Assembly (NCBI RefSeq): GCF_000763575.1
Contig: NZ_CP009170.1
Span: 149,501-213,500 of the forward strand
DNA: 64,000 bases
Direction of reading: 5' to 3'
From: Thermoanaerobacter kivui
GTDB taxonomy: Bacteria; Bacillota; Thermoanaerobacteria; Thermoanaerobacterales; Thermoanaerobacteraceae
The stretch's first letter is position 1; the number at the start of each line of letters is the position of its first letter. Shown piece after piece: positions 1 to 64,000 of this stretch. Below the pieces are notes generated by a model that saw nothing but the letters and a program-made list of their open reading frames with translations, was not told the origin of the DNA and ran no database searches. The position numbers and the translations under genes are program-made.

Positions 1-62
1 TTGTCAAAAAGTCGTAAAGTGTGTATTATCAAAAAAGATAGGCATAATTAAAATTTTTGTGC

Positions 63-91
63 TTGACTAAATAGTCATTATAAATTATAAT
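63..91 (+). promoter_or_regulatory. Near-consensus sigma-A promoter
   Basis: TTGACT at 63-68 and TATAAT at 86-91 are separated by exactly 17 bases, so transcription should begin near position 98. The nearest gene on this strand starts at 322 and a strong terminator lies at 197-236, so the promoter probably drives a short RNA, or a leader attenuated ahead of the ZIP gene. Confidence 0.7.
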
Positions 92-97
92 TATAAA

Positions 98-236
98 AAA
101 ATACTTTAGTAAGCTAAACTAAAAAAATAGCAGTATGCAACAAAATACCTACAATTTGACATTGCCCCCCAGCTGTCCTCTATAGAGGATGCTTTGTTCG
201 CTCGATGGTCCTCCTACCTTCGAGCGAATTTTTTTA
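98..236 (+). ncRNA. Candidate C-rich small RNA or attenuated leader
   Basis: This roughly 138-base transcript is bounded by a consensus promoter (63-91) and an intrinsic terminator (197-236). I see no convincing coding frame in it. It carries a run of six C at about 166-171, a perfect 14-base palindrome at 176-189 (TCCTCTATAGAGGA), and a terminator loop reading TCCTCCT at 209-215, which is complementary to an AGGAGGA Shine-Dalgarno. The GAGGA of the palindrome could instead pair with TCCTC in the terminator loop, so two folds are possible. The alternative is a metal-responsive leader for the ZIP gene, but the coding region lies 85 bases past the terminator and could have its own promoter. The RNA identity is inferred. 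Confidence 0.45.
197..236 (+). terminator. Intrinsic terminator with anti-SD loop
   Basis: TTCGCTCGA (197-205) pairs perfectly with TCGAGCGAA (220-228), followed by seven T. The 14-base loop contains TCCTCCT. Confidence 0.85.
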
Positions 237-321
237 TGTCCAATCATAATGCTTATTAGGGATTAATACATTTAAGGTAGAGTATATTTTATGTTTAAAG
301 CGTAAAAAGGAGATGTTTTAT

Positions 322-1044
322 ATGTCTACCTTAAATGCCATGATAATAGGTTCTTTGGTGGGGGTAATTGGCACAGGATTAGGGGGAGCGGCCACTTATT
401 TTTTTAAAAATCCTTCTAAAAAATTTTTCAGTGGACTTATGGGAATTGCTGCAGGTTTAATGCTTTCCATTGTAGCATTTGACCTTTTGCCTCATGCTTT
501 TGAAATAGCAGGACTTTCTATGGCGATAATTGGTATATTAATAGGGGCTATCTTGGTTTCACTTTTTGATATGTTAATTGCTGAAGGAGGAATTACTAAA
601 AATACATATATAAAGGAAGGTATACTTTTAGGTATTGCAATTGCTCTGCATAATTTTCCTGAAGGGCTGGCGATAGGCTCCGGCTTTATGGTTTCTAATT
701 CTTTAGGTGCCAGTATCGCACTTGTTATAACTTTGCATGACTTTCCTGAAGGTTTGGCAATGGCAACTCCTCTATCTATAGGGGGTGTATCCCCTTTTAA
801 GAATGTAGTATACACTGTACTTGCAGGAATCCCTACGGGTATAGGTGCTTTGGTTGGAGTTCTGACGGGAGGTATTTCTCCCTATTTTATTGGCTTAAAT
901 TTAGGTATAGCGGGAGGTGCTATGCTTTATGTGACTTGTGGAGATATGATTCCACAGGCGAGAAATATTTATAAAGGAGAAATTTCTATTTTGGGGATGA
1001 TATTAGGTATTATAGGTGGTATAATAATAACAAAGTATTTATGA
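322..1044 (+). CDS. ZIP family divalent metal transporter
   Basis: The 240-residue polytopic membrane protein belongs to the ZIP family, which moves zinc, iron or manganese into the cytoplasm. Two family signatures are visible: HNFPEGLAIG (about residues 110-119) and HDFPEGLAMA (about 139-148), the His/Glu metal-binding helices 4 and 5. About eight hydrophobic segments cover the whole length. I place the start at ATG 322 because the AAGGAG at 307-312 is nine bases upstream; an earlier ATG at 313 overlaps that ribosome binding site. It is the first gene of a co-directional run toward tagO-wecB, 30 bases before the next gene. The actual metal cannot be read from the sequence. Confidence 0.88.
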   Translation: MSTLNAMIIGSLVGVIGTGLGGAATYFFKNPSKKFFSGLMGIAAGLMLSIVAFDLLPHAFEIAGLSMAIIGILIGAILVSLFDMLIAEGGITKNTYIKEGILLGIAIALHNFPEGLAIGSGFMVSNSLGASIALVITLHDFPEGLAMATPLSIGGVSPFKNVVYTVLAGIPTGIGALVGVLTGGISPYFIGLNLGIAGGAMLYVTCGDMIPQARNIYKGEISILGMILGIIGGIIITKYL

Positions 1045-1074
1045 TCTATAGCTTTTTACCAAGGAGTGCCATAT

Positions 1075-2139
1075 ATGACGAAAATAATAAAAATTGATAG
1101 AAATAAACCAGATGTTAGCCTTATTGATTTTGCAGCGGAAGTCATACGAAAAGGAGGACTTGTGGCGTTTCCTACTGAGACTGTCTATGGCATTGGGGCA
1201 AATTCTTTTGATATAGAGGCAGTGAAAAAAATTTTCATAGCAAAAGGAAGACCACAAGACAATCCTCTCATTCTTCACATAGCAGATATTGAAGTAGTGT
1301 ATGACCTTACTTTACATGTCCCTGAAAAAGCTAAAGTGCTTATGGAAAGGTTTTGGCCAGGTCCATTGACACTTATTTTTAAAAAATCCGATAAAGTTCC
1401 TTCGGTTAATACAGCTGGAATGGATACTGTTGCTATCAGAATGCCTTCAAATAAAATAGCCCATCTTTTAATTAAAAGGGCGGGAGTCCCCATATCTGCC
1501 CCCAGTGCTAATGTTTTTGGGAAGCCCAGTCCTACAGACGCCTCACATGTTATTGAAGATTTATACGGAAAGATTGATGTAATAATAGATGGGGGAAAAT
1601 GTGACGTTGGTGTGGAATCGACAGTTTTGGATTTGACAGAAAAAGTGCCAGTAATTTTAAGGCCAGGAGCAGTCACCGTAGAAATGCTAAAAGGATTGAT
1701 AGGGGATGTTTTAATAGACCCTTCTCTCTTAAAAAAGCCAGATGAAAATATAAAACCTAAATCCCCAGGGATGAAGTACAAACATTATTCTCCTAATGCA
1801 GAAGTGTACATAGTAAAAGGAGACCTTAAAAAAGTTGTTAAAAAAATTCAAGAATTGACAGAAGAACAATTGAAATACGGCAAAAAAGTTGGTATAATGG
1901 CAACGGTACAAACTTCGACACAGTATAAAAATGGAGAAATTATTGTCGTAGGTGATAGAGACAAGCCCGAGACGATAGCGAAAAATTTGTTTGAGGTTTT
2001 GAGGGAATTTGACAGGCGAGGCGTTGATGTCGTATTTTCTGAAAGCTTCGATTATGACAATATTGGACTTGCCATAATGAATAGACTGGAAAAAGCTGCT
2101 GGATATAAAGAAATAATTGCTGAAGGGGAGTCTCAATGA
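1075..2139 (+). CDS. ywlC: L-threonylcarbamoyladenylate synthase (Sua5/YwlC)
   Basis: The protein makes threonylcarbamoyl-AMP from threonine, bicarbonate and ATP, the first step of the t6A37 modification of ANN-decoding tRNAs. The N-terminal YrdC/Sua5 fold shows PTETVYGIG (about residues 34-42) and KGRPQDNPLILHI (about 57-69). The C-terminal third is the Sua5-specific domain, so this is the long Sua5 form (354 residues), not the short TsaC form. The start is ATG 1075, eight bases after AAGGAG at 1061-1066; the upstream GTG at 1066 lies inside that site. Its stop overlaps the next ATG (ATGA), which implies translational coupling to ywlE, the same neighbour as in Bacillus. Confidence 0.93.
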   Translation: MTKIIKIDRNKPDVSLIDFAAEVIRKGGLVAFPTETVYGIGANSFDIEAVKKIFIAKGRPQDNPLILHIADIEVVYDLTLHVPEKAKVLMERFWPGPLTLIFKKSDKVPSVNTAGMDTVAIRMPSNKIAHLLIKRAGVPISAPSANVFGKPSPTDASHVIEDLYGKIDVIIDGGKCDVGVESTVLDLTEKVPVILRPGAVTVEMLKGLIGDVLIDPSLLKKPDENIKPKSPGMKYKHYSPNAEVYIVKGDLKKVVKKIQELTEEQLKYGKKVGIMATVQTSTQYKNGEIIVVGDRDKPETIAKNLFEVLREFDRRGVDVVFSESFDYDNIGLAIMNRLEKAAGYKEIIAEGESQ

Positions 2140-2588
2140 AGGTATTGTTTGTATGTACAGGTAATACATGTAGGAGCCCGATGGCAGAGGGCTTATTCAA
2201 TGCTCAGGCTAAAGCCTTAGGTAAGGATTTTAAAGCAAAATCTGCAGGAGTTTTTGCGCCGGAGGGTTTTTCTGCTTCACAAGAAGCGATAAAAGTATTG
2301 AAAGAAGATTACAATATTGATATATCGAATCACAAGTCAAAAAGTCTCACACGACAAGATGTGGAACAAGCCGATTTGATTTTGACAATGTCAAATTCTC
2401 ATAAACGCAGCATACTCATGCAGTATCCTGAATATTCTCATAAAGTTTTCACCATAAAGGAATTTGTAGGATTAGATGGTGAAGTAGAAGACCCTTACGG
2501 TATGCCTATAGATGTTTACAAAAAGACGGCTGAAGAGTTAAATGGCTTAATATCAAAAGTTATACAAAAGATTTCACAAGAAAGGTAG
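2136..2588 (+). CDS. ywlE: Low-molecular-weight phosphatase, protein-arginine phosphatase type
   Basis: This 150-residue cytoplasmic phosphatase has the P-loop CTGNTCRSP at residues 7-15 with nucleophile Cys7 and Arg13. The general acid lies in a DPYG motif near residue 118. Thr11 in the loop is the residue reported to favour phosphoarginine over phosphotyrosine in Bacillus YwlE, so I prefer arginine phosphatase to tyrosine phosphatase. In Bacillus that enzyme opposes the McsB arginine kinase of the CtsR/Clp quality-control system; neither partner is in this window. The start overlaps the ywlC stop by four bases. Confidence 0.88.
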   Translation: MKVLFVCTGNTCRSPMAEGLFNAQAKALGKDFKAKSAGVFAPEGFSASQEAIKVLKEDYNIDISNHKSKSLTRQDVEQADLILTMSNSHKRSILMQYPEYSHKVFTIKEFVGLDGEVEDPYGMPIDVYKKTAEELNGLISKVIQKISQER

Positions 2589-2596
2589 GGTGTGTT

Positions 2597-3043
2597 ATGA
2601 TTGCATTAGGTGCTGACCATGGTGGATATGAACTCAAAGAGATTATAAAAAAATATTTAGAGGAAAAAGGAATAGAGTACAAGGACTTTGGCACTTTTAG
2701 CACAGAATCTGTTGATTATACTGATTACGCCTTAAAAGTGGCAGAAGCTGTTGCTTCAGGGGATTGCAGCGAGGGAATATTGGTTTGTGGTACAGGAATA
2801 GGCATGTCTATTGTAGCAAACAAAGTGCCAGGGATTAGGGCTGCTCATGTGGAGGATGTCTTTTCGGCAAAAGCTGCAAAAGAACATAATAATGCCAATA
2901 TTTTGTGTATGGGTGGACGTATAACAGGTCCTGGCCTTGCTGTGATGATGGTAGAAGAATGGCTAAACGCTACTTTTCAAGGAGGTCGCCATCAAAGGAG
3001 AATTGACAAAATAGCAGATATTGAGAAAAAATACAATAAATAA
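2597..3043 (+). CDS. rpiB: RpiB/LacAB-type sugar-phosphate isomerase
   Basis: The 148-residue protein has full RpiB length. It shows the N-terminal GADHGGYELK signature (residues 5-14) and the active-site stretch CGTGIGMSIVANK (about residues 65-77) with catalytic Cys. RpiB interconverts ribose 5-phosphate and ribulose 5-phosphate in the non-oxidative pentose phosphate pathway, and some family members act on allose 6-phosphate. It follows ywlE by eight bases and precedes upp, so local supply of ribose phosphate for PRPP-dependent uracil salvage is a reasonable reading. Confidence 0.92.
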   Translation: MIALGADHGGYELKEIIKKYLEEKGIEYKDFGTFSTESVDYTDYALKVAEAVASGDCSEGILVCGTGIGMSIVANKVPGIRAAHVEDVFSAKAAKEHNNANILCMGGRITGPGLAVMMVEEWLNATFQGGRHQRRIDKIADIEKKYNK

Positions 3044-3076
3044 AAACTTTCGTGTTAATATAATTTCGAATCTTAA

Positions 3077-3727
<651 letters not shown>

Positions 3728-3763
3728 TTTGGGCATCTCTTTATTGAAAGGAATGTAGGTTAA

Positions 3764-4207
3764 ATGAGACCTTCATGGGATGAGTATTTTATGCAAATTG
3801 TGGATGTAGTTAAGAACCGTTCTACCTGTCTGAGAAGACAGGTGGGAGCTATTTTGGTGGTGGACAAACACATAATCTCTACAGGGTATAACGGTCCGCC
3901 GACAGGGCTTTTGCATTGTGAGGAAACAGGGTGCTTAAGAGATCAATTAGGAATACCTTCTGGAGAGAGGCCGGAACTGTGTAGAGGGGTACATGCGGAG
4001 CAAAATGCGATTATACAAGCGGCATTGTATGGGGTAAGTACTAAAGGGGCTACTCTGTATGTGAGTGCTAGCCCTTGTGCTATATGTGCTAAGATGCTAA
4101 TTAATGCAGGAATTAAACGCATTGTATACGAAGAGGAATATTCTGATGAATTGGCTTTTAAGCTTCTAAAAGAAGCAAATATTGACTTAGTAAAAATTGA
4201 GAGATAA
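3764..4207 (+). CDS. comEB: dCMP deaminase (ComEB family)
   Basis: The 147-residue zinc enzyme of the cytidine/deoxycytidylate deaminase superfamily converts dCMP to dUMP for dTMP synthesis. The zinc site is complete: HAEQNAIIQ (His and catalytic Glu, about residues 83-91) and SPCAICAKM (two Cys, about 104-112). The gene is called comEB in Bacillus, where it sits in a competence operon; here it lies between upp and tagO, as in many clostridia. The start has a GGAATG-type upstream purine tract, weaker than its neighbours. Confidence 0.9.
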
Positions 4208-4275
4208 AATAGTATTGGCATATGTTGAAGCGAATGAATAAGATAGAGTGAAAAACTCCGAAGGAGTGTTAAAAA

Positions 4276-5316
4276 ATGAAAATATACCTTTTATCTTTTG
4301 TTGTGGCATTTATAGTGTCACTTATTGCTACTCCCGTAGCGAAAAAATTGGCTTTTGCGATTGGGGCCATTGATATACCTAATGAAGAGAGGCGCATACA
4401 TACCAAACCTATTCCAAGATTAGGTGGATTAGCTATTTATTTTGGTACCATAACGAGTATATTGTTATTTTTACCCAAAACCCACGAAACCATTGGTATA
4501 GTCTTAGGAGCCACAATAATTGCAGTCTTGGGATTGTTTGATGATAAGTACAGTCTTAGTGCAAAAATTAAACTTTTAGGACAAGTTGTAGCAGCCGTAG
4601 TACTGATAATAAGTGGTGTGAGAATAGATTGGCTTTCTAATCCTTTTGGAGATGGAATGATATATCTGAAAAGCTGGGTAGCCATTCCTCTTACGCTTTT
4701 TTGGGTAGTAGGGATTACGAATACTATGAATCTCATCGATGGCCTTGACGGACTGGCAGCAGGAATAGCAGTCATATCATCGGGTTCTCTTTTTATAGTC
4801 TCTCTTTTAAATGGCAGATTTGCAACCGCTGTTATTTCAATCGCTATTGCTGGTGCTGCTTTAGGTTTTTTGCCTTACAATTTTAATCCTGCAAAAATTT
4901 TTATGGGAGATACAGGGTCTATGTTTTTAGGATTTGTGCTGGCAGCTATATCCATACAAGGAGCAGTAAAATCAGCAGCGGCAATCGCTATTGCAGTGCC
5001 AATTCTTGCCTTAGGAGTTCCGATATTTGACACAGCCTTTGCAATTATTAGAAGATTAATAAACGGCAAACCAATTATGGAGGCAGATAAAGGACATTTG
5101 CACCACAGGCTTTTAGAAAAAGGCCTTACACAAAAACAGGCTGTGCTTATAATGTACGGTGTTAGTGTATTACTGGGGATAAGCGCTATATTGATATCTT
5201 CCAGCAGTGAAATAAAAGGTTTGATTATCCTCTTTATTTCGATTTTGTTTGTAATGTGGGGTGCAGATAGGATCGGACTTTTGGAAAGGCAAAGGAAAGG
5301 TACACAGACTCGTTGA
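4276..5316 (+). CDS. tagO: Undecaprenyl-phosphate GlcNAc-1-phosphate transferase
   Basis: This 346-residue polytopic membrane enzyme belongs to the MraY/WecA family. It transfers GlcNAc-1-P from UDP-GlcNAc to undecaprenyl phosphate, the first membrane step of teichoic acid and other cell-wall glycopolymers. Conserved motifs are present: FDDKYSLSAKIKL (about residue 78), NLIDGLDGLAAG (about 153-164), FMGDTGSMFLGF (about 211-222) and the HLHHRL cytoplasmic loop (about 274-279). The ribosome site AAGGAGTG sits in a small hairpin (ACTCC-GAA-GGAGT, 4254-4266), which could moderate translation. It is followed by wecB, which supplies ManNAc units for the same polymers. Confidence 0.92.
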   Translation: MKIYLLSFVVAFIVSLIATPVAKKLAFAIGAIDIPNEERRIHTKPIPRLGGLAIYFGTITSILLFLPKTHETIGIVLGATIIAVLGLFDDKYSLSAKIKLLGQVVAAVVLIISGVRIDWLSNPFGDGMIYLKSWVAIPLTLFWVVGITNTMNLIDGLDGLAAGIAVISSGSLFIVSLLNGRFATAVISIAIAGAALGFLPYNFNPAKIFMGDTGSMFLGFVLAAISIQGAVKSAAAIAIAVPILALGVPIFDTAFAIIRRLINGKPIMEADKGHLHHRLLEKGLTQKQAVLIMYGVSVLLGISAILISSSSEIKGLIILFISILFVMWGADRIGLLERQRKGTQTR

Positions 5317-5348
5317 CGATTGTATTCTTTTAAGGAGTGAATTAAATT

Positions 5349-6503
5349 ATGGCACTAAAAATCATATCTGTTTTTGGTACAAGACCTGAAGCTATTAAAA
5401 TGGCACCTCTTATTAAAGCTTTGGAAAGAGAGAAGAATTTTCAATCAAAAGTTTGCGTTACAGCCCAGCACCGGGAGATGCTCGATCAGGTGCTGAGGCT
5501 TTTTAATATTACTCCGCATTATGATTTGAACATCATGAAAGAAAAACAGACATTATCTGAAATCACTACTTCTGCCCTTATAGGGCTTGAAAGAGTCTTT
5601 AATAGCGAAAAACCGGACCTTGTACTTGTACACGGAGATACTACAACAACTTTTGTTGCTGCATTAGCAGCTTTTTATCACAAAATTAAGGTGGGACATG
5701 TAGAAGCAGGGCTGAGGTCTTTTAACAAATGGTTTCCATATCCCGAAGAGATAAACAGAAAGCTTACAGGAGTTTTGACAGATTTACACTTTGCTCCTAC
5801 AACTACAGCAAAATCTAATCTTTTAAAAGAAGGTGTAAGTGAAGAAAATATTTTTGTTACAGGTAATACTGTTATAGATGCAATGGCATATACTGTAAGG
5901 AAAGATTATGTTTTTAGGGATGAACGGCTCAACCAAATTGATTACAATAATAAAAAAGTCATTGTTGTTACAGCCCATAGAAGAGAGAATTGGGGACAAC
6001 CCCTTGAAAATATATGTAATGCTCTTAAGAATATTGCCAAAAATTACAAGGATACCTATATAATATATCCAGTACACAAAAATCCTGTGGTGAGAGAGAC
6101 GGTATTTAGCATATTAAAAGGGCTTGACAATGTGCTTCTTCTGGACCCACTTGATACAGACGAAATGCACAATCTCATGGCAAAATGCTATATGGTAATG
6201 ACAGATTCAGGAGGTTTACAGGAAGAAGTACCTTCTCTTGGCAAACCTGTGCTTGTTTTGAGAGATGTTACCGAGAGACCGGAGGCTGTTGAAGCAGGTA
6301 CGGTAAAAGTCATTGGAACAGAACAGCAGGTTGTATACAATGAAGGAGCATTGCTTCTTGAAAATAAAGAAGAATATGATAAAATGGCTAATGCGGTAAA
6401 TCCATATGGTGATGGTAAAGCCTCTTTGAGAATAATTCAGGCGATAAAATATGCGTTTAACTTGACTGACAAAAAACCAGAAGAATATAAAGGCGGGGAA
6501 TAA
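5349..6503 (+). CDS. wecB: UDP-N-acetylglucosamine 2-epimerase (non-hydrolysing)
   Basis: The 384-residue cytoplasmic enzyme interconverts UDP-GlcNAc and UDP-ManNAc for teichoic-acid linkage units or capsule. Family motifs include GTRPEAIKMAP (residues 10-20), HGDTTTTFVAALAA (about 96-109), VEAGLRS (about 118-124), DSGGLQEE (about 287-294) and RDVTERPE (about 306-313). The catalytic acids and His of the WecB/MnaA family lie in these blocks. It follows tagO by 32 bases and ends the operon: the stop codon lies in the loop of the terminator hairpin at 6491-6513. In Bacillus the orthologue is mnaA. Confidence 0.95.
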   Translation: MALKIISVFGTRPEAIKMAPLIKALEREKNFQSKVCVTAQHREMLDQVLRLFNITPHYDLNIMKEKQTLSEITTSALIGLERVFNSEKPDLVLVHGDTTTTFVAALAAFYHKIKVGHVEAGLRSFNKWFPYPEEINRKLTGVLTDLHFAPTTTAKSNLLKEGVSEENIFVTGNTVIDAMAYTVRKDYVFRDERLNQIDYNNKKVIVVTAHRRENWGQPLENICNALKNIAKNYKDTYIIYPVHKNPVVRETVFSILKGLDNVLLLDPLDTDEMHNLMAKCYMVMTDSGGLQEEVPSLGKPVLVLRDVTERPEAVEAGTVKVIGTEQQVVYNEGALLLENKEEYDKMANAVNPYGDGKASLRIIQAIKYAFNLTDKKPEEYKGGE

Positions 6504-6513
6504 ACCCCGCTTT
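6491..6513 (+). terminator. Terminator of the tagO-wecB operon
   Basis: GCGGGG (6492-6497) pairs with CCCCGC (6504-6509), followed by TTTT. The wecB stop codon is in the loop. It lies between convergent genes and may work in both directions. Confidence 0.85.
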
Positions 6514-6525
6514 TATGAATTTATT

Positions 6526-6822
6526 TTATTTATTAGCTTCTGCTTTTGTTTGGCTTTTTGCGATTAAGTACCAGATGAAGCCGATTACTATTGCTCCGAT
6601 GAATCCGCCTATTACGTTGTAATCAGCGACCATCCAGCCCCATTTACCTAGGTAAGCGCCGCCAAGCCATGCTCCGATTAGATGTGCTACAAGTGCTGCC
6701 CAATATGTTCCGTAGATTTTATTTAGTTTTTCACCGTAAGATTGTCCGGCTTTGTAGTTAAACAAGGGATGAAATATAAGACTAGATATGATGCCGACCA
6801 CAAGAAGTGCTACCCAGAACAT
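6526..6822 (-). CDS. Small three-helix membrane protein, unknown function
   Basis: I do not recognise this 98-residue protein. It has an N-terminal hydrophobic helix (residues 2-18), a polar stretch with a KAGQSYGEKLNK segment, a second helix (about 41-60, rich in Ala and Gly) and a third (about 70-88), ending in a charged tail. Such Gly-rich layouts resemble transglycosylase-associated/YeaQ-type proteins, but the match is weak. It is real by its excellent ribosome site (TAAGGAGGTG) directly before the ATG and its lone convergent placement. Its promoter region has unusual phased repeats (see 6881-6968), so it may be under inducible control. Confidence 0.75.
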   Translation of the reverse strand: MFWVALLVVGIISSLIFHPLFNYKAGQSYGEKLNKIYGTYWAALVAHLIGAWLGGAYLGKWGWMVADYNVIGGFIGAIVIGFIWYLIAKSQTKAEANK

Positions 6823-6880
6823 GGTTTACACCTCCTTATTAAAATATTTTACCCTCTACCTATAATTTTAATTAATAAAA

Positions 6881-6968
6881 ATTATAAAACAAATTTAGAT
6901 TTTGACCTTTTTTGACCAAAAATCCTCAATAGGAAAATTTATCTATGTTTATCTGACCTTATCTGACC
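6881..6968 (-). promoter_or_regulatory. Promoter with four phased GGTCA direct repeats
   Basis: Read on the minus strand, TATAAT at 6886-6881 is a good -10, but no TTGACA-like -35 stands 17 bases upstream. Instead, GGTCA units (TGACC on plus) occur at 6903-6907, 6913-6917, 6954-6958 and 6964-6968. Spacings of 10, 41 and 10 bases put all four on the same helical face, and the nearest overlaps the -35 position. This is the layout expected for an activator of the OmpR/PhoB type binding tandem direct repeats. The regulator is unknown. Confidence 0.5.
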
Positions 6969-7088
6969 TTTTCTCTTTTTATCTAATTCTTTCTAATAGC
7001 TGTCCTTTTTTCCTATTATGCCAGTAATAAAAATTTTTAAAACCTATGAATAAAATTTTTTGTTGTGGTTAATAATTTAAAATAGAAG

Positions 7089-7157
7089 GGCGGTAGAAAT
7101 CGGCGAATTCATTCTCCCCCTTGTGGATTCGTCGATATTTTACCGCCTATTCTTTTT
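7089..7157 (+). ncRNA. Strong terminator-like hairpin with C-rich loop before ywmB
   Basis: GGCGGTAGAAATCGGCGAAT pairs with the block ending at 7147 (ATTCGTCGATATTTTACCGCC with small bulges), followed by a T-rich tail at 7148-7157. The loop contains TCTCCCCCTT, complementary to purine-rich ribosome sites. It ends 28 bases before the ywmB start with no gene on this strand in the preceding 580 bases. It is therefore either an attenuator in the ywmB leader or the 3' end of a small RNA. The rest of the intergenic region (6823-7088) is AT-rich and holds only the divergent promoter elements. Confidence 0.45.
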
Positions 7158-7185
7158 GTAAAAAATATATGGCGAGGTATGAGGT

Positions 7186-7938
7186 ATGTTTAAAAAAATA
7201 ATTACAGGAATAATAATTTTTGTGGGTTTGTTTTCTTTATTAAGTGTCCAGAGGCAAGCTTTTCTTTCTTTTAATGATGATGTAGAACTTGTAAAGAGAA
7301 GCTTTTTAAATACTGGTGCAAAATATCAATATGCGAATATAAACGCATGGGCAAAGATTAACAATGATTTTACATCTTTTGACAAGTTGAATGAATATAT
7401 CGAAGTCGCGATAAAAGCTATGAATATTGACAAAGATAAAGCAAAAATATCTCGCATTGAGGAAAACAATTTTAGACAAGTGGGAGTAGAATATGCGGAA
7501 AATACCAGACAGGTAAACATTGCAGTACAAACTTTAAAAAATGGCTCAAAAAGCGAAACATATATGTTGATAGACGAGTATCTTCTTAAGGGATATGACG
7601 ATGTTTTAAAAGAGAAAAGTCTTATAAATAATTCTTTTAAAATGTTAAAACTAAAAACTAAGATGGCAGTGTGTTTTGTAGGTATTTTTAATGGGAAGTT
7701 GAATAAAGAAAAAAATAGTAGTATAGTTAAATTAGTACTTAATGAACTTAATGCACAAAAAGTAGAAGGTATGGAAGATGAGAATGTAACAAGCGTTTCT
7801 GCCTATTCTGACAAAATCAAGGAATATATTAAGCTGGGGAGTGAAAAAATAAATTTAAACGTAGCAATAAGATACAGTTCTTTTGACGATAAAACTTATA
7901 TATGGGTTGCCACGCCTATTATAGCGATAGAATATTAA
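7186..7938 (+). CDS. ywmB: YwmB-like protein (DUF1779 family)
   Basis: This 250-residue protein has an N-terminal signal or anchor helix (residues 4-20) and a long soluble remainder, so it likely acts outside the membrane. I assign it to the YwmB family on length, general sequence character and position: ywmB directly precedes murA in Bacillus and many clostridia. No catalytic motif is visible and the function is not known. The gap to murA is only seven bases, so the two are co-transcribed. The ATG follows two GAGGT repeats, either of which could serve as ribosome site. Confidence 0.72.
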
Positions 7939-7945
7939 AAAGAGG

Positions 7946-9196
7946 GTGATAGCAACGAAATTCATTGTTGAAAAAAGTCCACCCCTTAAAGGAACTGTAA
8001 AGATAAGCGGTGCTAAAAATTCTGTCCTGCCTATAATCGCTGCATCTTTGTTGTCCTCAGGAGAAGTGGTGTTAGATGATATACCTAAATTAGAAGACGT
8101 CAATGTCATGATAGAACTAATTAAACATTTTGGTGCTATATGTGAATTTGAAAATGAGAGGTTAAAGATAAAGGTTGATATTAAAGACGTTGAAGCGCCA
8201 TACGATTTAGTAAAAAAAATGAGAGCATCTTTTTTGGTGATGGGACCCATACTTGCAAGGCTTGGTCATGCAAAAATTTCTATGCCGGGTGGCTGTGCCA
8301 TTGGCTCGAGGCCTATAGATTTGCACTTAAAAGGTTTCCAAACGTTGGGAGCAGATATCACTATAGGGCATGGTTATGTAGAAGCAAGAGCTAAAAAACT
8401 TACAGGTAAAAAGATTTATTTAGACTTTCCCAGTGTTGGCGCTACAGAAAATATCATGATGGCAGCAGTATTTGCCGAAGGTGTTACTACAATTGAAAAC
8501 GCTGCTGAAGAACCGGAAATTGTAGACCTTGCCAATTTCCTCAACAAAATGGGAGCAAATATTAAAGGCGCGGGGACAGACACCATAAGAATTGAAGGAG
8601 TAAAAAAGTTAAAAGGTGCTGAGCATACTGTGATACCTGATAGAATTGAAGCAGGGACTTTTATGGTGGCAGCTGCAATGACCGGCGGAAATGTCCTTAT
8701 AGAAAATGTTATAGTAGATCACGTGAGGTCTATAATAGCAAAACTTACAGAGTGTGGAATTAAAATAACGGAAGAGCCCAAGGGGCTGCGAGTTAAAGGA
8801 GTGAAAAATTATAAAGCAGTTGATATAAAAACCCTCCCTTATCCAGGTTTTCCTACAGATATGCAGGCGCAAATGATGGCAATGATGACAGTGGCAAAAG
8901 GAACAAGTGTTATAATAGAAACAGTTTTTGAAAACAGGTTTATGCACGTAGATGAGTTAAAACGGATGGGAGCGAATATAAAGATAGAAGGAAGAAGTGC
9001 TGTTGTCACTGGAGTAGATCATTTAACAGGGGCGGAAGTTAAAGCAACTGACTTAAGAGCAGGAGCAGCACTTGTATTAGCTGGACTTATTGCGGAAGGT
9101 AAAACTGAAATAAATGATATTTATCATATTGATAGAGGATATGTAAAAATGGAAGAAAAATTAAGAAATCTCGGTGCAATCATATATAGAAAATAA
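7946..9196 (+). CDS. murA: UDP-GlcNAc 1-carboxyvinyltransferase
   Basis: MurA adds enolpyruvyl from PEP to UDP-GlcNAc, the committed step of peptidoglycan synthesis in the cytoplasm. The catalytic Cys lies in [14 protein letters not shown] (about residues 113-126), and the [11 protein letters not shown] loop (about 304-314) is intact. Length (about 416 residues) is normal. The start is odd. The only in-frame GTG (7946) is inside the purine-rich site GAGGGTGAT; with that site at its usual spacing, translation would begin at an ACG (7955) or nearby. No ATG, GTG or TTG exists in frame at a normal distance before the conserved KFIVEKSP start. The reported start is therefore a compromise. Confidence 0.93.
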
Positions 9197-9221
9197 AGGC
9201 GTTATTTGGACGCCTTTATTT
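9193..9221 (+). terminator. Terminator after murA
   Basis: ATAAAGGCG (9193-9201) pairs perfectly with CGCCTTTAT (9211-9219) around a nine-base loop. The stop codon is in the 5' arm. The T tract is short, so it may be leaky. Confidence 0.65.
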
Positions 9222-9237
9222 CATGTAGAAAAAATTT

Positions 9238-9643
9238 TTAGTAGCGGGTATATTTATGGGTATAATGGCAGAAATGATGCATGTTCCTGTGCTTCCTGCT
9301 TCCTTTTGCATTAGGACTTTATCTGCCATTTGAACTCAGTGCTGCTATTGTCATCGGCGGTATAATAAGATGGTTTGTGGAGCAAAGGTACAAAAAGGAC
9401 GAGAAATTGTACAAAGAGAAGACAGAAAAAGGTATTCTTATTGTTTCTGGACTTGTCGCTGGAGATGCCTTAATAGGACTTGTCATTGCTACATTTGCTG
9501 GTTTAAAAATAAGTATAGACTTTGCTTCTAATTTGGCTACGAACACTGCATGGTTTGCACCTTGGCTTTCATTAGCAATGTTCTTGCTTGTAGGGTTGTT
9601 CCTCTATACTTATACATGTAAAGAGGACAAAGGTCAGGGATAA
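9238..9643 (+). pseudogene. C-terminal remnant of an OPT-family oligopeptide transporter
   Basis: Two frames joined give MGIMAEMMHVPVLP followed by FALGLYLPFELSAAIVIGG and a long hydrophobic C-terminus. This matches the last membrane helices of OPT-family oligopeptide/metal transporters, including the LGLYLP block. The frame breaks exactly at a tandem duplication of GCTTCCT (9291-9297 and 9298-9304); removing one copy restores the frame. The rest of the gene upstream, several hundred residues, is missing, and no start codon or ribosome site precedes the fragment. It directly abuts the murA terminator. Family assignment is by motif recognition. Confidence 0.7.
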
Positions 9644-9652
9644 AGTATAATG

Positions 9653-9673
9653 CTCCCACCCTTTGGGTGGGAG
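9653..9673 (+). terminator. Perfect stem-loop before the PqqD-like gene
   Basis: CTCCCACCC (9653-9661) and GGGTGGGAG (9665-9673) form a nine-pair stem with a three-base loop. The tail (TGTTGATTT) is only weakly T-rich, so termination may be partial. Confidence 0.6.
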
Positions 9674-9698
9674 TGTTGATTTAAAGGGTGATAAAAAT

Positions 9699-10040
9699 AT
9701 GGCAAAGAAACAAAAAAAGAGCGACAATTTTATGCTTTCTGTTCCGCATTATAGCAAAAAAATAGAATGGAAAAATAAAAACGGAAAAGTCATATTTGTA
9801 TTTTATCACAACAAGTTAGTTGAAAGGTTAGTGAGACTTTTTGTAAAAAAACCAGAGACAACTACTTTGGAATTATACGAAATAGGAAGTACTGTATGGA
9901 ATCTTATAGATGGGAAAAGAAATGTCTATGAAATGGGGCAAAAGTTAAAAGAGAGATTTCGAGATAGTGTTGAGCCTTTCTATGATAGATTGATAATTTT
10001 TATGAGGTATTTAAATAGAAGAGGATGGGGGAAATACTAA
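9699..10040 (+). CDS. PqqD-superfamily peptide-binding protein
   Basis: This 113-residue protein looks like a stand-alone PqqD (RiPP recognition element) fold. After a basic N-terminus come short strands (KVIFVFYHN, about residues 31-39), then helices with the ELYEIGSTVWNLIDGKRNV block (about 56-75) typical of the family. Such domains bind leader peptides for radical-SAM or other RiPP-modifying enzymes. No radical-SAM protein or precursor peptide is adjacent, so the role is open; free-standing clostridial members of unknown function are common. The start is ATG 9699, after AAAGGGTGAT at 9684-9693; an in-frame upstream start would run through the hairpin. Confidence 0.7.
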   Translation: MAKKQKKSDNFMLSVPHYSKKIEWKNKNGKVIFVFYHNKLVERLVRLFVKKPETTTLELYEIGSTVWNLIDGKRNVYEMGQKLKERFRDSVEPFYDRLIIFMRYLNRRGWGKY

Positions 10041-10107
10041 GTAAGTTAACATTATGTTTTTGATGTTTTAAAATTTTTTATAACTTCTATTTTTTGTGGA
10101 AGGATTT

Positions 10108-10136
10108 TTGACATTTTTGTAGAATTAATATATTGA
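10108..10136 (+). promoter_or_regulatory. Probable promoter of ald
   Basis: TTGACA (10108-10113) lies 17 bases before TATTGA (10131-10136), 40 bases upstream of the ald GTG. The -35 is perfect and the -10 imperfect. Confidence 0.5.
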
Positions 10137-10175
10137 AAAGGTTTTGATAAAAAATGAATAAAGGGGAGATATAGT

Positions 10176-11300
10176 GTGAAGATTGGCATCCCAAAAGAGA
10201 TAAAAACTGCAGAAGCTCGTGTGGCTATTACTCCTGCGGGAGTGGAAGTTTTTATAAAAAATGGACATGAAGTATATATTGAAAAAAGTGCAGGAATGGG
10301 AAGTGGCATAACTGATGAAGAATATGCAAAGGCTGGCGCTAAAATACTTTCTACTGCAAAAGAAGTATTTGATGTAGCAGATATGATAATGAAAGTAAAA
10401 GAACCGCAGCCAAGCGAATATGACTATTTCAAAGAAGAACAGGTTCTTTTTACTTATCTTCATTTAGCTCCTGATAAACAACAAACAGAAGCTCTATTGA
10501 GGAAAAAAGTGGTAGGAATTGCTTATGAGACAGTACAACTAGATAATGGAGCTCTTCCTCTTTTGACTCCCATGAGTGAAGTAGCTGGAAGGATGTCGGT
10601 GACAATAGGAGCTTATCTTCTCACCAACATAAATGAAGGAAGAGGAATTGTAATGGGGGGAGTCCCAGGAGTAGAGCCAGCAGAAGTGGTAATAATAGGT
10701 GGGGGAACAGTAGGTACAAATGCAGCCAAGGTAGCTGTGGGGATGGGAGCAAGAGTTACAATATTGGATGTAAATCCTGCAAGACTTGCATATCTTGATG
10801 ACATATTTGGAGGACGAGTTACAACTTTGATGTCAAATAGTTTTAATATTGCTCAGAGTGTGAAAAAAGCTGACTTGTTGATAGGAGCAGTTTTGATACC
10901 TGGAGCAAAAGCACCAAAGCTTGTGACAGAAGAAATGGTAAAGACGATGAAGAAAGGTGCAGTAATAGTGGATGTTGCAATAGACCAAGGTGGTTGTATA
11001 GAGACTTGTGATAGAACGACTTCTCACAAAGACCCGTACTTTATAAAACATGGAGTAGTACATTATTCTGTGCCTAACATTCCAGGAGCTGTTCCGAGAA
11101 CCTCTACTTTTGCTTTAACTAACGTAACATTGCCTTATGCTTTAGAAATAGCAAATAAAGGATATAAGAAGGCTCTACTTGAGAATAAAGCTTTATTAAA
11201 AGGATTAAATGTTTATAAAGGAATGGTAACATACAAACCTGTTGCAGATGCTCAAGGTTTAGAGTATGTCGATCCTGTTGAAGCTTTAGATAAAGAGTAA
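10176..11300 (+). CDS. ald: Alanine dehydrogenase
   Basis: This 374-residue NAD-dependent enzyme interconverts L-alanine with pyruvate and ammonia. It starts with the family signature [17 protein letters not shown]. It contains the catalytic His in TYLHLAPDK (about residues 93-101), the Rossmann glycine pattern [11 protein letters not shown] (about 173-183), and the [13 protein letters not shown] block (about 266-278). Start is GTG 10176 after AAGGGGAGA. It stands alone with its own promoter and a strong terminator. In spore-formers alanine metabolism is tied to sporulation and germination, and in saccharolytic thermophiles alanine is a common fermentation product, so either role is possible. 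Confidence 0.95.
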
Positions 11301-11323
11301 GATTTTCTGAATGGAAATATCTA

Positions 11324-11357
11324 CCTCTCACAAAGAAATTTTGTGGGAGGTTTTTTG
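11324..11357 (+). terminator. Terminator of ald
   Basis: CCTCTCACAAA pairs with TTTGTGGGAGG (one T-G pair) around a short loop, followed by TTTTTTG. Confidence 0.85.
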
Positions 11358-11386
11358 TTGTTTACTAAAAACTCTCATGTTATAAT
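11358..11386 (+). promoter_or_regulatory. Extended -10 promoter
   Basis: TATAAT at 11381-11386 is preceded by TG plus one base (11378-11380) and by TTGTTT 17 bases upstream (11358-11363). It immediately follows the ald terminator and serves the gene at 11423. Confidence 0.6.
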
Positions 11387-11422
11387 TTGTGTAAAGTTAA
11401 AATGTCAATAGGCGGTGAAAAA

Positions 11423-13123
11423 ATGGCTGGGACTTTATTATATAAAGATTATGATCCTCGCTTGAATAAAAAAAATAATGAGAGAATTTTTGGAGAAGGG
11501 CATATTGGAGGGAAAGCTTCGGGACTTTGTTTTGCAGAAGAAGTATTAGAAAAATATAACGATGTTTTTAAGCAAAGTGTAAAAATACCTGAAAGCTTTT
11601 TTATAGCTACTGATTATTATCAAATGTTTTTAGATTATAATAATTTGAATGATATAACGGAAGATACTCCTTATGAGGAAGTAGAAATAAGATTTAGAGA
11701 AGCTAAATTTCCTCCAGAATACAAAAAAATGCTGATAGAGATTTTAAATAAAATGTATTATCCTTTAGCTGTGAGGTCTTCTTCTTTATTAGAAGATAAT
11801 GTAAAATATTCTTTCGCTGGCAAGTATTATACCACTTTTATTCCTAACAAAGGTACAGATAGAGAAAGGCTTAAACAATTAGAAAAAGCTATTAAAGAGA
11901 TTTATGTAAGCGTATATGGCCCAGATGCTGTCGCATATAGGAGAAAACATGCTCCTGATCAAAAAGAATTAATGGGGGTAATTGTGCAACAACTGATAGG
12001 TTCACAAAAAGGCATGTACTTTTATCCAGAGGTTTCTGGAGTAGGCTTCTCTCGAAACTACAGACGGTGGACTGACAGAATTAAAATAGAAGATGGAGTT
12101 GTGAGATTAGTTTTTGGCTTAGGGACAAAGTGTACAGGTAGAGGATATGCGAGAATTTTTTCTCTAACTAATTTGAGACTAAGGCCCGAAGGAAATAATC
12201 CTAAAGAAATTGCCAAAAATTCACAAGAAGCTTTTGATGTATTAAATTTAATCACAGGAGAAGTAGATACTTATAACATCAATGAAACACCGCAATTTTT
12301 AGCTTATCATGAAAAAATAGGTGATATTGCTCAAATATATTCAAAAAGAGAAAATGCGATTTTTGACATAAATATGCTAAATAGCAGTGATGCCTCTAAT
12401 AAATATATCTTTACATTTGAAAATTTTCCCAGAAGGCATAAAGGATTTTTTAATATAATTTCTAAACTATTTAAGTATCTCGAAGAAGAGATGGAAATGG
12501 CGGTTGATATTGAATTCACTTATGACTTAAAAAAAGGCGAATTTTATCTTCTTCAAACACGACCATTGACTTCTTACGAAAGTTTCAGAAAAGTCCACAT
12601 TCCTAAGGATATTGAAAAAAAATGTGTCTTGTTGAAAGGGGATAGGATGCTTACAAATGGCATCTTGAAAAACATAAGATATATAGTATACGTAGACCAT
12701 GAAGTTTATAGCCAGTATAAAGATAAACATGAAATTGCGAGAATAATAGGTAGACTCAATAAAAGTATAGGAGACAAATACATTCTTGTAGGTCCAGGAA
12801 GATGGGGGTCCTCCAATCCCTATTTAGGGGTACCTGTTATATACAACGAGATATCTAATGCCGCTATGATTGTAGAACTTGGAATAAAAAATGGCGATTT
12901 TATGCCGGAACTTTCTTATGGTACACACTTTTTTGCTGATTTAGATGTAGACAATATTTTGTATATGCCAGTTTTTGATGGATATGAAAATAACATTTTT
13001 AACGAAGAATGGTTTAAAAAAGGGGCATATATCGACACAGGAGTAAAAATTTTTGAAGGACGGTTCGACGCCTATTTAGATGGAGATAAAATGATAGGAT
13101 ATGTGATAGCACAAGAAAAATAA
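11423..13123 (+). CDS. PEP/pyruvate-binding domain protein (PPDK N-domain type)
   Basis: The N-terminal half resembles the ATP-grasp nucleotide-binding domain of PEP synthase and pyruvate phosphate dikinase: GGKASGLCFAEEVL (about residues 28-41), LAVRSSSLLED (about 115-125) and SFAGKYYTTF (about 130-139). The phosphohistidine swivel domain and the PEP-binding TIM barrel are absent, since the 566-residue protein continues instead with a C-terminal domain I do not recognise (LVGPGRWGSSNP near 463-474). It therefore cannot be a complete PEP synthase. A kinase or phosphotransfer role is possible but unproven. Start is ATG 11423 after AGGCGGTGA. It is monocistronic by its own promoter and the gap behind it. 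Confidence 0.75.
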   Translation: MAGTLLYKDYDPRLNKKNNERIFGEGHIGGKASGLCFAEEVLEKYNDVFKQSVKIPESFFIATDYYQMFLDYNNLNDITEDTPYEEVEIRFREAKFPPEYKKMLIEILNKMYYPLAVRSSSLLEDNVKYSFAGKYYTTFIPNKGTDRERLKQLEKAIKEIYVSVYGPDAVAYRRKHAPDQKELMGVIVQQLIGSQKGMYFYPEVSGVGFSRNYRRWTDRIKIEDGVVRLVFGLGTKCTGRGYARIFSLTNLRLRPEGNNPKEIAKNSQEAFDVLNLITGEVDTYNINETPQFLAYHEKIGDIAQIYSKRENAIFDINMLNSSDASNKYIFTFENFPRRHKGFFNIISKLFKYLEEEMEMAVDIEFTYDLKKGEFYLLQTRPLTSYESFRKVHIPKDIEKKCVLLKGDRMLTNGILKNIRYIVYVDHEVYSQYKDKHEIARIIGRLNKSIGDKYILVGPGRWGSSNPYLGVPVIYNEISNAAMIVELGIKNGDFMPELSYGTHFFADLDVDNILYMPVFDGYENNIFNEEWFKKGAYIDTGVKIFEGRFDAYLDGDKMIGYVIAQEK

Positions 13124-13205
13124 AAAAGTCGATTTATGTATAAAAAGATATAAAAATAACAAAAAATGAGACTTAAGTCCTATTTAAAGTACCAAAATAA
13201 TGTAA

Positions 13206-13308
13206 TATAATTTAAACTGTAAGAATGATTCCCCTTTTCCCCATAAAATTTAATATATTCTGCACCCCCAACCCAATATAGGCTGCTTTAAAGCAGCTAT
13301 TTTTTTGT
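13206..13308 (+). ncRNA. Candidate C-rich small RNA with terminator
   Basis: A TATAAT at 13206-13211 would start a transcript near 13218 that ends at a perfect terminator: GCTGCTTTAAAGCAGC (13282-13297) followed by TATTTTTTTG. The roughly 90-base RNA has no useful reading frame. It contains four separate C runs (CCCC at about 13231, CCCC at about 13239, CCCCC at about 13265, CCC at about 13272) in otherwise AT-rich sequence. Such C-rich motifs characterise Gram-positive small RNAs that pair with ribosome sites. The -35 is poor. The rest of the 300-base gap (13124-13423) holds the sigma-D promoter downstream and AT-rich sequence upstream. Confidence 0.4.
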
Positions 13309-13314
13309 TTTTGC

Positions 13315-13342
13315 TAAAGTTTAGCCTTTAAAATGCCGATAA
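13315..13342 (+). promoter_or_regulatory. Sigma-D (flagellar sigma) promoter of the surface operon
   Basis: TAAAGTTT (13315-13322) and GCCGATAA (13335-13342) are perfect copies of the sigma-28/sigma-D -35 and -10 elements, separated by 12 bases (16 counted from TAAA). Transcription would start near 13349, about 75 bases before the 13424 start. This links the IPT/SLH operon to the motility regulon. Confidence 0.8.
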
Positions 13343-13423
13343 ATAAAATTAGAGGGGTTTTTGAGAATTGTTTCACATAGAACATTTTACCATTTATTCA
13401 TAAATCTGAGAGGAGCATGTCGA

Positions 13424-16400
13424 ATGAAGAGATTTTTGTCATTGGCTATTGCTGTAAGCATGATATTGTCACTTTTCCCGGGAAATATGTCGAAAGCATA
13501 TGGAGCATATTCTCCAAATATAACATCGGTAGCTTCTTTGAGATTAGATGGGACAATGGCATCTCCTGCTAAAGGTCCTGTTGACCAATACACTGACATA
13601 AAAATTACAGGAAGCGGTTTTGTTACATACGACACAAATGGCAATGTAGTCTCTTCTGTCAGTGCAGTTTACATTGATTCACCCATAGATTCCAATAAGC
13701 TCACAATACTAAGTGCAAATGAAAATACAATTTATGCAAAAGTTCCCCCAGCGTCTAAAATTGGTCTTAGCCCAGATACTCCTTATACTATAATAGTTCA
13801 GCGAAGTGACGGACAGAGTGCAGCTATATTTAATGGCTTTACATATATAAATAACCCATATATTTCAAAAGTAGCTCTTGATAACTTTATTACACTTGTC
13901 AAAGATTCCAATGGCAATATTATAAACAGAACTACAAAGTCATATATAAGAATGGAAGGAAGTTATTTAAACGACATAGGATTAGCTCAGATCAACGGAG
14001 AAACAGCTTCAGTTGTTTCGCAAAGCGGTTCTGTGCTTATTACGACTATTCCTCAAAACATTAACATAGACCCTACAACTTTATACACTGTAAATGTCAC
14101 AAATATATACCGTGGGCGTTCTAATACAGTGCAAACGAATATTTATGCTGTAAATCAAGACATAACAGGATTATCTCAGTATACTGTCATTGTAGGAGAT
14201 ACAATTACTATATATGGTCATGGTTTTTCCACTCTTGGTAGCGGATTTAAAGTGTATGTAGGAGCGAATCTTGTAAATTCTTCAGATGTAAATATAGTAA
14301 GCGATACTGAAATGACTGTAAAGGTTCCTGCTCCTAAAGATACGACACTTGAGTATCAAAATATTGATATTGTCGCAGCTGACGGTTCTACTGCTACTCT
14401 TGTGAATGCTTTAAAAATAATACCTACACCTGCTGTAATTACTATAGATAATATTACTCCAAATGCAGGTTCTGTATCAGGAGGAACAAAAGTTATAATT
14501 GTAGGACAAAATTTAAGAGAAGATTTAATAGTAAAATTCGGTGGGGTTGTAGCAAAAAGTGTACAAAGTATCACTTTGCCTGGTCTTACAGCAAATCAGC
14601 GTGCTATACAAGTTACTACGCCTCCTTACAGTAAGTCCGGTCCTGTGGATGTGAGTTTAGTTGACCCTATTACAGGGTATACTGTAACCAAACAAAATGG
14701 ATTTTTTTACCTTGCTGTTGAAGATACTATGGTAGTTGTTGATATGAATCCCGACCACGGATATGAAAACGGAAACACAGATGTAACACTATGGGGATTT
14801 AATTTTCAAAGAAGCGATGACCCGTCTACTTACACTGCTAATTCTGACAACACAGAGATAACTTATACCAATACAAATTACACTTACAAAGACCCTGCAA
14901 CAGGAAATTTAGTAGAAGGTTCCAGAGAAAGAAAACTTTATGTCACTTTTGGCGGTAACAAAGCCCAGATAAAAAGCATATTCAATCCTGGAACAGGACA
15001 ACAAACTTTGAATGTGTTGTCTCCTAGTGTGACACTTAATCCCCCTGGACAAGATATGCCAGTAGATGTGGTTGTTACAGTGGAAACGACTATAAAAGAT
15101 GCTAATGGAAATGTAGTCATGCACTACTCTGAACAGAGTTCTCCACCTACAAAATTTACTTACAATCCATTGCCTTCAAATCCCCAAATTTTAAGCATAT
15201 CACCCAGTTCAGGAAGCCGTGCCGGTGGAGATACAGTGATTATTCAGGGATTTGATATAAGGCCAGGTGTAAAAGTGTACTTTGGGGATAAATTAGCTAC
15301 TGTTAAAGATTTAACAACTGGTGGAGACAATAAGTCAGTGCTTACAGTTATTTCGCCACCATCTACTGCTTTGGGTTATGTAGACGTGAAAGTTGTAAAT
15401 AAGGATGCGGATGCCAATAGAGGCTTTGCAATTTACTCAAAAGGCTATTATTACTATACTGCTCCTTCTATAAGCAATATTTTTACAAATTTTGGTTCAA
15501 AATACGGTGGTAACCTAATTACGATAATAGGTAGTGATTTTTATGTAGGGCAGACAGTCATAGATGGGGTGTATATGCCTAAATATCCTGATGTAAGAAT
15601 TGGAAATATTCAATTAAAAGTAATTTCTGTTGAAGACAAAGATGGCAATATAATAGATGGAAAGAAACTTAACATTGGTACAAAGATTAAAGCTATAGTA
15701 CCTGAAACACAAGTGCCTTATACAGTTGGATGGCAAGATATGACAATTCAAAATTACGATGGCATAAGTGGTACTGTAGGCGGAAGTGTGACTTTGCAAA
15801 ATGCTTTTGAGATAAAAGATACTCAAAAGAATCCGACTATTACCTCCGTTGACCCTAATAAAGGGCCCACAAAAGGTGGCACACCTATCAAAATTTTGGG
15901 AAGCAATTTTGAAAAGGGAAGCATAGTTACAATAGATGGAGTGCAGGCAACCGTCACAAAAGTCTTAAGTGGCAATACTGAAATAGATGCGACTACTCCA
16001 CCGGGGACATTGGGCAAAAAAATAGTTCAAGTTGTAAATCCTTCTGATGGCGGTACAGCGACATTAGTAGATGGATTTGAGTATCTTTTGATTGAGACAA
16101 AGCCCCAGATAACTAAAGTTGTTCCTAATTACGGCGGCAAAGGGACGCTTATATACATTTTTGGAAGCGACTTTTCACTGAAAGCTGGGGATAGCGAAGG
16201 AGCAAAAGCTTATATAGGAGATACTGTTCTTGAAAATGTGTATGTAATAAATGACACGACAATTACAGGAATAATACCTGACATGAGGTACTCTGGCCTT
16301 TACGATATAAAAGTTGTAAATCCTGATACTGCTCAAGCTGTGGCTCCCGAAAAGTTTCATTTCCTTGTACCAGAAAGTAGCCCAATAATAACTTCTGTAT

Positions 16401-18715
16401 ATCCGAACTTTGGTACAGTAAAGGGTGGTACTTCTATCTTGATTGAAGGAAGTGATTTTAGAAGGGGTGCAGAAGTATTTATAGGAGGCAACAAAGCCAC
16501 AAACGTAACTGTAAGTTCTGATGGAAAGACGATAACTGCTACTACTCCTCCAGGAGTTCCAGGGAAAACTTATGTAACTGTTGTAAACTATGATGGTGGC
16601 AATTATACTTATGGACTTCATGAAGGGGAAAGCGGGTTTACATATGTTGTGCCCAACAGCCAGCCTGTCATTACAAAGATAGAACCTAATAGCGGCTCTA
16701 CTTATGGAGGACAAGAAGTGACCATATATGGTCAAGACTTTAGAATTTCTAAAGACGAAAATGGAAATATACTAAAAGATGAAAATGGCAATCCAATAGG
16801 CCCCGAAGTATATTTTGGAAATGTCAAAGCGGAGAAGGTCACTTATATTGATTATGGAACTTTAAAAGTTATTACACCTCCTAACGCGCCTGGAAAAGTC
16901 AGAGTAACTGTTGTAAACTATGATGCAGGGCTTGGGTACATTGACAATGGATATACTTATATTCAATCGAAACCTCAGATTAAAGAAGTTATACCTCCAA
17001 AGTTTGATAAGGCTGGAGGAACTTATAGTATTATCATAGGAAGTGATTTTGCAGTTCCTGTATATGATAACGACAAATTAGTAGTACCGGGTTCTTCTGT
17101 TTATATTGATGGAGCTTTAGTGCAGGATGTAAAAGTTGTAGACAGTACAATGATAAAATTTACTGCTCCTCCAGTGGACAAAGTAGGCATGAAGGAATTA
17201 AAGGTGGTAAATCCAGATGGAGGGACTGCTGTATTTAAAATAGAGTATGTATCTCCAAACTCACATCCTTTAATAACTTCTATAACTCCAAATAAAGGCA
17301 GTATTAATGGGGGCACTTATGTAACTATCAAGGGACAAGACTTTAGAGAAAAAGTTAAAGTATATTTTGATGCTTATGAAGCGAAAGTAGTTGCGAATAC
17401 CTCTGATACTATTACTGTAATCACTCCTGCCGCAGACCCGCAGAAAGACTTAGACCGTCTTGTGGATGTGACAGTGTTTAATATTGATGACGGAGGAAGT
17501 TATACTTTAAAGGAAGCATTTATGTATATCGCTACAGAGTCCAACCCGAAGATAACTTCTATTACTCCTAATACAGGGTCTACAAAAGGAGGAGAAACAG
17601 TAACCATAACAGGTAATGACTTTAGACAAGGAGCAAGGGTGTTTTTTGGAGATGTAGAAGCTTATAATGTAATTGTGAAAAGTTATAACACGATTGTCGT
17701 GACAACCCCAGGGCATGCAGAGGGAAAAGTAGATGTAATTGTGAGAAATCCCGATTATGCAAATGCTGTTTTGCCTCAAGGTTTTACCTATGTGCAAACA
17801 GTACCGGATAATCCAGTAGGCTTTTGGGCCGAATCAATAGCCGGTAACGACCATACATTATATTTACATTGGTCAGAGGCAAAAGGAGCAAAATATTATG
17901 AAATCTATGGTAAGACAGCTAATTCGGCAGATTACAAATTCATCGCTGCAACAGATAAATTGGAGTATTACGTGACAAATCTTTTGCCAAATACTACTTA
18001 CTCCTTTGCCATGAGAGCTGTAAATGATTTGGGGCCCAGTGATTTTGTATACACTTATGCTACTACTGATACTTCTTCTAACAGCAAATATGACACTTCT
18101 GTTACAGGAGCTAAAAACGATACAACTTATGCGACGGCGAATGGAACACTTGTCATTACATTGGGAGATGACATTTTAAACGGAACGCCGATTGATTTGA
18201 CAGGCAAGAAATATAAAAATATAAACAAATGGGTTATAAATATACCGTCTAAATATAAAAATAAAACCTCTACTACTATATGGGTTATAATGCCTGGATT
18301 TAATATAAAATTTACCCTTAACAGCCTCTACCTATCAGGAGATTATGACAGAATAACAATAAATAAGCTATCAGATAAAACTTATGACGAAATATCAAGG
18401 AATATGCCAAAAGGCTATAAGATATTATCTGACATTTATGACATAAGTTATGAAAAAATTGACGGAGATAAAACAACTAATTATCCAGATTTTTACAATA
18501 AAATAACTGTAACATTAAATTTCGATAAAAATAGACTTGGCAATAGGAATATAAGCTTTTCAAAGCTCATGTATATAACTCCCTGTATGAGTAGTGTACC
18601 ATGTACGGGGTTATCAATAAACAGAGATGGCATATCAAATATGATGGTAGATAGCGCATCGAATAATGTATTAGGTGATATATCTTATCCAGGCAGGTTA
18701 GCTGTTATTTATTGA
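13424..18715 (+). CDS. Giant IPT/TIG-repeat secreted surface protein
   Basis: This 1763-residue secreted protein starts with a signal peptide (residues 1-28: MKRF then a hydrophobic core, ending near SKAYGA). About fourteen immunoglobulin-like IPT/TIG units follow, from about residue 30 to 1450, each with the pattern P-x-I-T-S-I-x-P-N-x-G-(6)-GG-T-x-(V/I)-x-I-x-G-x-(D/N)-F. A fibronectin type III domain covers about residues 1460-1545 (LYLHWSEAKGAKYYEIYGK, AMRAVNDLGPSD). The last 220 residues are unassigned. No SLH or LPXTG anchor is seen in it; the two downstream proteins carry SLH domains. The start is ATG 13424 after GAGAGGAGC. It leads an operon behind a sigma-D promoter. It is likely a long fibrous adhesin or a flagellum- or sheath-associated protein; the ligand is unknown. 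Confidence 0.85.
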   Translation: MKRFLSLAIAVSMILSLFPGNMSKAYGAYSPNITSVASLRLDGTMASPAKGPVDQYTDIKITGSGFVTYDTNGNVVSSVSAVYIDSPIDSNKLTILSANENTIYAKVPPASKIGLSPDTPYTIIVQRSDGQSAAIFNGFTYINNPYISKVALDNFITLVKDSNGNIINRTTKSYIRMEGSYLNDIGLAQINGETASVVSQSGSVLITTIPQNINIDPTTLYTVNVTNIYRGRSNTVQTNIYAVNQDITGLSQYTVIVGDTITIYGHGFSTLGSGFKVYVGANLVNSSDVNIVSDTEMTVKVPAPKDTTLEYQNIDIVAADGSTATLVNALKIIPTPAVITIDNITPNAGSVSGGTKVIIVGQNLREDLIVKFGGVVAKSVQSITLPGLTANQRAIQVTTPPYSKSGPVDVSLVDPITGYTVTKQNGFFYLAVEDTMVVVDMNPDHGYENGNTDVTLWGFNFQRSDDPSTYTANSDNTEITYTNTNYTYKDPATGNLVEGSRERKLYVTFGGNKAQIKSIFNPGTGQQTLNVLSPSVTLNPPGQDMPVDVVVTVETTIKDANGNVVMHYSEQSSPPTKFTYNPLPSNPQILSISPSSGSRAGGDTVIIQGFDIRPGVKVYFGDKLATVKDLTTGGDNKSVLTVISPPSTALGYVDVKVVNKDADANRGFAIYSKGYYYYTAPSISNIFTNFGSKYGGNLITIIGSDFYVGQTVIDGVYMPKYPDVRIGNIQLKVISVEDKDGNIIDGKKLNIGTKIKAIVPETQVPYTVGWQDMTIQNYDGISGTVGGSVTLQNAFEIKDTQKNPTITSVDPNKGPTKGGTPIKILGSNFEKGSIVTIDGVQATVTKVLSGNTEIDATTPPGTLGKKIVQVVNPSDGGTATLVDGFEYLLIETKPQITKVVPNYGGKGTLIYIFGSDFSLKAGDSEGAKAYIGDTVLENVYVINDTTITGIIPDMRYSGLYDIKVVNPDTAQAVAPEKFHFLVPESSPIITSVYPNFGTVKGGTSILIEGSDFRRGAEVFIGGNKATNVTVSSDGKTITATTPPGVPGKTYVTVVNYDGGNYTYGLHEGESGFTYVVPNSQPVITKIEPNSGSTYGGQEVTIYGQDFRISKDENGNILKDENGNPIGPEVYFGNVKAEKVTYIDYGTLKVITPPNAPGKVRVTVVNYDAGLGYIDNGYTYIQSKPQIKEVIPPKFDKAGGTYSIIIGSDFAVPVYDNDKLVVPGSSVYIDGALVQDVKVVDSTMIKFTAPPVDKVGMKELKVVNPDGGTAVFKIEYVSPNSHPLITSITPNKGSINGGTYVTIKGQDFREKVKVYFDAYEAKVVANTSDTITVITPAADPQKDLDRLVDVTVFNIDDGGSYTLKEAFMYIATESNPKITSITPNTGSTKGGETVTITGNDFRQGARVFFGDVEAYNVIVKSYNTIVVTTPGHAEGKVDVIVRNPDYANAVLPQGFTYVQTVPDNPVGFWAESIAGNDHTLYLHWSEAKGAKYYEIYGKTANSADYKFIAATDKLEYYVTNLLPNTTYSFAMRAVNDLGPSDFVYTYATTDTSSNSKYDTSVTGAKNDTTYATANGTLVITLGDDILNGTPIDLTGKKYKNINKWVINIPSKYKNKTSTTIWVIMPGFNIKFTLNSLYLSGDYDRITINKLSDKTYDEISRNMPKGYKILSDIYDISYEKIDGDKTTNYPDFYNKITVTLNFDKNRLGNRNISFSKLMYITPCMSSVPCTGLSINRDGISNMMVDSASNNVLGDISYPGRLAVIY

Positions 18716-18727
18716 GGAGTGAGAAAG

Positions 18728-21301
18728 TTGAAAAAGATATTTACAATTTTACTTACAATAATTCTATTTGTTTTAAATAGTGTTTATACTTATGCTTCGG
18801 ACAATCCTGTATATTACGGTACGGACAATGTGCAAAGCATCTATTACAATATGTCCTTCAAAGATATAAAAAATAGTTTTGCTAAAAATGACATAATGAA
18901 AATGACTGCTCTTTCAGTTATTAGAGGTGGAGGAAGTCAAAAATTTTATCCTAAAAGCTATTTAAAAAGAGAAGAGGCAATAGCATATATTGTAAGACTA
19001 ATGGGACTGGAAGAACAAGTACAAAAAACACCTATATCCTCCTCTACTGCAGTAGGGGGGAGTAACCCTCCTACTGCTAATTCTAATCAGACTGGGCAAA
19101 ATAATGCTTCTTCTCAATCAGGTCCCAAAGTAGATTCGTGGGCACAAGGAATAGTTGATGTGGCAGCGAAAAATAATCTTTTGAGGAAAGAGGATATGGC
19201 TTTGGATTTTACAGCAAATGCAACAAGAGAGGAAGTTGCTTATTGGATAGCAAAAGGATTGAATCTTGCGCCGATTTACGGAAAAGATTTACAAAAAGTT
19301 TATGCTTTTTCGGATGTTAAAAGTTTTAATACTGATTATATGCCATATATTGAAGCAGTTTTAAAAAGTGGAATAATGACAGGTTACAATGATAGTAAAT
19401 TTGGACCTAAAGACAACATAACCAGAGAGCAGATGGCGTCAGTTTTGAGTAGAGCTTTTAACTTAGGGTATAGTTTAATGGGCTATTCAATAATAAATGC
19501 TACAGTGCAGGATATACTTTACGAAGAGGTTGATGGGAAAAATAGTATAAAGAAAACTTTTGTTCTTCTCAATAATAAAGGGCAAAATGAGTATATTGTG
19601 GTTCAACGAACATATTCTTCAAAAGGAATAGTTCATAATTCAGATTTTTTGACTATTAGCAATGGAGTTCCTTCTTTTTCTGATTCTATTGAAAAAGGGG
19701 ATAATGTGAATTTTTATATAAGCGGTCAAAATGTGATATTTGCTGAAAAAAACCCTGTATTTCAGAGCACTTTGTACGGAGAGATAAAAGACATATCAGC
19801 TTCTAACATAACACTTACATCTGAATCAGGAGTTGAATATGTATTTTCTTATAACCCTAATACAAAAATCTATATAAATGATTATCCTGCTTCTATAAAA
19901 GATTTACGATATGGTCAAACTGTCACAGTATACCTTAATGGTAACACGGCTTATGCAATAAATGTTGATTATGAAGATTTGGGAAGTGGGAAAATCGATA
20001 CAGGCTCAAGACAAGTAACAGGAAGCATAATGGCTATAGATAAACAAGATAATGGCATAAATATTAAATTAGACAATGGACAGTTTTATTCTATTGCTTA
20101 TGATGTGCCTGTTATAAAAAATGGAAATGCTGTGCCTTTGTCTTCAATAAAAGAGGGAGACTATGTAAATTTGTATTTTGATGACCCTTATACAAATGTA
20201 CCCATCAAGGTATTAGTAGAAAATGGATATCACAAAGTCTACTATATCATAAGAGGAAATCTCGGAAGTTTATTGGCTTCCAACAATTCTATTTCAATAA
20301 ACAATGTGGAAAAGTATTATCAAGGTACATGGCAAAGTGCAAATAATTTTGCTTATTATCCTTTAGATGAAGCTAAAATATATTACAATGGCTTTGAGGT
20401 CAGCAAAGAAGACCTTAAAAATTACAAAGGAAATCAAATATATGCTACAGTTGAGAAGCACTTTGGAACAGATTCGATTACGTTTATAAACATAACCCCA
20501 AGTTTTACAATGAGTTACAGTGGCATTGCAAGTTTTGATACTCAATCGATGATTCTTACATTAAATGATGGCAGAAAAGTAACTGTAAACGACGGCACAA
20601 TTATTTTAAAAGATGGAATGAAGATACCCTATACTTCACTTATAGGAAATAAACAAGTATATGTATCTTTTTCCCAGACGGATAGAAGCTTATATGCTAA
20701 TTTCATCTCAGTAATTGATAGTGTATATCCAGAATATTACTATGCGAAAGGTTTTATAACCAGTGCAACATCAAATTCTATCACTATTGGTAACTTATAT
20801 ACAAGTTGGTGGTATCAAGCATATGGGTATTATGCTATACAAAACAATCAATGGAATATTGTAGCAGGCACAAAAACTTTCTATGTGGGAGATAAAACTT
20901 ATATAGTTGACAATAGAGATAAAGATTCAAAAGTTATTCCCTACACAGAGCTTTTGGATGTAAAATATGGAAAATCTAAATACACCTCTGCCCATGTGTA
21001 TGTGGTATCACAAGGAGACAATGCTATTGCAATAAACATTATGAATTCAACGGGGCAAGAAAGAGTGTCTACTGCTGATGTTGTATCTATTGATGGTACC
21101 AAGTTAACTCTAAATAATGTAAATGATTGGAATGAATTAAATGGGGTTTGGAATCTGAATACTTCTCTTGATACAGTAGATGTATCAAAAACGGTAATAA
21201 TTAAAAATGGACAGGCAGTCAATATAAGTTCTATAAATCCGGGAGATTCACTCTATATTATAAGAAATGGGTCATCTGCTGTTATTGTAACGGTGAAGTA
21301 A
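18728..21301 (+). CDS. SLH-domain surface protein (857 aa)
   Basis: A signal peptide (residues 1-23, ending TYASD) is followed by three S-layer homology units: about residues 40-92, 125-180 (before it a Ser/Asn/Gln-rich linker), and 190-240 (SDVKSFNTDYMPYIEAVLKS then GYNDSKFGPKDNITREQMA). SLH domains bind pyruvylated wall polymer and anchor proteins to the cell wall. The remaining 600 residues are beta-rich repeats of about 90-100 residues with D-G/D-N-G turns, of unknown fold. I chose TTG 18728 because GAGGAGTG lies eight bases upstream; the GTG at 18719 lies inside that site. It follows the giant IPT protein by 12 bases. Confidence 0.88.
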   Translation: MKKIFTILLTIILFVLNSVYTYASDNPVYYGTDNVQSIYYNMSFKDIKNSFAKNDIMKMTALSVIRGGGSQKFYPKSYLKREEAIAYIVRLMGLEEQVQKTPISSSTAVGGSNPPTANSNQTGQNNASSQSGPKVDSWAQGIVDVAAKNNLLRKEDMALDFTANATREEVAYWIAKGLNLAPIYGKDLQKVYAFSDVKSFNTDYMPYIEAVLKSGIMTGYNDSKFGPKDNITREQMASVLSRAFNLGYSLMGYSIINATVQDILYEEVDGKNSIKKTFVLLNNKGQNEYIVVQRTYSSKGIVHNSDFLTISNGVPSFSDSIEKGDNVNFYISGQNVIFAEKNPVFQSTLYGEIKDISASNITLTSESGVEYVFSYNPNTKIYINDYPASIKDLRYGQTVTVYLNGNTAYAINVDYEDLGSGKIDTGSRQVTGSIMAIDKQDNGINIKLDNGQFYSIAYDVPVIKNGNAVPLSSIKEGDYVNLYFDDPYTNVPIKVLVENGYHKVYYIIRGNLGSLLASNNSISINNVEKYYQGTWQSANNFAYYPLDEAKIYYNGFEVSKEDLKNYKGNQIYATVEKHFGTDSITFINITPSFTMSYSGIASFDTQSMILTLNDGRKVTVNDGTIILKDGMKIPYTSLIGNKQVYVSFSQTDRSLYANFISVIDSVYPEYYYAKGFITSATSNSITIGNLYTSWWYQAYGYYAIQNNQWNIVAGTKTFYVGDKTYIVDNRDKDSKVIPYTELLDVKYGKSKYTSAHVYVVSQGDNAIAINIMNSTGQERVSTADVVSIDGTKLTLNNVNDWNELNGVWNLNTSLDTVDVSKTVIIKNGQAVNISSINPGDSLYIIRNGSSAVIVTVK

Positions 21302-21323
21302 GAAAAACATTGGGGGAATTGCA

Positions 21324-22811
21324 ATGAAAAAAATTATAGGGTTAGTTATAATATTCACCCTTTTGATTCCTTTTCCTGTTCAGGTTTTTGCCAATGATGC
21401 AGGTTTTGAAGGTGGTATTGCCAATGAGCAAGAATACAAAGAAGTTGTATTTATAACGGGACAACCTATTATATTTAGTGGTGTTCTTAAAGTTAATCAA
21501 TCTGTAAGAGGTGATACTACTACAACAACATATAGGTATGACCTTGCTTCCGATTCAGGAGACAAACTCACACGTTCTCTTACTTTTGTTACCCAAGAAA
21601 CAAAAAAGCCTGAATACAACCAAGTGATTAGTCAGACTACTCTTAAGACATATACTGAAAACATAAAAATAGGGGGGAATACTTACACTTTAGACAGAAA
21701 TAATGGATATATATACTCAGGCTCTGAAGTAAAAAGCATAAACCCTGGTGTAACTTACTATGCTGGTAACTATTCAGGCGTAAAATTATACAGGATCAAT
21801 GGCAATAAAGGGACTGTAAAAGTGACTATAGATGACAAAACAGTAGGATTTACTCATAAATACGGAAGTGCTGATACACATCAAATAGATTATTTAATCG
21901 AAAGCACAATGGGGTCAAATGGAGAAGTAAAAAAATGGGTTGGGGAGGCTCATGCAAATGTATCTTTTACTGATAAATCCAGTATTGAATATGTGGAAAA
22001 TGACCCTCAATATATAAGTTTTAGGGGTGGATATCTTTTAAGGCGAAATAGCGGTGACATGATGAATTACACTTATAATCTCCCAAAACTAGATGATAAC
22101 GGCAACGAAATAGGAAGAAACATAGGAAATGGAAGTTTGAAACTTGATGGTGTGTCATTCGAAGATAGATTGGTGGTCCCACAGGTTAAAGACATAAACG
22201 GAACATGGGGAAAAGAGGATATTAAAAAATTGATGAGCATGGAAGTATTTCCAAATGACTCAGAATACTTTGGTCCTAAACTTCCCATATTGCGCTCAGA
22301 CTTTACCGTTGCAGTTGCAAAAGCGATTGGATTAAAACCGTATGAACCGCCCAAGAGTACGCTTTATTCAGCAAGAAACAAAAGCGCTATAGAAATTTCA
22401 CCTTTTATTGATATATCTACTACTGATCCGAATTATGGATATATAAAAGCAGCCAGTGATGCAGGGCTTATCTCAGGTACTGCTCCAAATCAGTTCAGTC
22501 CTTCAAGGTCTCTTACTCGTGCTCAAGCGGCAGTGATATTTATAAGAGCTTTGGGGCTAGAAAACCTTGCGCCTTTGGGGAATTTTAATATAGGCTTTTT
22601 GGATGACTATGCCATACCATTGTGGGCAAAAAGAAGTGTTTATGTAGCACGAGAGATAGGACTTTTATCGGGTGATGAATACGGAAGGTTTAACCCCGAT
22701 GACTATGTAACTAGAGAGGAAGCTGCTTCAATGATATCGAGGATGATAAACTTTATGATGAACGACCTTACTTTTGATTATGTAATGAGGATATTAAATT
22801 ATCATAATTAA
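21324..22811 (+). CDS. SLH-domain surface protein (495 aa)
   Basis: This exported protein has a signal peptide (residues 1-23, cleavage near VFANDA), a beta-rich N-terminal domain of about 260 residues I do not recognise, and three C-terminal SLH units: about residues 292-340 (WGKEDIKKLMSMEVFP), 352-405 (FIDISTTDPNYGYIKAA) and 412-470 (RFNPDDYVTREEAASMISRM). It ends the three-gene surface operon (22-base gap to the previous gene). SLH placement is C-terminal here and N-terminal in the preceding protein, so the pair may hold the SLH-less IPT protein at the wall from two sides. That is inference. Its terminator now carries a mobile repeat. Confidence 0.88.
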   Translation: MKKIIGLVIIFTLLIPFPVQVFANDAGFEGGIANEQEYKEVVFITGQPIIFSGVLKVNQSVRGDTTTTTYRYDLASDSGDKLTRSLTFVTQETKKPEYNQVISQTTLKTYTENIKIGGNTYTLDRNNGYIYSGSEVKSINPGVTYYAGNYSGVKLYRINGNKGTVKVTIDDKTVGFTHKYGSADTHQIDYLIESTMGSNGEVKKWVGEAHANVSFTDKSSIEYVENDPQYISFRGGYLLRRNSGDMMNYTYNLPKLDDNGNEIGRNIGNGSLKLDGVSFEDRLVVPQVKDINGTWGKEDIKKLMSMEVFPNDSEYFGPKLPILRSDFTVAVAKAIGLKPYEPPKSTLYSARNKSAIEISPFIDISTTDPNYGYIKAASDAGLISGTAPNQFSPSRSLTRAQAAVIFIRALGLENLAPLGNFNIGFLDDYAIPLWAKRSVYVAREIGLLSGDEYGRFNPDDYVTREEAASMISRMINFMMNDLTFDYVMRILNYHN

Positions 22812-22833
22812 GACAAGGGAGAAGTCTATTGTT

Positions 22834-23166
22834 CAGACTGTAGACAAACAATTTTGTAAGATTGGCATTTTGTAAAGTAATGCAACTCGCGACAAGGCAG
22901 CCCGGCACTCAAGTAAGAAAGTTTATAAAGCAAAAATAGAAAAACAATCATACTTACTTGAGTGCCGGTAAACTTAGCAAGCTCAAAAGACGAAGGCGGG
23001 GCTGGAGCCACGGATGGCGGAAGCGGCCACCTGAGACAAGGATGTCGAATGTGGCCGGAACCCCGCCGGAGTCTGAAGGCCGAGCTTTAGTTTTGTCGCT
23101 TTGGAGCATCGGAGCGACGATGCAAAATATCTCCTTTGAATATTTTTTAACTTTGTCAACAAACTG
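22834..23166 (+). mobile_element. Fold-back mobile element, copy 1 (with nested insertion)
   Basis: The 333-bp element starts CAGACTGTAGACAAA and ends with the imperfect inverted repeat TTTGTCAACAAACTG. Outer arms fold back along much of the length. The core is GC-rich: GGCGGGG (22995-23001) pairs with CCCCGCC (23061-23067), enclosing a CCA-CGGA-TGG hairpin and GGCCAC (23025-23030) with GTGGCC (23051-23056). It carries a nested 67-bp element. It is flanked by near-identical 21-base copies of a terminator hairpin: left 22813-22833 (decayed, 18 of 21 matching) and right 23168-23188. It has no coding capacity, so transposition would be in trans. Further copies lie at 48462 and 59688. Confidence 0.8.
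22902..22968. mobile_element. Nested 67-bp inverted-repeat element
   Basis: CCGGCACTCAAGTAAG (22902-22917) and CTTACTTGAGTGCCGG (22953-22968) are perfect 16-bp inverted repeats around a 35-base AT-rich centre. The other two copies of the surrounding element lack this block and show only a few bases at the position, so it is a secondary insertion. No protein could be encoded. Confidence 0.7.
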
Positions 23167-23167
23167 T

Positions 23168-23195
23168 ACAAGGGAGAAATCCCTTGTTTTTTTGT
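23168..23195 (+). terminator. Terminator of the SLH operon (right-hand copy)
   Basis: ACAAGGG-AGAAAT-CCCTTGT followed by seven further T. It is the intact copy of the hairpin that flanks mobile element copy 1; the left copy (22813-22833) has lost its pairing and has no T tract. Confidence 0.8.
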
Positions 23196-23304
23196 AGACA
23201 GAGATTTTTTAGTTTGTAGGGGTGATAAGAGGCTTAATTAGATAGAATAAATATATACATAAGGACATATATTTTATTTAGTAGTTCACAATCGGAGGGG
23301 AAAA

Positions 23305-24357
23305 ATGAAATATGCCATTTATGGAATTTCTTTGATATTTTTTAGCTTAATAATTTTACCTTCTATAATAGTTTTTGGCTTTAATTCTCACAAAACTTCC
23401 TCAACGCCTGCGAGTGAGGTCAAGCTTATTGATGGAGGAAAGCTAGTAAAATTAGATAATTTAGATAATACAGATTTGTACCATACAGTGAATGTTTTTA
23501 TAACAAACCAAAACAAAATACAAAAAATGGATTTAGAGGAATATGTAAAAGGGGTAGTCGCTGCGGAAATGCCTGCAGAGTTTGAAATGGAGGCTTTAAA
23601 GGCACAGGCTGTTGCGGCAAGGACTTATGCCCTTTCAAAAGAAATAGCTTTGGGAGGAAAAGGATGTGAACTTCATCCGGGAGCTGATGTGTGTACTGAC
23701 CCTGAGCATTGCCAAGCATGGCAATCAGAGAAAGAGTTAAGAGATAAGTGGGGAGAAAATTTTGATAAATACTATGCCAAAATATCTCAAGCGGTGGAAG
23801 ATACAAAAGGACTTGTTTTAGTCTATGAAAATGCTCTTATTGTTCCTGCTTACCATGCTATAAGTGGAGGCAAAACAGAAAATGCTGAGGAGGTGTGGCA
23901 AAATAAGATACCTTATCTGAGAAGTGTTTCTTCTTCTGGAGAAGATGTCGCATCAAAGTACAAAACTACTGTTGTGGTGTCAAAAGAAGAATTTATAAGT
24001 AAAATAAAACAAAAAGAACCTTCAGTAAAATTAAATGCGACTAATATTTTGAGTCAAATAAAAGATGTAGAAAGGACACAGGCAGGCCATGTCAAAAGCT
24101 TAAAAATAGGCAATGTAACTTTTAGTGGAAAAGACATAAAAGAAATCTTTAATCTAAATTCTACTAACTTTAGCTTTGACGGACAGAAAGATAATATTGT
24201 AATAACAGTTATAGGGTATGGCCATGGGGTAGGAATGAGTCAATACGGAGCAAATGCAATGGCCAAAGAAGGTAAAAAATTTGATGAGATATTGAAGCAT
24301 TATTATACAGGTGTAGAAATAATTAAAATTGAAGACTTATTAAAAGTGCAGCACTGA
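23305..24357 (+). CDS. spoIID: Stage II sporulation protein D
   Basis: SpoIID is the membrane-anchored lytic transglycosylase of the DMP engulfment complex in the mother cell; it cleaves glycan strands stripped by SpoIIP. This 350-residue protein has an N-terminal anchor (residues 5-24) and the SpoIID domain, with DLEEYVKGVVAAEMPAEFE (about 76-94, including the catalytic Glu), QAVAARTYALS, a Cys-rich insert (CELHPGADVCTDPEHC) and the GYGHGVGMSQYGANAMA block (about 305-321). The start is ATG 23305 after GGAGGGG. In Bacillus the order is ywmB-murAA-spoIID-spoIIQ; here about 14 kb separates murA from spoIID. Confidence 0.93.
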   Translation: MKYAIYGISLIFFSLIILPSIIVFGFNSHKTSSTPASEVKLIDGGKLVKLDNLDNTDLYHTVNVFITNQNKIQKMDLEEYVKGVVAAEMPAEFEMEALKAQAVAARTYALSKEIALGGKGCELHPGADVCTDPEHCQAWQSEKELRDKWGENFDKYYAKISQAVEDTKGLVLVYENALIVPAYHAISGGKTENAEEVWQNKIPYLRSVSSSGEDVASKYKTTVVVSKEEFISKIKQKEPSVKLNATNILSQIKDVERTQAGHVKSLKIGNVTFSGKDIKEIFNLNSTNFSFDGQKDNIVITVIGYGHGVGMSQYGANAMAKEGKKFDEILKHYYTGVEIIKIEDLLKVQH

Positions 24358-24376
24358 AATTGGTGCTGCATTTTTT
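24347..24376 (+). terminator. Terminator after spoIID
   Basis: TGCAGCAC (24347-24354) pairs perfectly with GTGCTGCA (24363-24370), followed by TTTTTT. The spoIID stop codon is in the loop. It lies between spoIID and spoIIQ, so their expression can differ. Confidence 0.8.
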
Positions 24377-24425
24377 GTATAAATACATTGATTAATGGTT
24401 AAAATACCATTTGGAGGTGAAATAT

Positions 24426-25262
24426 GTGAAAATAAAGAAGGAAAATTTAATAAAATTTTTTGACAGAAAAGGATTTTACATTGTGTTATTTTTATGCGTT
24501 GTGGTAGTAGGGGCTACTGCCGTATATGTGACTAATAACAATTTAAAAAAATTGGCTGAGCTTAAAAAAGCGCAACAAGAAGAAATTAATTCAGTCGTTG
24601 AAAGCAATTGGGATTATGAAGAAGATTTGAAACAGGCTAAGGAAGAGAAAACAAACGATAATTTAGCTGCCACGATGACACAAGGCCCAAAAGAAGACAA
24701 AGGGGTGGTTTCTAGTAACGACACTGCAGACAAGAAAGAAGAAAAAACTAATACAGCTTATGAATCTCCTGCAAAAAGCAATGTAACTGGTACTAAAGTG
24801 AAGGCTGTCTTAACTACTACTCAGCCGGCTAAAACAGAAAAACAAATAGCTTCTTCAGCTTTGGTACTGTTAAAACCTGTTGATGGAGAAATAATATTAG
24901 AATTTGCGAAAGACAAACTTGTTTATTCCAAAACTCTTGATGAATGGACGACCCACAAAGGTATTGACATAAAAGCACCAGTTGGAAGTCCGGTACTGGC
25001 GGCGATGGAGGGAATTGTGACTAAGGTGTATAAAGATGAAAGGTTGGGGAATACTGTTGACATAAAAAGCGGCAAATTTGAGACTCGATATGCAAACCTT
25101 GAAGAAGATATTTCAGTTAAAGAGGGAGACAAAGTAGAAAAAGGACAACAGATAGGCAAGGTAGGCAAATCGGCTAAGTTTGAAATTGCAGAAGAACCTC
25201 ATGTACATTTTGAACTTTTAGAAAACGGAGTACACATTGACCCCTCAGTGTATTTTAAATAA
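24426..25262 (+). CDS. spoIIQ: SpoIIQ-type M23 (LytM) domain protein
   Basis: This 278-residue protein has one N-terminal membrane helix (about residues 14-34), a charged coiled and linker segment with Thr/Asn-rich stretches, and a C-terminal LytM/M23 domain. The first zinc motif HKGID and the HVHFEL motif near the end are kept, but the usual Y-x-H-L stretch reads YANLEED, so the usual catalytic His is Asn. Position after spoIID and before spoIIID suggests the forespore half of the SpoIIQ-SpoIIIAH channel, where enzymatic activity is often dispensable. Start is GTG 24426, five bases after GGAGGTGA; the ORF can be read from 24411 but that TTG overlaps the site. Confidence 0.82.
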   Translation: MKIKKENLIKFFDRKGFYIVLFLCVVVVGATAVYVTNNNLKKLAELKKAQQEEINSVVESNWDYEEDLKQAKEEKTNDNLAATMTQGPKEDKGVVSSNDTADKKEEKTNTAYESPAKSNVTGTKVKAVLTTTQPAKTEKQIASSALVLLKPVDGEIILEFAKDKLVYSKTLDEWTTHKGIDIKAPVGSPVLAAMEGIVTKVYKDERLGNTVDIKSGKFETRYANLEEDISVKEGDKVEKGQQIGKVGKSAKFEIAEEPHVHFELLENGVHIDPSVYFK

Positions 25263-25270
25263 AAAGTCTA

Positions 25271-25306
25271 AAGACTTGAATACGCATGGTATTCAAGTCT
25301 TTTTGT
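25271..25306 (+). terminator. Terminator after spoIIQ
   Basis: AAGACTTGAATAC (25271-25283) pairs perfectly over 13 bases with GTATTCAAGTCTT (25289-25301), followed by a T tract. Confidence 0.88.
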
Positions 25307-25314
25307 TTTTTAGA

Positions 25315-25347
25315 AAATATTCTAATGGTTTTATTTCGGCATATACA
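25315..25347 (+). promoter_or_regulatory. Possible sigma-E promoter of spoIIID
   Basis: AAATATT (25315-25321) and CATATACA (25340-25347), 18 bases apart, resemble the sigma-E -35 (K-M-ATATT) and -10 (CATACA-M-T) elements upstream of spoIIID, a sigma-E gene in Bacillus. AT-rich sequence makes chance matches likely. Confidence 0.3.
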
Positions 25348-25381
25348 TATATTGAGAAAATTTAATAAGGGGGTTTTTGTA

Positions 25382-25642
25382 TTGAAAGACTACATTGAAG
25401 AGAGAACATTAGAGATATCAAAATACATAATAGAACACAAAGCGACGGTGAGGGAAGCGGCGAAAGTTTTTGGGGTTAGCAAAAGTACAGTTCACAAAGA
25501 TGTCACAGAGAGGCTTCCCGATATAAATTTTGAATTATACAAGGAAGTTAGAGAAATACTTAGCAAAAACAAGGCGGAAAGGCATATAAGGGGAGGCAAA
25601 GCGACAAAGATAAAATATCAAAGGGCAAATAATAAATTTTGA
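25382..25642 (+). CDS. spoIIID: Sporulation transcriptional regulator SpoIIID
   Basis: This 86-residue helix-turn-helix protein regulates mother-cell genes after engulfment, activating and repressing parts of the sigma-E regulon. The start KDYIEERTLEISKYIIEHKATVREAAKVFGVSKSTVHKDV follows the family closely, with the HTH at about residues 22-42 (in two parts: TVREAAKVF and GVSKSTVHKD). The basic C-terminal tail is present. Start is TTG 25382, eight bases after AAGGGGG; longer upstream reading adds non-homologous residues running through a terminator. It precedes mbl as in Bacillus. Confidence 0.95.
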   Translation: MKDYIEERTLEISKYIIEHKATVREAAKVFGVSKSTVHKDVTERLPDINFELYKEVREILSKNKAERHIRGGKATKIKYQRANNKF

Positions 25643-25696
25643 AAACAAAAAGAGGATTTTGTAAGTTTGTAGCGAAATAATAAATTGATAATAAAT

Positions 25697-25723
25697 TAAA
25701 CATTTCGGCATCAATGTCGATAA
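25697..25723 (+). promoter_or_regulatory. Sigma-D promoter of the mbl-flagellar operon
   Basis: TAAA (25697-25700), 15 bases, then GTCGATAA (25716-25723). This matches the Bacillus sigma-D pattern TAAA-N15-GCCGATAT with T for C at the second -10 base. It lies 50 bases before mbl and upstream of flhO, flhP and a rod-binding gene. Confidence 0.7.
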
Positions 25724-25772
25724 TTTTAATGGATGCCACTTTTGTCGAAATACAGAAGAAGGGTGTGTTTAA

Positions 25773-26789
25773 ATGTTTGCGATTTCAAAAGATATAGGAA
25801 TAGACCTCGGCACGGCATCTGTTCTTGTCTACATAAAAGGGGAAGGAATAATTTTAAAAGAGCCTTCGGTTGTTGCAATTGATAGAAACACCAATAAAGT
25901 TCTTGCAGTTGGTGAAGAGGCTCAAAGGATGGTAGGCAGAACGCCGGGGAATATATTAGCGATAAAGCCTATGAAGGCGGGGGTAATTTCTGACTACGAT
26001 GTAACAGAAAAAATGCTGAGGTATTTTATCCATAAAGCCTGTGGCAGCAGATTTTTATTAAGGCCGCGTATAATGATTTGTGTTCCCAGTGGGGTGACAC
26101 AAGTAGAAAAAAGAGCCGTCATTGATGCAGCATTACAGGCAGGGGCGAGGAAAGCGTATCTCATTGAAGAACCCATTGCGGCAGCTATAGGAGCGGGGTT
26201 GGATATATCGAAACCCTGTGGAAATATGATTGTGGATATTGGGGGAGGCACCACTGACATAGCTGTAATTTCTCTAGGTAGTTCAGTGGTGTCTAAAAAT
26301 ATTAAAGTAGCAGGGGACAATTTTGATGAGGCAATTATTCGATATATGAGGAAAAAGCATCATATCATAATAGGGGAAAGGACAGCAGAGGAGATAAAAA
26401 TAACTATCGGTACGGCTTATTTTGATGGCAATGAAGAAAAAATGTTGGTTAAAGGACGAAGTTTGATTTCAGGTTTGCCTCAAAACGTAGAAGTTACTTC
26501 CAGTGAAATATGTGAAGCATTAAGAGAGTTACTTGAAGAGATTGTGGAAGCAGTCCATAGTGTATTAGAAAGAACGCCTCCTGAATTAGCTGCGGATATA
26601 AGTGACAGAGGCATAATACTTACAGGAGGAGGAGCATTACTTAAGGGAATGGATAAACTTTTAAGGGAGAGAATGAATACTCCTGTATATATGGCAAACG
26701 ACCCTGTGAGCTGTGTCGCTTTAGGGGCGGGAAAAGCATTGGAGTCATTAGAAATATTAGAAAAGTCAGAAACAATCATTGATGCTTAA
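25773..26789 (+). CDS. mbl: MreB/Mbl actin-like shape protein
   Basis: This 338-residue cytoplasmic actin homologue forms membrane-associated filaments guiding lateral wall synthesis. Phosphate-1 motif DIGIDLGTASVLVYI (about residues 6-20), phosphate-2 VDIGGGTTDIAVI (about 156-168) and the GGGALLKGMD adenosine motif (about 288-297) are intact. The order spoIIID-mbl-flhO-flhP is the same as in Bacillus subtilis, which is why I use mbl rather than mreB. Here it lies downstream of a sigma-D promoter, coupling it to flagellar rod genes 25 bases further on. Confidence 0.93.
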   Translation: MFAISKDIGIDLGTASVLVYIKGEGIILKEPSVVAIDRNTNKVLAVGEEAQRMVGRTPGNILAIKPMKAGVISDYDVTEKMLRYFIHKACGSRFLLRPRIMICVPSGVTQVEKRAVIDAALQAGARKAYLIEEPIAAAIGAGLDISKPCGNMIVDIGGGTTDIAVISLGSSVVSKNIKVAGDNFDEAIIRYMRKKHHIIIGERTAEEIKITIGTAYFDGNEEKMLVKGRSLISGLPQNVEVTSSEICEALRELLEEIVEAVHSVLERTPPELAADISDRGIILTGGGALLKGMDKLLRERMNTPVYMANDPVSCVALGAGKALESLEILEKSETIIDA

Positions 26790-26813
26790 AACTTAGATAA
26801 GAAGGTGAAGGTT

Positions 26814-27569
26814 GTGTTAAGAGGGCTTTATACTGCGTCTTCTGGCATGATTACCCAGACAAAAATAATGGATGTTTTAGCAAATAACCTTGCAAATGTT
26901 AATACTGTCGGGTATAAAAAAGATGTTGTTGTCACTTCTTCTTTTCCGAATTTCGAAGTAACGAGGTATGGCGGTGACAATATACCTCCTAATGGAAAAA
27001 TCGGGAGAATGGATTACGGCGTATTGATTGACACTTTTTATACAAATTTTGAAGAAGGGGTGCTGTACCAAACAAAGGGTAAATTGGACTTTGCAATAGA
27101 TGGGAATGGCTTTTTTGTGGTGGACACTCCCAATGGTCAAAGATATACGAGAGACGGCTGTTTTACCTTGTCAAGAGATGGATATCTGGTAACACAAGAG
27201 GGGTATATTGTAGAAGGGGAAAATGGCCCGATTCAATTGTCACAAGGGGATATTTCTGTTGATGAGACAGGCAATATAATAAACAATGACCAGTTGGTGG
27301 ACAGGCTTAGAATTGTAGACTTTAGTAATTACGATGGTTTAAGGAAAGAAGGCAATAATTTGTTTTTTATAGATAACAGTGCCAATGTACAAGTTATTCC
27401 TGCAACAGGGAAAATAAAGCAAGGTTTTTTAGAACAGTCAAATGTGAATTCAGTTAAAGAAATGGTAAATATGATAAGCGTGATGAGAAATTATGAATCT
27501 AATCAAAAGGTTGTCATTGCTTTTGACGAGACTCTTGGAAAAGCTGTCAACGAAGTTGGAAAAGTATAA
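26814..27569 (+). CDS. flhO: Flagellar basal-body rod/hook protein FlhO
   Basis: This 251-residue protein belongs to the FlgF/FlgG family of axial rod proteins. The N-terminal signature LRGLYTASSGMITQ and the ANNLANVNTVGYKKD block (about residues 21-35) are typical, and the C-terminal coiled segment with the SNVNSVKEMVNMISVMRNYESNQK motif closes the family pattern (in pieces: EMVNMISVMRNYE). Start is GTG 26814, giving MLRGLY as in Bacillus FlhO, after AAGAAGGTGAAG. It pairs with flhP five bases downstream of its stop. The proteins would be exported through the flagellar type III system; a signal peptide is absent, as expected. Confidence 0.9.
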   Translation: MLRGLYTASSGMITQTKIMDVLANNLANVNTVGYKKDVVVTSSFPNFEVTRYGGDNIPPNGKIGRMDYGVLIDTFYTNFEEGVLYQTKGKLDFAIDGNGFFVVDTPNGQRYTRDGCFTLSRDGYLVTQEGYIVEGENGPIQLSQGDISVDETGNIINNDQLVDRLRIVDFSNYDGLRKEGNNLFFIDNSANVQVIPATGKIKQGFLEQSNVNSVKEMVNMISVMRNYESNQKVVIAFDETLGKAVNEVGKV

Positions 27570-27583
27570 GGAGGATGAAAATT

Positions 27584-28384
27584 ATGATGAGGGCATTGTG
27601 GTCTGCAGCAACTGGCATGACTGCTCAGCAACTTAACGTAGATGTTATCGCGAATAATCTTGCGAATGTAAATACTACTGCTTTTAAAAGAGATAGGGCC
27701 GAATTTAAAGATTTAATATATCAAACTTTACAAAGAGAAAACGTATATGGTGGACAAGGTAAACCTGTCAATATGCAAGTAGGGGTAGGTGTGAGACCTT
27801 CAGCAATTGTAAAAGATTTTACGGAAGGAAGCCTCCAGCAGACAGAGAATCCTTTGGATTTGGCATTGGATGGAGAAGGCTTTTTTGCTGTGTTAGGACC
27901 GGATGACAAAGTTTATTACACGAGAGATGGAAGTTTTAAATTAAGTGCTGACGGCAGCACTTTAATGCTTGTAACTGCTGACGGTTATCCCGTATTAAAT
28001 GACAGCGGTAATCCCATAGTTTTTGACAGCACTGAAAAAGACATATCAGTATCACCTATGGGGGTAATAAGCGTAAAAAACCCTGACGGAACTACTCAGG
28101 AAATAGCTACTTTGGGGATTTATAATTTTGTCAATCCACAGGGCCTTTTAAGTGTAGGTAGTAATCTCTATGAGCCAACAGAAGCCTCAGGACAGCCTGG
28201 TACAAGAGATGACTTTCAAGGAAGAATGGGCAAAGTCATGCAAGGATTTTTGGAAACTTCAAATGTTCAAGTAGTAAGAGAAATGGTGGATATGATTGCC
28301 GCACAAAGAGCTTATGAGATAAATTCAAAAGCTATACAAGCAGCCGACGAAATGCTGGGCATTGCAAATAATCTAAAAAGATAG
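27584..28384 (+). CDS. flhP: Flagellar rod protein FlhP/FlgG family
   Basis: This 266-residue distal rod-type protein starts MRALWSAATGMTAQQLN and has the family motif ANNLANVNTTAFKRD (about residues 23-37). The central domain has the LDLALDGEGFFAV stretch (about 92-104) and the C-terminus carries ETSNVQVVREMVDMIAAQR plus a coiled tail. The start is ATG 27584, since AGGAGG at 27569-27574 overlaps the earlier ATG 27575. It follows flhO immediately and precedes a FlgJ-like gene, forming a small rod operon. Confidence 0.92.
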   Translation: MMRALWSAATGMTAQQLNVDVIANNLANVNTTAFKRDRAEFKDLIYQTLQRENVYGGQGKPVNMQVGVGVRPSAIVKDFTEGSLQQTENPLDLALDGEGFFAVLGPDDKVYYTRDGSFKLSADGSTLMLVTADGYPVLNDSGNPIVFDSTEKDISVSPMGVISVKNPDGTTQEIATLGIYNFVNPQGLLSVGSNLYEPTEASGQPGTRDDFQGRMGKVMQGFLETSNVQVVREMVDMIAAQRAYEINSKAIQAADEMLGIANNLKR

Positions 28385-28409
28385 CTATAACTGAAAGGGA
28401 TGACCTTAC

Positions 28410-28742
28410 ATGGTGATAAATCCTATAGATAATATGACGAATAAACTACAAATTAATTTGCAAAAAGATGGAAGTGATTTTGAACGAATAATACAACAGG
28501 CGATAAAAGACAAAGACAGTAAAAAGCTTAAAGAAGCATGTCAGCAATTAGAAGCAACTTTTATAGGGCTTATGTTAAATGAGATGAGAAAGACAATTCC
28601 AGAAGACCCATTGACGGGAGATAGCCTAGCAAATGATATTTTTACTTCTATGTTATATGATAAATATGCTGAAATGTTGGCTCAAAATGGATCTTTTGGA
28701 CTGGCTGACCAAATATATAATCAACTTTCTAAGAAAGTGTGA
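28410..28742 (+). CDS. FlgJ-type rod-binding domain protein
   Basis: This 110-residue protein matches the N-terminal rod-binding half of FlgJ without the muramidase half: KLKEACQQLEATFIGLMLNEMRKT (read as LKEACQQLEATFI and LMLNEMRKT, about residues 38-61), then an acidic PLTGDS and a YAEMLAQNGSFGLADQIY segment (about 87-104). FlgJ-like proteins act as rod caps during basal-body assembly. It ends the mbl-flhO-flhP operon just before a terminator. Start is ATG 28410 after AAAGGGATGA. Confidence 0.82.
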   Translation: MVINPIDNMTNKLQINLQKDGSDFERIIQQAIKDKDSKKLKEACQQLEATFIGLMLNEMRKTIPEDPLTGDSLANDIFTSMLYDKYAEMLAQNGSFGLADQIYNQLSKKV

Positions 28743-28762
28743 AAGGGCGCTTGCCCTTTTTA
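28742..28762 (+). terminator. Terminator of the flagellar operon
   Basis: AAAGGGC (28742-28748) pairs with GCCCTTT (28753-28759), followed by T-rich sequence. The arm begins within the last codon of the upstream gene. Confidence 0.85.
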
Positions 28763-28777
28763 TTTTTCATTTTTTTG

Positions 28778-28786
28778 TGATATAAT
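28778..28786 (+). promoter_or_regulatory. Extended -10 promoter of fabZ
   Basis: TGA-TATAAT, an extended -10 without a clear -35, 62 bases before fabZ. The same TGATATAAT string serves nagA (43025) and trmL (53410). Confidence 0.55.
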
Positions 28787-28847
28787 CAATGATAAGCCAC
28801 TGTTTTGTCATATCTTCTAATTCCGATAAAAAGAGGTGAAACATAGG

Positions 28848-29276
28848 GTGGAAAATAAAAACATAAGAAAAATTCTTCCTCATAGATATCCTTTTTTATT
28901 AGTGGATAGAATAATAGAAATTGAAGAAGGTAAAAAAGCTGTTGGAATAAAAAATGTGACCGCTAATGAACCTTTTTTTCAAGGGCATTTTCCAGACAAT
29001 CCGATAATGCCAGGAGTTCTTATTGTTGAGGCATTGGCACAAGTAGCCGGGATTGCTGTTATGAATATAGAAGAGTTTAAAGGTAAATTAGGGCTTTTTA
29101 CAGGTATTGATAAATGTCGCTTCAAAAAAGTGGTAAGGCCTGGTGACCAACTTGTTTTAGAAGTTTTAATAGATTCTATAAAGATGGGGCTCGTAAAAGC
29201 TAAAGGTGCTGCAAAAGTTGGAGATGAAGTTGTAGCTACTGCAGAGCTTATGTTTATAATGACTGAAGAAAATTAA
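28848..29276 (+). CDS. fabZ: 3-hydroxyacyl-ACP dehydratase
   Basis: This 142-residue hot-dog fold enzyme dehydrates beta-hydroxyacyl-ACP in fatty-acid elongation. It shows the FabZ signature [14 protein letters not shown] (about residues 7-20), catalytic His in [13 protein letters not shown] (about 46-58) and Glu in [10 protein letters not shown] (about 60-69). Start is GTG 28848, seven bases after AAAAGAGGTGAA; the GTG at 28836 overlaps the site. The other fab genes are not nearby. It is followed by murJ after 12 bases, a common clostridial pairing. Confidence 0.95.
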
Positions 29277-29288
29277 GGAGTTGTATGT

Positions 29289-30854
29289 ATGTCGACGGCT
29301 AAAAAAACTGTAAAAGCGGCTAGCGTCATAATGATAATAACTCTACTGAGTAAAGTATTTGGATTTTTGAGAGATATGGCTTTAGCTTCCCAATTTGGTA
29401 CATCTGTTTCCATGGATGCATATAATATGGCGACTGTCATACCTATGATACTTTTTGCGGCGGTAACTGCTTCAATAGCTACTACTGTTGTGCCAATATT
29501 TACTGAATATTTGCAAAAAGAGGGAAAGCAAAAGGCTTTTGATTTTATAAATAACCTTTTAGGTGTGGTATTAATTTCGACTGTAATTTTAACTTTCTTA
29601 GGTTTCATATTTGCACCTTATATAGTAAAATTTGTAGCGCCAGCTTTTACAGGGGAAAAATTTGAGTTGACAGTTAAACTTACGACTATATTATTACCTA
29701 CAATGGTGTTAATAGCTGCATCTAATATTTTCACTGGTGCTCTTCAGGCGATGGAACATTTTACTGTTCCTGCTATGATAGGTATACCTTACAATATTAT
29801 CGTAATAACAGTAGCAATTTTATATGGGAGCAAATTTGGGATTACGATAGTAGCTTATTCTATAATTATTGCTACTTTCATACAAGCATTAATGCAATTG
29901 CCTGTTTTATACAAATTAGGTTACAAATTCAAGTTGAGAGTGAATTTTAAAGATGAAGGAGTAAAAAAAGTAATTGTATTGGCTATGCCTGTGTTAATAG
30001 GCACGGGAATTCAAGTTATAAACGTATATGTAGACAGAGTAATAGCTTCCTTTTTGCCAGATGGAAGCATTGCAGCATTAAATTATGCGAATAGACTTAA
30101 TATGTTTGCCCTTGGGATATTTTCAACAGCGATTGCCACTGTCATATATCCTGTGTTGTCAAAACACTCGGTATCCGAGAATAAAGAAGGATTTTTAAAA
30201 GGGTTGAATCTTGCAGTAAATGCAATTTTATACGTCTTAATACCTGTTTCAGTCGGTGCAATGGTATTAAGAGTGCCTATAATAAAAGTATTGTTCGAAA
30301 GAGGAGCTTTTGATGAGAGGTCGACATATCTTACTTCTATCGCGCTTTTTTATTTTTCCATAGGAATGACTGCTTATGGGCTAAGGGATGTTTTAAGCAG
30401 AAGTTTTTACTCTATGAAAGATACAAAAACACCTATGATAAATGGGGCAATGGCCGTCTTATTGAACATTGTGCTTAATCTGATTTTAGTAAGGTATTTA
30501 CAACTTGGTGGACTTGCGCTTTCTACTTCTATTGCAGCTATATTTACAACGTTTCTTTTATTTACTTCATTAAAAAAGAAAATCGGAAGAATAGGCGGAA
30601 AATCTATGTTCATGAGTTTTTTAAGGGCGATGTTTGCATCAATTATCATGGGTATTACAGTACATTTTGTGTATAATAATTTGATTATTAGGATGCCTTC
30701 AGATAGGATGATTTATGAAGCTATAGCTTTATTTATAACCATATTAATTGGTGCTGTAATTTATTCTGCCATTGTCTTAATAAGTGACAAATCTGCCCTC
30801 TCTTATTTCAAAAGGGTCATAAGATTTGTAAATTCTAAACTCGTGAGAAATTAA
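29289..30854 (+). CDS. murJ: Lipid II flippase MurJ
   Basis: This 521-residue protein of the MOP/MVF family has about fourteen membrane helices. MurJ moves lipid II from the inner to the outer face of the membrane. The N-terminus shows MIITLLSKVFGFLRDMALASQFG (the SKVFGFLRD motif, about residues 18-26), and the central YANRLNMFALGIFSTAIATVIYP stretch (family PLGLFGVAIATVLLP-like, about 258-280) is present. Length is normal. It is preceded by AAGGAG and lies in a short operon with fabZ. In some Firmicutes Amj substitutes for MurJ; that gene is not seen here. Confidence 0.92.
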   Translation: MSTAKKTVKAASVIMIITLLSKVFGFLRDMALASQFGTSVSMDAYNMATVIPMILFAAVTASIATTVVPIFTEYLQKEGKQKAFDFINNLLGVVLISTVILTFLGFIFAPYIVKFVAPAFTGEKFELTVKLTTILLPTMVLIAASNIFTGALQAMEHFTVPAMIGIPYNIIVITVAILYGSKFGITIVAYSIIIATFIQALMQLPVLYKLGYKFKLRVNFKDEGVKKVIVLAMPVLIGTGIQVINVYVDRVIASFLPDGSIAALNYANRLNMFALGIFSTAIATVIYPVLSKHSVSENKEGFLKGLNLAVNAILYVLIPVSVGAMVLRVPIIKVLFERGAFDERSTYLTSIALFYFSIGMTAYGLRDVLSRSFYSMKDTKTPMINGAMAVLLNIVLNLILVRYLQLGGLALSTSIAAIFTTFLLFTSLKKKIGRIGGKSMFMSFLRAMFASIIMGITVHFVYNNLIIRMPSDRMIYEAIALFITILIGAVIYSAIVLISDKSALSYFKRVIRFVNSKLVRN

Positions 30855-30875
30855 TTTTGTAAATGAGGTGGTGTT

Positions 30876-31994
30876 ATGAAGTCAAAGGTATATTTTTACA
30901 ACATGAGGGCAAACAAAGCTACCAGTAGTTTGTCTTCCAAAGTAGCAAGGATTTTCGATGTAGCAGGGTTTAAAAATATTTTTTCTAAAAATGACCTTGT
31001 GGCTATCAAAATTCACTTTGGAGAAAAAGGGAATAATGCATACATAAATCCCATATATGTGAGAAAGATTGTTGATAAAGTCAAAAGTTATGGTGGCAAG
31101 CCATTTTTGACGGATACAAATACTCTTTACAAAGGCAGCCGTTCAAATGCAGTTGACCATTTGGTGACAGCAATTGAAAATGGTTTTGCATATGCTGTTG
31201 TGAACGCACCAATAATAATTGCTGACGGTATTTTAAGCAAAGACTCTGTAGAAGTGAAAATTGATAAAAAGCATTTTGACACTGTAAAGATTGCTTCAAA
31301 TATTTTCTTTGCAAACTCGATGATTGTGATGTCACATTTTAAAGGTCATGAATTGGCTGGCTTTGGAGGAGCTATCAAAAACTTAGCTATGGGGTGTGCA
31401 CCTGCGGCAGGAAAACAACAGCAGCATTCAACAGTGCAGCCTGTCGTAGGAAAGGGATGTACCGCATGTCAAATGTGCATCAGGAATTGCCCCGTAAATG
31501 CGATATCTTTGGTCAATGGTTCAGCTTATATTGACCCTTCTATATGTATAGGGTGTGGAGAATGCGTGTCTATTTGTCAATATGGTGTCATAAAGCCTCA
31601 ATGGGGAACTGATATGGATGCTTTTGTAGAGAGAATGACGGAATATGCTTATGGCGCTTATTTTACAAAAAAAGGCAAAATTGCGTTTATAAATTTTGTC
31701 ATGAATGTTACACCACTTTGCGATTGTACGCCTTGGAGCGATGCGCCGATTGTCCCTGACATAGGAATATTGGCTTCCTTTGACCCTGTTGCCATAGATC
31801 AGGCAAGCTATGACCTTGTGAATCAGCAATTTGGCCACAAAGGCGCAGCTTTAGAAGAAGCGGGATATGGCATGAATCCAGGAGAAGACAAATTTAAAGC
31901 ATTGCACCCTGAGACTAAGGGAGAATTGCAATTAAAATATGGAGAAGAAATTGGCTTGGGTACAAGAGATTATGAACTTGTTGAACTAAAATAG
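30876..31994 (+). CDS. DUF362 protein with two 4Fe-4S clusters
   Basis: The 372-residue protein has a DUF362 domain in two parts around a ferredoxin insert with two 4Fe-4S motifs: CTACQMCIRNCP (about residues 194-205) and CIGCGECVSICQ (about 224-235). Motifs VAIKIHFGEKG (about 43-53) and a conserved SHFKGHELAGFGGAIKNLAMG stretch (GHELAGFGGAIKNLAMG, about 154-170) mark the family. It likely carries electrons or modifies a protein partner in the cytoplasm; the reaction is not known. A terminator follows directly. Confidence 0.85.
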   Translation: MKSKVYFYNMRANKATSSLSSKVARIFDVAGFKNIFSKNDLVAIKIHFGEKGNNAYINPIYVRKIVDKVKSYGGKPFLTDTNTLYKGSRSNAVDHLVTAIENGFAYAVVNAPIIIADGILSKDSVEVKIDKKHFDTVKIASNIFFANSMIVMSHFKGHELAGFGGAIKNLAMGCAPAAGKQQQHSTVQPVVGKGCTACQMCIRNCPVNAISLVNGSAYIDPSICIGCGECVSICQYGVIKPQWGTDMDAFVERMTEYAYGAYFTKKGKIAFINFVMNVTPLCDCTPWSDAPIVPDIGILASFDPVAIDQASYDLVNQQFGHKGAALEEAGYGMNPGEDKFKALHPETKGELQLKYGEEIGLGTRDYELVELK

Positions 31995-32016
31995 TAGGTT
32001 AATCCTGCTATTTTTT
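31992..32016 (+). terminator. Terminator after the DUF362 gene
   Basis: TAGTAGG (31992-31998) pairs with CCTGCTA (32004-32010) with one G-T pair, followed by TTTTTT. Confidence 0.75.
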
Positions 32017-32086
32017 AATAATTTTTAGTGACTTATGAGAACGTTTGTAGTATTATATAATTAAAGAGGGGTGGGGAGGGGGATTT

Positions 32087-32245
32087 ATGGAAAAATATTT
32101 TGTTCTTGCTTCTATTATAGCAGTAATTACCTTTGTGCTATTTTTAATAGCCTCGGTCCTTTTTGTGCAATGGACAAATAAACTTTTCGGAATTGAAGAA
32201 AATAAAAAAGAAAAAGAGAAAAGGAAAGATAAGTTACACAGTTGA
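32087..32245 (+). CDS. Small single-helix membrane protein (52 aa)
   Basis: I do not recognise this gene. A strong ribosome site (GGGAGGGGGA) precedes ATG 32087. The product is MEKYF followed by a hydrophobic helix of about 22 residues, then WTNKLFGIEENKK and a Lys/Glu-rich tail. The topology is a small bitopic protein with a charged cytoplasmic end. It lies 15 bases before pgeF, so they form an operon, with a TATAAT at 32056-32061 as probable -10. It could be a regulator or assembly factor; no function can be read from the sequence. Confidence 0.7.
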   Translation: MEKYFVLASIIAVITFVLFLIASVLFVQWTNKLFGIEENKKEKEKRKDKLHS

Positions 32246-32260
32246 TAAAGGAGTGATACT

Positions 32261-33073
32261 TTGGAAGTAGGTTTTAAAAGGAATGAGGTAAAAGGAGTAG
32301 TTTTTTACACAATACCTTCTTTTGAAAGGACGGGGCTTGTCAAACACCTTTTTACTACTCGGATTGGGGGTGTAAGCAAAGGCAAATACGCTTCCTTGAA
32401 TTTAAGCTTAAAAAGATATGACACTAAAGAGGAAGTCTATGAAAATTTTAAAATAATATGTGATATTGGCGGTTTTTCATATGAAGATATGGTTTTTTCA
32501 GACCAAGTTCATGGTAATGTTATAAGAAAAGTAACTTTAAAGGATAAAGGCAAAAACTTTGGTGGAAGTGATATCTCTGGTGTAGATGCCCTTATGACTA
32601 ATGAAAGAGGCATTCCTCTTGTTACATTTTATGCCGACTGTGTGCCTTTGTTTTTCTTAGACCCTGTCAAAAAAGTTATTGCCCTTGCACACGCAGGATG
32701 GAGAGGCACAGTAGCCTACATTGGGCCTAAAACAGTTAATGCCATGAAAGAAGAATACGGCTCAAATCCAAAAGATATACTTGTAGGGATAGGCCCTTCT
32801 ATATACCAATGCTGCTATGAAGTAGGTGATGATGTTGCGAATAAAATTAAAGATGCTATTGGTGAATGGGGAAAAGTTCTTGTGAAGAAGGCGGAGGGCA
32901 AATGGATACTGGATTTACAGCTTACAAACTACATTGAACTTATAAATACTGGCATACCTGATGAAAACATTACAGTAAGCCAAATGTGCACCCATTGCAA
33001 TAGTGAATTTTATTCCTATAGAAGAGACAAAGGCATGACAGGCAGTATGGCAGCTTTTATGGAACTTAGCTAG
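32261..33073 (+). CDS. pgeF: Peptidoglycan editing factor PgeF (YlmD/YfiH family)
   Basis: This 270-residue protein belongs to the multicopper-oxidase-like DUF152 family. Motifs are DQVHGNVI (about residues 86-93), YADCVPLFFLDP (about 127-138), AHAGWRGTVAYIG (about 146-158) and the C-terminal MCTHCNSEFYSYRRDKG (about 246-262), providing the His-Cys-His metal site. In Escherichia coli the orthologue YfiH corrects wrong amino acids in peptidoglycan precursors; other reports give purine nucleoside phosphorylase activity. Start is TTG 32261 after AAAGGAGTGAT. It lies outside the usual ftsZ-ylm locus. Confidence 0.9.
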   Translation: MEVGFKRNEVKGVVFYTIPSFERTGLVKHLFTTRIGGVSKGKYASLNLSLKRYDTKEEVYENFKIICDIGGFSYEDMVFSDQVHGNVIRKVTLKDKGKNFGGSDISGVDALMTNERGIPLVTFYADCVPLFFLDPVKKVIALAHAGWRGTVAYIGPKTVNAMKEEYGSNPKDILVGIGPSIYQCCYEVGDDVANKIKDAIGEWGKVLVKKAEGKWILDLQLTNYIELINTGIPDENITVSQMCTHCNSEFYSYRRDKGMTGSMAAFMELS

Positions 33074-33138
33074 TTTTTCTTTTATGATATTTGTCTAATA
33101 TATAAGTTAAAGAAATGGTTATTTGTGTTTTTTGCATA

Positions 33139-33187
33139 TTGACTATTTCTATATTGGATAATATAATCAAATTGAATAATATGATAA
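33139..33187 (+). promoter_or_regulatory. Toxin-antitoxin promoter with overlapping direct repeats
   Basis: TTGACT (33139-33144) and TATAAT (33162-33167) are 17 bases apart, a near-perfect sigma-A promoter 56 bases before the antitoxin. Two 17-base near-repeats, ATTGGATAATATAATCA (33153-33169) and ATTGAATAATATGATAA (33171-33187), begin 18 bases apart and cover the -10 and start site. They are a likely operator for autorepression by the antitoxin-toxin complex. Confidence 0.6.
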
Positions 33188-33222
33188 TATAGTAAATAAA
33201 GATAGTGAAAGAGGTGGTAAGA

Positions 33223-33456
33223 ATGAGAGTAAATGCTACAGAATTCAAAACAAGAGTCGGTAAATATTTAGAATTAGTTGATAAAGAAGAAATTATTATA
33301 ACGAAAAATGGCCGTGAAGTTGCGAAACTTATTCCAGCGAAAAAAGAAGGTACACCAAATGCAGATTTTTTATATGGAATTTTATCTGACTATCCTGACA
33401 AAAATATAACGGCTGAGCAAATACGGGAAGAAAGAATAAGAAATAAATACAATTAA
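33223..33456 (+). CDS. Phd/YefM-family antitoxin
   Basis: This 77-residue protein has the Phd/YefM N-terminal DNA-binding fold: MRVNATEFKTRVGKYLELV (residues 1-19), EEIIITKNGREVAKLIP (about 22-38), then a flexible tail that normally neutralises the toxin. The start is ATG 33223, six bases after GAGGTGG. It precedes a PIN-domain toxin by 51 bases, and its promoter carries repeats suitable for autoregulation. The pair is a type II toxin-antitoxin system in an accessory region next to an insertion sequence. Confidence 0.85.
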   Translation: MRVNATEFKTRVGKYLELVDKEEIIITKNGREVAKLIPAKKEGTPNADFLYGILSDYPDKNITAEQIREERIRNKYN

Positions 33457-33507
33457 AGGGGAGGGGAAAATTACCCGTTAAATAATAATATGGGTATAAT
33501 AGGTTAA

Positions 33508-33933
33508 ATGATGAAAGTGTTAATTGATACTAACGTTATTCTTGATGTTTTACTGAAAAGAACTCCCTTTGATGTAGATGCTTATAACATATTAAAATTA
33601 GCGGAAGAAAAAAAGATAGATGCTTATTTAGCTACTTCTTCAATCACAGATATATATTATTTCATAAATAAAAACCTTTCTCACAATGAAAGCATAAAAG
33701 CATTAGAAGCTTTGTTAAGTATAGTAGAAGTAGTGAGTATAACAAAACATGATATAAAGAAAGCAATGAATTTTAAGGAGTTTAGAGATTTAGAAGATGC
33801 TTTACAAATGCAATGTTTGAAAAAGTTAAAGGGTGATTTGATTATTACAAGAGATGAGGAATTCCAAAAATTAACTAATAAAGCAATATCACCAAAAGAT
33901 TTTTTATCCAATGAGGGCTTAATTAAAAACTAA
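33508..33933 (+). CDS. PIN-domain toxin (VapC-like RNase)
   Basis: This 141-residue protein has a PIN nuclease fold with the N-terminal VLIDTNVILDVLL acidic motif (about residues 4-16), a conserved Thr/Ser-Asp (ATSSITDIYY, about 33-42) and the acidic LEDALQMQCL (about 98-107) plus IITRDEEF (about 113-120). These Asp/Glu residues coordinate the metal for RNA cleavage. It partners the antitoxin upstream. The target RNA, often initiator tRNA or rRNA for VapC enzymes, cannot be predicted. The start may be ATG 33508 or 33511; the ribosome site is weak, consistent with low toxin translation. Confidence 0.82.
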   Translation: MMKVLIDTNVILDVLLKRTPFDVDAYNILKLAEEKKIDAYLATSSITDIYYFINKNLSHNESIKALEALLSIVEVVSITKHDIKKAMNFKEFRDLEDALQMQCLKKLKGDLIITRDEEFQKLTNKAISPKDFLSNEGLIKN

Positions 33934-33962
33934 TACAAATGCTACCATACTTTTTATGCCAT

Positions 33963-33986
33963 AAGACCTATTAAGGTCTTTTTTAT
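33963..33986 (+). terminator. Terminator of the toxin-antitoxin operon
   Basis: AAGACCT-ATTA-AGGTCTT followed by TTTTTT, ending nine bases before the left end of the insertion sequence. Confidence 0.8.
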
Positions 33987-33994
33987 TTTATCTA

Positions 33995-35316
33995 CTATAG
34001 ATGAGAAAATTTGATTACAATAAATTCCACATAATAAAATTATAGAGACAAATGCTCACTTCTGTGATATAACTTTAATTACCACAAAAAAATCAATAAC
34101 AGGAGTGGAGCATATGTCTCATGATAATAGAATAACAGAAAACTCAGCAATTTACCAGTACCTTTTTAAATTAAATTTTATGCTATACTTCACCAAACCT
34201 GTTATTCGCCATATTGTGGAATTTATTATCGCTGCTGTTCAAAAAGGTTACAGTGGCACTGTTACTGATATTGTTAATTTAAGCTTTGCACATTGTCATA
34301 GAACTACCTTTGGCAAATTTTTAAGCCAAGGTGTTTGGAATATAGAATATGCATGGAGAGCTATAAGGCGAGAAGTTATTCGTATTATTTATCAACTTTC
34401 TCAAACCCATAAAAGTCCTTTGTTTGTGATATTTGATGATACTATTGCTGAAAAGACCAAGCTTTCGTTATAGGCTAAACATCCTATTCAAGCAACAGGA
34501 TTTCATCAATCGCATTTAAAAGGAAAACAGGTTTGGGACCATCAATTTCTTGCTATGGTGATATCTTGTGGCAGAATAGTATTGCCATACTACATTATGG
34601 TATCAACACTCCCGATACCCAAAGGGCCAGCATATGGTCTTTGTGATTCCTGGTTTGCAAATGAAAAAGTAATTAATGCACACTTTAAGCAAGGCTATCA
34701 TCTTATTGGTGCGCTTAAAATCAACCGCATTATATATCTCAAAGGGATTCGCATCCAGATAAAAGACTTTGCCCAGTATATTGATAAGAACGAAGTTCAC
34801 CTCGTTACAGTGAAAGGTTCTAATTACTGGGTATATCGTTATGAAGGTGCTTTAAATGGGATAGATAATGCTGTAGTTCTAATATGCTGGCCTGAAAAAG
34901 CTTTTAAAAATCAAAAAGCTCTACATGCATTTTTATGCACTGATACTGAACTAAATACTGAGACTATTCTAAATTACTACAGTCAGAGGTGACCCATAGA
35001 GATTTTTTTCAGGCAGACAAAGAACAACCTTGGCTTAAATACATATCGAGTACGCTCTACAAAATCAATAGATAGGTTATTATGTCTTATATCATTGACA
35101 TACCTGTATTGTACAGTTTCAAGTGATAAATATTGTCAATTTGGTTGTGGAATAGTTATAGTTCGTAAAGATGTACAAAAGCAGCGTATTCAATGGAACT
35201 ATGATCAAGCTAAAAATAATATACCTATCGATGAGATTTTTGAGCAACTAAAATTGACTTAGATAAAGTGTATCTATCTAATGGTAATATTTGTTATTAA
35301 ATTTTCTCATCTATAG
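33995..35316 (+). mobile_element. Insertion sequence, 1.3 kb, inactivated
   Basis: An 18-bp perfect terminal inverted repeat (CTATAGATGAGAAAATTT, 33995-34012, and its complement at 35299-35316) bounds one transposase frame. I see no clear target duplication at the borders. The transposase has two internal stop codons, so the copy cannot move by itself. It resembles the IS4-superfamily DDE elements, but I cannot name the IS. It separates the toxin-antitoxin pair from the potassium transporter genes. Confidence 0.8.
34114..35262 (+). pseudogene. DDE transposase with two nonsense codons
   Basis: One continuous reading frame runs from ATG 34114 (after AGGAGTGG) to TAG 35260-35262, broken only by TAG at 34471-34473 and TGA at 34990-34992. 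No frameshift is needed. The three catalytic acids can be placed: Asp in FVIFDDTIAEK (first segment), Asp in YGLCDSWFANE (second) and Glu in PIEIFFRQTK (third), the last right after the TGA (probably an original Trp, WPIEIFF). The pattern fits an IS4-type transposase of about 380 residues. Confidence 0.8.
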
Positions 35317-35331
35317 GTGTTAAACTCATGT

Positions 35332-35404
35332 TATGGAGATTCTCCTTTCTGTTAATGTTTTTGTTTGTCACTTAAATTTTATCAGAAAAAGGGGAATCTC
35401 CATA
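35332..35404. repeat. 73-bp imperfect inverted repeat beside the IS
   Basis: TATGGAGATTCTCCTTTCTG (35332-35351) faces the complement ending at 35404; the outer 11 bases match perfectly. A T run follows at 35405-35412, so it could be a terminator or a small mobile element. The sequence up to 35497 shows no gene; a short frame there is not recognisable. Confidence 0.5.
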
Positions 35405-35497
35405 TATTTTTTGTAAAAAATTTTTCACTTAATTTAGCCCTCAAATGGCTCTATTTGGGCATTTCGTAAATTCACTTGCCGAATCCAAGTTTAACAT

Positions 35498-35531
35498 AAA
35501 GCCATGGAGAAGTTGCTCCATGGCTTTATAA
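35498..35531 (+). terminator. 12-bp perfect stem-loop upstream of ktrB
   Basis: AAAGCCATGGAG (35498-35509) pairs with CTCCATGGCTTT (35516-35527). The tail is only weakly T-rich. It separates the IS region from the ktrB promoter. Confidence 0.55.
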
Positions 35532-35565
35532 CTGAAAGGAATACTATCCAAGGAAAGTAGAATGA

Positions 35566-35663
35566 TTGACTCTATGACAGTAATTTGTTATAATTTAGAC
35601 GTTGAATCTTTTCGCTTTAAACATTTTATCAGTAAAACCCATAAAGGCCTTAATAGGCCTTTT
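35566..35663 (+). promoter_or_regulatory. ktrB promoter and leader hairpin
   Basis: TTGACT (35566-35571) and TATAAT (35589-35594) are 17 bases apart. The 85-base leader ends with a hairpin AAAGGCCT-TAAT-AGGCCTTT (35643-35662) followed by TTCTC, just eight bases before the ribosome site. The hairpin could attenuate transcription or limit translation in response to potassium or osmotic state. It is too short for a c-di-AMP ydaO riboswitch. Confidence 0.6.
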
Positions 35664-35685
35664 CTCCATAGTGAGGTGATTTTCT

Positions 35686-37020
35686 ATAATAAAAATAAAA
35701 CTGACACCTACTCAAGTACTTGCTTTAGGATTTGTAGCTATTATATTAATTGGGACTTTATTACTGATGTTACCTGTGGCAACTAAAAGTGGAGAAAGAG
35801 CAGATTTTTTAACTGCGCTTTTTACGGCTACCTCAGCTACATGTGTTACTGGCCTTGTAGTTGTTGACACAAAAACATATTGGTCTACTTTTGGGCAAAT
35901 AGTGATAATGTTGCTGATACAAGTTGGCGGTTTAGGTATTATGACCATGTCAACGCTTTTCGCGTTGATCCTGGGTAGGAGAATTACCTTTAAAGAGAGA
36001 TTGGTAATGCAAGAAGCTTTTAATACAAATAGCCTTGGAGGCATTGTGAAATTTGCCAAGTATATACTAATGGTTTCTTTTTTATTTGAAAGCATTGGCG
36101 CAATTATATTGACTTTGAAATTTTTACCGCAGATGGGATTAAAAAAAGCAGTGTATTACGGCTTTTTCCATTCTATTTCTGCATTTAATAATGCTGGCTT
36201 TGATCTTATGGGTAACTTTAAGAGCTTGACAGGTTATGTATCTGACTGGGTGGTAAACCTGGTCATAATGGGTTTGATAATATTTGGTGGATTAGGATTT
36301 TACGTTTTGCTTGATATATACGAACATAGACATTTTAATAAATTTACATTGCATTCAAAAATTGTTATAACTATTACATTGTTTTTGATTGCTGCTGGTA
36401 CACTACTTATATTTTTATTTGAATACAATAATCCAAAAACATTAAAACCATTGGACTTTCCTACAAAGATACTTGCATCATTATTTCAAGCTGTGACACC
36501 TAGAACAGCTGGTTTTAATACGTTATCGCTTTCTGACATGACCATAGCATCTAAATTTTTGACAATAATACTCATGTTTATTGGCGCTTCTCCAGCTGGG
36601 ACAGGGGGAGGTATCAAGACAACTACTTTTGGAGTTATATTATATACTGTATTATCAGTTATAAGGGGTGAAGAAGAGACAGTACTTTATAAGCGCACTA
36701 TTAGCAGAAACATAGTCTATAAAGCTGTAGCTATATCCTTTATAAGCGTTTTTATTATTTTCTCTGTGACTATGGTTTTATCTATTACTGAAACATCCGA
36801 CTTTTTGACCTTGTTATACGAAACAACCTCAGCTTTTGGAACTGTAGGACTTTCACTTGGGCTTACACCTGAATTAACTCCAGTGGGCAGAATTATTATA
36901 ATATTTACAATGTATACCGGCAGAGTTGGTCCTTTAACATTGGCGTTAGCATTGGCACAAAGGCAGAAGAGACCTAAACCTCTTATGAAGTATGCGGAAG
37001 AAAAAATTATGGTAGGTTAA
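35686..37020 (+). CDS. ktrB: Potassium uptake channel subunit KtrB/TrkH
   Basis: This membrane protein forms the K+ pathway of a Ktr/Trk system. The four P-loop filter segments are visible: TSATCVTGL, FNNAGFDLMG, PRTAGFNTLS and FGTVGLSLG. Membrane segments cover the whole length (about 444 residues). The obvious ATG (35767) would remove the conserved first helix (KLTPTQVLALGFVAIILIG). The frame upstream is open only to 35680 and contains no ATG, GTG or TTG. GAGGTGAT (35673-35680) would direct initiation to ATA 35686 or 35689, which I chose as the probable non-standard start. It forms an operon with ktrA. Confidence 0.88.
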   Translation: MIKIKLTPTQVLALGFVAIILIGTLLLMLPVATKSGERADFLTALFTATSATCVTGLVVVDTKTYWSTFGQIVIMLLIQVGGLGIMTMSTLFALILGRRITFKERLVMQEAFNTNSLGGIVKFAKYILMVSFLFESIGAIILTLKFLPQMGLKKAVYYGFFHSISAFNNAGFDLMGNFKSLTGYVSDWVVNLVIMGLIIFGGLGFYVLLDIYEHRHFNKFTLHSKIVITITLFLIAAGTLLIFLFEYNNPKTLKPLDFPTKILASLFQAVTPRTAGFNTLSLSDMTIASKFLTIILMFIGASPAGTGGGIKTTTFGVILYTVLSVIRGEEETVLYKRTISRNIVYKAVAISFISVFIIFSVTMVLSITETSDFLTLLYETTSAFGTVGLSLGLTPELTPVGRIIIIFTMYTGRVGPLTLALALAQRQKRPKPLMKYAEEKIMVG

Positions 37021-37035
37021 AATAGAGGTGGGACG

Positions 37036-37689
37036 ATGAAACAGTTCGTTGTTATTGGGTTAGGAAGCTTTGGCATAAGTTTGGCTAAAACTTTATATGA
37101 AATGGGCAATGACGTACTGGTTATAGATAAAGATGAAGAGTTGGTACAATCTATGGCTGGTCTGGTAACTCATGCGGTGCGGGCTGATGCTACTGATGAA
37201 AATGTACTTAAGTCACTTGGTGTGAAAAATTTTGATGTGGCTATAGTTGCTATAGGAAAGAATATGGAATCAAGTATTATGGTAACAATGTTGGTCAAAG
37301 AAATGGGGGTAAAATATGTAATAGCAAAAGCACACAATGAATTACACGCAAGAGTTCTTTACAAAGTTGGAGCAGATAGAGTTGTAATGCCTGAAAAAGA
37401 TATGGGTATAAGGGTTGCTAGAAATATTTTTTCAAGCAATTTATTGGATGTTATTGAGTTTTCTAAAGATTACAGCATAGCAGAAATTCTCCCAATTGAA
37501 GAGTGGTTTCATAAAACATTAAAGAACATAAAGATGAGAGAAAGATATGGATTAAATGTCATAGCTGCCAAAAAGATGAATGATGAGATTATTGTGTCAC
37601 CAGGGCCAGATTATGTGGTTGATGAAGGCGATGTATTGGCTGTTTGCGGTAAAAATATAGACATTAAGAAATTCGAGATAAAAATGTAG
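37036..37689 (+). CDS. ktrA: Potassium uptake regulator KtrA/TrkA
   Basis: This 217-residue cytoplasmic protein has an RCK_N (Rossmann) domain with GLGSFGISLAKTL (residues 8-20) and acidic D30-type ribose contact (VLVIDKDEE), then an RCK_C domain from about residue 135. KtrA rings bind ATP/ADP and c-di-AMP and gate KtrB. It begins 15 bases after ktrB. The pair is complete and likely functional, in contrast to the broken genes on both sides. Confidence 0.92.
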   Translation: MKQFVVIGLGSFGISLAKTLYEMGNDVLVIDKDEELVQSMAGLVTHAVRADATDENVLKSLGVKNFDVAIVAIGKNMESSIMVTMLVKEMGVKYVIAKAHNELHARVLYKVGADRVVMPEKDMGIRVARNIFSSNLLDVIEFSKDYSIAEILPIEEWFHKTLKNIKMRERYGLNVIAAKKMNDEIIVSPGPDYVVDEGDVLAVCGKNIDIKKFEIKM

Positions 37690-37704
37690 ATCGTAAAAAA
37701 ATCT

Positions 37705-37788
37705 ATGAATGTAACTGGATATATTACCAAAGATGCAGCTGAATTAATAGGATTAAAAGATGGAACAATAACAAATCTCTTATTTTGA
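37705..37788 (+). pseudogene. Xylulokinase fragment
   Basis: The short frame NVTGYITKDAAELIGLKDGT resembles a central FGGY-kinase block of xylulokinase (SGYLTKEAAEITGLKEGTP-like). Only about 25 codons survive, directly behind ktrA and overlapping the next fragment by four bases. The identification rests on one motif. Confidence 0.45.
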
Positions 37789-38351
37789 AGGTAGGTTTTA
37801 ACAGAAGATATGCGCCTATGTATCAAAAAGCCTTAGCTTTGTTTCATGGCTTAAAACCTGAATTGTGCATTATGGTGAAAAACAGGAATAATGACATCAA
37901 AAATAGTGTTAAGTTTACACTTTATGACGATTTCATTCATGTAATAGACACTTTATGCTATATAGTTAAAGATGTTGATGACATAGATGTAAATATTTCA
38001 AAAGAAAGAGATTCATTAAAATCCATAGAAGTAGTATTAAAATCTAATAGTTTTACAGCGATAGGAGTCATGCATAGAAATGGTGGAAAAGATTATGAAA
38101 GGTTAGAGATACACGGGCATGGCAAAAGTGCAGTTGTGGAAGACATGGAAAGTATAAGAATAATGGAAAATGGCAAAATATATGTGCATAATTTTGGAAG
38201 CTGGGATACTATATCTTATAGAAGGGGCTTTGAGACTGCCGTAAAAAGCTTTTTAAAGGACGTATTAGAAGAGAATTATGCAAATGACGAATTAAAATGT
38301 ACTTTAAAATCTCACGAGATTATAGAGAAAATATTAAAAAAGACAGTCTAA
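37785..38351 (+). pseudogene. C-terminal fragment of a Gfo/Idh/MocA oxidoreductase
   Basis: The frame begins VGFNRRYAPMYQKAL, a block typical of the middle of Gfo/Idh/MocA sugar dehydrogenases (the GFNRRFSP motif), and continues through the C-terminal alpha/beta domain to FLKDVLEENYANDELKCTLKSHEIIEKIL-type end (quoted ends only: SHEIIEKILKK). The N-terminal Rossmann NAD-binding domain of about 120 residues is missing, so it is a truncated remnant. It is fused at its 5' end to a xylulokinase fragment, implying a deletion through a sugar-use locus. A 188-residue product could still be made from TTG 37785, but the ribosome site is absent. Confidence 0.7.
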
Positions 38352-38380
38352 AATCAGGGTACAAAAAACCCTGATTTTAT
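38350..38380 (+). terminator. Bidirectional terminator
   Basis: AAAATCAGGGT (38350-38360) pairs perfectly with ACCCTGATTTT (38368-38378). It lies between convergent frames. Confidence 0.85.
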
Positions 38381-38412
38381 AATAATGCTTCTATAATAAA
38401 TGTGCAGGTGTT

Positions 38413-38988
38413 TTAATAAGCAAATACATCTTTCAAATCTATTTCTAGATCTTCAAAAATAGAAACTTTAATTTTATCTTCCTCTGTGTAAACTTCAGGC
38501 CTGCCATAACGATTATTCTCTTGTAACGTAAAAACACTTACTATCTTTGGCTCAGGTTCTACTATCCAGTATTCTTTTACTCCATGCTTTTCATATAAAT
38601 TAAACTTTTCTACTTTATCTTTTCTTCCAGTCGATGGAGAAGTAATTTCAACAATTAAATCAGGAGCGCCTTTACATCCTTCGTCATCTAGCTTTGACTT
38701 ATCGCATACTACCACGATATCGGGTTCTACAACAGTTTTTATTTCTTTATCACTTTTCTCATTTCCAGAAGGAAACCTTACTCCAAAAGGTGCACTAAAT
38801 ACTTCACATTGCTTACCTCTAAGATATACAGCGAAGCTTGTAAATATTTCTCTTGATATTCTTTGATGAATTGTCGATGGAGGAGTCATTAAATAAATCT
38901 GCCCATTTATTAATTCTATTCTTTGATTATTTGGCCAGTTTAAATAATCCTCATAAGTATAAATATCCTTTCTTTTTGGTAAAGGCAT
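38413..38988 (-). CDS. Uma2-family putative endonuclease (DUF820)
   Basis: This 191-residue protein has the PD-(D/E)XK-like Uma2 fold. It shows the YTYEDYLNWP start region (residues 10-19), GVRFPSGNEKSDKE, VEPDIVVVCDKSKLDDEG (acidic cluster, about 88-105), PDLIVEITSPST (about 109-120, the core D-x-x-(V/E)-E pattern) and EYWIVEP (about 137-143). Such genes are abundant in cyanobacteria and thermophilic clostridia, and their role is unknown. It is monocistronic in a region of decayed genes. The 212 bases upstream (to 39200) hold no gene or clear signal. Confidence 0.82.
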   Translation of the reverse strand: MPLPKRKDIYTYEDYLNWPNNQRIELINGQIYLMTPPSTIHQRISREIFTSFAVYLRGKQCEVFSAPFGVRFPSGNEKSDKEIKTVVEPDIVVVCDKSKLDDEGCKGAPDLIVEITSPSTGRKDKVEKFNLYEKHGVKEYWIVEPEPKIVSVFTLQENNRYGRPEVYTEEDKIKVSIFEDLEIDLKDVFAY

Positions 38989-39200
38989 AATTAAACACCC
39001 CTTTAAAACTCTTCTTATACTAAGTTTAACATTTTATATTTCTAATATCCAGAGCAAAAATATCTCCCTTTTTTATCAAGCAATGAATAGATTACACCTA
39101 CATTATTCCAAATAGTTTCTGAATACTGCTCATGCTAGTTATTTACTATTTTCACTATAGTTTCTATTTTTTTATTTGTTGCATTTAATTATACAACTAA

Positions 39201-39916
39201 CCCTTTTCAAGTGCAATTACAGCTGGCATGTTAAAAGACGGTTCTCCATTAATTATAGCAGTATTAGCAGGTTTAATAATAGGTACCGGTTTAGGATTTT
39301 TTAATGGTTTTGTCATAATTAGATGGAATATACCACCCTTTATTGCGACATTTGCCATGATGACAGTAGCAAGAGGTCTAACATTGTATATACCAATGGA
39401 CAACCAATAACGGGTTTAGGTGCGGCTTTTGGTTATATTGGCAACGGTTATATTGGGCCGATACCTGTACCAATAATTCTTACGGTTCTTATCTTTGCGA
39501 TAGGTTATTACATTTTAAAGAATAATAGACTTGGAAGATATGTCTATGCTACAGGGGGCAATATACAGGCTGCTAAATTGGCTGGTATTAATACTAACAA
39601 TATAATTCTATTTGTGTATTCTTTAAGTGGCTTTTTAGCAGCAATAAGTGGTTTAATAATTACTTCAAGGTTAAATTCCGCAGCTCCAACAGCGGGACAG
39701 GGTGCTGAACTTGATGCCATAGCTGCGGTTGTACTTGGAGGTACAAGTTTATCAGGTGGCGAAGGGGGAGTAATAGGTACTCTAATAGGTGTCTTGATAA
39801 TAGGTATTTTAAATAATGGCTTAAATTTACTTAACGTTTCGCCTTTTTATCAGCTTATAGCTAAAGGTGCAGTAATATTACTTGCTATAGCATTAGACAA
39901 AAAAGAAAGTAAATAA
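39201..39916 (+). pseudogene. Ribose-type ABC permease (RbsC) fragment, frameshifted
   Basis: The first frame reads SAITAGMLKDGSPLII through ATFAMMTVARGLTLY. The second continues YTNGQPITGLGAAFGYIGNG through LSGGEGGVIGTLIGVLIIGILNNGLNLL (the LSGGEGG-x-GT-x-x-G permease signature). Joined, they match the last two thirds of RbsC. The break near 39382-39386 is consistent with one lost base (TTG-GTA expected, TTGTA seen). The N-terminal helices are missing: a stop codon lies directly before 39201. Upstream ATP-binding subunit genes are absent. Confidence 0.82.
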
Positions 39917-39997
39917 AGGGGGTGTTTTAGGAAGGTTTTAATTGAAAAACAAAAATTTTAAAAAATTAACAATTAATTAAGAGGGGAGAGTTTAATT

Positions 39998-40921
39998 ATG
40001 AGAAAATTAAAAATTTTGTTCCTTTTATTAACATTTATTTTAACTGTTGCGTTAATTGCTGGATGCAGTACAGGTAATACCAACAATACTTCAAATATTA
40101 AAGGAGAAAAGACAATAGGTTTAGTTATATCGACGCTTAATAACCCGTTTTTTGTAACATTAAAAAATGGTGCAGAGGCCAAAGCAAAAGAATTAGGTTA
40201 TAAATTGATAGTAGAAGATTCACAAAATGACTCTTCAAAAGAACTTTCTAATGTAGAAGATTTAATTCAACAAAAAGTAGACGTTTTGCTTATAAATCCT
40301 GTAGATAGCGATGCTGTAGTTAATGCGATAAAAGAAGCAAATAGCAAAAATATACCAGTTATTACTTTGGACAGGTCTGCAAATGGTGGAGATGTTATTT
40401 GTCACATAGCTTCAGATAACGTAAAAGGTGGAGAAATGGCAGCAGAGTTTATTGCCAAAACGCTAAATGGGAAAGGAAACGTAGTAGAACTTGAAGGCAT
40501 ACCAGGTACTTCCGCAGCAAGAGATAGAGGCAAAGGATTTGATGAAGCTATCGCTAAATATCCAGATATAAAAATTATAGCAAAACAAGCTGCTGATTTT
40601 GATCGTTCAAAAGGTTTATCAGTAATGGAAAATATCCTTCAAGCCCAACCTAAAATTGATGCAGTATTTGCGCAAAATGATGAAATGGCATTAGGTGCAA
40701 TAAAGGCAATAGAGAGTGCAAATAGGCAAGGAATTTTAGTAGTTGGATTCGATGGGACAGATGATGCGTTGAAAGCTATAAAAGATGGCAAAATGGCTGC
40801 AACGATTGCTCAGCAACCAGCTTTAATAGGTTCTCTTGGAGTAGAAATGGCTGACAAATATCTAAAAGGTGAAAAGGTAGAAAAATTTATACCAGCTGAG
40901 CTTAAACTTATAACGAAGTGA
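39998..40921 (+). CDS. rbsB: Sugar ABC transporter substrate-binding lipoprotein (RbsB-like)
   Basis: This 307-residue lipoprotein has a lipobox signal (LIAGCSTG, Cys about residue 24) and the type I periplasmic-binding fold: [15 protein letters not shown] (about 39-53), [23 protein letters not shown] (about 124-135) and an [17 protein letters not shown] block (about 219-235). It resembles ribose- or other pentose-binding proteins. The gene is complete with an AGGGGAGAG ribosome site, but its permease partner upstream is broken and no ATPase is near, so it is probably an orphan. It could still serve another transporter. Confidence 0.85.
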
Positions 40922-40968
40922 TATGATATCAATACAGATAAGGAAAATAGAAAAACGAATGCGAATCT

Positions 40969-41001
40969 AAAAAGCCTGCCTTGTGTTGGGCAGGCTTTTT
41001 T
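40969..41001 (+). terminator. Terminator after rbsB
   Basis: AAAAAGCCTGCC pairs with GGGCAGGCTTTTTT around a short loop. Confidence 0.88.
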
Positions 41002-41306
41002 GCTAATATAATAAAATAATAGCATGTAAATGATGGAACATAGACTTTAATTAAAATAATGGTATAATATTATAAATACAGGATAAAAAATAGTAGGTGG
41101 TGATTATATGAATAAAATAGATTATCTTATAAATGAAATAAAATTACTTCCCCGCAAAGGATTGGCTAAAACCTGAGGAGGACGAAGCATGGTAGAACTT
41201 AAGACCATGCGAAACCTTGTGTAAATAGTTTAAAAACTTCTTCCTTGGTAAAAAGTGAAATATATTCTGGCAGGCTTTTAGTGGAATTATTTATAGTATT
41301 TTTAGC
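41002..41306 (+). other. Intergenic region with a truncated ORF and a structured segment
   Basis: A TATAAT near 41063 and a GGTGGTGAT site precede a 22-codon frame (41108-41176, MNKIDYLINEIKLLP start). It looks like the amino end of a small antitoxin-like protein that was cut short. The following sequence contains GCATGGT (41187-41193) and ACCATGC (41204-41210), a perfect seven-pair stem, with CAAAGG (41155-41160) able to pair with CCTTG (41215-41219). I cannot assign it to a known RNA. The rest shows nothing recognisable. Confidence 0.35.
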
Positions 41307-42038
41307 TTATTTTAAACCATTTAACTTATTTTGTAATTCGTTTTTAATTGTTTCAAAATCAATATTATTTTCTAAGCAATAATCTTTAATTATTGAAGTA
41401 GTATTTTGGATTTTTCTACCTAATATAGCTTCAATTTTTTCTTTTGATATACCCCAATCTATTATCTCTTTAAAAGTTGTGTTTCCTTTAATAGTTCTAT
41501 CTGTTGAGCTTTGCGTGATATTACCTTCTGTTTTTACATTTTCTGATTGGTTTTGAATATTCACAGTATGGTTTTCTAAATATTTAATTTGTTCCTCGGT
41601 TAGATTGCCTTTAGATTTTAAAATTTCTACTGCACTTTGTGGTAAATATATGTCTTCACTCATGTCATATGGCAAGCCATTGTAAAGTGCTACAAATAAC
41701 CTTACAGAAGAGACTCCTATTTCTGTACCATTATCTTTTAGATATTGGTAAATAGTTTCAAGCTGGTTTATTTTAAAAGATGCTTTATCGCTTGTATTTA
41801 TTCCAAATGCCTGTGCTAATTCATCAATAGGGATTTTAAAGAATTTATTTATGTCAGTAAAAGTATAAGAACCTCTTATATCTGCTGGGTTATATTCTCC
41901 AGCAAATTCGCCGTCTTTATAAGTTGCTGGTACTTTTGAAGATTCTGTTTTCCAATAATTTGTTGCTTTTGCGATGCCAATTCCGCCAAATAACAATAAA
42001 AGCAATATAATACCTATAATTTTAGAATTAAGCTTCAT
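41307..42038 (-). CDS. Membrane-anchored protein of unknown function, partner of the polyferredoxin
   Basis: This 243-residue protein has an N-terminal membrane anchor (residues 5-25) and a soluble outer part. Two similar segments are visible: GSYTFTDINKFFKIPIDELA (about 57-76) and GNTTFKEIIDWGISKEKIEA (about 190-209), both a Gly-x-x-TF start followed by helix-turn-helix-like pattern. Between lies an Asn/Thr-rich linker. I do not recognise a catalytic motif. It sits 20 bases after the 4Fe-4S membrane protein gene in the same operon, so it probably works with that redox protein at the membrane. Confidence 0.7.
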   Translation of the reverse strand: MKLNSKIIGIILLLLLFGGIGIAKATNYWKTESSKVPATYKDGEFAGEYNPADIRGSYTFTDINKFFKIPIDELAQAFGINTSDKASFKINQLETIYQYLKDNGTEIGVSSVRLFVALYNGLPYDMSEDIYLPQSAVEILKSKGNLTEEQIKYLENHTVNIQNQSENVKTEGNITQSSTDRTIKGNTTFKEIIDWGISKEKIEAILGRKIQNTTSIIKDYCLENNIDFETIKNELQNKLNGLK

Positions 42039-42058
42039 ATTTATCTTCCTCCTTGTTA

Positions 42059-42886
42059 TTAACTTTTATAAGGAATAATTGATTCAATTGTTACAGTATT
42101 GTTAATAGGGCACGAATACTCAGATGTACATTTAAGACATGATATACACTGGTGGTCTCTGATTATAGTTTTTTCTGAAACTTTTATATTCATTGGACAA
42201 TTACGATCGCACATTTTACAATTTATGCATGTTTTGTTATTTCGCTTGATTGGGAATATCCTAATTAAATTAAAAATGCCGAGTACTGCCCCATAAGGGC
42301 ATAAATATTTGCACCATGGTCGCTCTATAAAAAGTGATAAAATAATTGTAATAAATAGTATCACAATACTTCCAACTGCAATTTCACCATTCCAAAAATT
42401 AAATAATGCATAATAGGGATCAACATCCTGGAATATCAATTTTCCTGTTAAAATTGTCGCGTATAAAACCCACGCAAGGACAAAATAGCGTAGATATCTT
42501 AAATATTTATCGTATTTGTAAGGGACAAAATTATTAAATCGTTTTTTGAAAATTTTCTTGCCTAGTTTTCCTATAAATTCTTGAAAAGTTCCAAAAGGAC
42601 AAATCCAACCACAAAATAAAGGACCAAATAATATAGCTATGATAAATCCTATAATCATTAGAATGAATGAAGATTCATGTATTTTCTGGATAAAGGTTCC
42701 TGTTGTTAGATATTGATAAATTGTTACAACTCCACCAAAAGGACATAAAGCGTGAAGGGATGCAGTTGAAATATATGGTATAGATATGCCCTTTTCAGAT
42801 AGGGTTTTATTTATTGAGATTGAAAGAATCAAAATAAAGAGAAATATTTGTATCAAAGTTCTAATATGGATTTTCTTTTTATGCAT
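42059..42886 (-). CDS. Membrane 4Fe-4S polyferredoxin (NapH/CcoG-like)
   Basis: This 275-residue protein has about five membrane helices with two membrane-side Cys motifs, GPLFCGWICPFGTFQE (about residues 88-103) and WCKYLCPYGAVLG (about 189-201), and two ferredoxin motifs near the C-terminus, CINCKMCDRNCP (about 219-230) and CISCLKCTSEYSCP (about 244-257). The layout matches NapH/NosR-type electron carriers passing electrons across the membrane. No nitrate, nitrous-oxide or cytochrome oxidase genes are near. I chose ATG 42886 (MHKKKIH), after AAAGAGAGA; a GTG ten codons earlier has no better site. Partner redox enzyme unknown. Confidence 0.82.
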   Translation of the reverse strand: MHKKKIHIRTLIQIFLFILILSISINKTLSEKGISIPYISTASLHALCPFGGVVTIYQYLTTGTFIQKIHESSFILMIIGFIIAILFGPLFCGWICPFGTFQEFIGKLGKKIFKKRFNNFVPYKYDKYLRYLRYFVLAWVLYATILTGKLIFQDVDPYYALFNFWNGEIAVGSIVILFITIILSLFIERPWCKYLCPYGAVLGIFNLIRIFPIKRNNKTCINCKMCDRNCPMNIKVSEKTIIRDHQCISCLKCTSEYSCPINNTVTIESIIPYKS

Positions 42887-43024
42887 TCTTATCTCTCTTT
42901 TATATTTTATTTCCACAATATCACTATAAAGATAAAGGATGATAAAAAATTGATATAAAATGATGTTTTTATGAAATTTAGTCTTTAAGAGAGTCTTTTT
43001 TAGGTCAATTCAAATAATTTTTTA

Positions 43025-43033
43025 TGATATAAT
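43025..43033 (+). promoter_or_regulatory. Extended -10 promoter of nagA
   Basis: TGA-TATAAT, 44 bases before nagA, without a good -35. Confidence 0.55.
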
Positions 43034-43077
43034 CAAAATAGAAAGCTAAAAGAATGTTTAAAATGGGGTGAAAGCTT

Positions 43078-44244
43078 ATGGAAAACCTTTTATTAAAGCA
43101 TGGCGAAATATATACGGAAGATGAGATTATATATGACGGAGACTTATTAATTTCTGAGGGCAAAATTTTTGATATAGGTAAAAATATAAATATAAATGAT
43201 ATAAACGTTATCGATTTAAAAGGAAAAAAGGTGGTGCCTGGATTTATTGATATACACATACATGGTGGAGTAGGGCATGACACAATGGAAGGTACTTATG
43301 AAGCCTTAAATGCTATTTCAGTTCACCTTGCAAGGCATGGGGTTACATCTTTTTGTGCTACTACCATGACAATGGATATACCCTATATTTTAGATGCTCT
43401 TAGAAACATACATGAGACAATGAAAAAGGGTACAGAAGGTGCGCAAGTTTTAGGTGCATATGTGGAAGGACCCTTTATAAGCAAAGAACACAAAGGGGCA
43501 CAGGATGAGAGGTACATCTTAGAACCAAACATAGACATAATGGACAAGTTTATTGAAGCTTCAAATGGGAATATAAAAGTAATAGCACTGGCGCCAGAGA
43601 AGGACAAGAATGGGGAGTTTGTAGAATATGTAACTAAAAAAAATATAAGAGTATCATTAGGGCATACAAATGCTACTTATGAAGAGATGAAAAATGGAGT
43701 TGACCATGGAGCGACAATAGCAGTTCATACATATAATGGCATGAAAGGGCTTCACCACAGGGAGCCAGGTGCTTTAGGAGAAGTTTTTTTGGATGACAGA
43801 TTGTACAGCGAGTTGATATGTGACTTTATACATTCACATCCTGCGGCAGTAAAAATACTTTTAAAGATAAAAGGGACAGATAGAGTAGTATTAATTTCTG
43901 ATGCTATGGCAGCTTGTGGTTTAGGAGATGGAGAATACAGTCTTGGAGGGCAAAAAGTTTACGTGAAGAATGGAGAGGCAAGACTTGAGAATGGCACTTT
44001 GGCAGGAAGTACTTTGATATTGGATAAAGCTGTAGCAAATATAACGTCTCTTGGAGTACCACTTTTTGAAGCTTGCAAGATGGTTTCTTTAAATCCTGCA
44101 AAAGCAATTGGCATAGATGACAGAAAAGGCAGTATAGCTATAGGAAAAGATGCTGATATAACCATTTTAAACAGTGATTTGACTGTAGATATGACAATGG
44201 TTAATGGGAAAATTGTGCATAAAAAATCGGATAATAACCGCTGA
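43078..44244 (+). CDS. nagA: N-acetylglucosamine-6-phosphate deacetylase
   Basis: This 388-residue amidohydrolase removes acetate from GlcNAc-6-P in wall recycling or chitin-sugar use. It shows VVPGFIDIHIHGGVGHDTMEG (as PGFIDIHIHGG, about residues 55-65), the metal Glu in YVEGPFI (about 128-134), SLGHTNATYEEM (about 194-205), HTYNGMKGLHHREPG (about 220-234), LISDAMAACG (about 272-281) and GRK-equivalent GSIAIGKDADI (about 351-361). It is complete and stands alone; nagB and a transporter are not adjacent. A terminator follows. Confidence 0.95.
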   Translation: MENLLLKHGEIYTEDEIIYDGDLLISEGKIFDIGKNININDINVIDLKGKKVVPGFIDIHIHGGVGHDTMEGTYEALNAISVHLARHGVTSFCATTMTMDIPYILDALRNIHETMKKGTEGAQVLGAYVEGPFISKEHKGAQDERYILEPNIDIMDKFIEASNGNIKVIALAPEKDKNGEFVEYVTKKNIRVSLGHTNATYEEMKNGVDHGATIAVHTYNGMKGLHHREPGALGEVFLDDRLYSELICDFIHSHPAAVKILLKIKGTDRVVLISDAMAACGLGDGEYSLGGQKVYVKNGEARLENGTLAGSTLILDKAVANITSLGVPLFEACKMVSLNPAKAIGIDDRKGSIAIGKDADITILNSDLTVDMTMVNGKIVHKKSDNNR

Positions 44245-44271
44245 TTGAGAGTCAGCGGCTATTATTTTTTT
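44233..44271 (+). terminator. Terminator of nagA, likely bidirectional
   Basis: AATAACCGCTGA pairs with TCAGCGGCTATT (one bulged base) around seven bases, followed by TTTTTTT. The minus-strand aminotransferase ends three bases further on. Confidence 0.85.
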
Positions 44272-44273
44272 AG

Positions 44274-45440
44274 CTACAAAATCCTTTCGGCGAAGTGTTT
44301 TATTCTTTCAAGTGCTCTTGCTATTTTATCTATAGAATATGCGTATGATACACGAATAAATCCTTCACCGCTTGGGCCAAATGCGTCTCCTGGTACTACA
44401 GCTACTTTTTCTTCTTTTAAGAGTTTTTCACAAAATTCCTGTGAAGTCATACCCGTCTTTTTTATTGACGGGAAAATATAGAAAGCTCCTTTTGGCTCAA
44501 AGCAGTCAAAACCTATTTCGCGAAATCCGTTTACAATAAATTTCCTTCTCTTATCATATGTTTCTCTCATTTTTACTATATCTTCTTCACATTGATATAT
44601 ACCCTTTATAGCTGCATATTGTGCTGTTATTGGAGCGCATATAGTTGTGTACTGATGGATTTTATTCATTGCTTCAATAAATCCGTGTTCTGCTGCAATG
44701 TATCCCAGCCTCCAACCTGTCATGGCAAAAGCTTTAGAAAAACCGTTTATAAGTATTGTCCTTTCTTTCATGCCCGGAAGTGAGGCTATGCTTACGTGTC
44801 TTCCTTCATAAGTCAATTCACTATATATTTCATCAGAAATTACTATTAAATCATGCTCGATTATTATGTTTACAATTTCTTCTAATTCTTCTTTTTTCAT
44901 GATAGCACCTGTAGGGTTATTGGGGTAAGGAAGAATTAATGCTTTTGTTTTCGAGGTTATTTTTGATTTTAGGTCATCGGGAGTGAGTATAAAATTGTTT
45001 TTTTCGTCGGTAGGTACAAACACAGGGATACCTCTTGTCAGAGTTACACAGGGGGCATATGAAACATAGCTAGGTTCAGGAACTAAGACTTCGTCACCGT
45101 CGTTTAAAAGAGCTCTGAGTGCCAAGTCGATAGCTTCACTGGCACCGATAGTTACCATAATTTCTTTTTCTGGGTCATAAGCTAAATTATAATGGGTCTT
45201 TAAAAAATAGGATATGGCGATTCTAAGTTCGGGCAAGCCTAAGTTTGAGGTGTATGTTGTGCTACCTCTATCTAGTGCGTCAATGCCTTCTTTTCTTATT
45301 TCCCATGGAGTTACAAAATCTGGTTCGCCAACTCCCAGTGATATTATGTCTTTTGAATTTGTCACAAGGTCAAAAAATTTTCTAATTCCGGACGGTGGTA
45401 TGCTTTTTACTACATTAGATATATATTTGTCTGTGTTCAT
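44274..45440 (-). CDS. Pyridoxal-phosphate aminotransferase, class I/II
   Basis: This 388-residue fold-type I aminotransferase has DIISLGVGEPDFVTPWEIR (LGVGEPDFVTP, about residues 35-45), PYPNNPTGAIM (about 168-178), SDEIYSEL (about 201-208), the PLP-lysine motif NGFSKAFAMTGWRLGY (about 230-245, Lys in SKAF) and FIRVSYA with substrate Arg (about 365-371). It resembles PatA/aspartate or aromatic aminotransferases; the donor specificity cannot be read. It overlaps the Lrp-type regulator by four bases, so that regulator probably controls it in response to amino acids. Confidence 0.9.
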   Translation of the reverse strand: MNTDKYISNVVKSIPPSGIRKFFDLVTNSKDIISLGVGEPDFVTPWEIRKEGIDALDRGSTTYTSNLGLPELRIAISYFLKTHYNLAYDPEKEIMVTIGASEAIDLALRALLNDGDEVLVPEPSYVSYAPCVTLTRGIPVFVPTDEKNNFILTPDDLKSKITSKTKALILPYPNNPTGAIMKKEELEEIVNIIIEHDLIVISDEIYSELTYEGRHVSIASLPGMKERTILINGFSKAFAMTGWRLGYIAAEHGFIEAMNKIHQYTTICAPITAQYAAIKGIYQCEEDIVKMRETYDKRRKFIVNGFREIGFDCFEPKGAFYIFPSIKKTGMTSQEFCEKLLKEEKVAVVPGDAFGPSGEGFIRVSYAYSIDKIARALERIKHFAERIL

Positions 45441-45925
45441 GGTGTTACCACCAGTCTTTTGTCATTTTGTCCTTCTTCGTAAAAAACGCCGTCCTTTTTA
45501 TATCTTTTTAATACAAAATGGGTTGTAGTGCTTAAGACTCCTTCAATAGGTGCAAGTCTTTCAGCTACAAATAATGCTATTTCTTTCATGGTTTTGCCTT
45601 CTACTTCCACAGAAAGGTCATAAGTTCCGGAAATTAAGGAAACTGATTTTACTTCTTCGTACTGGCATATTCTGTGGGCTACTCTGTTAAATCCATGTCC
45701 TTGCTGGGGTGCTACTCTCACATCTATGAGGGCAGTTATGACTTCCCGGTCGGTCTTTTCCCAATCCACTAAAGTAGTGTATTTTAACAACACTTTTTTG
45801 TCCTCAAGACTTTTTATTGTATTTTTGACTTCTTCTTCACTAAGCCCTGTAATTGTTGCAATTTGTTTTTCTGTAAGACGACTGTTTTCGCACAAAAGGT
45901 CAATGATTTCCATAGATTTATCCAT
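45437..45925 (-). CDS. Lrp/AsnC-family transcriptional regulator
   Basis: This 162-residue protein has an N-terminal winged helix-turn-helix (about residues 5-55, LTEKQIATITGLSEEEVKNTI read as EKQIATITGLSEEEV) and a C-terminal RAM/ACT-like ligand domain (about 62-140, ALIDVRVAPQQGHGFNRVA part and SGTYDLSVEVEG). It likely senses an amino acid and regulates the aminotransferase that follows with a four-base overlap. Its own promoter is a 17-spaced consensus at 45962-45990, 36 bases upstream of the start. Confidence 0.9.
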   Translation of the reverse strand: MDKSMEIIDLLCENSRLTEKQIATITGLSEEEVKNTIKSLEDKKVLLKYTTLVDWEKTDREVITALIDVRVAPQQGHGFNRVAHRICQYEEVKSVSLISGTYDLSVEVEGKTMKEIALFVAERLAPIEGVLSTTTHFVLKRYKKDGVFYEEGQNDKRLVVTP

Positions 45926-45961
45926 ATTTCATCCACCCTCCTAAAAAGATATTTTATGCAC

Positions 45962-45990
45962 ATTATAATACAAAGATAGGCGTAATTCAA
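45962..45990 (-). promoter_or_regulatory. Promoter of the Lrp-aminotransferase operon
   Basis: On the minus strand TTGAAT (45990-45985) and TATAAT (45967-45962) are 17 bases apart. Confidence 0.75.
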
Positions 45991-46061
45991 TAATTTAATA
46001 AATTGAAGTATAAAATTTTAAATAAAAACGTTTAAAATTGAAGTAATACAAGATTGTTGGG

Positions 46062-46119
46062 TTGACAGATACATGTAAAGAATGTTACAATTTTTATAGG
46101 GATATTGATAATTATTTTC
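46062..46119 (+). promoter_or_regulatory. feoAB promoter with Fur box
   Basis: TTGACA (46062-46067) and TACAAT (46086-46091) are 18 bases apart. Just after the expected start site lies GATATTGATAATTATTTTC (46101-46119), matching the 19-base Fur consensus GATAATGATAATCATTATC at 16 positions. Iron-bound Fur would block transcription, so feoAB should be induced by iron limitation. Confidence 0.75.
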
Positions 46120-46140
46120 ATTTATGGAGGCTGCATATAA

Positions 46141-46383
46141 ATGGGAGAAAATACTATTATAAATCTTATAGAATTAAAGGAAAATCGTGAAGGAGAGATT
46201 GTACTAATAAAAGCAGGAAGAGCAGCTACGCAAAGGTTAAATGAAATGGGGCTTGTCCCGGGGACAAAAGTTAAGCTGGTTAGAAAAGGTCCTTTAAGGG
46301 GCCCTGTGGAATTGGAGGTCAGGAATTCTCACCTTGTGATTGGATATGGTCTTGCTTCAAAAATATATGTAAAAATCGTCTGA
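46141..46383 (+). CDS. feoA: Ferrous iron transport accessory protein FeoA
   Basis: This 80-residue SH3-like protein has the FeoA pattern: EGEIVLIKAGRAATQRLNEMGLVPG (in parts: RAATQRLNEMGLVPGTKVK, about residues 28-46), then KGPLRGPVELEVRNSHLVIG (GPVELEVRNSHLVIG, about 54-68). FeoA binds the cytoplasmic side of FeoB and is needed for ferrous uptake. It follows a good GGAGG site and sits 18 bases before feoB under the Fur-controlled promoter. Confidence 0.93.
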   Translation: MGENTIINLIELKENREGEIVLIKAGRAATQRLNEMGLVPGTKVKLVRKGPLRGPVELEVRNSHLVIGYGLASKIYVKIV

Positions 46384-46401
46384 CAGAAAGGGCGATATGC
46401 G

Positions 46402-48372
46402 ATGAAAAAAGAAATAATTATAGCCTTAGCAGGAAATGCTAATGTGGGTAAAAGTGTCATATTTAATCAATTAACAGGATTGACACAGATAATTGGTAAC
46501 TGGCCGGGGAAAACAGTCGAGAGGGCAGAAGGTGTACTGCGGTTTAAAGGACGGACTATAAAAATTGTTGACCTTCCTGGTATTTATTCACTTTCTGCTT
46601 ATTCTCAAGAGGAAATTGTTTCCCGTGAGTTTATAGCTTTTGAAAAACCGGATGTTGTAATAAACGTGGTGGATGCTTCTAATCTTGAGAGAAATTTGTT
46701 TTTTACAGTGCAACTTTTAGAGCTTCATGTGCCTATGGTTATGGCTTTAAACCAAGTGGATTATGCTATTAAAAAGGGTATAGATATAGATGTGAAGAAG
46801 TTAGAAGAGCTTTTAGATATTCCAGTTGTAGAAACTGTTGCTACAAAAGGCAAAGGGCTTCAGGAATTAATAAATAAAGCTTTAGAAGTTGTGGATTCGC
46901 ATAAAGAAGTGGATGTAAAAAGGTATGATATAAAAGAGGAAAAAGTTCTCAAATATAGAAATGAAGTAAGTGAATATGTAATGAAAATTTACGACATCCT
47001 TTTGAAACACAATGTAGACCTTATAAATTTGTTTCATCCTCTGTGGATTTCTCTAAAACTGATAGAAGAGGATAGCGATATAGTAGAAAAGTTAAAAAAA
47101 GAGCCTAATGGGGAAAAAGCTTATGAAGAAATTCAAAAAGAATTAAAAGGTTTAAAGGTGAAGACAGATAGTCCTCTTGCAACTTTAGTTACAGCAGACA
47201 GATATGATATTGCTTCTTTTATTGCAAGCCAAACTGTATCAGAGATTCACCATAGAATTACTTGGACTGATTTAATTGACAATGTAGCTCTTCATAAGAT
47301 ATGGGGCTATATATCAATGCTCATTATTGTATTTATATCTTTTTATGGAATATTTAAATTTGGAGAGTATTTCTCAGGTGTGCTGGAGGACTTTTTTGAC
47401 GGTTTTAAGCCTTTAGTGTACAATTTGAATATTCCAAATATGTATAAAGATTTTCTCTGGAATGGGCTTGCTGAAGGGATTATTTCTGCTATAACTATAG
47501 TGCTTCCCTATATATTTCCTTTTTATGTGTTTTTATCAATACTTGAAAACACTGGTTATCTTGCAAGAATTGCATTTTTAATGGATGAGGTTATGCACAA
47601 AGTTGGACTTCATGGTAAAGCCCTTATTCCAGTATTGATGGGGTTTGGGTGCAATGTCCCTGCAGTATTAGGCACCAAAATTTTAGAAACGGATAGAGAA
47701 ATATTTATTGCGTCTTTTATGTCCACTCTTGTGCCTTGTTCTGCAAGAATTGTAATAATTTTGGGAACAATAGGGGTCTTCATGGGGCCACAATACGCAC
47801 TCGCTGTTTTTGCCTTAGACGTTTTGGTAGTTTATATAGCGGCGTATTTTGCAAATAAAATAGCGCCTGGAAAGCCTTATGATTTGATAATGGAACTTCC
47901 TGGCTACAGGATGCCTGCTTTAAAGCCTACATTGAAGCAGATATGGTTTAGAATAAAAGACTTTTTGTATGTAGCTCTTCCAATAATTGTAGTTGGCAGC
48001 TTGGTTCTGGAAATATTGAAGTACTCTGGCATATTTAAATATGTGACTTATATAATGGATCCGATTGTTGTAAAATGGTTGGGATTGCCGTCAATAGTTG
48101 GGATAGTATTGATTTTTGGGATACTCAGAAAAGAATTGACACTTATAATGCTTTTAACACTGTCTGGGACAAGTCACATCACACAGATTTTGACGCCAAA
48201 GCAGATGATTGTCTTTGGTGTTGTTACAATGCTTTATATTCCTTGTATTGCTACAATTGCGGCATTAAAAAGGACAATTGGCTGGAGAAAGACATGGTGG
48301 GTAGTTTTTGTTAATATTTTTATTGCAATACTAATAGGGGGAATATTAAATCGAATTCTTACTTTTGTATAA
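46402..48372 (+). CDS. feoB: Ferrous iron transporter FeoB
   Basis: This 656-residue protein has an N-terminal G-domain with G1 GNANVGKS (residues 11-18), G3 DLPG (about 57-60) and G4 NQVD (about 115-118), a helical GDI-like region, and a membrane domain with two Gate motifs including the Cys-containing GFGCNVPAVLGT (about 413-424) and LVPCSARIVII (about 446-456). It moves Fe2+ into the cell using GTP. FeoC is not seen. The gene runs into a terminator carrying a mobile repeat. Confidence 0.95.
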   Translation: MKKEIIIALAGNANVGKSVIFNQLTGLTQIIGNWPGKTVERAEGVLRFKGRTIKIVDLPGIYSLSAYSQEEIVSREFIAFEKPDVVINVVDASNLERNLFFTVQLLELHVPMVMALNQVDYAIKKGIDIDVKKLEELLDIPVVETVATKGKGLQELINKALEVVDSHKEVDVKRYDIKEEKVLKYRNEVSEYVMKIYDILLKHNVDLINLFHPLWISLKLIEEDSDIVEKLKKEPNGEKAYEEIQKELKGLKVKTDSPLATLVTADRYDIASFIASQTVSEIHHRITWTDLIDNVALHKIWGYISMLIIVFISFYGIFKFGEYFSGVLEDFFDGFKPLVYNLNIPNMYKDFLWNGLAEGIISAITIVLPYIFPFYVFLSILENTGYLARIAFLMDEVMHKVGLHGKALIPVLMGFGCNVPAVLGTKILETDREIFIASFMSTLVPCSARIVIILGTIGVFMGPQYALAVFALDVLVVYIAAYFANKIAPGKPYDLIMELPGYRMPALKPTLKQIWFRIKDFLYVALPIIVVGSLVLEILKYSGIFKYVTYIMDPIVVKWLGLPSIVGIVLIFGILRKELTLIMLLTLSGTSHITQILTPKQMIVFGVVTMLYIPCIATIAALKRTIGWRKTWWVVFVNIFIAILIGGILNRILTFV

Positions 48373-48461
48373 TTGTGCTATAATGTTAATGGGTGAAAAA
48401 CAATAGAATTTATAGAAAAAAATAAATTGAAAATAGAGTAGGACACTAGACCTACTCTATT

Positions 48462-48725
48462 CAGACTGTAGACAAACTTTCGTAAAGGAGGTATTTTGCA
48501 TAAGGAACGACTTGTGACAAAGCGGCAACAAAACTTAGCAAGACCGAGGGTGGAGGCAGGGCCGTAGCCACGGATGGCGTAGGCGGGCACTAAGACAAGG
48601 AGGTTGAATGTGCCCGGTACCCTGCCGGAACCCGAAGGTCGAGCTTAGTTTTGTCGCTTTGGAACATCGGAGTGACGATGCAAAATATCTCCTTTGAAAT
48701 ATTTTTTAACTTTGTCAACAAACTG
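48462..48725 (+). mobile_element. Fold-back mobile element, copy 2
   Basis: This 264-bp copy starts CAGACTGTAGACAAA and ends TTTGTCAACAAACTG. The outer arms pair over most of their length: GGAGGTATTTTGCAT near the start with ATGCAAAATATCTCC near the end. The core has GGCAGGG (48555-48561) with CCCTGCC (48620-48626), and GGGCAC (48585-48590) with GTGCCC (48610-48615). Relative to copy 1, both members of these pairs changed together. It is flanked by 30-base copies of one terminator hairpin, left 48432-48461 and right 48726-48755, with 29 of 30 matching. No protein is encoded; short frames across it are chance. Confidence 0.82.
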
Positions 48726-48761
48726 AATAGAGTAGGACATTAGACCTACTCTATTATTTTT
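48726..48761 (+). terminator. Terminator between feoB and cbiO
   Basis: AATAGAGTAGG-ACATTAGA-CCTACTCTATT then ATTTTT. The same hairpin is present to the left of the mobile element at 48432-48461 without a T tract. Confidence 0.85.
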
Positions 48762-48762
48762 A

Positions 48763-49491
48763 TCAAATCAGATTGGTTTTTAGCAAAAGCTCCTCATTAT
48801 TAAGAATTTCCTCAGGTTTACCTATAGCTTCTATTCTATGGTCTTCGTTTAGCACTATTATCCTGTCTGAAAGTGTTGCTGCCATGTCAAGGTCGTGAGT
48901 TGCAATGACTATCGTAGTGCCTTTTTTGTTTAATTCTTGTAGCTTTTCCAAAAGCCACTTTTTTGACCGTGGGTCAAGGCCATTTGTAGGTTCGTCAAGA
49001 AGCAAAACTTCAGGATTTATTACCATGACTGACGCTAATGCGACTTTTTTCTTTTCTCCGCCGCTTAATCTGTGAGGGGGTCTATCTTTTAATTTTTCGA
49101 GTCCAAAAGAAATAAGAGTTTCTTCCACTATTTTTTGGACTTCGTCTTTCTTTAAGCTCATTTGAAGTGGTGCAAAGGCTACTTCATCAAAAACAGTAGT
49201 GTTAAAAAGTTGTACATCAGAATCCTGAAACACAAAGCCTACTTTTTTTCTAAATTCATATTCATCAAAAGTTTTTTTATCCCCCAGCAATTTGCCAAAT
49301 GCCCATATTTCACCTTTGCCCGGATAAATTAAATTGTCCATCAATTTTAAAAGAGTGGATTTTCCACTGCCATTTGCACCGAGAAGAATTAACTTTTCTT
49401 CTTTTTTTACTTCAAAACTTATGTCAATTAAAGCAGGAATTGATTTGTTATAGGAGTAATAGACGTTTTTTAATTCAAATACTGTGCTCAA
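48763..49491 (-). CDS. cbiO: Nickel/cobalt ECF transporter ATPase CbiO
   Basis: This 242-residue ABC ATPase energises a nickel or cobalt ECF transporter. Walker A is LGANGSGKST (about residues 40-49), the Q-loop FQDSDVQLFNTTV (about 87-99), signature LSGGEKKKVALA (about 138-149) and Walker B VLLLDEPTNG (about 160-169). Start is TTG 49491, seven bases after AAGGAGG; reading from 49521 would add residues running through the ribosome site. It follows cbiQ by 11 bases, at the 3' end of cbiMNQO. Confidence 0.92.
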   Translation of the reverse strand: MSTVFELKNVYYSYNKSIPALIDISFEVKKEEKLILLGANGSGKSTLLKLMDNLIYPGKGEIWAFGKLLGDKKTFDEYEFRKKVGFVFQDSDVQLFNTTVFDEVAFAPLQMSLKKDEVQKIVEETLISFGLEKLKDRPPHRLSGGEKKKVALASVMVINPEVLLLDEPTNGLDPRSKKWLLEKLQELNKKGTTIVIATHDLDMAATLSDRIIVLNEDHRIEAIGKPEEILNNEELLLKTNLI

Positions 49492-49502
49492 TTTAAACCT
49501 CC

Positions 49503-50318
49503 TTATGGGTGGATATACCACAAGATGGATAAAAAAGTTATATTAAAACCTATCCATATATAATCATAAAAAGTTATTTTAAAAGTAGTTATTGTTTTGT
49601 ATTCTCCTTTGTAACTTCGTGAAATCATGGCGTTATAAACTTCATCACTCAGTTGTTGAGACCTTATCAAAACATTTGCCATAGCAGAAGCGACAAATTT
49701 TCTTCCTTCACTACTATCACTTTTCCCGACATTTCTGCTTTTTCTTGCGAGGAACATGTTCATAGCAATTTCTAAAAGCAAAAAGATGTAACGTAAGGCC
49801 ATTTCAAGTGTAGCAGTAAAAATGCGGGGAAGCTTAAAAGCTCTCAATGCTTTTAATATTTCTACCCATTTTGTTGATAGAGCTAATATATACACAAAAG
49901 ATAAAGATATAAATGACCTCATCATAAAAACAATGGCACTTTCTAATCCCTCTTTTGTTATATAAAAATTTTTTGTGAAATATACTAAAGGCTGTCCTTC
50001 TTTTACTACATTAAAAAGTGAAGGTATCAGGACAATACCTGTAAAAAGTATTGAAACTGCTGATACCCTCACAACATATGCTTTTAAAGGAATTTTAGAA
50101 AAATAAGTCAACAAAAGTGTATAAATAAGAAATATTGTCATAAAAGGTATTGTTCTTCCAAAATTAACTATTATGATTAATACAAAAACAGAAACAAGTT
50201 TTATTCTCGTATCAAGAGACTGCATAATACCTTTCTTAGCAGAAATTGCATCAGAATAAAACATGTCTTCGAATACACTTTGTATGCTTAAAATTGTTTT
50301 TTCTAAAAAATCATTCAT
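49503..50318 (-). CDS. cbiQ: Cobalt/nickel ECF transporter permease CbiQ
   Basis: This 271-residue membrane protein (EcfT family) couples CbiO ATPase to the substrate subunit. It has a helical cytoplasmic coupling region with ATLEMALRYIFLLLEIAMN and Ala-Arg-x-x-Arg type motifs MFLARKSRNVGKS and MISRSYKGEYK, corresponding to the two A-R-G/S-R coupling helices. Hydrophobic segments are at about residues 40-58, 60-78, 90-108, 130-150 and 245-263. It overlaps the upstream small membrane gene by eight bases. Confidence 0.9.
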   Translation of the reverse strand: MNDFLEKTILSIQSVFEDMFYSDAISAKKGIMQSLDTRIKLVSVFVLIIIVNFGRTIPFMTIFLIYTLLLTYFSKIPLKAYVVRVSAVSILFTGIVLIPSLFNVVKEGQPLVYFTKNFYITKEGLESAIVFMMRSFISLSFVYILALSTKWVEILKALRAFKLPRIFTATLEMALRYIFLLLEIAMNMFLARKSRNVGKSDSSEGRKFVASAMANVLIRSQQLSDEVYNAMISRSYKGEYKTITTFKITFYDYIWIGFNITFLSILWYIHP

Positions 50319-50628
50319 TTTTTTTCTGGGGTTTTCCCATAATCCTCCCTAATATTGCAAATATCAATACAATAGCTGCAATTCCTACAACTGCTGAAAA
50401 AATATAACCTAAAGCCTGTTGGAAGAAATTGCTGTCAAACCCAGGTATACTGTAGTCAGGCAGTATTGCTTTTATAACTTCTGAGAATCGGCTCATGCCT
50501 TCGGGTACATATCCTATCATACTCTTAATTTCATCAAGGCCCCATTCTCCCCATGCCGAACCAGGAGCCAAAAGTCCGAGAGGAGTGAGGAGTATTATAA
50601 CTATAGCTGCAATATAGAGTTTTCTCAT
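50311..50628 (-). CDS. cbiN: CbiN-like small subunit (PDGLE-type)
   Basis: This 105-residue protein has a hydrophobic N-terminal helix (residues 5-20), an outward loop with GSAWGEWGLDEIKSMIG (about 23-39, the PDGLE-type region), and a C-terminal helix (about 75-97). In Cbi/Nik transporters this CbiN or NikN subunit assists metal loading into CbiM. It overlaps cbiM by four bases and cbiQ by eight. Position and topology support the role; the family is fast-evolving. Confidence 0.8.
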   Translation of the reverse strand: MRKLYIAAIVIILLTPLGLLAPGSAWGEWGLDEIKSMIGYVPEGMSRFSEVIKAILPDYSIPGFDSNFFQQALGYIFSAVVGIAAIVLIFAILGRIMGKPQKKNE

Positions 50629-51317
50629 TTATTATCACCTCTGAGCTTGTATGAAAATTTATACAGTATATTTTCCTCATCAGTTTTTTCTAAATAATAT
50701 ACTACAAGACCTGTTATAACAGCTTCTACAATACCAGCTACAGTAAGATGAGCAAACATCATTGCAGGTATTGCTACGTTTAATCCATAAGGGAAATACA
50801 GAGGTGTTCCATTTGCTGTATGAAAAAGCAATGGTTGAAGTCCAAGTTCTATTGCTGTGGCAAGAGCTGCAGCATTTATTCCTACATATCCCCCTATAGC
50901 AGATGATAAAACCTTATTTAGTTTGAGAGATAACATAAGCCTGTAAATTCCATATCCCACAAAAGGAGCTATAAATGCCATATTAAAGCTATTTGCTCCA
51001 AGAGCCAAAATTCCTCCATCGCCAAAAAGCAATGCTTGAATAAATAAGGCTATCGTAAGAGATATACTTGCCGCCCAAGGTCCTAAAGTTATAGCAAGTA
51101 GGGTTGCGCCAATTGCATGGGCAGTTGTACCTCCTGGTATTGGGATATTAAACATCATTATTGTAAATGAAAAAGCAGACCCTATTGCCATAGCAGGAAC
51201 GTCCTTTTTGTCAAAACTTTCGTTGACTTTTTTTGCTGCAACTGCAATTACTGGTACCATAGCAGCCCCCATAACGGCACAGGTTTGAGGACTTATATAT
51301 CCTTCTGGTATGTGCAT
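50625..51317 (-). CDS. cbiM: Nickel/cobalt ECF substrate-binding subunit CbiM
   Basis: This 230-residue membrane protein begins MHIPEGYISPQ, the invariant N-terminus of CbiM/NikM in which His2 and the terminal amine bind the metal. About seven membrane helices follow; GGTTAHAIGATLLAITLGPWA (GGTTAHAIGATLLA, about residues 59-72) holds the second conserved His. It is the first intact gene after the broken nikR, 12 bases downstream. Nickel is favoured over cobalt because of nikR and its operator. Confidence 0.93.
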   Translation of the reverse strand: MHIPEGYISPQTCAVMGAAMVPVIAVAAKKVNESFDKKDVPAMAIGSAFSFTIMMFNIPIPGGTTAHAIGATLLAITLGPWAASISLTIALFIQALLFGDGGILALGANSFNMAFIAPFVGYGIYRLMLSLKLNKVLSSAIGGYVGINAAALATAIELGLQPLLFHTANGTPLYFPYGLNVAIPAMMFAHLTVAGIVEAVITGLVVYYLEKTDEENILYKFSYKLRGDNK

Positions 51318-51329
51318 AAAAATTCCCCC

Positions 51330-51756
51330 TTATAAATTTTCTCCTGTTGTTGTCATTACCAGTTTTCTATGCTTTACTCCTTTTGTTCTAATTATTTCAT
51401 CAGCAATTTTTGTGATTTCTTTGGCAGTGCCTTTTACTACCATTACTTCAAGACAGTTGTGTTTACCCAAGTGTACGTGTATTGTTGAGATTATGTTTTG
51501 ATAGTACTTGTGTTGCATGTCTGTCAGTTTGTCACTTACTTCTCTCACTTCATGATTAAAAACATATGTAATTTGTTCCGATAGTTTCTACATCTTCTGC
51601 TTCCCACTGATTTACCACTATGAAATCCCTTCTTAAATCTCTTATGGCTTCAGACCTGTTGTTGTAATTTCTTTACTTTATCAATTCGTCCAATTGATAA
51701 AGATGTTTTGATTCCATTGAGACTCCGAGACGAATTATTTCCTCCAGATTTGTCAC
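51330..51756 (-). pseudogene. nikR: nikR nickel-responsive repressor, broken
   Basis: The protein can be read in two frames as a ribbon-helix-helix start (IIRLGVSMESKHLYQLDELI, then [16 protein letters not shown]) and a C-terminal ACT-like nickel domain ([22 protein letters not shown]-type; seen as [20 protein letters not shown]). His-x-His and Cys nickel ligands are present. TAA at 51675-51673 interrupts the frame after DELIK, and a one-base change near 51570-51576 shifts the frame before the FNHEVREV block. GAGGTGA precedes the reading start near GTG 51756. An active repressor is unlikely. Confidence 0.85.
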
Positions 51757-51762
51757 CTCTCT

Positions 51763-51814
51763 AAAATAGTGTTATCTTTCTAAAAATTATAGCACTATTT
51801 TGTACCACAGTCAA
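51763..51814 (-). promoter_or_regulatory. Promoter and NikR-type operator of the nikR-cbiMNQO operon
   Basis: On the minus strand TTGACT (51814-51809) and TATAAT (51791-51786) are 17 bases apart. A 39-base palindrome covers the -10 and start: AAAATAGTGTTAT (51763-51775) and ATAGCACTATTTT (51789-51801), 13 bases between, 12 of 13 positions matching. The inner pattern GTGTTAT-N13-ATA(G/A)CAC fits NikR operators described in deltaproteobacteria and some clostridia. Confidence 0.78.
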
Positions 51815-51929
51815 CCAAAAATTAATTTTAGTTTAATATTCAATTAATGTTGCTTTAATGTTGGGGTTATAAAATAAACTTGAAAGTTGATGGTAAACAT
51901 CAACTAAAATAAAAGAAAGGGTGGTTCAA

Positions 51930-52499
51930 ATGAACAAAAAATTAATGGCTTATGTTGTTACAGGGGCAATGGCTATAGGATTACTAGGAGGAGCATCTTA
52001 TCAAGGAATTGCGAAGGCTCAAACAAATGCTCCTGCTCCTTCAGCTGTGACATCTACTGCTACGATGCAATCTAACAAACAAAACATAAACGAGCAACAA
52101 CCGATGTATCAGGGCACAATAAAAGTTGCAAATCCTCAAGATAATGCAATAGACAATGAAAAGAATGTAAAAGACAATGAAGCTCAGGATAATGCACAAT
52201 TAGCTTCTCTTGCTAAAATAACTCCAGATCAAGCAAAGGCAGCAGCATTGAAAGTTGTACCAGGTACAGTGACAAAAGTAAGTCTTGACAACGAAAATGG
52301 ATATCTTGTATACAGCGTGGACATAAAGACAAATACAGGTTTAGTTGAGGTAAAAGTTGATGCAGGAAATGGTACAGTATTAGCGCAAGACAAAGGTCAA
52401 GACAATGAAAAGCATGAAAAAGAAAAGGTAAGCGAAGTTAAAAAAGCAAATGCTCCTGACAACGACACTGTACAACTTGAACAGCAAGGAAAAAACTAA
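51930..52499 (+). CDS. Secreted PepSY-domain protein
   Basis: This 189-residue exported protein has a signal peptide (residues 1-30: basic start, GAMAIGLLGGASYQG, cleavage near AKAQT), a Gln/Asn/Pro-rich segment, and a PepSY domain (about residues 90-155: ITPDQAKAAALKVVPGTVTK, NGYLVYSVDIKT, GLVEVKVDAGNGTVLA). PepSY domains often inhibit or chaperone peptidases outside the membrane. The tail is rich in Lys, Glu and Asn. The start is ATG 51930 after AGAAAGGG. It is a single-gene unit with a terminator. Confidence 0.85.
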   Translation: MNKKLMAYVVTGAMAIGLLGGASYQGIAKAQTNAPAPSAVTSTATMQSNKQNINEQQPMYQGTIKVANPQDNAIDNEKNVKDNEAQDNAQLASLAKITPDQAKAAALKVVPGTVTKVSLDNENGYLVYSVDIKTNTGLVEVKVDAGNGTVLAQDKGQDNEKHEKEKVSEVKKANAPDNDTVQLEQQGKN

Positions 52500-52528
52500 G
52501 AAAAGGGGCGTTTTGCCTCTTTTCTTAG
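52496..52528 (+). terminator. Terminator of the PepSY gene
   Basis: CTAAGAAAAGGGGC pairs with GCCTCTTTTCTTAG (one mismatch) around GTTTT. Confidence 0.8.
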
Positions 52529-52560
52529 TTGAATATGTTAACGATTTAATATGTAATGAA

Positions 52561-52700
52561 ACATATAAAGGGGAGAGCTTGCCACACATTGTGGTTTCAC
52601 CTGTCGTCGGCACGAGAAATTTTCTCCGGCAGGTTAGAAACTCCAGACGGAATTTTGAGCAAGACCTTTATAGTGTTTACCACTATAAAGGTCTTTTTTG
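52561..52700 (+). promoter_or_regulatory. Candidate riboswitch leader with terminator
   Basis: A structured leader precedes the sodium-pump beta-subunit remnant. Pairings I can draw: GCTT (52577-52580) with GAGC (52657-52660) as a closing stem; CCAC (52582-52585) with GTGG (52591-52594); GTTTC (52594-52598) with GAAAC (52637-52641), continuing as ACCTG (52599-52603) with CAGGT (52630-52634) and GAGAA with TTCTC at the tip. Directly after comes a perfect 15-pair terminator, AAGACCTTTATAGTG (52661-52675) and CACTATAAAGGTCTT (52681-52695), then TTTTTG. The architecture is that of a riboswitch; I cannot assign its class. Confidence 0.55.
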
Positions 52701-52733
52701 TTTATATTTACAAAAGAAGGGAGTATATATACA

Positions 52734-53220
52734 ATGAACGCTTTTATAGAAGGTATATTAAATCTTACATTAGGTCATATTATAATGTTTATCATTGGGG
52801 GGTGTTCTCATATATCTTGCGATAAAAAAAGAATACGAGCCAATGTTACTGTTACCTATAGGATTTGGCATAATACTTGCCAATATCCTGTTTTCAGCTG
52901 CTGTAGGTGAAAACGGCTTTCTCACAATTTTATATAATGCTGGAGTAAATACAGAATTTTTTCCTATCCTTATTTTTATTGCAGTTGGGGCAATGGTAGA
53001 CTTTTCACCACTTCTTAAGCAACCGTTAGTGATATTTTTTGGTGCAGCAGCACAGTTAGGGATATTTTTAACTATAATTTTTGCGTATATACTAGGTTTT
53101 AATTTAAAAGAAGCAGCTGCTATAGGCATAATTGGCGTTGCAGATGGTCCTACGTCTATTTATGTAGCTAAAGTGTATAGTTTGGACTCCAGGGAAGAGG
53201 TTTTTAGATACTCTCATTAG
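52734..53220 (+). pseudogene. Sodium-pump decarboxylase beta subunit (OadB-like), frameshifted and truncated
   Basis: The N-terminal frame reads MNAFIEGILNLTLGHIIMFIIGG. After a six-G run (52797-52802) the frame shifts by one; with five G it continues VLIYLAIKKEYEPMLLLPIGFGIILANI through a DFSPLLKQP segment and GIIGVADGPTSIYVA, matching OadB/GcdB subunits (the ADGPTSIY motif). After TSIYVAK the sequence diverges to an abnormal end, so the last helices are missing, perhaps by internal deletion. The frameshift sits in a homopolymer, so a sequencing error must be considered for that part. Confidence 0.82.
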
Positions 53221-53250
53221 AGGAGCTAAAATTTGAAAGAGGTGAACAAA

Positions 53251-53364
53251 ATGGACTTACTTAATGTATTTAAAATTGTTATTGTGGGAATAGGAATGAC
53301 TTTTTTGATGTTAGTCATATTTTTTTTGATGATCAAATTTTTAGTGAAAGTATTTAATAAATGA
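53251..53364 (+). CDS. Small OadG-like gamma subunit (37 aa)
   Basis: A clear ribosome site (AAAGAGGTGAA) precedes ATG 53251. The 37-residue product is almost one membrane helix: MDLLNVFKIVIVGIGMTFLM, then a hydrophobic stretch ending LVKVFNK. Sequence and position just behind the OadB remnant match OadG-type gamma subunits of sodium-pumping decarboxylases, which help assemble the complex. With the beta subunit broken and alpha absent, it is probably a vestige. Confidence 0.6.
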   Translation: MDLLNVFKIVIVGIGMTFLMLVIFFLMIKFLVKVFNK

Positions 53365-53368
53365 GATG

Positions 53369-53418
53369 AGTGGAAAAATTTTCACTTTTTTTTAATTATA
53401 AAGCTCTTGTGATATAAT
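53369..53418 (+). promoter_or_regulatory. Weak terminator and extended -10 promoter before trmL
   Basis: AGTG...CACT followed by eight T (53369-53394) ends the upstream unit. TGA-TATAAT (53410-53418) lies 35 bases before trmL, without a clear -35. Confidence 0.5.
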
Positions 53419-53452
53419 AAAATAAAGTTAGTTACAATACAGGAGGTAGAGT

Positions 53453-53923
53453 ATGCCACTTAATGTAGTACTTGTTGAACCTGAGATACCACAGAACACG
53501 GGGAATATTGCAAGAACTTGTGTGCTTACAGGCAGCAGGCTTCATCTTGTAAAACCTTTAGGTTTCAGTATAGACGAAAAATACGTAAAAAGAGCTGGCC
53601 TAGATTACTGGCCTCTTTTAGACCTTACCGTTTACGATAATCTCGAACAATTTCTTGAACAAAACAAAGGGAAAAAGTTTTATCTTGCTACCACAAAGGC
53701 TAAAAAGTATTATCATGAAGTAAAATATGAAGACAATTCTTATATACTTTTTGGGAAAGAAACTGCAGGACTTCCTAAGTGGTTGATTGAAAAATACTAC
53801 GAAGACTGTATACGGATACCAATGCATGAAGTGATATCTACAAGGTCTCTAAATTTGTCCAACTCTGTAGCTATAGTACTATATGAGGCCTTGAGACAAC
53901 TGGGTTTTCCTAATATGAAATAA
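53453..53923 (+). CDS. trmL: tRNA (cytidine/uridine-34-2'-O)-methyltransferase TrmL
   Basis: This 156-residue SPOUT enzyme methylates the ribose of the wobble base of tRNA-Leu isoacceptors. SPOUT motifs are present: EPEIPQNTGNIARTC (about residues 10-24), LFGKETAGLP (about 101-110) and IPMHEVISTRSLNLSNSVAIVLYEALRQ (as STRSLNLSNSVAIVLYEA, about 130-147). It has the short family length. Start follows AGGAGG. It precedes dinB by 17 bases. Confidence 0.94.
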   Translation: MPLNVVLVEPEIPQNTGNIARTCVLTGSRLHLVKPLGFSIDEKYVKRAGLDYWPLLDLTVYDNLEQFLEQNKGKKFYLATTKAKKYYHEVKYEDNSYILFGKETAGLPKWLIEKYYEDCIRIPMHEVISTRSLNLSNSVAIVLYEALRQLGFPNMK

Positions 53924-53940
53924 AAAATTGAGGGATGATT

Positions 53941-55110
53941 ATGAAGCGAAAGATTATTCATGTTGATATGGATGCCTTTTTTGCATCCGTAGAACAGCAT
54001 GATAATCCAGAGTATAAAGGAAAACCTGTCATTGTAGGCGGTTTGTCTGAAAGAGGAGTAGTTTCAACTTGCTCATATGAAGCAAGAAAATACGGGATAC
54101 ATTCTGCAATGCCGATGTACATGGCGAAAAAGCTGTGTCCACACGGTATTTTTCTTTCTGCAAGGAGAAAAAGATATGAAGAAGTGTCTGCTCAAATTTT
54201 CGATATTTTGTACAGTATAACTCCTTTAGTAGAACCTATGTCTATAGATGAAGCCTATCTTGATGTTACAGATATTGACAAAAATCCAGAGATTATTGCC
54301 CTGGAAATAAAAAAGAAAGTGAAAGAGACGACGGGGCTTACCATTTCTGCGGGAGTTTCCTATAACAAATTTCTTGCAAAACTTGCTTCTGATTGGAATA
54401 AGCCAGACGGATTTATGGTCATAACAGAAGAAATGATTCCCGACATTTTAAAACCACTTCCTGTTTCTAAAGTTCATGGCATAGGGCAAAAATCTGAAGA
54501 GAGACTTAAATCTATGGGAATAAATACAATAGATGACCTTTTAAAACTGTCACAGGAGAATCTTGTCGAAATTTTTGGTAAAGTAGGTGTGGAAATATAT
54601 TTAAGAATCAGGGGCATTGATGAGAGGCCTGTTGAAACTATGAGGGAGATTAAGTCTATAGGAAAGGAAAAGACACTGGAAAAGGATACAAAGGACAAAA
54701 AGCTTTTACTTCATTATTTGAAATTATTTTCCGACATAATATCGGAAGAATTAGTTAGAGAGAAACTTTATGCCAGAACGGTTACTGTTAAGATAAAGAC
54801 ACCAGATTTTGCAGTTCACACCAAAAGCAAGACATTAAATAAATATATACGATTAAGTGAGGACATATACGATGTAGCCTACGAAATTATTGAAAGACTA
54901 AAATTAGACCAGTATATAAGGCTTATTGGTCTATCTGTTTCTAACTTGAGTGCAGTAAAATATGAGCAATTGTCCTTTTTGGATAAAAGGGTTATTAAAT
55001 TTATTAAGGCAGAAAATGTAGTTAGAGAAATAAATAAAAAGATGGGGCAGGAAGTAGTGAAAAAAGCAAGTGAACTTTTAAATGAGGAAACGAAGCAACG
55101 GAGGGATTAA
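53941..55110 (+). CDS. dinB: DNA polymerase IV (Y family)
   Basis: This 389-residue translesion polymerase has the catalytic DMDAFFASVE (about residues 8-17) and SIDEAYLDVT (about 101-110) acidic motifs, the KPVIVGG (about 27-33) finger region, helix-hairpin-helix (VHGIGQKSEERLKSMGI, about 178-194) and the little-finger domain to about 340. It extends lesion-stalled ends without proofreading. A LexA box is not obvious upstream. I chose ATG 53941, as GAGGGATGA overlaps the earlier ATG 53935. It ends two bases before a MATE remnant. Confidence 0.94.
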   Translation: MKRKIIHVDMDAFFASVEQHDNPEYKGKPVIVGGLSERGVVSTCSYEARKYGIHSAMPMYMAKKLCPHGIFLSARRKRYEEVSAQIFDILYSITPLVEPMSIDEAYLDVTDIDKNPEIIALEIKKKVKETTGLTISAGVSYNKFLAKLASDWNKPDGFMVITEEMIPDILKPLPVSKVHGIGQKSEERLKSMGINTIDDLLKLSQENLVEIFGKVGVEIYLRIRGIDERPVETMREIKSIGKEKTLEKDTKDKKLLLHYLKLFSDIISEELVREKLYARTVTVKIKTPDFAVHTKSKTLNKYIRLSEDIYDVAYEIIERLKLDQYIRLIGLSVSNLSAVKYEQLSFLDKRVIKFIKAENVVREINKKMGQEVVKKASELLNEETKQRRD

Positions 55111-55111
55111 A

Positions 55112-55625
55112 TTGGAAGCAAAAGAGAGGCATAAGCGCAATGTTGCTAAAGAAATTATAGAATTGGCTTGGCCTTCTATAACAGAACAAATGCTTATAAT
55201 GGCAGTTGGAATGGTATCTACTATATTTGTAGGACGTGTTGGAACAAATGCGATTGCGGCTGTTGGGATGATTAATTCCCTTATTTTTTTCTTTCAAGCA
55301 ATTTTTTCAGGGCTTGCCACTGGTTCCACAGTAATTGTAGCGAGGCTTATTGGTGAAGAAGACAAAGAAGGGGCTCGCCTTGCAGTTATGCAGTCACTTA
55401 TTATGAGTATTGCTATTTTTATAGGACTCACTACTTTGGGCTATATTTTTGCAGTACCTATTGTTATTATGGCTCTTTAGAGTGACTATTGGATATATTC
55501 TTGGTAAAGTGTTTGGTATGGGAGTATATGGAATATGGATTGGTATATGTATCGACTTTGTTGTAAGGTCAGTAATGTATAGCTATAGGTTTAAAGCGGG
55601 TAGATGGAAATATATAAAAGTTTAG
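55112..55625 (+). pseudogene. MATE efflux protein with large internal deletion
   Basis: From TTG 55112 (after GGAGGG) the frame encodes the MATE N-terminus: EIIELAWPSITEQMLIMAVGMVSTIFVGRVG (in parts: AWPSITEQMLIMAVGM), GSTVIVARLIGEEDKEGA, to MAL then a stop at 55478-55480. In another frame the last helix follows at once: TIGYILGKVFGMGVYGIWIGICID ... YSYRFKAGRWKYIKV (parts quoted). About 300 residues between are missing, so the gene is a deleted remnant. The junction is near 55475-55485. Confidence 0.82.
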
Positions 55626-55715
55626 ACTACACAAATTTATCACATATTCTTAATTTTTACATAACAATTTTTTGATATTTTAATTATACATCAATTTTTT
55701 AGAAGAGGTGGATTT

Positions 55716-57281
55716 ATGAAGAGGAAATATTTATATGCGATTGTTGCAGTATTAATCATTGGAATTGCCACTTTTTACTTTGTAAACAGGGCAAAATCAT
55801 CACAACCCCAGCAGCTTTCATATGTTACAGTTACTCGTGGTAATATTTCTATGGAAGTCACTGGGACAGGAAACTTAAGTGGCGATGTAAGAGCAATTAC
55901 GTTAAAAGGCAGTGGAACAGTAAAGAAAGTGTATTTTAAGGTAGGAGATACTGTAAAGAAAGGAGACCTATTATACGAAATTGAAGATGACGATTTAAAT
56001 AATCAGCTTGAAGAAGCCAAATTAAATCTTGATTTAGCACAGCAGCAATTAAATCAAGAAAAGCAAAATTATAATAATAGCCTTGCTAAGTTGAGTATAA
56101 CTGCACCTTCTGATGGAGTTGTACAGGTATTAGTAAAAGAAGGACAGGATGTTACTCCAGGTATGCCTGTTGCAATAATTGGGGATAATTCAAAAGAGAA
56201 TGAAACTGCAGAAAATAATGGGCAAACTACTCAAAATTCAGTTAATGTTACAGCACAAATTGCAGGTACAGTAGAAAAAGTATATGTGTCCCAGGGACAA
56301 AATGTAAAAAAAGGCCAACTTTTAATAAAACTATCCTCGAATAATATAAGTGATGCACAAATAAAAAATGCCGAATTAAAACTGAAGCAAGCTCAAAACA
56401 ATTACAATCAGATTTTGCAACAAATTGATAACTTAAAAATTTACTCTCCTATAGATGGGAAGATCCTTAGCCAAAATATAAACGAAGGAGATATACTAGG
56501 TACTTCTGTAGCGAGCACTAACCTAAGCAATACTAATAGCCAATCGCAGCAAGCAGGTTTTGTGCCTGTTTTAGATATAACACAATTATCTACTTATGAG
56601 AGTCAACCAGAAACTGCGGTAATAGTGGGCAATTCTAATTATGTTGTCAATCTTTCTGTTGACGAGACAGACATAAAAAATATAAAAGTAGGGCAGCAAG
56701 CACAGCTTACGACAGATAATTTACCGGGTAAGACTTTTACCGGTACTGTTTCACAAGTATCACAACTTCCAACAATACAAAACGGAGTAGCTTCTTATAA
56801 TGTAACTATTGAAGTAGAGCCAAGTGAAGACTTACTTTTAGGCATGTCAATGAATGTTTCAATAACTGTTGCAGAAAAACAAGATGCTTTAATACTTCCT
56901 ATCCAAGCTGTTCAGACAAACGGTGATAGAAAATACGTAATACTCTACACAGACGATTTAAAAAATCAAAATATCAATAGCACTAACAATAGCACTAATA
57001 ACAGGAACTCTTTCAGGAACAACATGCGATTTGTAGAGACAGGCATTTACAACGACAACTTTATAGAAATCGTGAGTGGATTGCAGGAAGGAGACAAAGT
57101 ATTAATTCCAACACTTATTTCCTCAACAAACGCAAATAACCGTAATCCAAGTGCTTTTGGTATAATGGGTGGCTTTAGGCCAGAAGGCAATTTCAACAAG
57201 AATATGACTAATCAAGGTGGTAGTTACCAAGGCAGAAGCTTTAATGGGACAGGGCAAAATAACACTTCCACAGGGAGGTAA
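55716..57281 (+). CDS. MacA/HlyD-type periplasmic adaptor
   Basis: This 521-residue membrane-fusion protein has one N-terminal helix (residues 5-22). Repeated barrel-sandwich (lipoyl-like) segments follow: VKKVYFKVGDTVKKGDLLYEI (as VYFKVGDTVKKGDLL, about 70-84), PSDGVVQVLVKEGQDVTPGMPVAI (part, about 130-150) and TVEKVYVSQGQNVKKGQLLIKL (part, about 187-205), with coiled coils LNLDLAQQQLNQEKQNYN and LKLKQAQNNYNQILQQ. A beta-barrel domain with LPGKTFTGTVSQV follows. The C-terminus is Asn/Gln/Gly-rich. It starts an operon with a MacB-like ATPase and permease; in Gram-positives such systems export peptides or bacteriocins. Confidence 0.88.
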   Translation: MKRKYLYAIVAVLIIGIATFYFVNRAKSSQPQQLSYVTVTRGNISMEVTGTGNLSGDVRAITLKGSGTVKKVYFKVGDTVKKGDLLYEIEDDDLNNQLEEAKLNLDLAQQQLNQEKQNYNNSLAKLSITAPSDGVVQVLVKEGQDVTPGMPVAIIGDNSKENETAENNGQTTQNSVNVTAQIAGTVEKVYVSQGQNVKKGQLLIKLSSNNISDAQIKNAELKLKQAQNNYNQILQQIDNLKIYSPIDGKILSQNINEGDILGTSVASTNLSNTNSQSQQAGFVPVLDITQLSTYESQPETAVIVGNSNYVVNLSVDETDIKNIKVGQQAQLTTDNLPGKTFTGTVSQVSQLPTIQNGVASYNVTIEVEPSEDLLLGMSMNVSITVAEKQDALILPIQAVQTNGDRKYVILYTDDLKNQNINSTNNSTNNRNSFRNNMRFVETGIYNDNFIEIVSGLQEGDKVLIPTLISSTNANNRNPSAFGIMGGFRPEGNFNKNMTNQGGSYQGRSFNGTGQNNTSTGR

Positions 57282-57977
57282 ATGATGGATAACATTTTAA
57301 TAAAAATAAGGAATTTAACAAAGATTTACAAAATGGGAGAAAATGAAGTAAGAGCGTTAGATGGTATAAACCTTGACATTGAAAAAGGGGAATTTGTATC
57401 AATTGTCGGTCAATCAGGTTCAGGTAAAACTACTTTAATGAATATAATAGGGTGCTTAGATGTAAAAACTTCTGGAGAATACTTTTTAAATGGCATAGAC
57501 ACAAGCAAACTTTCTGACAATCAATTAGCAGATTTAAGATGTAGCGAAATAGGGTTTGTTTTTCAAAATTTCAATTTGCTTCAAAAAATGACGGCTTTAG
57601 AAAATGTGGAATTGCCTATGATATACAAAGGTGTGCCTACAAAAGAAAGGCGGCAAAGAGCCCAGATGCTATTAGAGATGGTAGGACTTAAGGAAAGGAT
57701 GCACCATAGACCTAATGAATTATCAGGAGGTCAGCAACAAAGAGTAGCAATAGCAAGGGCACTAGCAAATAATCCCCATCTCATATTGGCAGATGAGCCG
57801 ACGGGAAATTTAGACTCAAAAAGTGGTAGTGAGATAATGAAAATAATAAAGGAGTTGAATGAGAGAGGAAACACAGTAGTACTCATAACTCATGACCCTA
57901 ATATAGCTGCACAAGCAAAAAGAATAGTAAGAATAAAAGACGGACGCATTTTAGAAAACGAGGTGGTAACACCGTGA
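57282..57977 (+). CDS. MacB/LolD-type ABC transporter ATPase
   Basis: This 231-residue ATPase shows Walker A VGQSGSGKTTLMN (about residues 43-55), Q-loop FVFQNFNLLQKM (about 88-99), signature LSGGQQQRVAIARAL (about 147-161) and Walker B ILADEPTGNLDS (about 167-178). It is of the type paired with FtsX-like permeases. The start is ATG 57282 or 57285 after GGGAGGT; the first directly abuts the preceding stop codon. It overlaps the next gene by four bases (GTGA). Confidence 0.92.
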   Translation: MMDNILIKIRNLTKIYKMGENEVRALDGINLDIEKGEFVSIVGQSGSGKTTLMNIIGCLDVKTSGEYFLNGIDTSKLSDNQLADLRCSEIGFVFQNFNLLQKMTALENVELPMIYKGVPTKERRQRAQMLLEMVGLKERMHHRPNELSGGQQQRVAIARALANNPHLILADEPTGNLDSKSGSEIMKIIKELNERGNTVVLITHDPNIAAQAKRIVRIKDGRILENEVVTP

Positions 57978-59149
57978 GATATGTAGAAGCTTTGAAAATA
58001 GCTATACGCAGTATTTTAAGCAATAAAATGAGGTCTTTTCTCACCATGTTGGGGATTATAATAGGTGTCACAGCTGTTATAGCCTTAGTAAGTATAGGCC
58101 AAGGCTCTACAAGAAGTATTACTTCTCAGATACAAAGTATGGGTTCAAACCTCATAATGGTAAACGTAATGGGGAGAGGGGGAGAAAGCTCTTTAACTTA
58201 TGACCAAGCCATTGCTTTAAAAGACTCAAGCTTTATAGCTGCTATATCTCCGGTCATATCTAGCAGTGTAACGGCTATGTACGGAAATAATTCAGTGGAC
58301 AACACAACAGTAAATGGAGTAAATGGAGATTATCAATCAATACGCGATCTACAAGTAGCAGCTGGCAGATTCATTTTGCCGATGGATGATGAAGGAAGGA
58401 ACAAGGTGGCAGTTCTTGGCAGCAATGTAGCGAGAGAGCTTTTTGGCTTTACTGACCCTATTGGCAAGACTATAAAATTAAATGGCCAAAACTTCACGGT
58501 AGTAGGTATTTTGTCACAAAAAGGTTCTTCAATTGCAGGTTCTGATGATGATTCAATATTTATACCCCTTAAGACAATGTTCTACTTTGCGAAAAATAGA
58601 GACATAAGACAAATATATATAGAAGCTACAAGCCCAGATACTGTTGAACTTGCTAAAAACGAAATAAACAGCAAACTGTTGCAGATATTTAAAGGCGATA
58701 CAAATGCCTTTAGAATAATGGACCAATCACAAATTTTATCTACAGTAAATAGTGTTACTGCTACTTTGAGCTTGCTCCTTGGAGGAATTGCAGGAATCTC
58801 CCTTTTAGTCGGTGGAATTGGGATAATGAACATAATGCTTGTATCTGTTACTGAAAGGACGAGAGAGATAGGGATAAGAAAAGCATTAGGAGCCAAAAAG
58901 AAAGATATATTACTTCAGTTTATAATTGAATCATTAACTTTAAGCGGATTAGGAGGAATAGTGGGAATTATAGTAGGATACGTATTGTCGATGGTACTAG
59001 GCTCAGCTATGAATATAAATGCTAAGCCTTCTCTCTCTACAGTATTAATATCCTTCTCTTTCTCGGTAATTGTAGGATTGTTCTTTGGCGTATATCCTGC
59101 AAATAAAGCTGCCAATTTAAATCCAATTGAAGCTCTAAGATACGAATAA
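57974..59149 (+). CDS. MacB-type permease (FtsX-like)
   Basis: This 391-residue permease starts GTG 57974. It has a first helix (SFLTMLGIIIGVTAVIALVSIG, as LTMLGIIIGVTAVIALVSI, residues about 23-41), a large extracytoplasmic MacB_PCD domain (about 45-260) and a C-terminal FtsX domain with three helices (about 265-290, 320-345, 355-375) containing GIGIMNIMLVSVTERTREIG. It partners the ATPase and adaptor upstream in exporting an unknown substrate by mechanotransmission. A strong terminator follows. Confidence 0.92.
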   Translation: MRYVEALKIAIRSILSNKMRSFLTMLGIIIGVTAVIALVSIGQGSTRSITSQIQSMGSNLIMVNVMGRGGESSLTYDQAIALKDSSFIAAISPVISSSVTAMYGNNSVDNTTVNGVNGDYQSIRDLQVAAGRFILPMDDEGRNKVAVLGSNVARELFGFTDPIGKTIKLNGQNFTVVGILSQKGSSIAGSDDDSIFIPLKTMFYFAKNRDIRQIYIEATSPDTVELAKNEINSKLLQIFKGDTNAFRIMDQSQILSTVNSVTATLSLLLGGIAGISLLVGGIGIMNIMLVSVTERTREIGIRKALGAKKKDILLQFIIESLTLSGLGGIVGIIVGYVLSMVLGSAMNINAKPSLSTVLISFSFSVIVGLFFGVYPANKAANLNPIEALRYE

Positions 59150-59157
59150 AATACAAA

Positions 59158-59202
59158 AAAGGACAAACTTCTTAATTTTTCTTAAGAGTTTGTCCTTTTT
59201 AA
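59158..59202 (+). terminator. Terminator of the MacAB-like operon
   Basis: GGACAAACTTCTTAA pairs with TTAAGAGTTTGTCC (one bulge) and T runs follow. Confidence 0.85.
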
Positions 59203-59219
59203 TATTGCTTTTTTGTCGA

Positions 59220-59247
59220 TAAAAGTTTACAATGTAGTTAATGATAA
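59220..59247 (+). promoter_or_regulatory. Possible sigma-D-like promoter of the hemerythrin gene
   Basis: TAAAAGTTT (59220-59228), 11 bases, then AATGATAA (59240-59247) resembles TAAAGTTT-N11-GCCGATAA. Only GATAA of the -10 matches (five of eight), so it is weaker than the two sigma-D promoters at 13315 and 25697. Confidence 0.3.
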
Positions 59248-59266
59248 AATCGGGAGGAGAGAGTAA

Positions 59267-59665
59267 TTGAAGTGGACTGAATCTTTATCAGTTGGAAATG
59301 AACTCGTTGACAGCCAACATAAAGAGTTAATAAAAAAAGTAAATGATGTTTTGGAGGCTTGCAACCAGAAAAAAGGAAAAGAAAAAATTGAAGAAGTGAT
59401 GAAATTTTTAAAAGATTATACTATAGAACATTTTAGCGCTGAAGAAGACCTCATGAAAAAATATCAATACCCTTCCTATGAAGAACACAAAAAAATTCAT
59501 GAAGATTTCATTAAAAAAGTAGAGGAATTGGACGAAAAAATAAAAAAAGAAGGCATAAACTTATCAATTATAATGCTTGTCAATAAAACGTTGGTGGATT
59601 GGCTTATAAATCACATAAGCAAAGAGGACAAAAAGGTAGGAGAGTATATAAAAAGTCAAATGTAA
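59267..59665 (+). CDS. Bacteriohemerythrin
   Basis: This 132-residue four-helix di-iron protein has the expected ligands: His in SQHKEL (about residues 17-22), His/Glu in IEHFSAEEDLM (about 53-63), HKKIHEDF (about 73-80) and NHISKED (about 114-120). Hemerythrins bind oxygen; in anaerobes they serve as sensors or detoxifiers, and some act in chemotaxis. It starts at TTG 59267 after GGGAGGAGAGAG. A single-gene unit with a terminator in which a mobile element has inserted. Confidence 0.9.
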   Translation: MKWTESLSVGNELVDSQHKELIKKVNDVLEACNQKKGKEKIEEVMKFLKDYTIEHFSAEEDLMKKYQYPSYEEHKKIHEDFIKKVEELDEKIKKEGINLSIIMLVNKTLVDWLINHISKEDKKVGEYIKSQM

Positions 59666-59687
59666 TTAAGCCTGTAAATACAGGCTA

Positions 59688-59949
59688 CAGCTTGTTGACA
59701 AAATCAAAAATTTTAAAATAGGATATTTTGCATCGTCACTCCGATGTTCCAAAGCGACAAAACTAAGCTCGACCTTCGGGTTCCGGCAGGGTACCGGGCA
59801 CAATCGACGTCCTGTCTCAGGTGCCCGCCTCCGCCATCCTTGGCTACGGCCCTGCCTCCACCCTCGGTCTTGCTAAGTTTTGTTGCCGCTTTGTCACAAG
59901 TCGTTCCTTATGCAAAATATCCTATTTTCGAAAGTTTGTCTATAGTCTG
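59688..59949 (-). mobile_element. Fold-back mobile element, copy 3 (reverse orientation)
   Basis: This 262-bp copy lies in the opposite orientation. It begins on the plus strand CAGCTTGTTGACAAA and ends TTTGTCTATAGTCTG. The core pairs are GGCAGGG/CCCTGCC and GGGCAC/GTGCCC read on the minus strand, as in copy 2. It is flanked by identical 19-base copies of AAGCCTGTAAATACAGGCT, left at 59668-59686 and right at 59950-59968. Only the right copy has a T tract, so the hairpin is the hemerythrin terminator, duplicated. The element lies in opposite orientation to the terminator compared with copies 1 and 2. Confidence 0.82.
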
Positions 59950-59975
59950 AAGCCTGTAAATACAGGCTGTTTTTT
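59950..59975 (+). terminator. Terminator of the hemerythrin gene (right-hand copy)
   Basis: AAGCCTGTAAATACAGGCT: AGCCTGT and ACAGGCT pair, then GTTTTTTAATC. The left copy at 59668-59686 starts just behind the stop codon without a T run. Confidence 0.85.
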
Positions 59976-60032
59976 AATCATAAGTTATGTGGTAAAATAT
60001 TTTTAAATCTAAAAATTTAAGGAGGTTTTATT

Positions 60033-60761
60033 GTGAGGCTTGTGCGAATAGATAAAGCGTTGAATGAATATGGAGTAATTGAAGGGGATAAAGTTATTGC
60101 ATTTGGAAGTGAAGGCTTTTATTCTTATAACTTGGAGGAAGTAAAGCTTTTGCCTCCTTGCCTGCCTACAAAAGCTATATGTGTAGGGTTAAATTATAGG
60201 GATCATATAGAGGAAATGGGGGACAAAGAGCCGGAGGAACCGACATTATTCATAAAACCTTCAACAGCAGTTATTGGCCCTGATGATTTTATAGTCCTTC
60301 CAGAGATGTCAGAGAGGGTTGACTATGAGGGGGAACTGGCTGTTGTAATAGGCAAAAGAGCGAAAAATGTATCTTTAAAAGATGCGTTAGATTATGTCCT
60401 TGGCTATACGATAGCTAACGATGTAACAGCAAGAGATTTGCAGGCAAAAGATGGCCAATGGACAAGAGCGAAGTCTTTTGACACCTTTTTGCCTATAGGC
60501 CCTTGGATTGAGACAGACTTAGACCCTTCTTCTTTGGACATAACTACATATGTAAATGGTGTAGTAAGGCAAAAAAGCAACACCAAACACCTCATATTTA
60601 ACGTTCCAAAACTTGTGAGTTTTATATCTCACATAATGACGCTAAACCCTGGCGATGTCATATTGACGGGAACACCCTCTGGCGTTGGACCCTTAAAATC
60701 AGGCGATGTTGTAACTATTGAAATAGAGGGAATAGGTAAACTGACAAACAGAGTAAAATAA
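60033..60761 (+). CDS. Fumarylacetoacetate hydrolase family protein
   Basis: This 242-residue enzyme belongs to the FAH superfamily, often acylpyruvate hydrolase, oxaloacetate tautomerase or decarboxylase. Motifs are [14 protein letters not shown] (about residues 51-64), metal ligands in [12 protein letters not shown] (about 98-109), [14 protein letters not shown] (about 127-140) and [14 protein letters not shown] (about 219-232). Start is GTG 60033 after AAGGAGG. The substrate cannot be deduced; a housekeeping metabolite-repair role is plausible. It is convergent with the DUF1646 gene. Confidence 0.88.
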
Positions 60762-60763
60762 AA

Positions 60764-61816
60764 TCAAATTACAAAATGAATGATAAAATATATAACTAAA
60801 CCAACTAAAGACAGAGGAATTCCTACCAAAGCCCATTCACGGCTTTTAATATTCAGCTTTCCTGCTGATATGATATTAGGTATGTTTCCTGGAATCAACA
60901 TGCCGCCACTTATTAGAAGCCCCATCAATATTGCTTGGATTTGTTCTGTTGTCATAGCAGGGCTTATTTCAGCTGCTGCCAGTGTTGCGTTGTCAAGCAC
61001 TGCTGAGGCCATATTTATCCAATATAAAAGTCGGCTATCAAGATGAATTATATAATTGTCAATAATAGGTTTGAATCCTGCACCTAAAAGTTCCAATGCC
61101 AGAATAAAAACGAAAATTTTAAATGCTTGAATAAAGATAAATTGAAATCTTTCAACTTTTTTAATTTCCTCTGCTTCTTTAACATAATTTTCTTCTATAA
61201 TGAAATGGTTATTTATCTCTAATTTATTAATGTAAAGTAAACCTAAAAAACCCAAAGCTAATATACCTGGTATGACGTAAATGCCTAAAGTATTGAAAAG
61301 GTAAAAAAAGTTTGCATTTAATTTTGAAGTTACTATTGTGGCTAAAGGCTCTCCAATTGGTGTTAGTGCAGCACCCATGCCGATTGAAAGAGAGGCAATG
61401 ACAGTAATCACCACTTTGTCTTTGTGTTTTAAAGGCAACAAGTGAATTATTTCCACTAATATTATTGAGGCTATTATGGCTGTAATTATACTGGCTGTCA
61501 AGCCAAGGATAATAATGATTAAAAATATAAATATTTTAAGTGGAATATGAGTTACTACTGTTCCTATAGATTTTTTAAATTTATCTTTAAATATCTCAAA
61601 TAAAAGTCCTGATAAAAATACGGCTGCTGTTATTAAATACAAAAGATGATTTTTAAATATGTGTTCTATCAGGTCATAAGAAAATACTCCTGATACAAAT
61701 GCTGCAGCAACTCCCATTGCAAAAAGAAAATATTCGATGTTGTGTTCTATATGCCTATTTGCAAGAGGCAAAATTAGGATCATTAATAATATTACTAAGA
61801 GTGCAACAATGACCAC
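60764..61816 (-). CDS. DUF1646 membrane protein, putative Na+-linked transporter
   Basis: This 350-residue protein has about eleven membrane helices and belongs to the DUF1646 family. The conserved GMGAALTPIGEPLATI (about residues 146-161) and SAVLDNATLAAAEISP (about 270-285) segments resemble the ion-transporter superfamily of NhaD-like sodium/proton antiporters. Start is GTG 61816 after AAAGGAGGATG. Its leader has a terminator structure and matches the gene context for which the Na+-I (DUF1646) riboswitch is named. It is probably a Na+ exporter. Confidence 0.82.
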   Translation of the reverse strand: MVIVALLVILLMILILPLANRHIEHNIEYFLFAMGVAAAFVSGVFSYDLIEHIFKNHLLYLITAAVFLSGLLFEIFKDKFKKSIGTVVTHIPLKIFIFLIIIILGLTASIITAIIASIILVEIIHLLPLKHKDKVVITVIASLSIGMGAALTPIGEPLATIVTSKLNANFFYLFNTLGIYVIPGILALGFLGLLYINKLEINNHFIIEENYVKEAEEIKKVERFQFIFIQAFKIFVFILALELLGAGFKPIIDNYIIHLDSRLLYWINMASAVLDNATLAAAEISPAMTTEQIQAILMGLLISGGMLIPGNIPNIISAGKLNIKSREWALVGIPLSLVGLVIYFIIHFVI

Positions 61817-61870
61817 AATCCATCCTCCTTTTACATTATTATTTGTATTATTTTGTAAAATGAAAGGTGG

Positions 61871-61962
61871 AAAAACTCACCTTTAAGATGAGCTTCCCAC
61901 CCAAGAAGCCAATAGTTCTTGAACAAGTTATAAAACTTGCCAACCGTCAAAAACTTTATTCA
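61871..61962 (-). promoter_or_regulatory. Probable DUF1646-motif (Na+-I) riboswitch
   Basis: The minus-strand leader folds into CAAG(TTTTATAA)CTTG (61939-61924), a stem GCTTC-TTGGGTGG-GAAGC (61909-61892) and a terminator CTCATCTT/AAGGTGAG with five T (61892-61871). The second stem's 3' base overlaps the terminator's first base, so they compete. It directly precedes a DUF1646 gene. Identity as the Na+-sensing class is inferred from the gene, since I cannot align the consensus. Confidence 0.6.
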
Positions 61963-61972
61963 CTTTATTAAA

Positions 61973-62002
61973 ATTATAACACACAAGTATTTTTGTAAGC
62001 AA
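61973..62002 (-). promoter_or_regulatory. Promoter of the DUF1646 gene
   Basis: On the minus strand TTGCTT (62002-61997), 18 bases, then TATAAT (61978-61973). Transcription would begin near 61966. Confidence 0.65.
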
Positions 62003-62020
62003 TAGAGGCGAAGATATAAA

Positions 62021-63016
62021 TTAATGAAGTATAGTGATTAAAAATATTCCGTATAACACTCCTCCAAACATCAGCACAAAAGGATTGACTGACTTTCTAA
62101 TATTTATCCACATTAAATTTAAAATAGCTGAAGTTAAAGCTAACATGGCACTTAAAAAAGCTATTCCTGTTATGTTCCACGGGGTAAACAGTATACCAAC
62201 AGTAACTGGTATGGAAGACTGAAACACCATTGCACCTGTTATATTTCCAAGTGCAAGGGTGTCTTTTTTTTGTCCTACCCATACAATAGAATTGAGTTTT
62301 TCAGGCAATTCTGTTGCAATAGGTGTTATGACAATTGAAAGTATAAGAGGTGAAATTCCCATCATGTGAGACAAATCTTTTACATATCCTACAAACAAGT
62401 GAGCGCCAAAAATTATTCCTAAAAGGGAAAGAGCAAGTTGCGTAGTTATCCAAAACAAGTTGGTGTCTACACTAAACACTTTTGTAAAATATAAAGTTCC
62501 TATGTTTTCTTCTATTTTCTGCTCGTCTGAAAAAGTGCGCTTTACGTAGAGAGCGTATGATACTAATATTAATACAACTGCAAAAGTTCTCACTTCATTA
62601 AATTGGTTAAAAACAGAGGTAAAAATTGCAACAGTGTATACTAAAATAAAATACATTAAATCTCTGCGAAATACCTTTTTATTTGCATTCATTTTTAATG
62701 TTCTTTTTCCGAAAAGAGAATAAATTATGACGGCAGCACCCGTTATCAAAAATCCTAAGGTAGAAAGCATAAAAGGAGCGCCCAGAATAGCACCTGTAGC
62801 TATTTGGCTTGCTTCCCTTCCTCCATAAAAAAGTATAGCGATAATTGGTATAATTGTTTCTGGAAGTGCTGTACCTACAGCAGCCAGAATACTTCCGACA
62901 ACCCCTTGACTTAAGTTTAGCTTTTTCCCAAACCATTCTATTGAGTTTGTAAATAAGACACAGGCAAAAAGTATAAAAGCGAGACTAAAAAGCAGCATCA
63001 GTATATCTTGTGTCAA
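62021..63016 (-). CDS. CaCA-family sodium/calcium exchanger-like protein
   Basis: This 331-residue membrane protein has two alpha-repeats typical of cation/Ca2+ exchangers: VGTALPETIIPIIAILFYGGREAS (GTALPETIIPIIAI, about residues 47-60) and PIATELPEKLNSIVWVGQKK (PIATELPEKLNSIVW, about 235-249), each with the key Pro-Glu. About ten helices are predicted. It likely exports Ca2+ or another cation with Na+ or H+. Start is TTG 63016 after AAAGGAGTTG. It lies next to the DUF1646 transporter but has its own promoter. Confidence 0.85.
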   Translation of the reverse strand: MTQDILMLLFSLAFILFACVLFTNSIEWFGKKLNLSQGVVGSILAAVGTALPETIIPIIAILFYGGREASQIATGAILGAPFMLSTLGFLITGAAVIIYSLFGKRTLKMNANKKVFRRDLMYFILVYTVAIFTSVFNQFNEVRTFAVVLILVSYALYVKRTFSDEQKIEENIGTLYFTKVFSVDTNLFWITTQLALSLLGIIFGAHLFVGYVKDLSHMMGISPLILSIVITPIATELPEKLNSIVWVGQKKDTLALGNITGAMVFQSSIPVTVGILFTPWNITGIAFLSAMLALTSAILNLMWINIRKSVNPFVLMFGGVLYGIFLITILH

Positions 63017-63065
63017 TTTTTACAACTCCTTTTTGGGTGGTGTTTTAGACCATTTACAGTAATGT

Positions 63066-63095
63066 ATTGTACCACAAAACGAGAATATAATTCAA
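63066..63095 (-). promoter_or_regulatory. Promoter of the cation exchanger gene
   Basis: On the minus strand TTGAAT (63095-63090), 18 bases, then TACAAT (63071-63066). Confidence 0.6.
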
Positions 63096-63177
63096 TAGTT
63101 TGAGTCTCTTCACCAAACATTAATAATGTGGTAACATTTATATTAGATATGTCTTTTCGCTTAAAGGAGTGGACGAT

Positions 63178-64000
63178 ATGAGTATAAGATTTATATATGG
63201 AAGAGCAGGTACAGGCAAGACTACTTTTTGCCTTAACGATATAAAAAGAAAATTAAATGATGGAAAGTCTCACCTCCTTATACTACTTGTCCCCGAACAA
63301 TTTACCTTTGAGGCAGAAAAATATCTTTTAAATACAATTGAAAAAGATGAAAAGATGAGGGCACAAGTTTTAAGTTTTAAGACTTTGGCAAATAGGGTAT
63401 TTACAGAAGTTGGAGGTCTTACCCGTCAGCACATGAAATCCTGCGGAAGGTCAATGCTTATTTATAAAATAATGGAAGACATACAAAAAGACCTTAAGGT
63501 TTATTCTAAAGCCTCCAGGCAGCAGGGTTTTATCAAAAAAGTTTCAGAAGTTATAACAGAGCTTAAAAGATTTGAAGTGACTCCTGAAAAGTTATTAGAG
63601 ATAACTGAAACAATAGATAATTTAGGATTAAGAGAAAAACTAAAAGACATAAGTTTAATATATTCTAAATTTGAAGAGAGTTTACACCAAAATTATATAG
63701 ACCAAGAGGATGAGTTGACTCTTTTAGCAGAGAAACTTGAATATTCTTCTCAATTTGAAGGAGCGGAATTTTGGATAGACGGCTTTACGGGTTTTACGCC
63801 AAAGCAGTACAGGGTAATAGAAAAGCTTTTAAAAAAAGCATCAAGAGTAAATATTACTCTCTGTATGGACACTTCTAATATCTCTGCTGAAATTGATACT
63901 ACAGACCTTTTTTACACCACTAAAAAGACAGAAAGCAAACTTTTAGAGATTTGTCAAAGAAATAATATATCCTATGAAAAACCAGTAAATTTGAATATAG
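63178..64000 (+). CDS. addB: ATP-dependent nuclease subunit B AddB (5' part)
   Basis: The frame starts at ATG 63178 after AAAGGAGTGG and runs open off the window end (274 residues seen). It begins with a Walker A motif, IYGRAGTGKTTFC (residues 6-18), followed by VPEQFTFEAEKYLL (about 40-53), SFKTLANRVF (about 66-75) and IDGFTGFTPKQY (about 197-208), the N-terminal helicase-like features of AddB. With AddA it forms the Gram-positive RecBCD counterpart that resects DNA ends at Chi sites. The C-terminal nuclease and iron-sulphur cluster are outside the window. Confidence 0.9.
   Translation, partial: MSIRFIYGRAGTGKTTFCLNDIKRKLNDGKSHLLILLVPEQFTFEAEKYLLNTIEKDEKMRAQVLSFKTLANRVFTEVGGLTRQHMKSCGRSMLIYKIMEDIQKDLKVYSKASRQQGFIKKVSEVITELKRFEVTPEKLLEITETIDNLGLREKLKDISLIYSKFEESLHQNYIDQEDELTLLAEKLEYSSQFEGAEFWIDGFTGFTPKQYRVIEKLLKKASRVNITLCMDTSNISAEIDTTDLFYTTKKTESKLLEICQRNNISYEKPVNLNI

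Follow-up and report, generated by a model that had tools for sequence, protein, structure and literature searches.

A putative decayed yybP-ykoY (Mn2+) riboswitch before a dying oadB gene in Thermoanaerobacter kivui and its intact counterparts before lone oadB genes

The 64,000-nucleotide stretch of Thermoanaerobacter kivui DNA analysed here (the window) carries a leader at 52561–52700 that is very probably a decayed yybP-ykoY (Mn2+) riboswitch, which formerly controlled a lone oadB-oadG operon and should now stay terminated before a dead gene. In the window, switch and gene clearly decay side by side. Taken alone, this remnant is modest; its intact relatives tie the lone OadB-OadG family to manganese, and the intact pairs in other bacteria suggest that an OadB family filed under sodium pumps takes part in manganese handling.

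Fold and Parts of the Leader

The original prediction described a multi-stem fold with a perfect 15-pair terminator in front of a frameshifted OadB-like gene, and all three elements were recovered. The fold at 52561–52700 reaches a minimum free energy of −45.8 kcal/mol (z −4.62), with 0 of 200 shuffled sequences folding as low, and homologous leaders are present in relatives. Most of this z is due to the terminator; without it, the segment 52561–52665 has a z of only −1.27, and 22 of 200 shuffles fold as low. Folding energy was therefore rejected as proof of a riboswitch leader, and proof that the leader is a structured RNA must rest on its homologues.

On the forward strand, the putative degenerate yybP-ykoY aptamer delimited by the covariance models R1 and R2 (see below) spans 52567–52669 and comprises P1.1, P1.2, P2, P3a/P3b with loop L3, and P4. 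From the sequence, the 5′ strand of the P1.1 switch helix (UAUAAAGG, 52564–52571) pairs with the 3′ strand (CCUUUAUA, 52665–52672). The bases of this 3′ strand are also part of the 5′ arm of the intrinsic terminator (52661–52695; 15 perfect pairs, a loop of five, then a T run), and P1.1 and the terminator are therefore mutually exclusive. Sequence and fold further define the P2 hairpin at 52582–52594 (CCACA / UGUGG) and, within 52599–52634, P3a (52599–52603 / 52630–52634), loop L3 and P3b (52614–52618 / 52622–52626). The P4 hairpin at 52638–52655, seen in the sequence and the aligned relatives, contains a C52641–A52652 mismatch. A simple scan, which says little, found no sigma-70-like promoter between 52480 and the leader.

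The oadB Remnant and Its Surroundings

The remnant of oadB behind the leader (52734–53171, forward strand, starting at 52734) matches the profile PF03977 with 168.9 bits, above the cut-off, over positions 9–133 of 349. Its frameshift is caused by a single additional base in a run of G's near 52800. Compared with the relatives, the locus has also lost about 691 nt at 53170/53171, including 673 of the 1110 nt that oadB has in the relative L062 (about 60%). A sequencing error is an unlikely source of this deletion, though a possible one for the single-base lesions. Further downstream, a small oadG-like ORF (53251–53364, forward strand, 37 aa from the ATG) is still open. The PF04277 profile does not match this ORF itself, while two homologous small ORFs elsewhere (L170 and L112) score above its cut-off and a third (L123) just below.

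A DNA search of 101 genomes with the leader gave matches over 143 or more of the 161 query bases in seven same-genus genomes, among them Thermoanaerobacter wiegelii (G009) and Caldanaerobacter subterraneus (G003). In G001 and G021, the match is limited to 30–40 leader bases, and G007 and the remaining genomes have none. Directly 3′ of the leader, all seven relatives possess an unbroken, full-length PF03977 gene. The intact same-genus copies, with three neighbourhoods inspected, consist of a lone oadB and a tiny oadG-like ORF, and neither a carboxyltransferase nor a biotin carrier is found near the intact same-genus oadB. Of the dying sodium-pump operon that had been proposed, the dying OadB gene thus stands, while the ordinary pump operon gives way to a lone oadB with an oadG-like ORF. 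Two sets of partial matches were set aside: the first 30 bases of the leader in seven genomes (L010, L019–L024), which look coding-like by eye and have no leader behind them, and the leader start in L011, also coding-like by eye.

Two other loci of the window were recorded. The gene of a MATE-type transporter at 55082–55625 is cut to 132 aa (PF01554 positions 1–98 of 161), while T. wiegelii has a 466 aa MATE-type protein at the equivalent place, so that the window copy is a second decaying gene nearby. On the reverse strand, a Na+ riboswitch (RF03071, 59.8 bits, 61945–61891) precedes a DUF1646 gene (61816–60764; PF07854, 479.8 bits), a textbook pair.

Class of the Leader

An alignment of eight leaders contains, in this order, the motifs AAAGGGGAGUAGC, GUCGUCA, CACGAG, CUCCGG and GAGCAAGACCUUU, a series that we take to be that of yybP-ykoY. 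The covariance model R1 was built from nine RF00080-type Mn2+ riboswitches without OadB in their ~3-kb loci; R2 includes the same-genus leaders and is not independent for those. R1 matched all seven intact same-genus leaders with 36–46 bits (E 1.2e-9 to 6e-7) and nothing else across 155,507 bases at E ≤ 10. The window leader reached 19.9 bits with R1 (E 5.8e-5, 601 bases, filters off) and was not reported with default filters over the 155,507 bases. With R2, it reached 58.7 bits (E 4e-13, whole window), the other R2 matches in the window having 13.2 and 10.2 bits.

RF00080 itself lists no match on the window leader at E ≤ 10. Its gathering score (45 bits), a detection threshold and not a biological feature, is reached neither by the window nor by any of the loci of the seven relatives, whose best leader scored 19.2 bits (E 0.003); in 61 related genomes no copy reaches it either, not even a GDT1-linked one. 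An all-Rfam scan of the window leader returned 18 rows, all below the gathering score; the top one, SR1 (E 0.019), spans the end of the preceding gene and the terminator of that gene.

Both parts of the metal site, GGGAGUA in L1 and C40-A41 in L3, are present in all seven intact same-genus leaders, and all 35 aligned Mn2+ riboswitches share the L1 motif and A41. Among 22 OadB-linked aptamers, seven of them same-genus, 94.4% of the pair cells hold standard pairs and 20 of the 22 class-stem pairs show double changes. The covariation score of these aptamers is 0.793, compared with 0.274 when shuffled and at most 0.166 when slid, in an alignment that was fitted to R1; five of the 27 OadB-linked sources lack an R1 match and are supported by R2 or gene context. 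By sequence, structure and covariation, the intact same-genus leaders belong to the yybP-ykoY (Mn2+) class. The window leader is very probably a degenerate member overlooked by RF00080, and a decayed descendant of the class rather than a working member. The original prediction considered the class unassignable, but R1 and R2 place the leader in this one.

Association of the Riboswitch with OadB beyond the Genus

With the T. wiegelii OadB protein as query, the genome contigs yielded 145 OadB stretches, and the analysis covered the best 80. R1 matched 19 of these best 80 loci, each time on the gene strand and directly upstream, and nothing elsewhere in their 859,636 bases at E ≤ 5. The less independent R2 added four loci (37.7–65.8 bits), bringing the total to 23 of the best 80, four of which (L092–L095) are same-genus genomes again. 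The distance from aptamer to oadB is 54–197 nt in 22 of the 23 loci and 545 nt in one. Switch-linked OadB occurs in Thermoanaerobacteraceae, Mahellaceae, Thermotaleaceae, Clostridiaceae, Fermentithermobacillaceae, Oscillospiraceae and unnamed Bacillota. Homologous leaders upstream of decarboxylase-type genes, whose absence would have spoken against the original prediction, are hence found in seven same-genus genomes and in 23 of the 80 wider relatives. One R1 match in L031 (18.9 bits, E 0.022) lies inside another gene on the other strand and was rejected.

Neither R1 nor R2 detected a Mn2+ riboswitch in the 30 best-scoring loci among the matches of the first OadB family search. In a quick tree of 110 OadB proteins, the best 80 loci form one group (branch 0.85, SH-aLRT 100) together with L045, which is one of the 30 first-search loci yet groups with the 80. 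Placing the switch on this tree needs six changes, compared with 21.0 for shuffled labels, which points to several gains or losses of the switch. The lone oadB of L112 carries an in-frame stop. In L102, short ORFs with a repeated peptide lie behind oadB (about 7300–10600), by eye a translated repeat array, perhaps CRISPR. In the portions of the literature that were searched, no statement linking OadB to Mn2+ riboswitches was found, and an earlier gene listing in a 2015 Mol Cell paper is possible.

Many Mn2+ riboswitches of Bacillota escape the current Rfam model. R2 matched at E ≤ 0.001 in 159 of 299 genomes sampled from the phylum; this count and the 0 of 61 for RF00080 come from different genome sets and thresholds. 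The downstream genes were surveyed for 130 among the R2 matches listed, 30 with a locus and 100 without, with high scores favoured and the window leader left out, and an ORF was obtained behind 128 of them. Named through Pfam matches of representatives, the ORF clusters hold 46 P-type ATPases, 24 TerC, 22 GDT1 and 14 Na_Ca_ex proteins; rarer are OadB (3, one same-genus), MntP (1) and CitMHS (1), and 17 further ORFs fall into small groups or singles, partly wrong picks. Mn2+ riboswitches are a good marker of cation exporters in this sample, in which P-type ATPases, TerC, GDT1 and Na_Ca_ex-type exchangers predominate, and OadB is a rare but recurrent target among them. For the UPF0016 (GDT1) gene, a review gives a yybP-ykoY riboswitch in 328 of 333 screened strains carrying the gene (PMC7380456). 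The CitMHS-family transporter behind a Mn2+ riboswitch in L287 (G136:C54) lies outside the usual manganese exporters.

Possible Function of the Lone OadB

Since 23 of the 80 loci are switch-linked, no decarboxylase genes flank them and a second OadB is encoded elsewhere, the lone OadB(G) is probably a Mn2+-induced transporter, perhaps a Mn2+ exporter. More generally, the protein may move Mn2+ or help the cell in coping with it. An export role is put forward tentatively, as one that could well prove wrong. The same caution applies to the wider proposal that lone OadB-OadG might form a new family of Mn2+ or divalent-metal exporters, which would be elevator-type, Na+-coupled, derived from the pump without its enzyme, and repeatedly riboswitch-controlled.

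Alternatively, lone OadBG could be an additional beta-gamma membrane part for a biotin-dependent decarboxylase sodium pump that has its alpha subunit gene at another place in the genome, in which case Mn2+ would control OadBG for another reason, such as a metal-requiring carboxyltransferase. This reading, which concerns the job of the gene and not the class of the RNA, is unlikely in our judgement. A homology search of the flanks, which extend at least 3 kb on both sides in 18 of the 23 switch-linked loci, found a PycB or MmdA homologue in none of the 23, whereas in 28 of 30 classical OadB loci a homologue of PycB, MmdA or the biotin carrier lies no more than 1.5 kb away. Such a module does adjoin oadB in five of the 57 switch-less clade loci (L153, L160, L162, L165 and L167), with PycB in L160 and three Clostridium loci, MmdA in L162, and a biotin carrier, as expected for a pump part; it lies about 2.9 kb and 4.2 kb off in the switch-less loci L117 and L111. 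Set against each other, 0 of 23 and 5 of 57 differ too little to carry an argument. The biotin-carrier matches in L092–L095 (35–39 bits), weak and more than 3.9 kb from oadB, were left uncounted, the one in L092 being a HlyD-like gene; a carboxyltransferase-motif match near L126 turned out to be a HMGL/homocitrate-synthase-like protein.

The second OadB also speaks against an extra pump part. Each of the 19 switch-linked genomes from outside the genus has one, a partial or fragmented one in the case of G374 and G379, and in 14 of the 19 it lies within 5 kb of MmdA; in L309 and L313, the gene order is MmdA, OadG-like ORF, biotin carrier, OadB and PycB. Within the genus, an MmdA-biotin carrier cluster of T. 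wiegelii (L307) has no OadB of its own, and PF02436 and PF01039 are found in 27 and 28, respectively, of the 29 genome entries searched (27 distinct genomes), which likewise favours the pump. The protein itself points in both directions. Residues of the Na+ site and other essential residues, with roles known from Salmonella (PMC7274780), are retained in the switch-linked proteins (D203, S382, N412, E40 and R304 in 23 of 23; N311 in 22 of 23), as a pump part would require, but the lone clade differs from classical OadB by the fixed changes T148I, P411A and V416Q adjoining the Na+ site. Moreover, Mn2+ riboswitches otherwise stand before cation exporters, which speaks against a pump part.

In the switch-less locus L162 (Chitinophagaceae, 4329–7113), a TerC gene (PF03741, 135.4 bits) separates the biotin carrier from the lone-clade OadB, the single further link to a manganese-related family. 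The recurrent link with the riboswitch makes genes annotated as sodium-pump parts in many anaerobes testable candidates for manganese transporters, and raises the question of what function the membrane portion of such a pump can have once the enzyme is absent.

Proposed Ligand and Switching of the Intact Leaders

By analogy with the known members, the intact OadB-linked leaders are expected to bind Mn2+ and to act as Mn2+ ON switches. In these copies, Mn2+ held between L1 and L3 would stabilise P1.1, the formed P1.1 would block the terminator, and oadBG would be transcribed. The ON direction is proposed because the sharing of bases between P1.1 and the terminator matches the logic of the Lactococcus lactis riboswitch, in which Mn2+ binding stabilises P1.1 and disrupts the terminator, as described in two reports (PMC9190785, PMC11087558). 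One review calls Mn2+ riboswitches OFF switches (PMC11477304).

A variant of the yybP-ykoY class for another divalent metal, such as Co2+, Ni2+ or Fe2+, seems improbable for the OadB-linked leaders. Sherlock and Breaker observe that Mn2+ does not suit every gene behind a yybP RNA and expect yybP variants for these exceptions (PMC7266159), and many OadB-linked leaders outside Thermoanaerobacter have GUAA in place of GUAG. This change is compensated by the P1.2 pair (12 AU, 10 GC) and is therefore structural, and the L1 motif and C40-A41 do not differ from those of the other Mn2+ riboswitches (35 of 35), in favour of Mn2+ as the ligand.

Lesions and Decay of the Window Copy

Two invariant positions of the metal site are lost from the window copy. 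The U of GGGAGUA in loop L1, present in all seven same-genus relatives, is missing between 52575 and 52576, and a G at 52609 replaces the invariant Mn2+-coordinating adenosine of L3, which is an A in the seven relatives and in 35 of 35 aligned riboswitches. Based on the alignment and the L. lactis sequence, 52609 presumably equals A41 of L. lactis. According to the available parts of the reports on this RNA, N7 of A41 coordinates Mn2+ and an A41-to-U change abolishes binding, G not being among the changes they report (PMC9190785, PMC11087558). Besides the P4 mismatch, the outer P3a pair conserved in the relatives has become a C52598–U52635 mismatch.

From these lesions, the window riboswitch has likely lost its function: with the metal site lacking two invariant nucleotides, the RNA would stay terminated before the dead gene. 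A leader that still works, be it as the riboswitch of oadG or as an RNA of its own, is very improbable. P1.1, the terminator and most stems are intact and the oadG-like ORF is open, as a working leader would need, but both metal-site positions are gone, P3a and P4 each contain a mismatch, and the R1 score is 19.9 bits against 36–46 bits for the intact relatives. The idea that the leader is better preserved than the gene does not hold either, since the identity to the seven relatives is 84.5–92.2% for the aptamer and 85.8–91.3% for the surviving oadB fragment, and two invariants are lost. Instead of a recently orphaned regulator or stand-alone RNA, of whose preservation there is no sign, we see a leader that decays with its gene.

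While the oadB operon and its switch die, a P-type ATPase gene and a GDT1 gene of the same genome keep their Mn2+ riboswitches. Its four R2 matches are the window leader, one of the P-type ATPase cluster (L208), one of the GDT1 cluster (L055/L173) and L220. As other Mn2+ riboswitch-linked genes are kept, the loss of lone oadBG may be tolerable. The match in L220 (1–570, from G000:C1:953340 on; 58 bits) has no convincing gene directly behind it, with the next long ORF starting about 570 nt on, and is possibly orphaned.

The ligand first suggested, Na+ or a carboxylic acid, would call for a new riboswitch class, which we consider most improbable: the gene family owes its name to the oxaloacetate decarboxylase Na+ pump and, according to PMC9337991 and the example of L302, Na+ riboswitches precede some such genes, but R1 and R2 assign the leader to the Mn2+ class, for which these ligands are not expected, and the sole RF03071 match in the window is the one at 61945–61891, with none at the leader. 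An all-Rfam scan covering 13 of the 57 switch-less loci found no Na+ riboswitch before the lone oadB. For the other 44 loci, L135 excepted, RF03071 was run over 42 genomes and matched at 11 places in seven genomes; of the four places inspected, one (L302) has an OadB alongside. There, the Na+ riboswitch (49.7 bits) adjoins an OadB that shares only 49.6% identity with the lone one; L171 lies in the same genome.

Comparison with Known Systems

The lone proteins are homologous to the beta and gamma subunits of the oxaloacetate/methylmalonyl-CoA decarboxylase Na+ pump (OadB, PF03977; OadG, PF04277). Against the Na+ pump structure PDB 6iva (also 6iww), lone OadB gives an E of 9.1e-104, with the Na+-site residues conserved. 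Unlike the decarboxylase pump, the switch-linked genes have no adjacent alpha subunit or biotin carrier and fall into a separate clade. The Na+ riboswitch RF03071 (DUF1646 motif) likewise precedes some OadB genes, as PMC9337991 and L302 indicate, and its aptamer is unrelated to that of the window leader.

The leaders resemble the yoaB-type RF00080 riboswitch of L. lactis in L1 GGGAGUA, L3 C40-A41, the four helices and the competition between P1.1 and the terminator. They differ from RF00080 systems in scoring below the Rfam gathering threshold and in having a lone OadB behind them instead of a P-type ATPase, TerC, GDT1 or MntP. A further difference of the window copy is the loss of two invariant positions. 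The closest comparison comes from the same genome, in which the GDT1 (UPF0016) riboswitch (L055/L173) has the same aptamer layout and a terminator sharing P1.1 bases, and here the metal site is intact (GUCAACAU loop), with an R2 score of 76.7 bits compared with 58.7 bits for the window leader.
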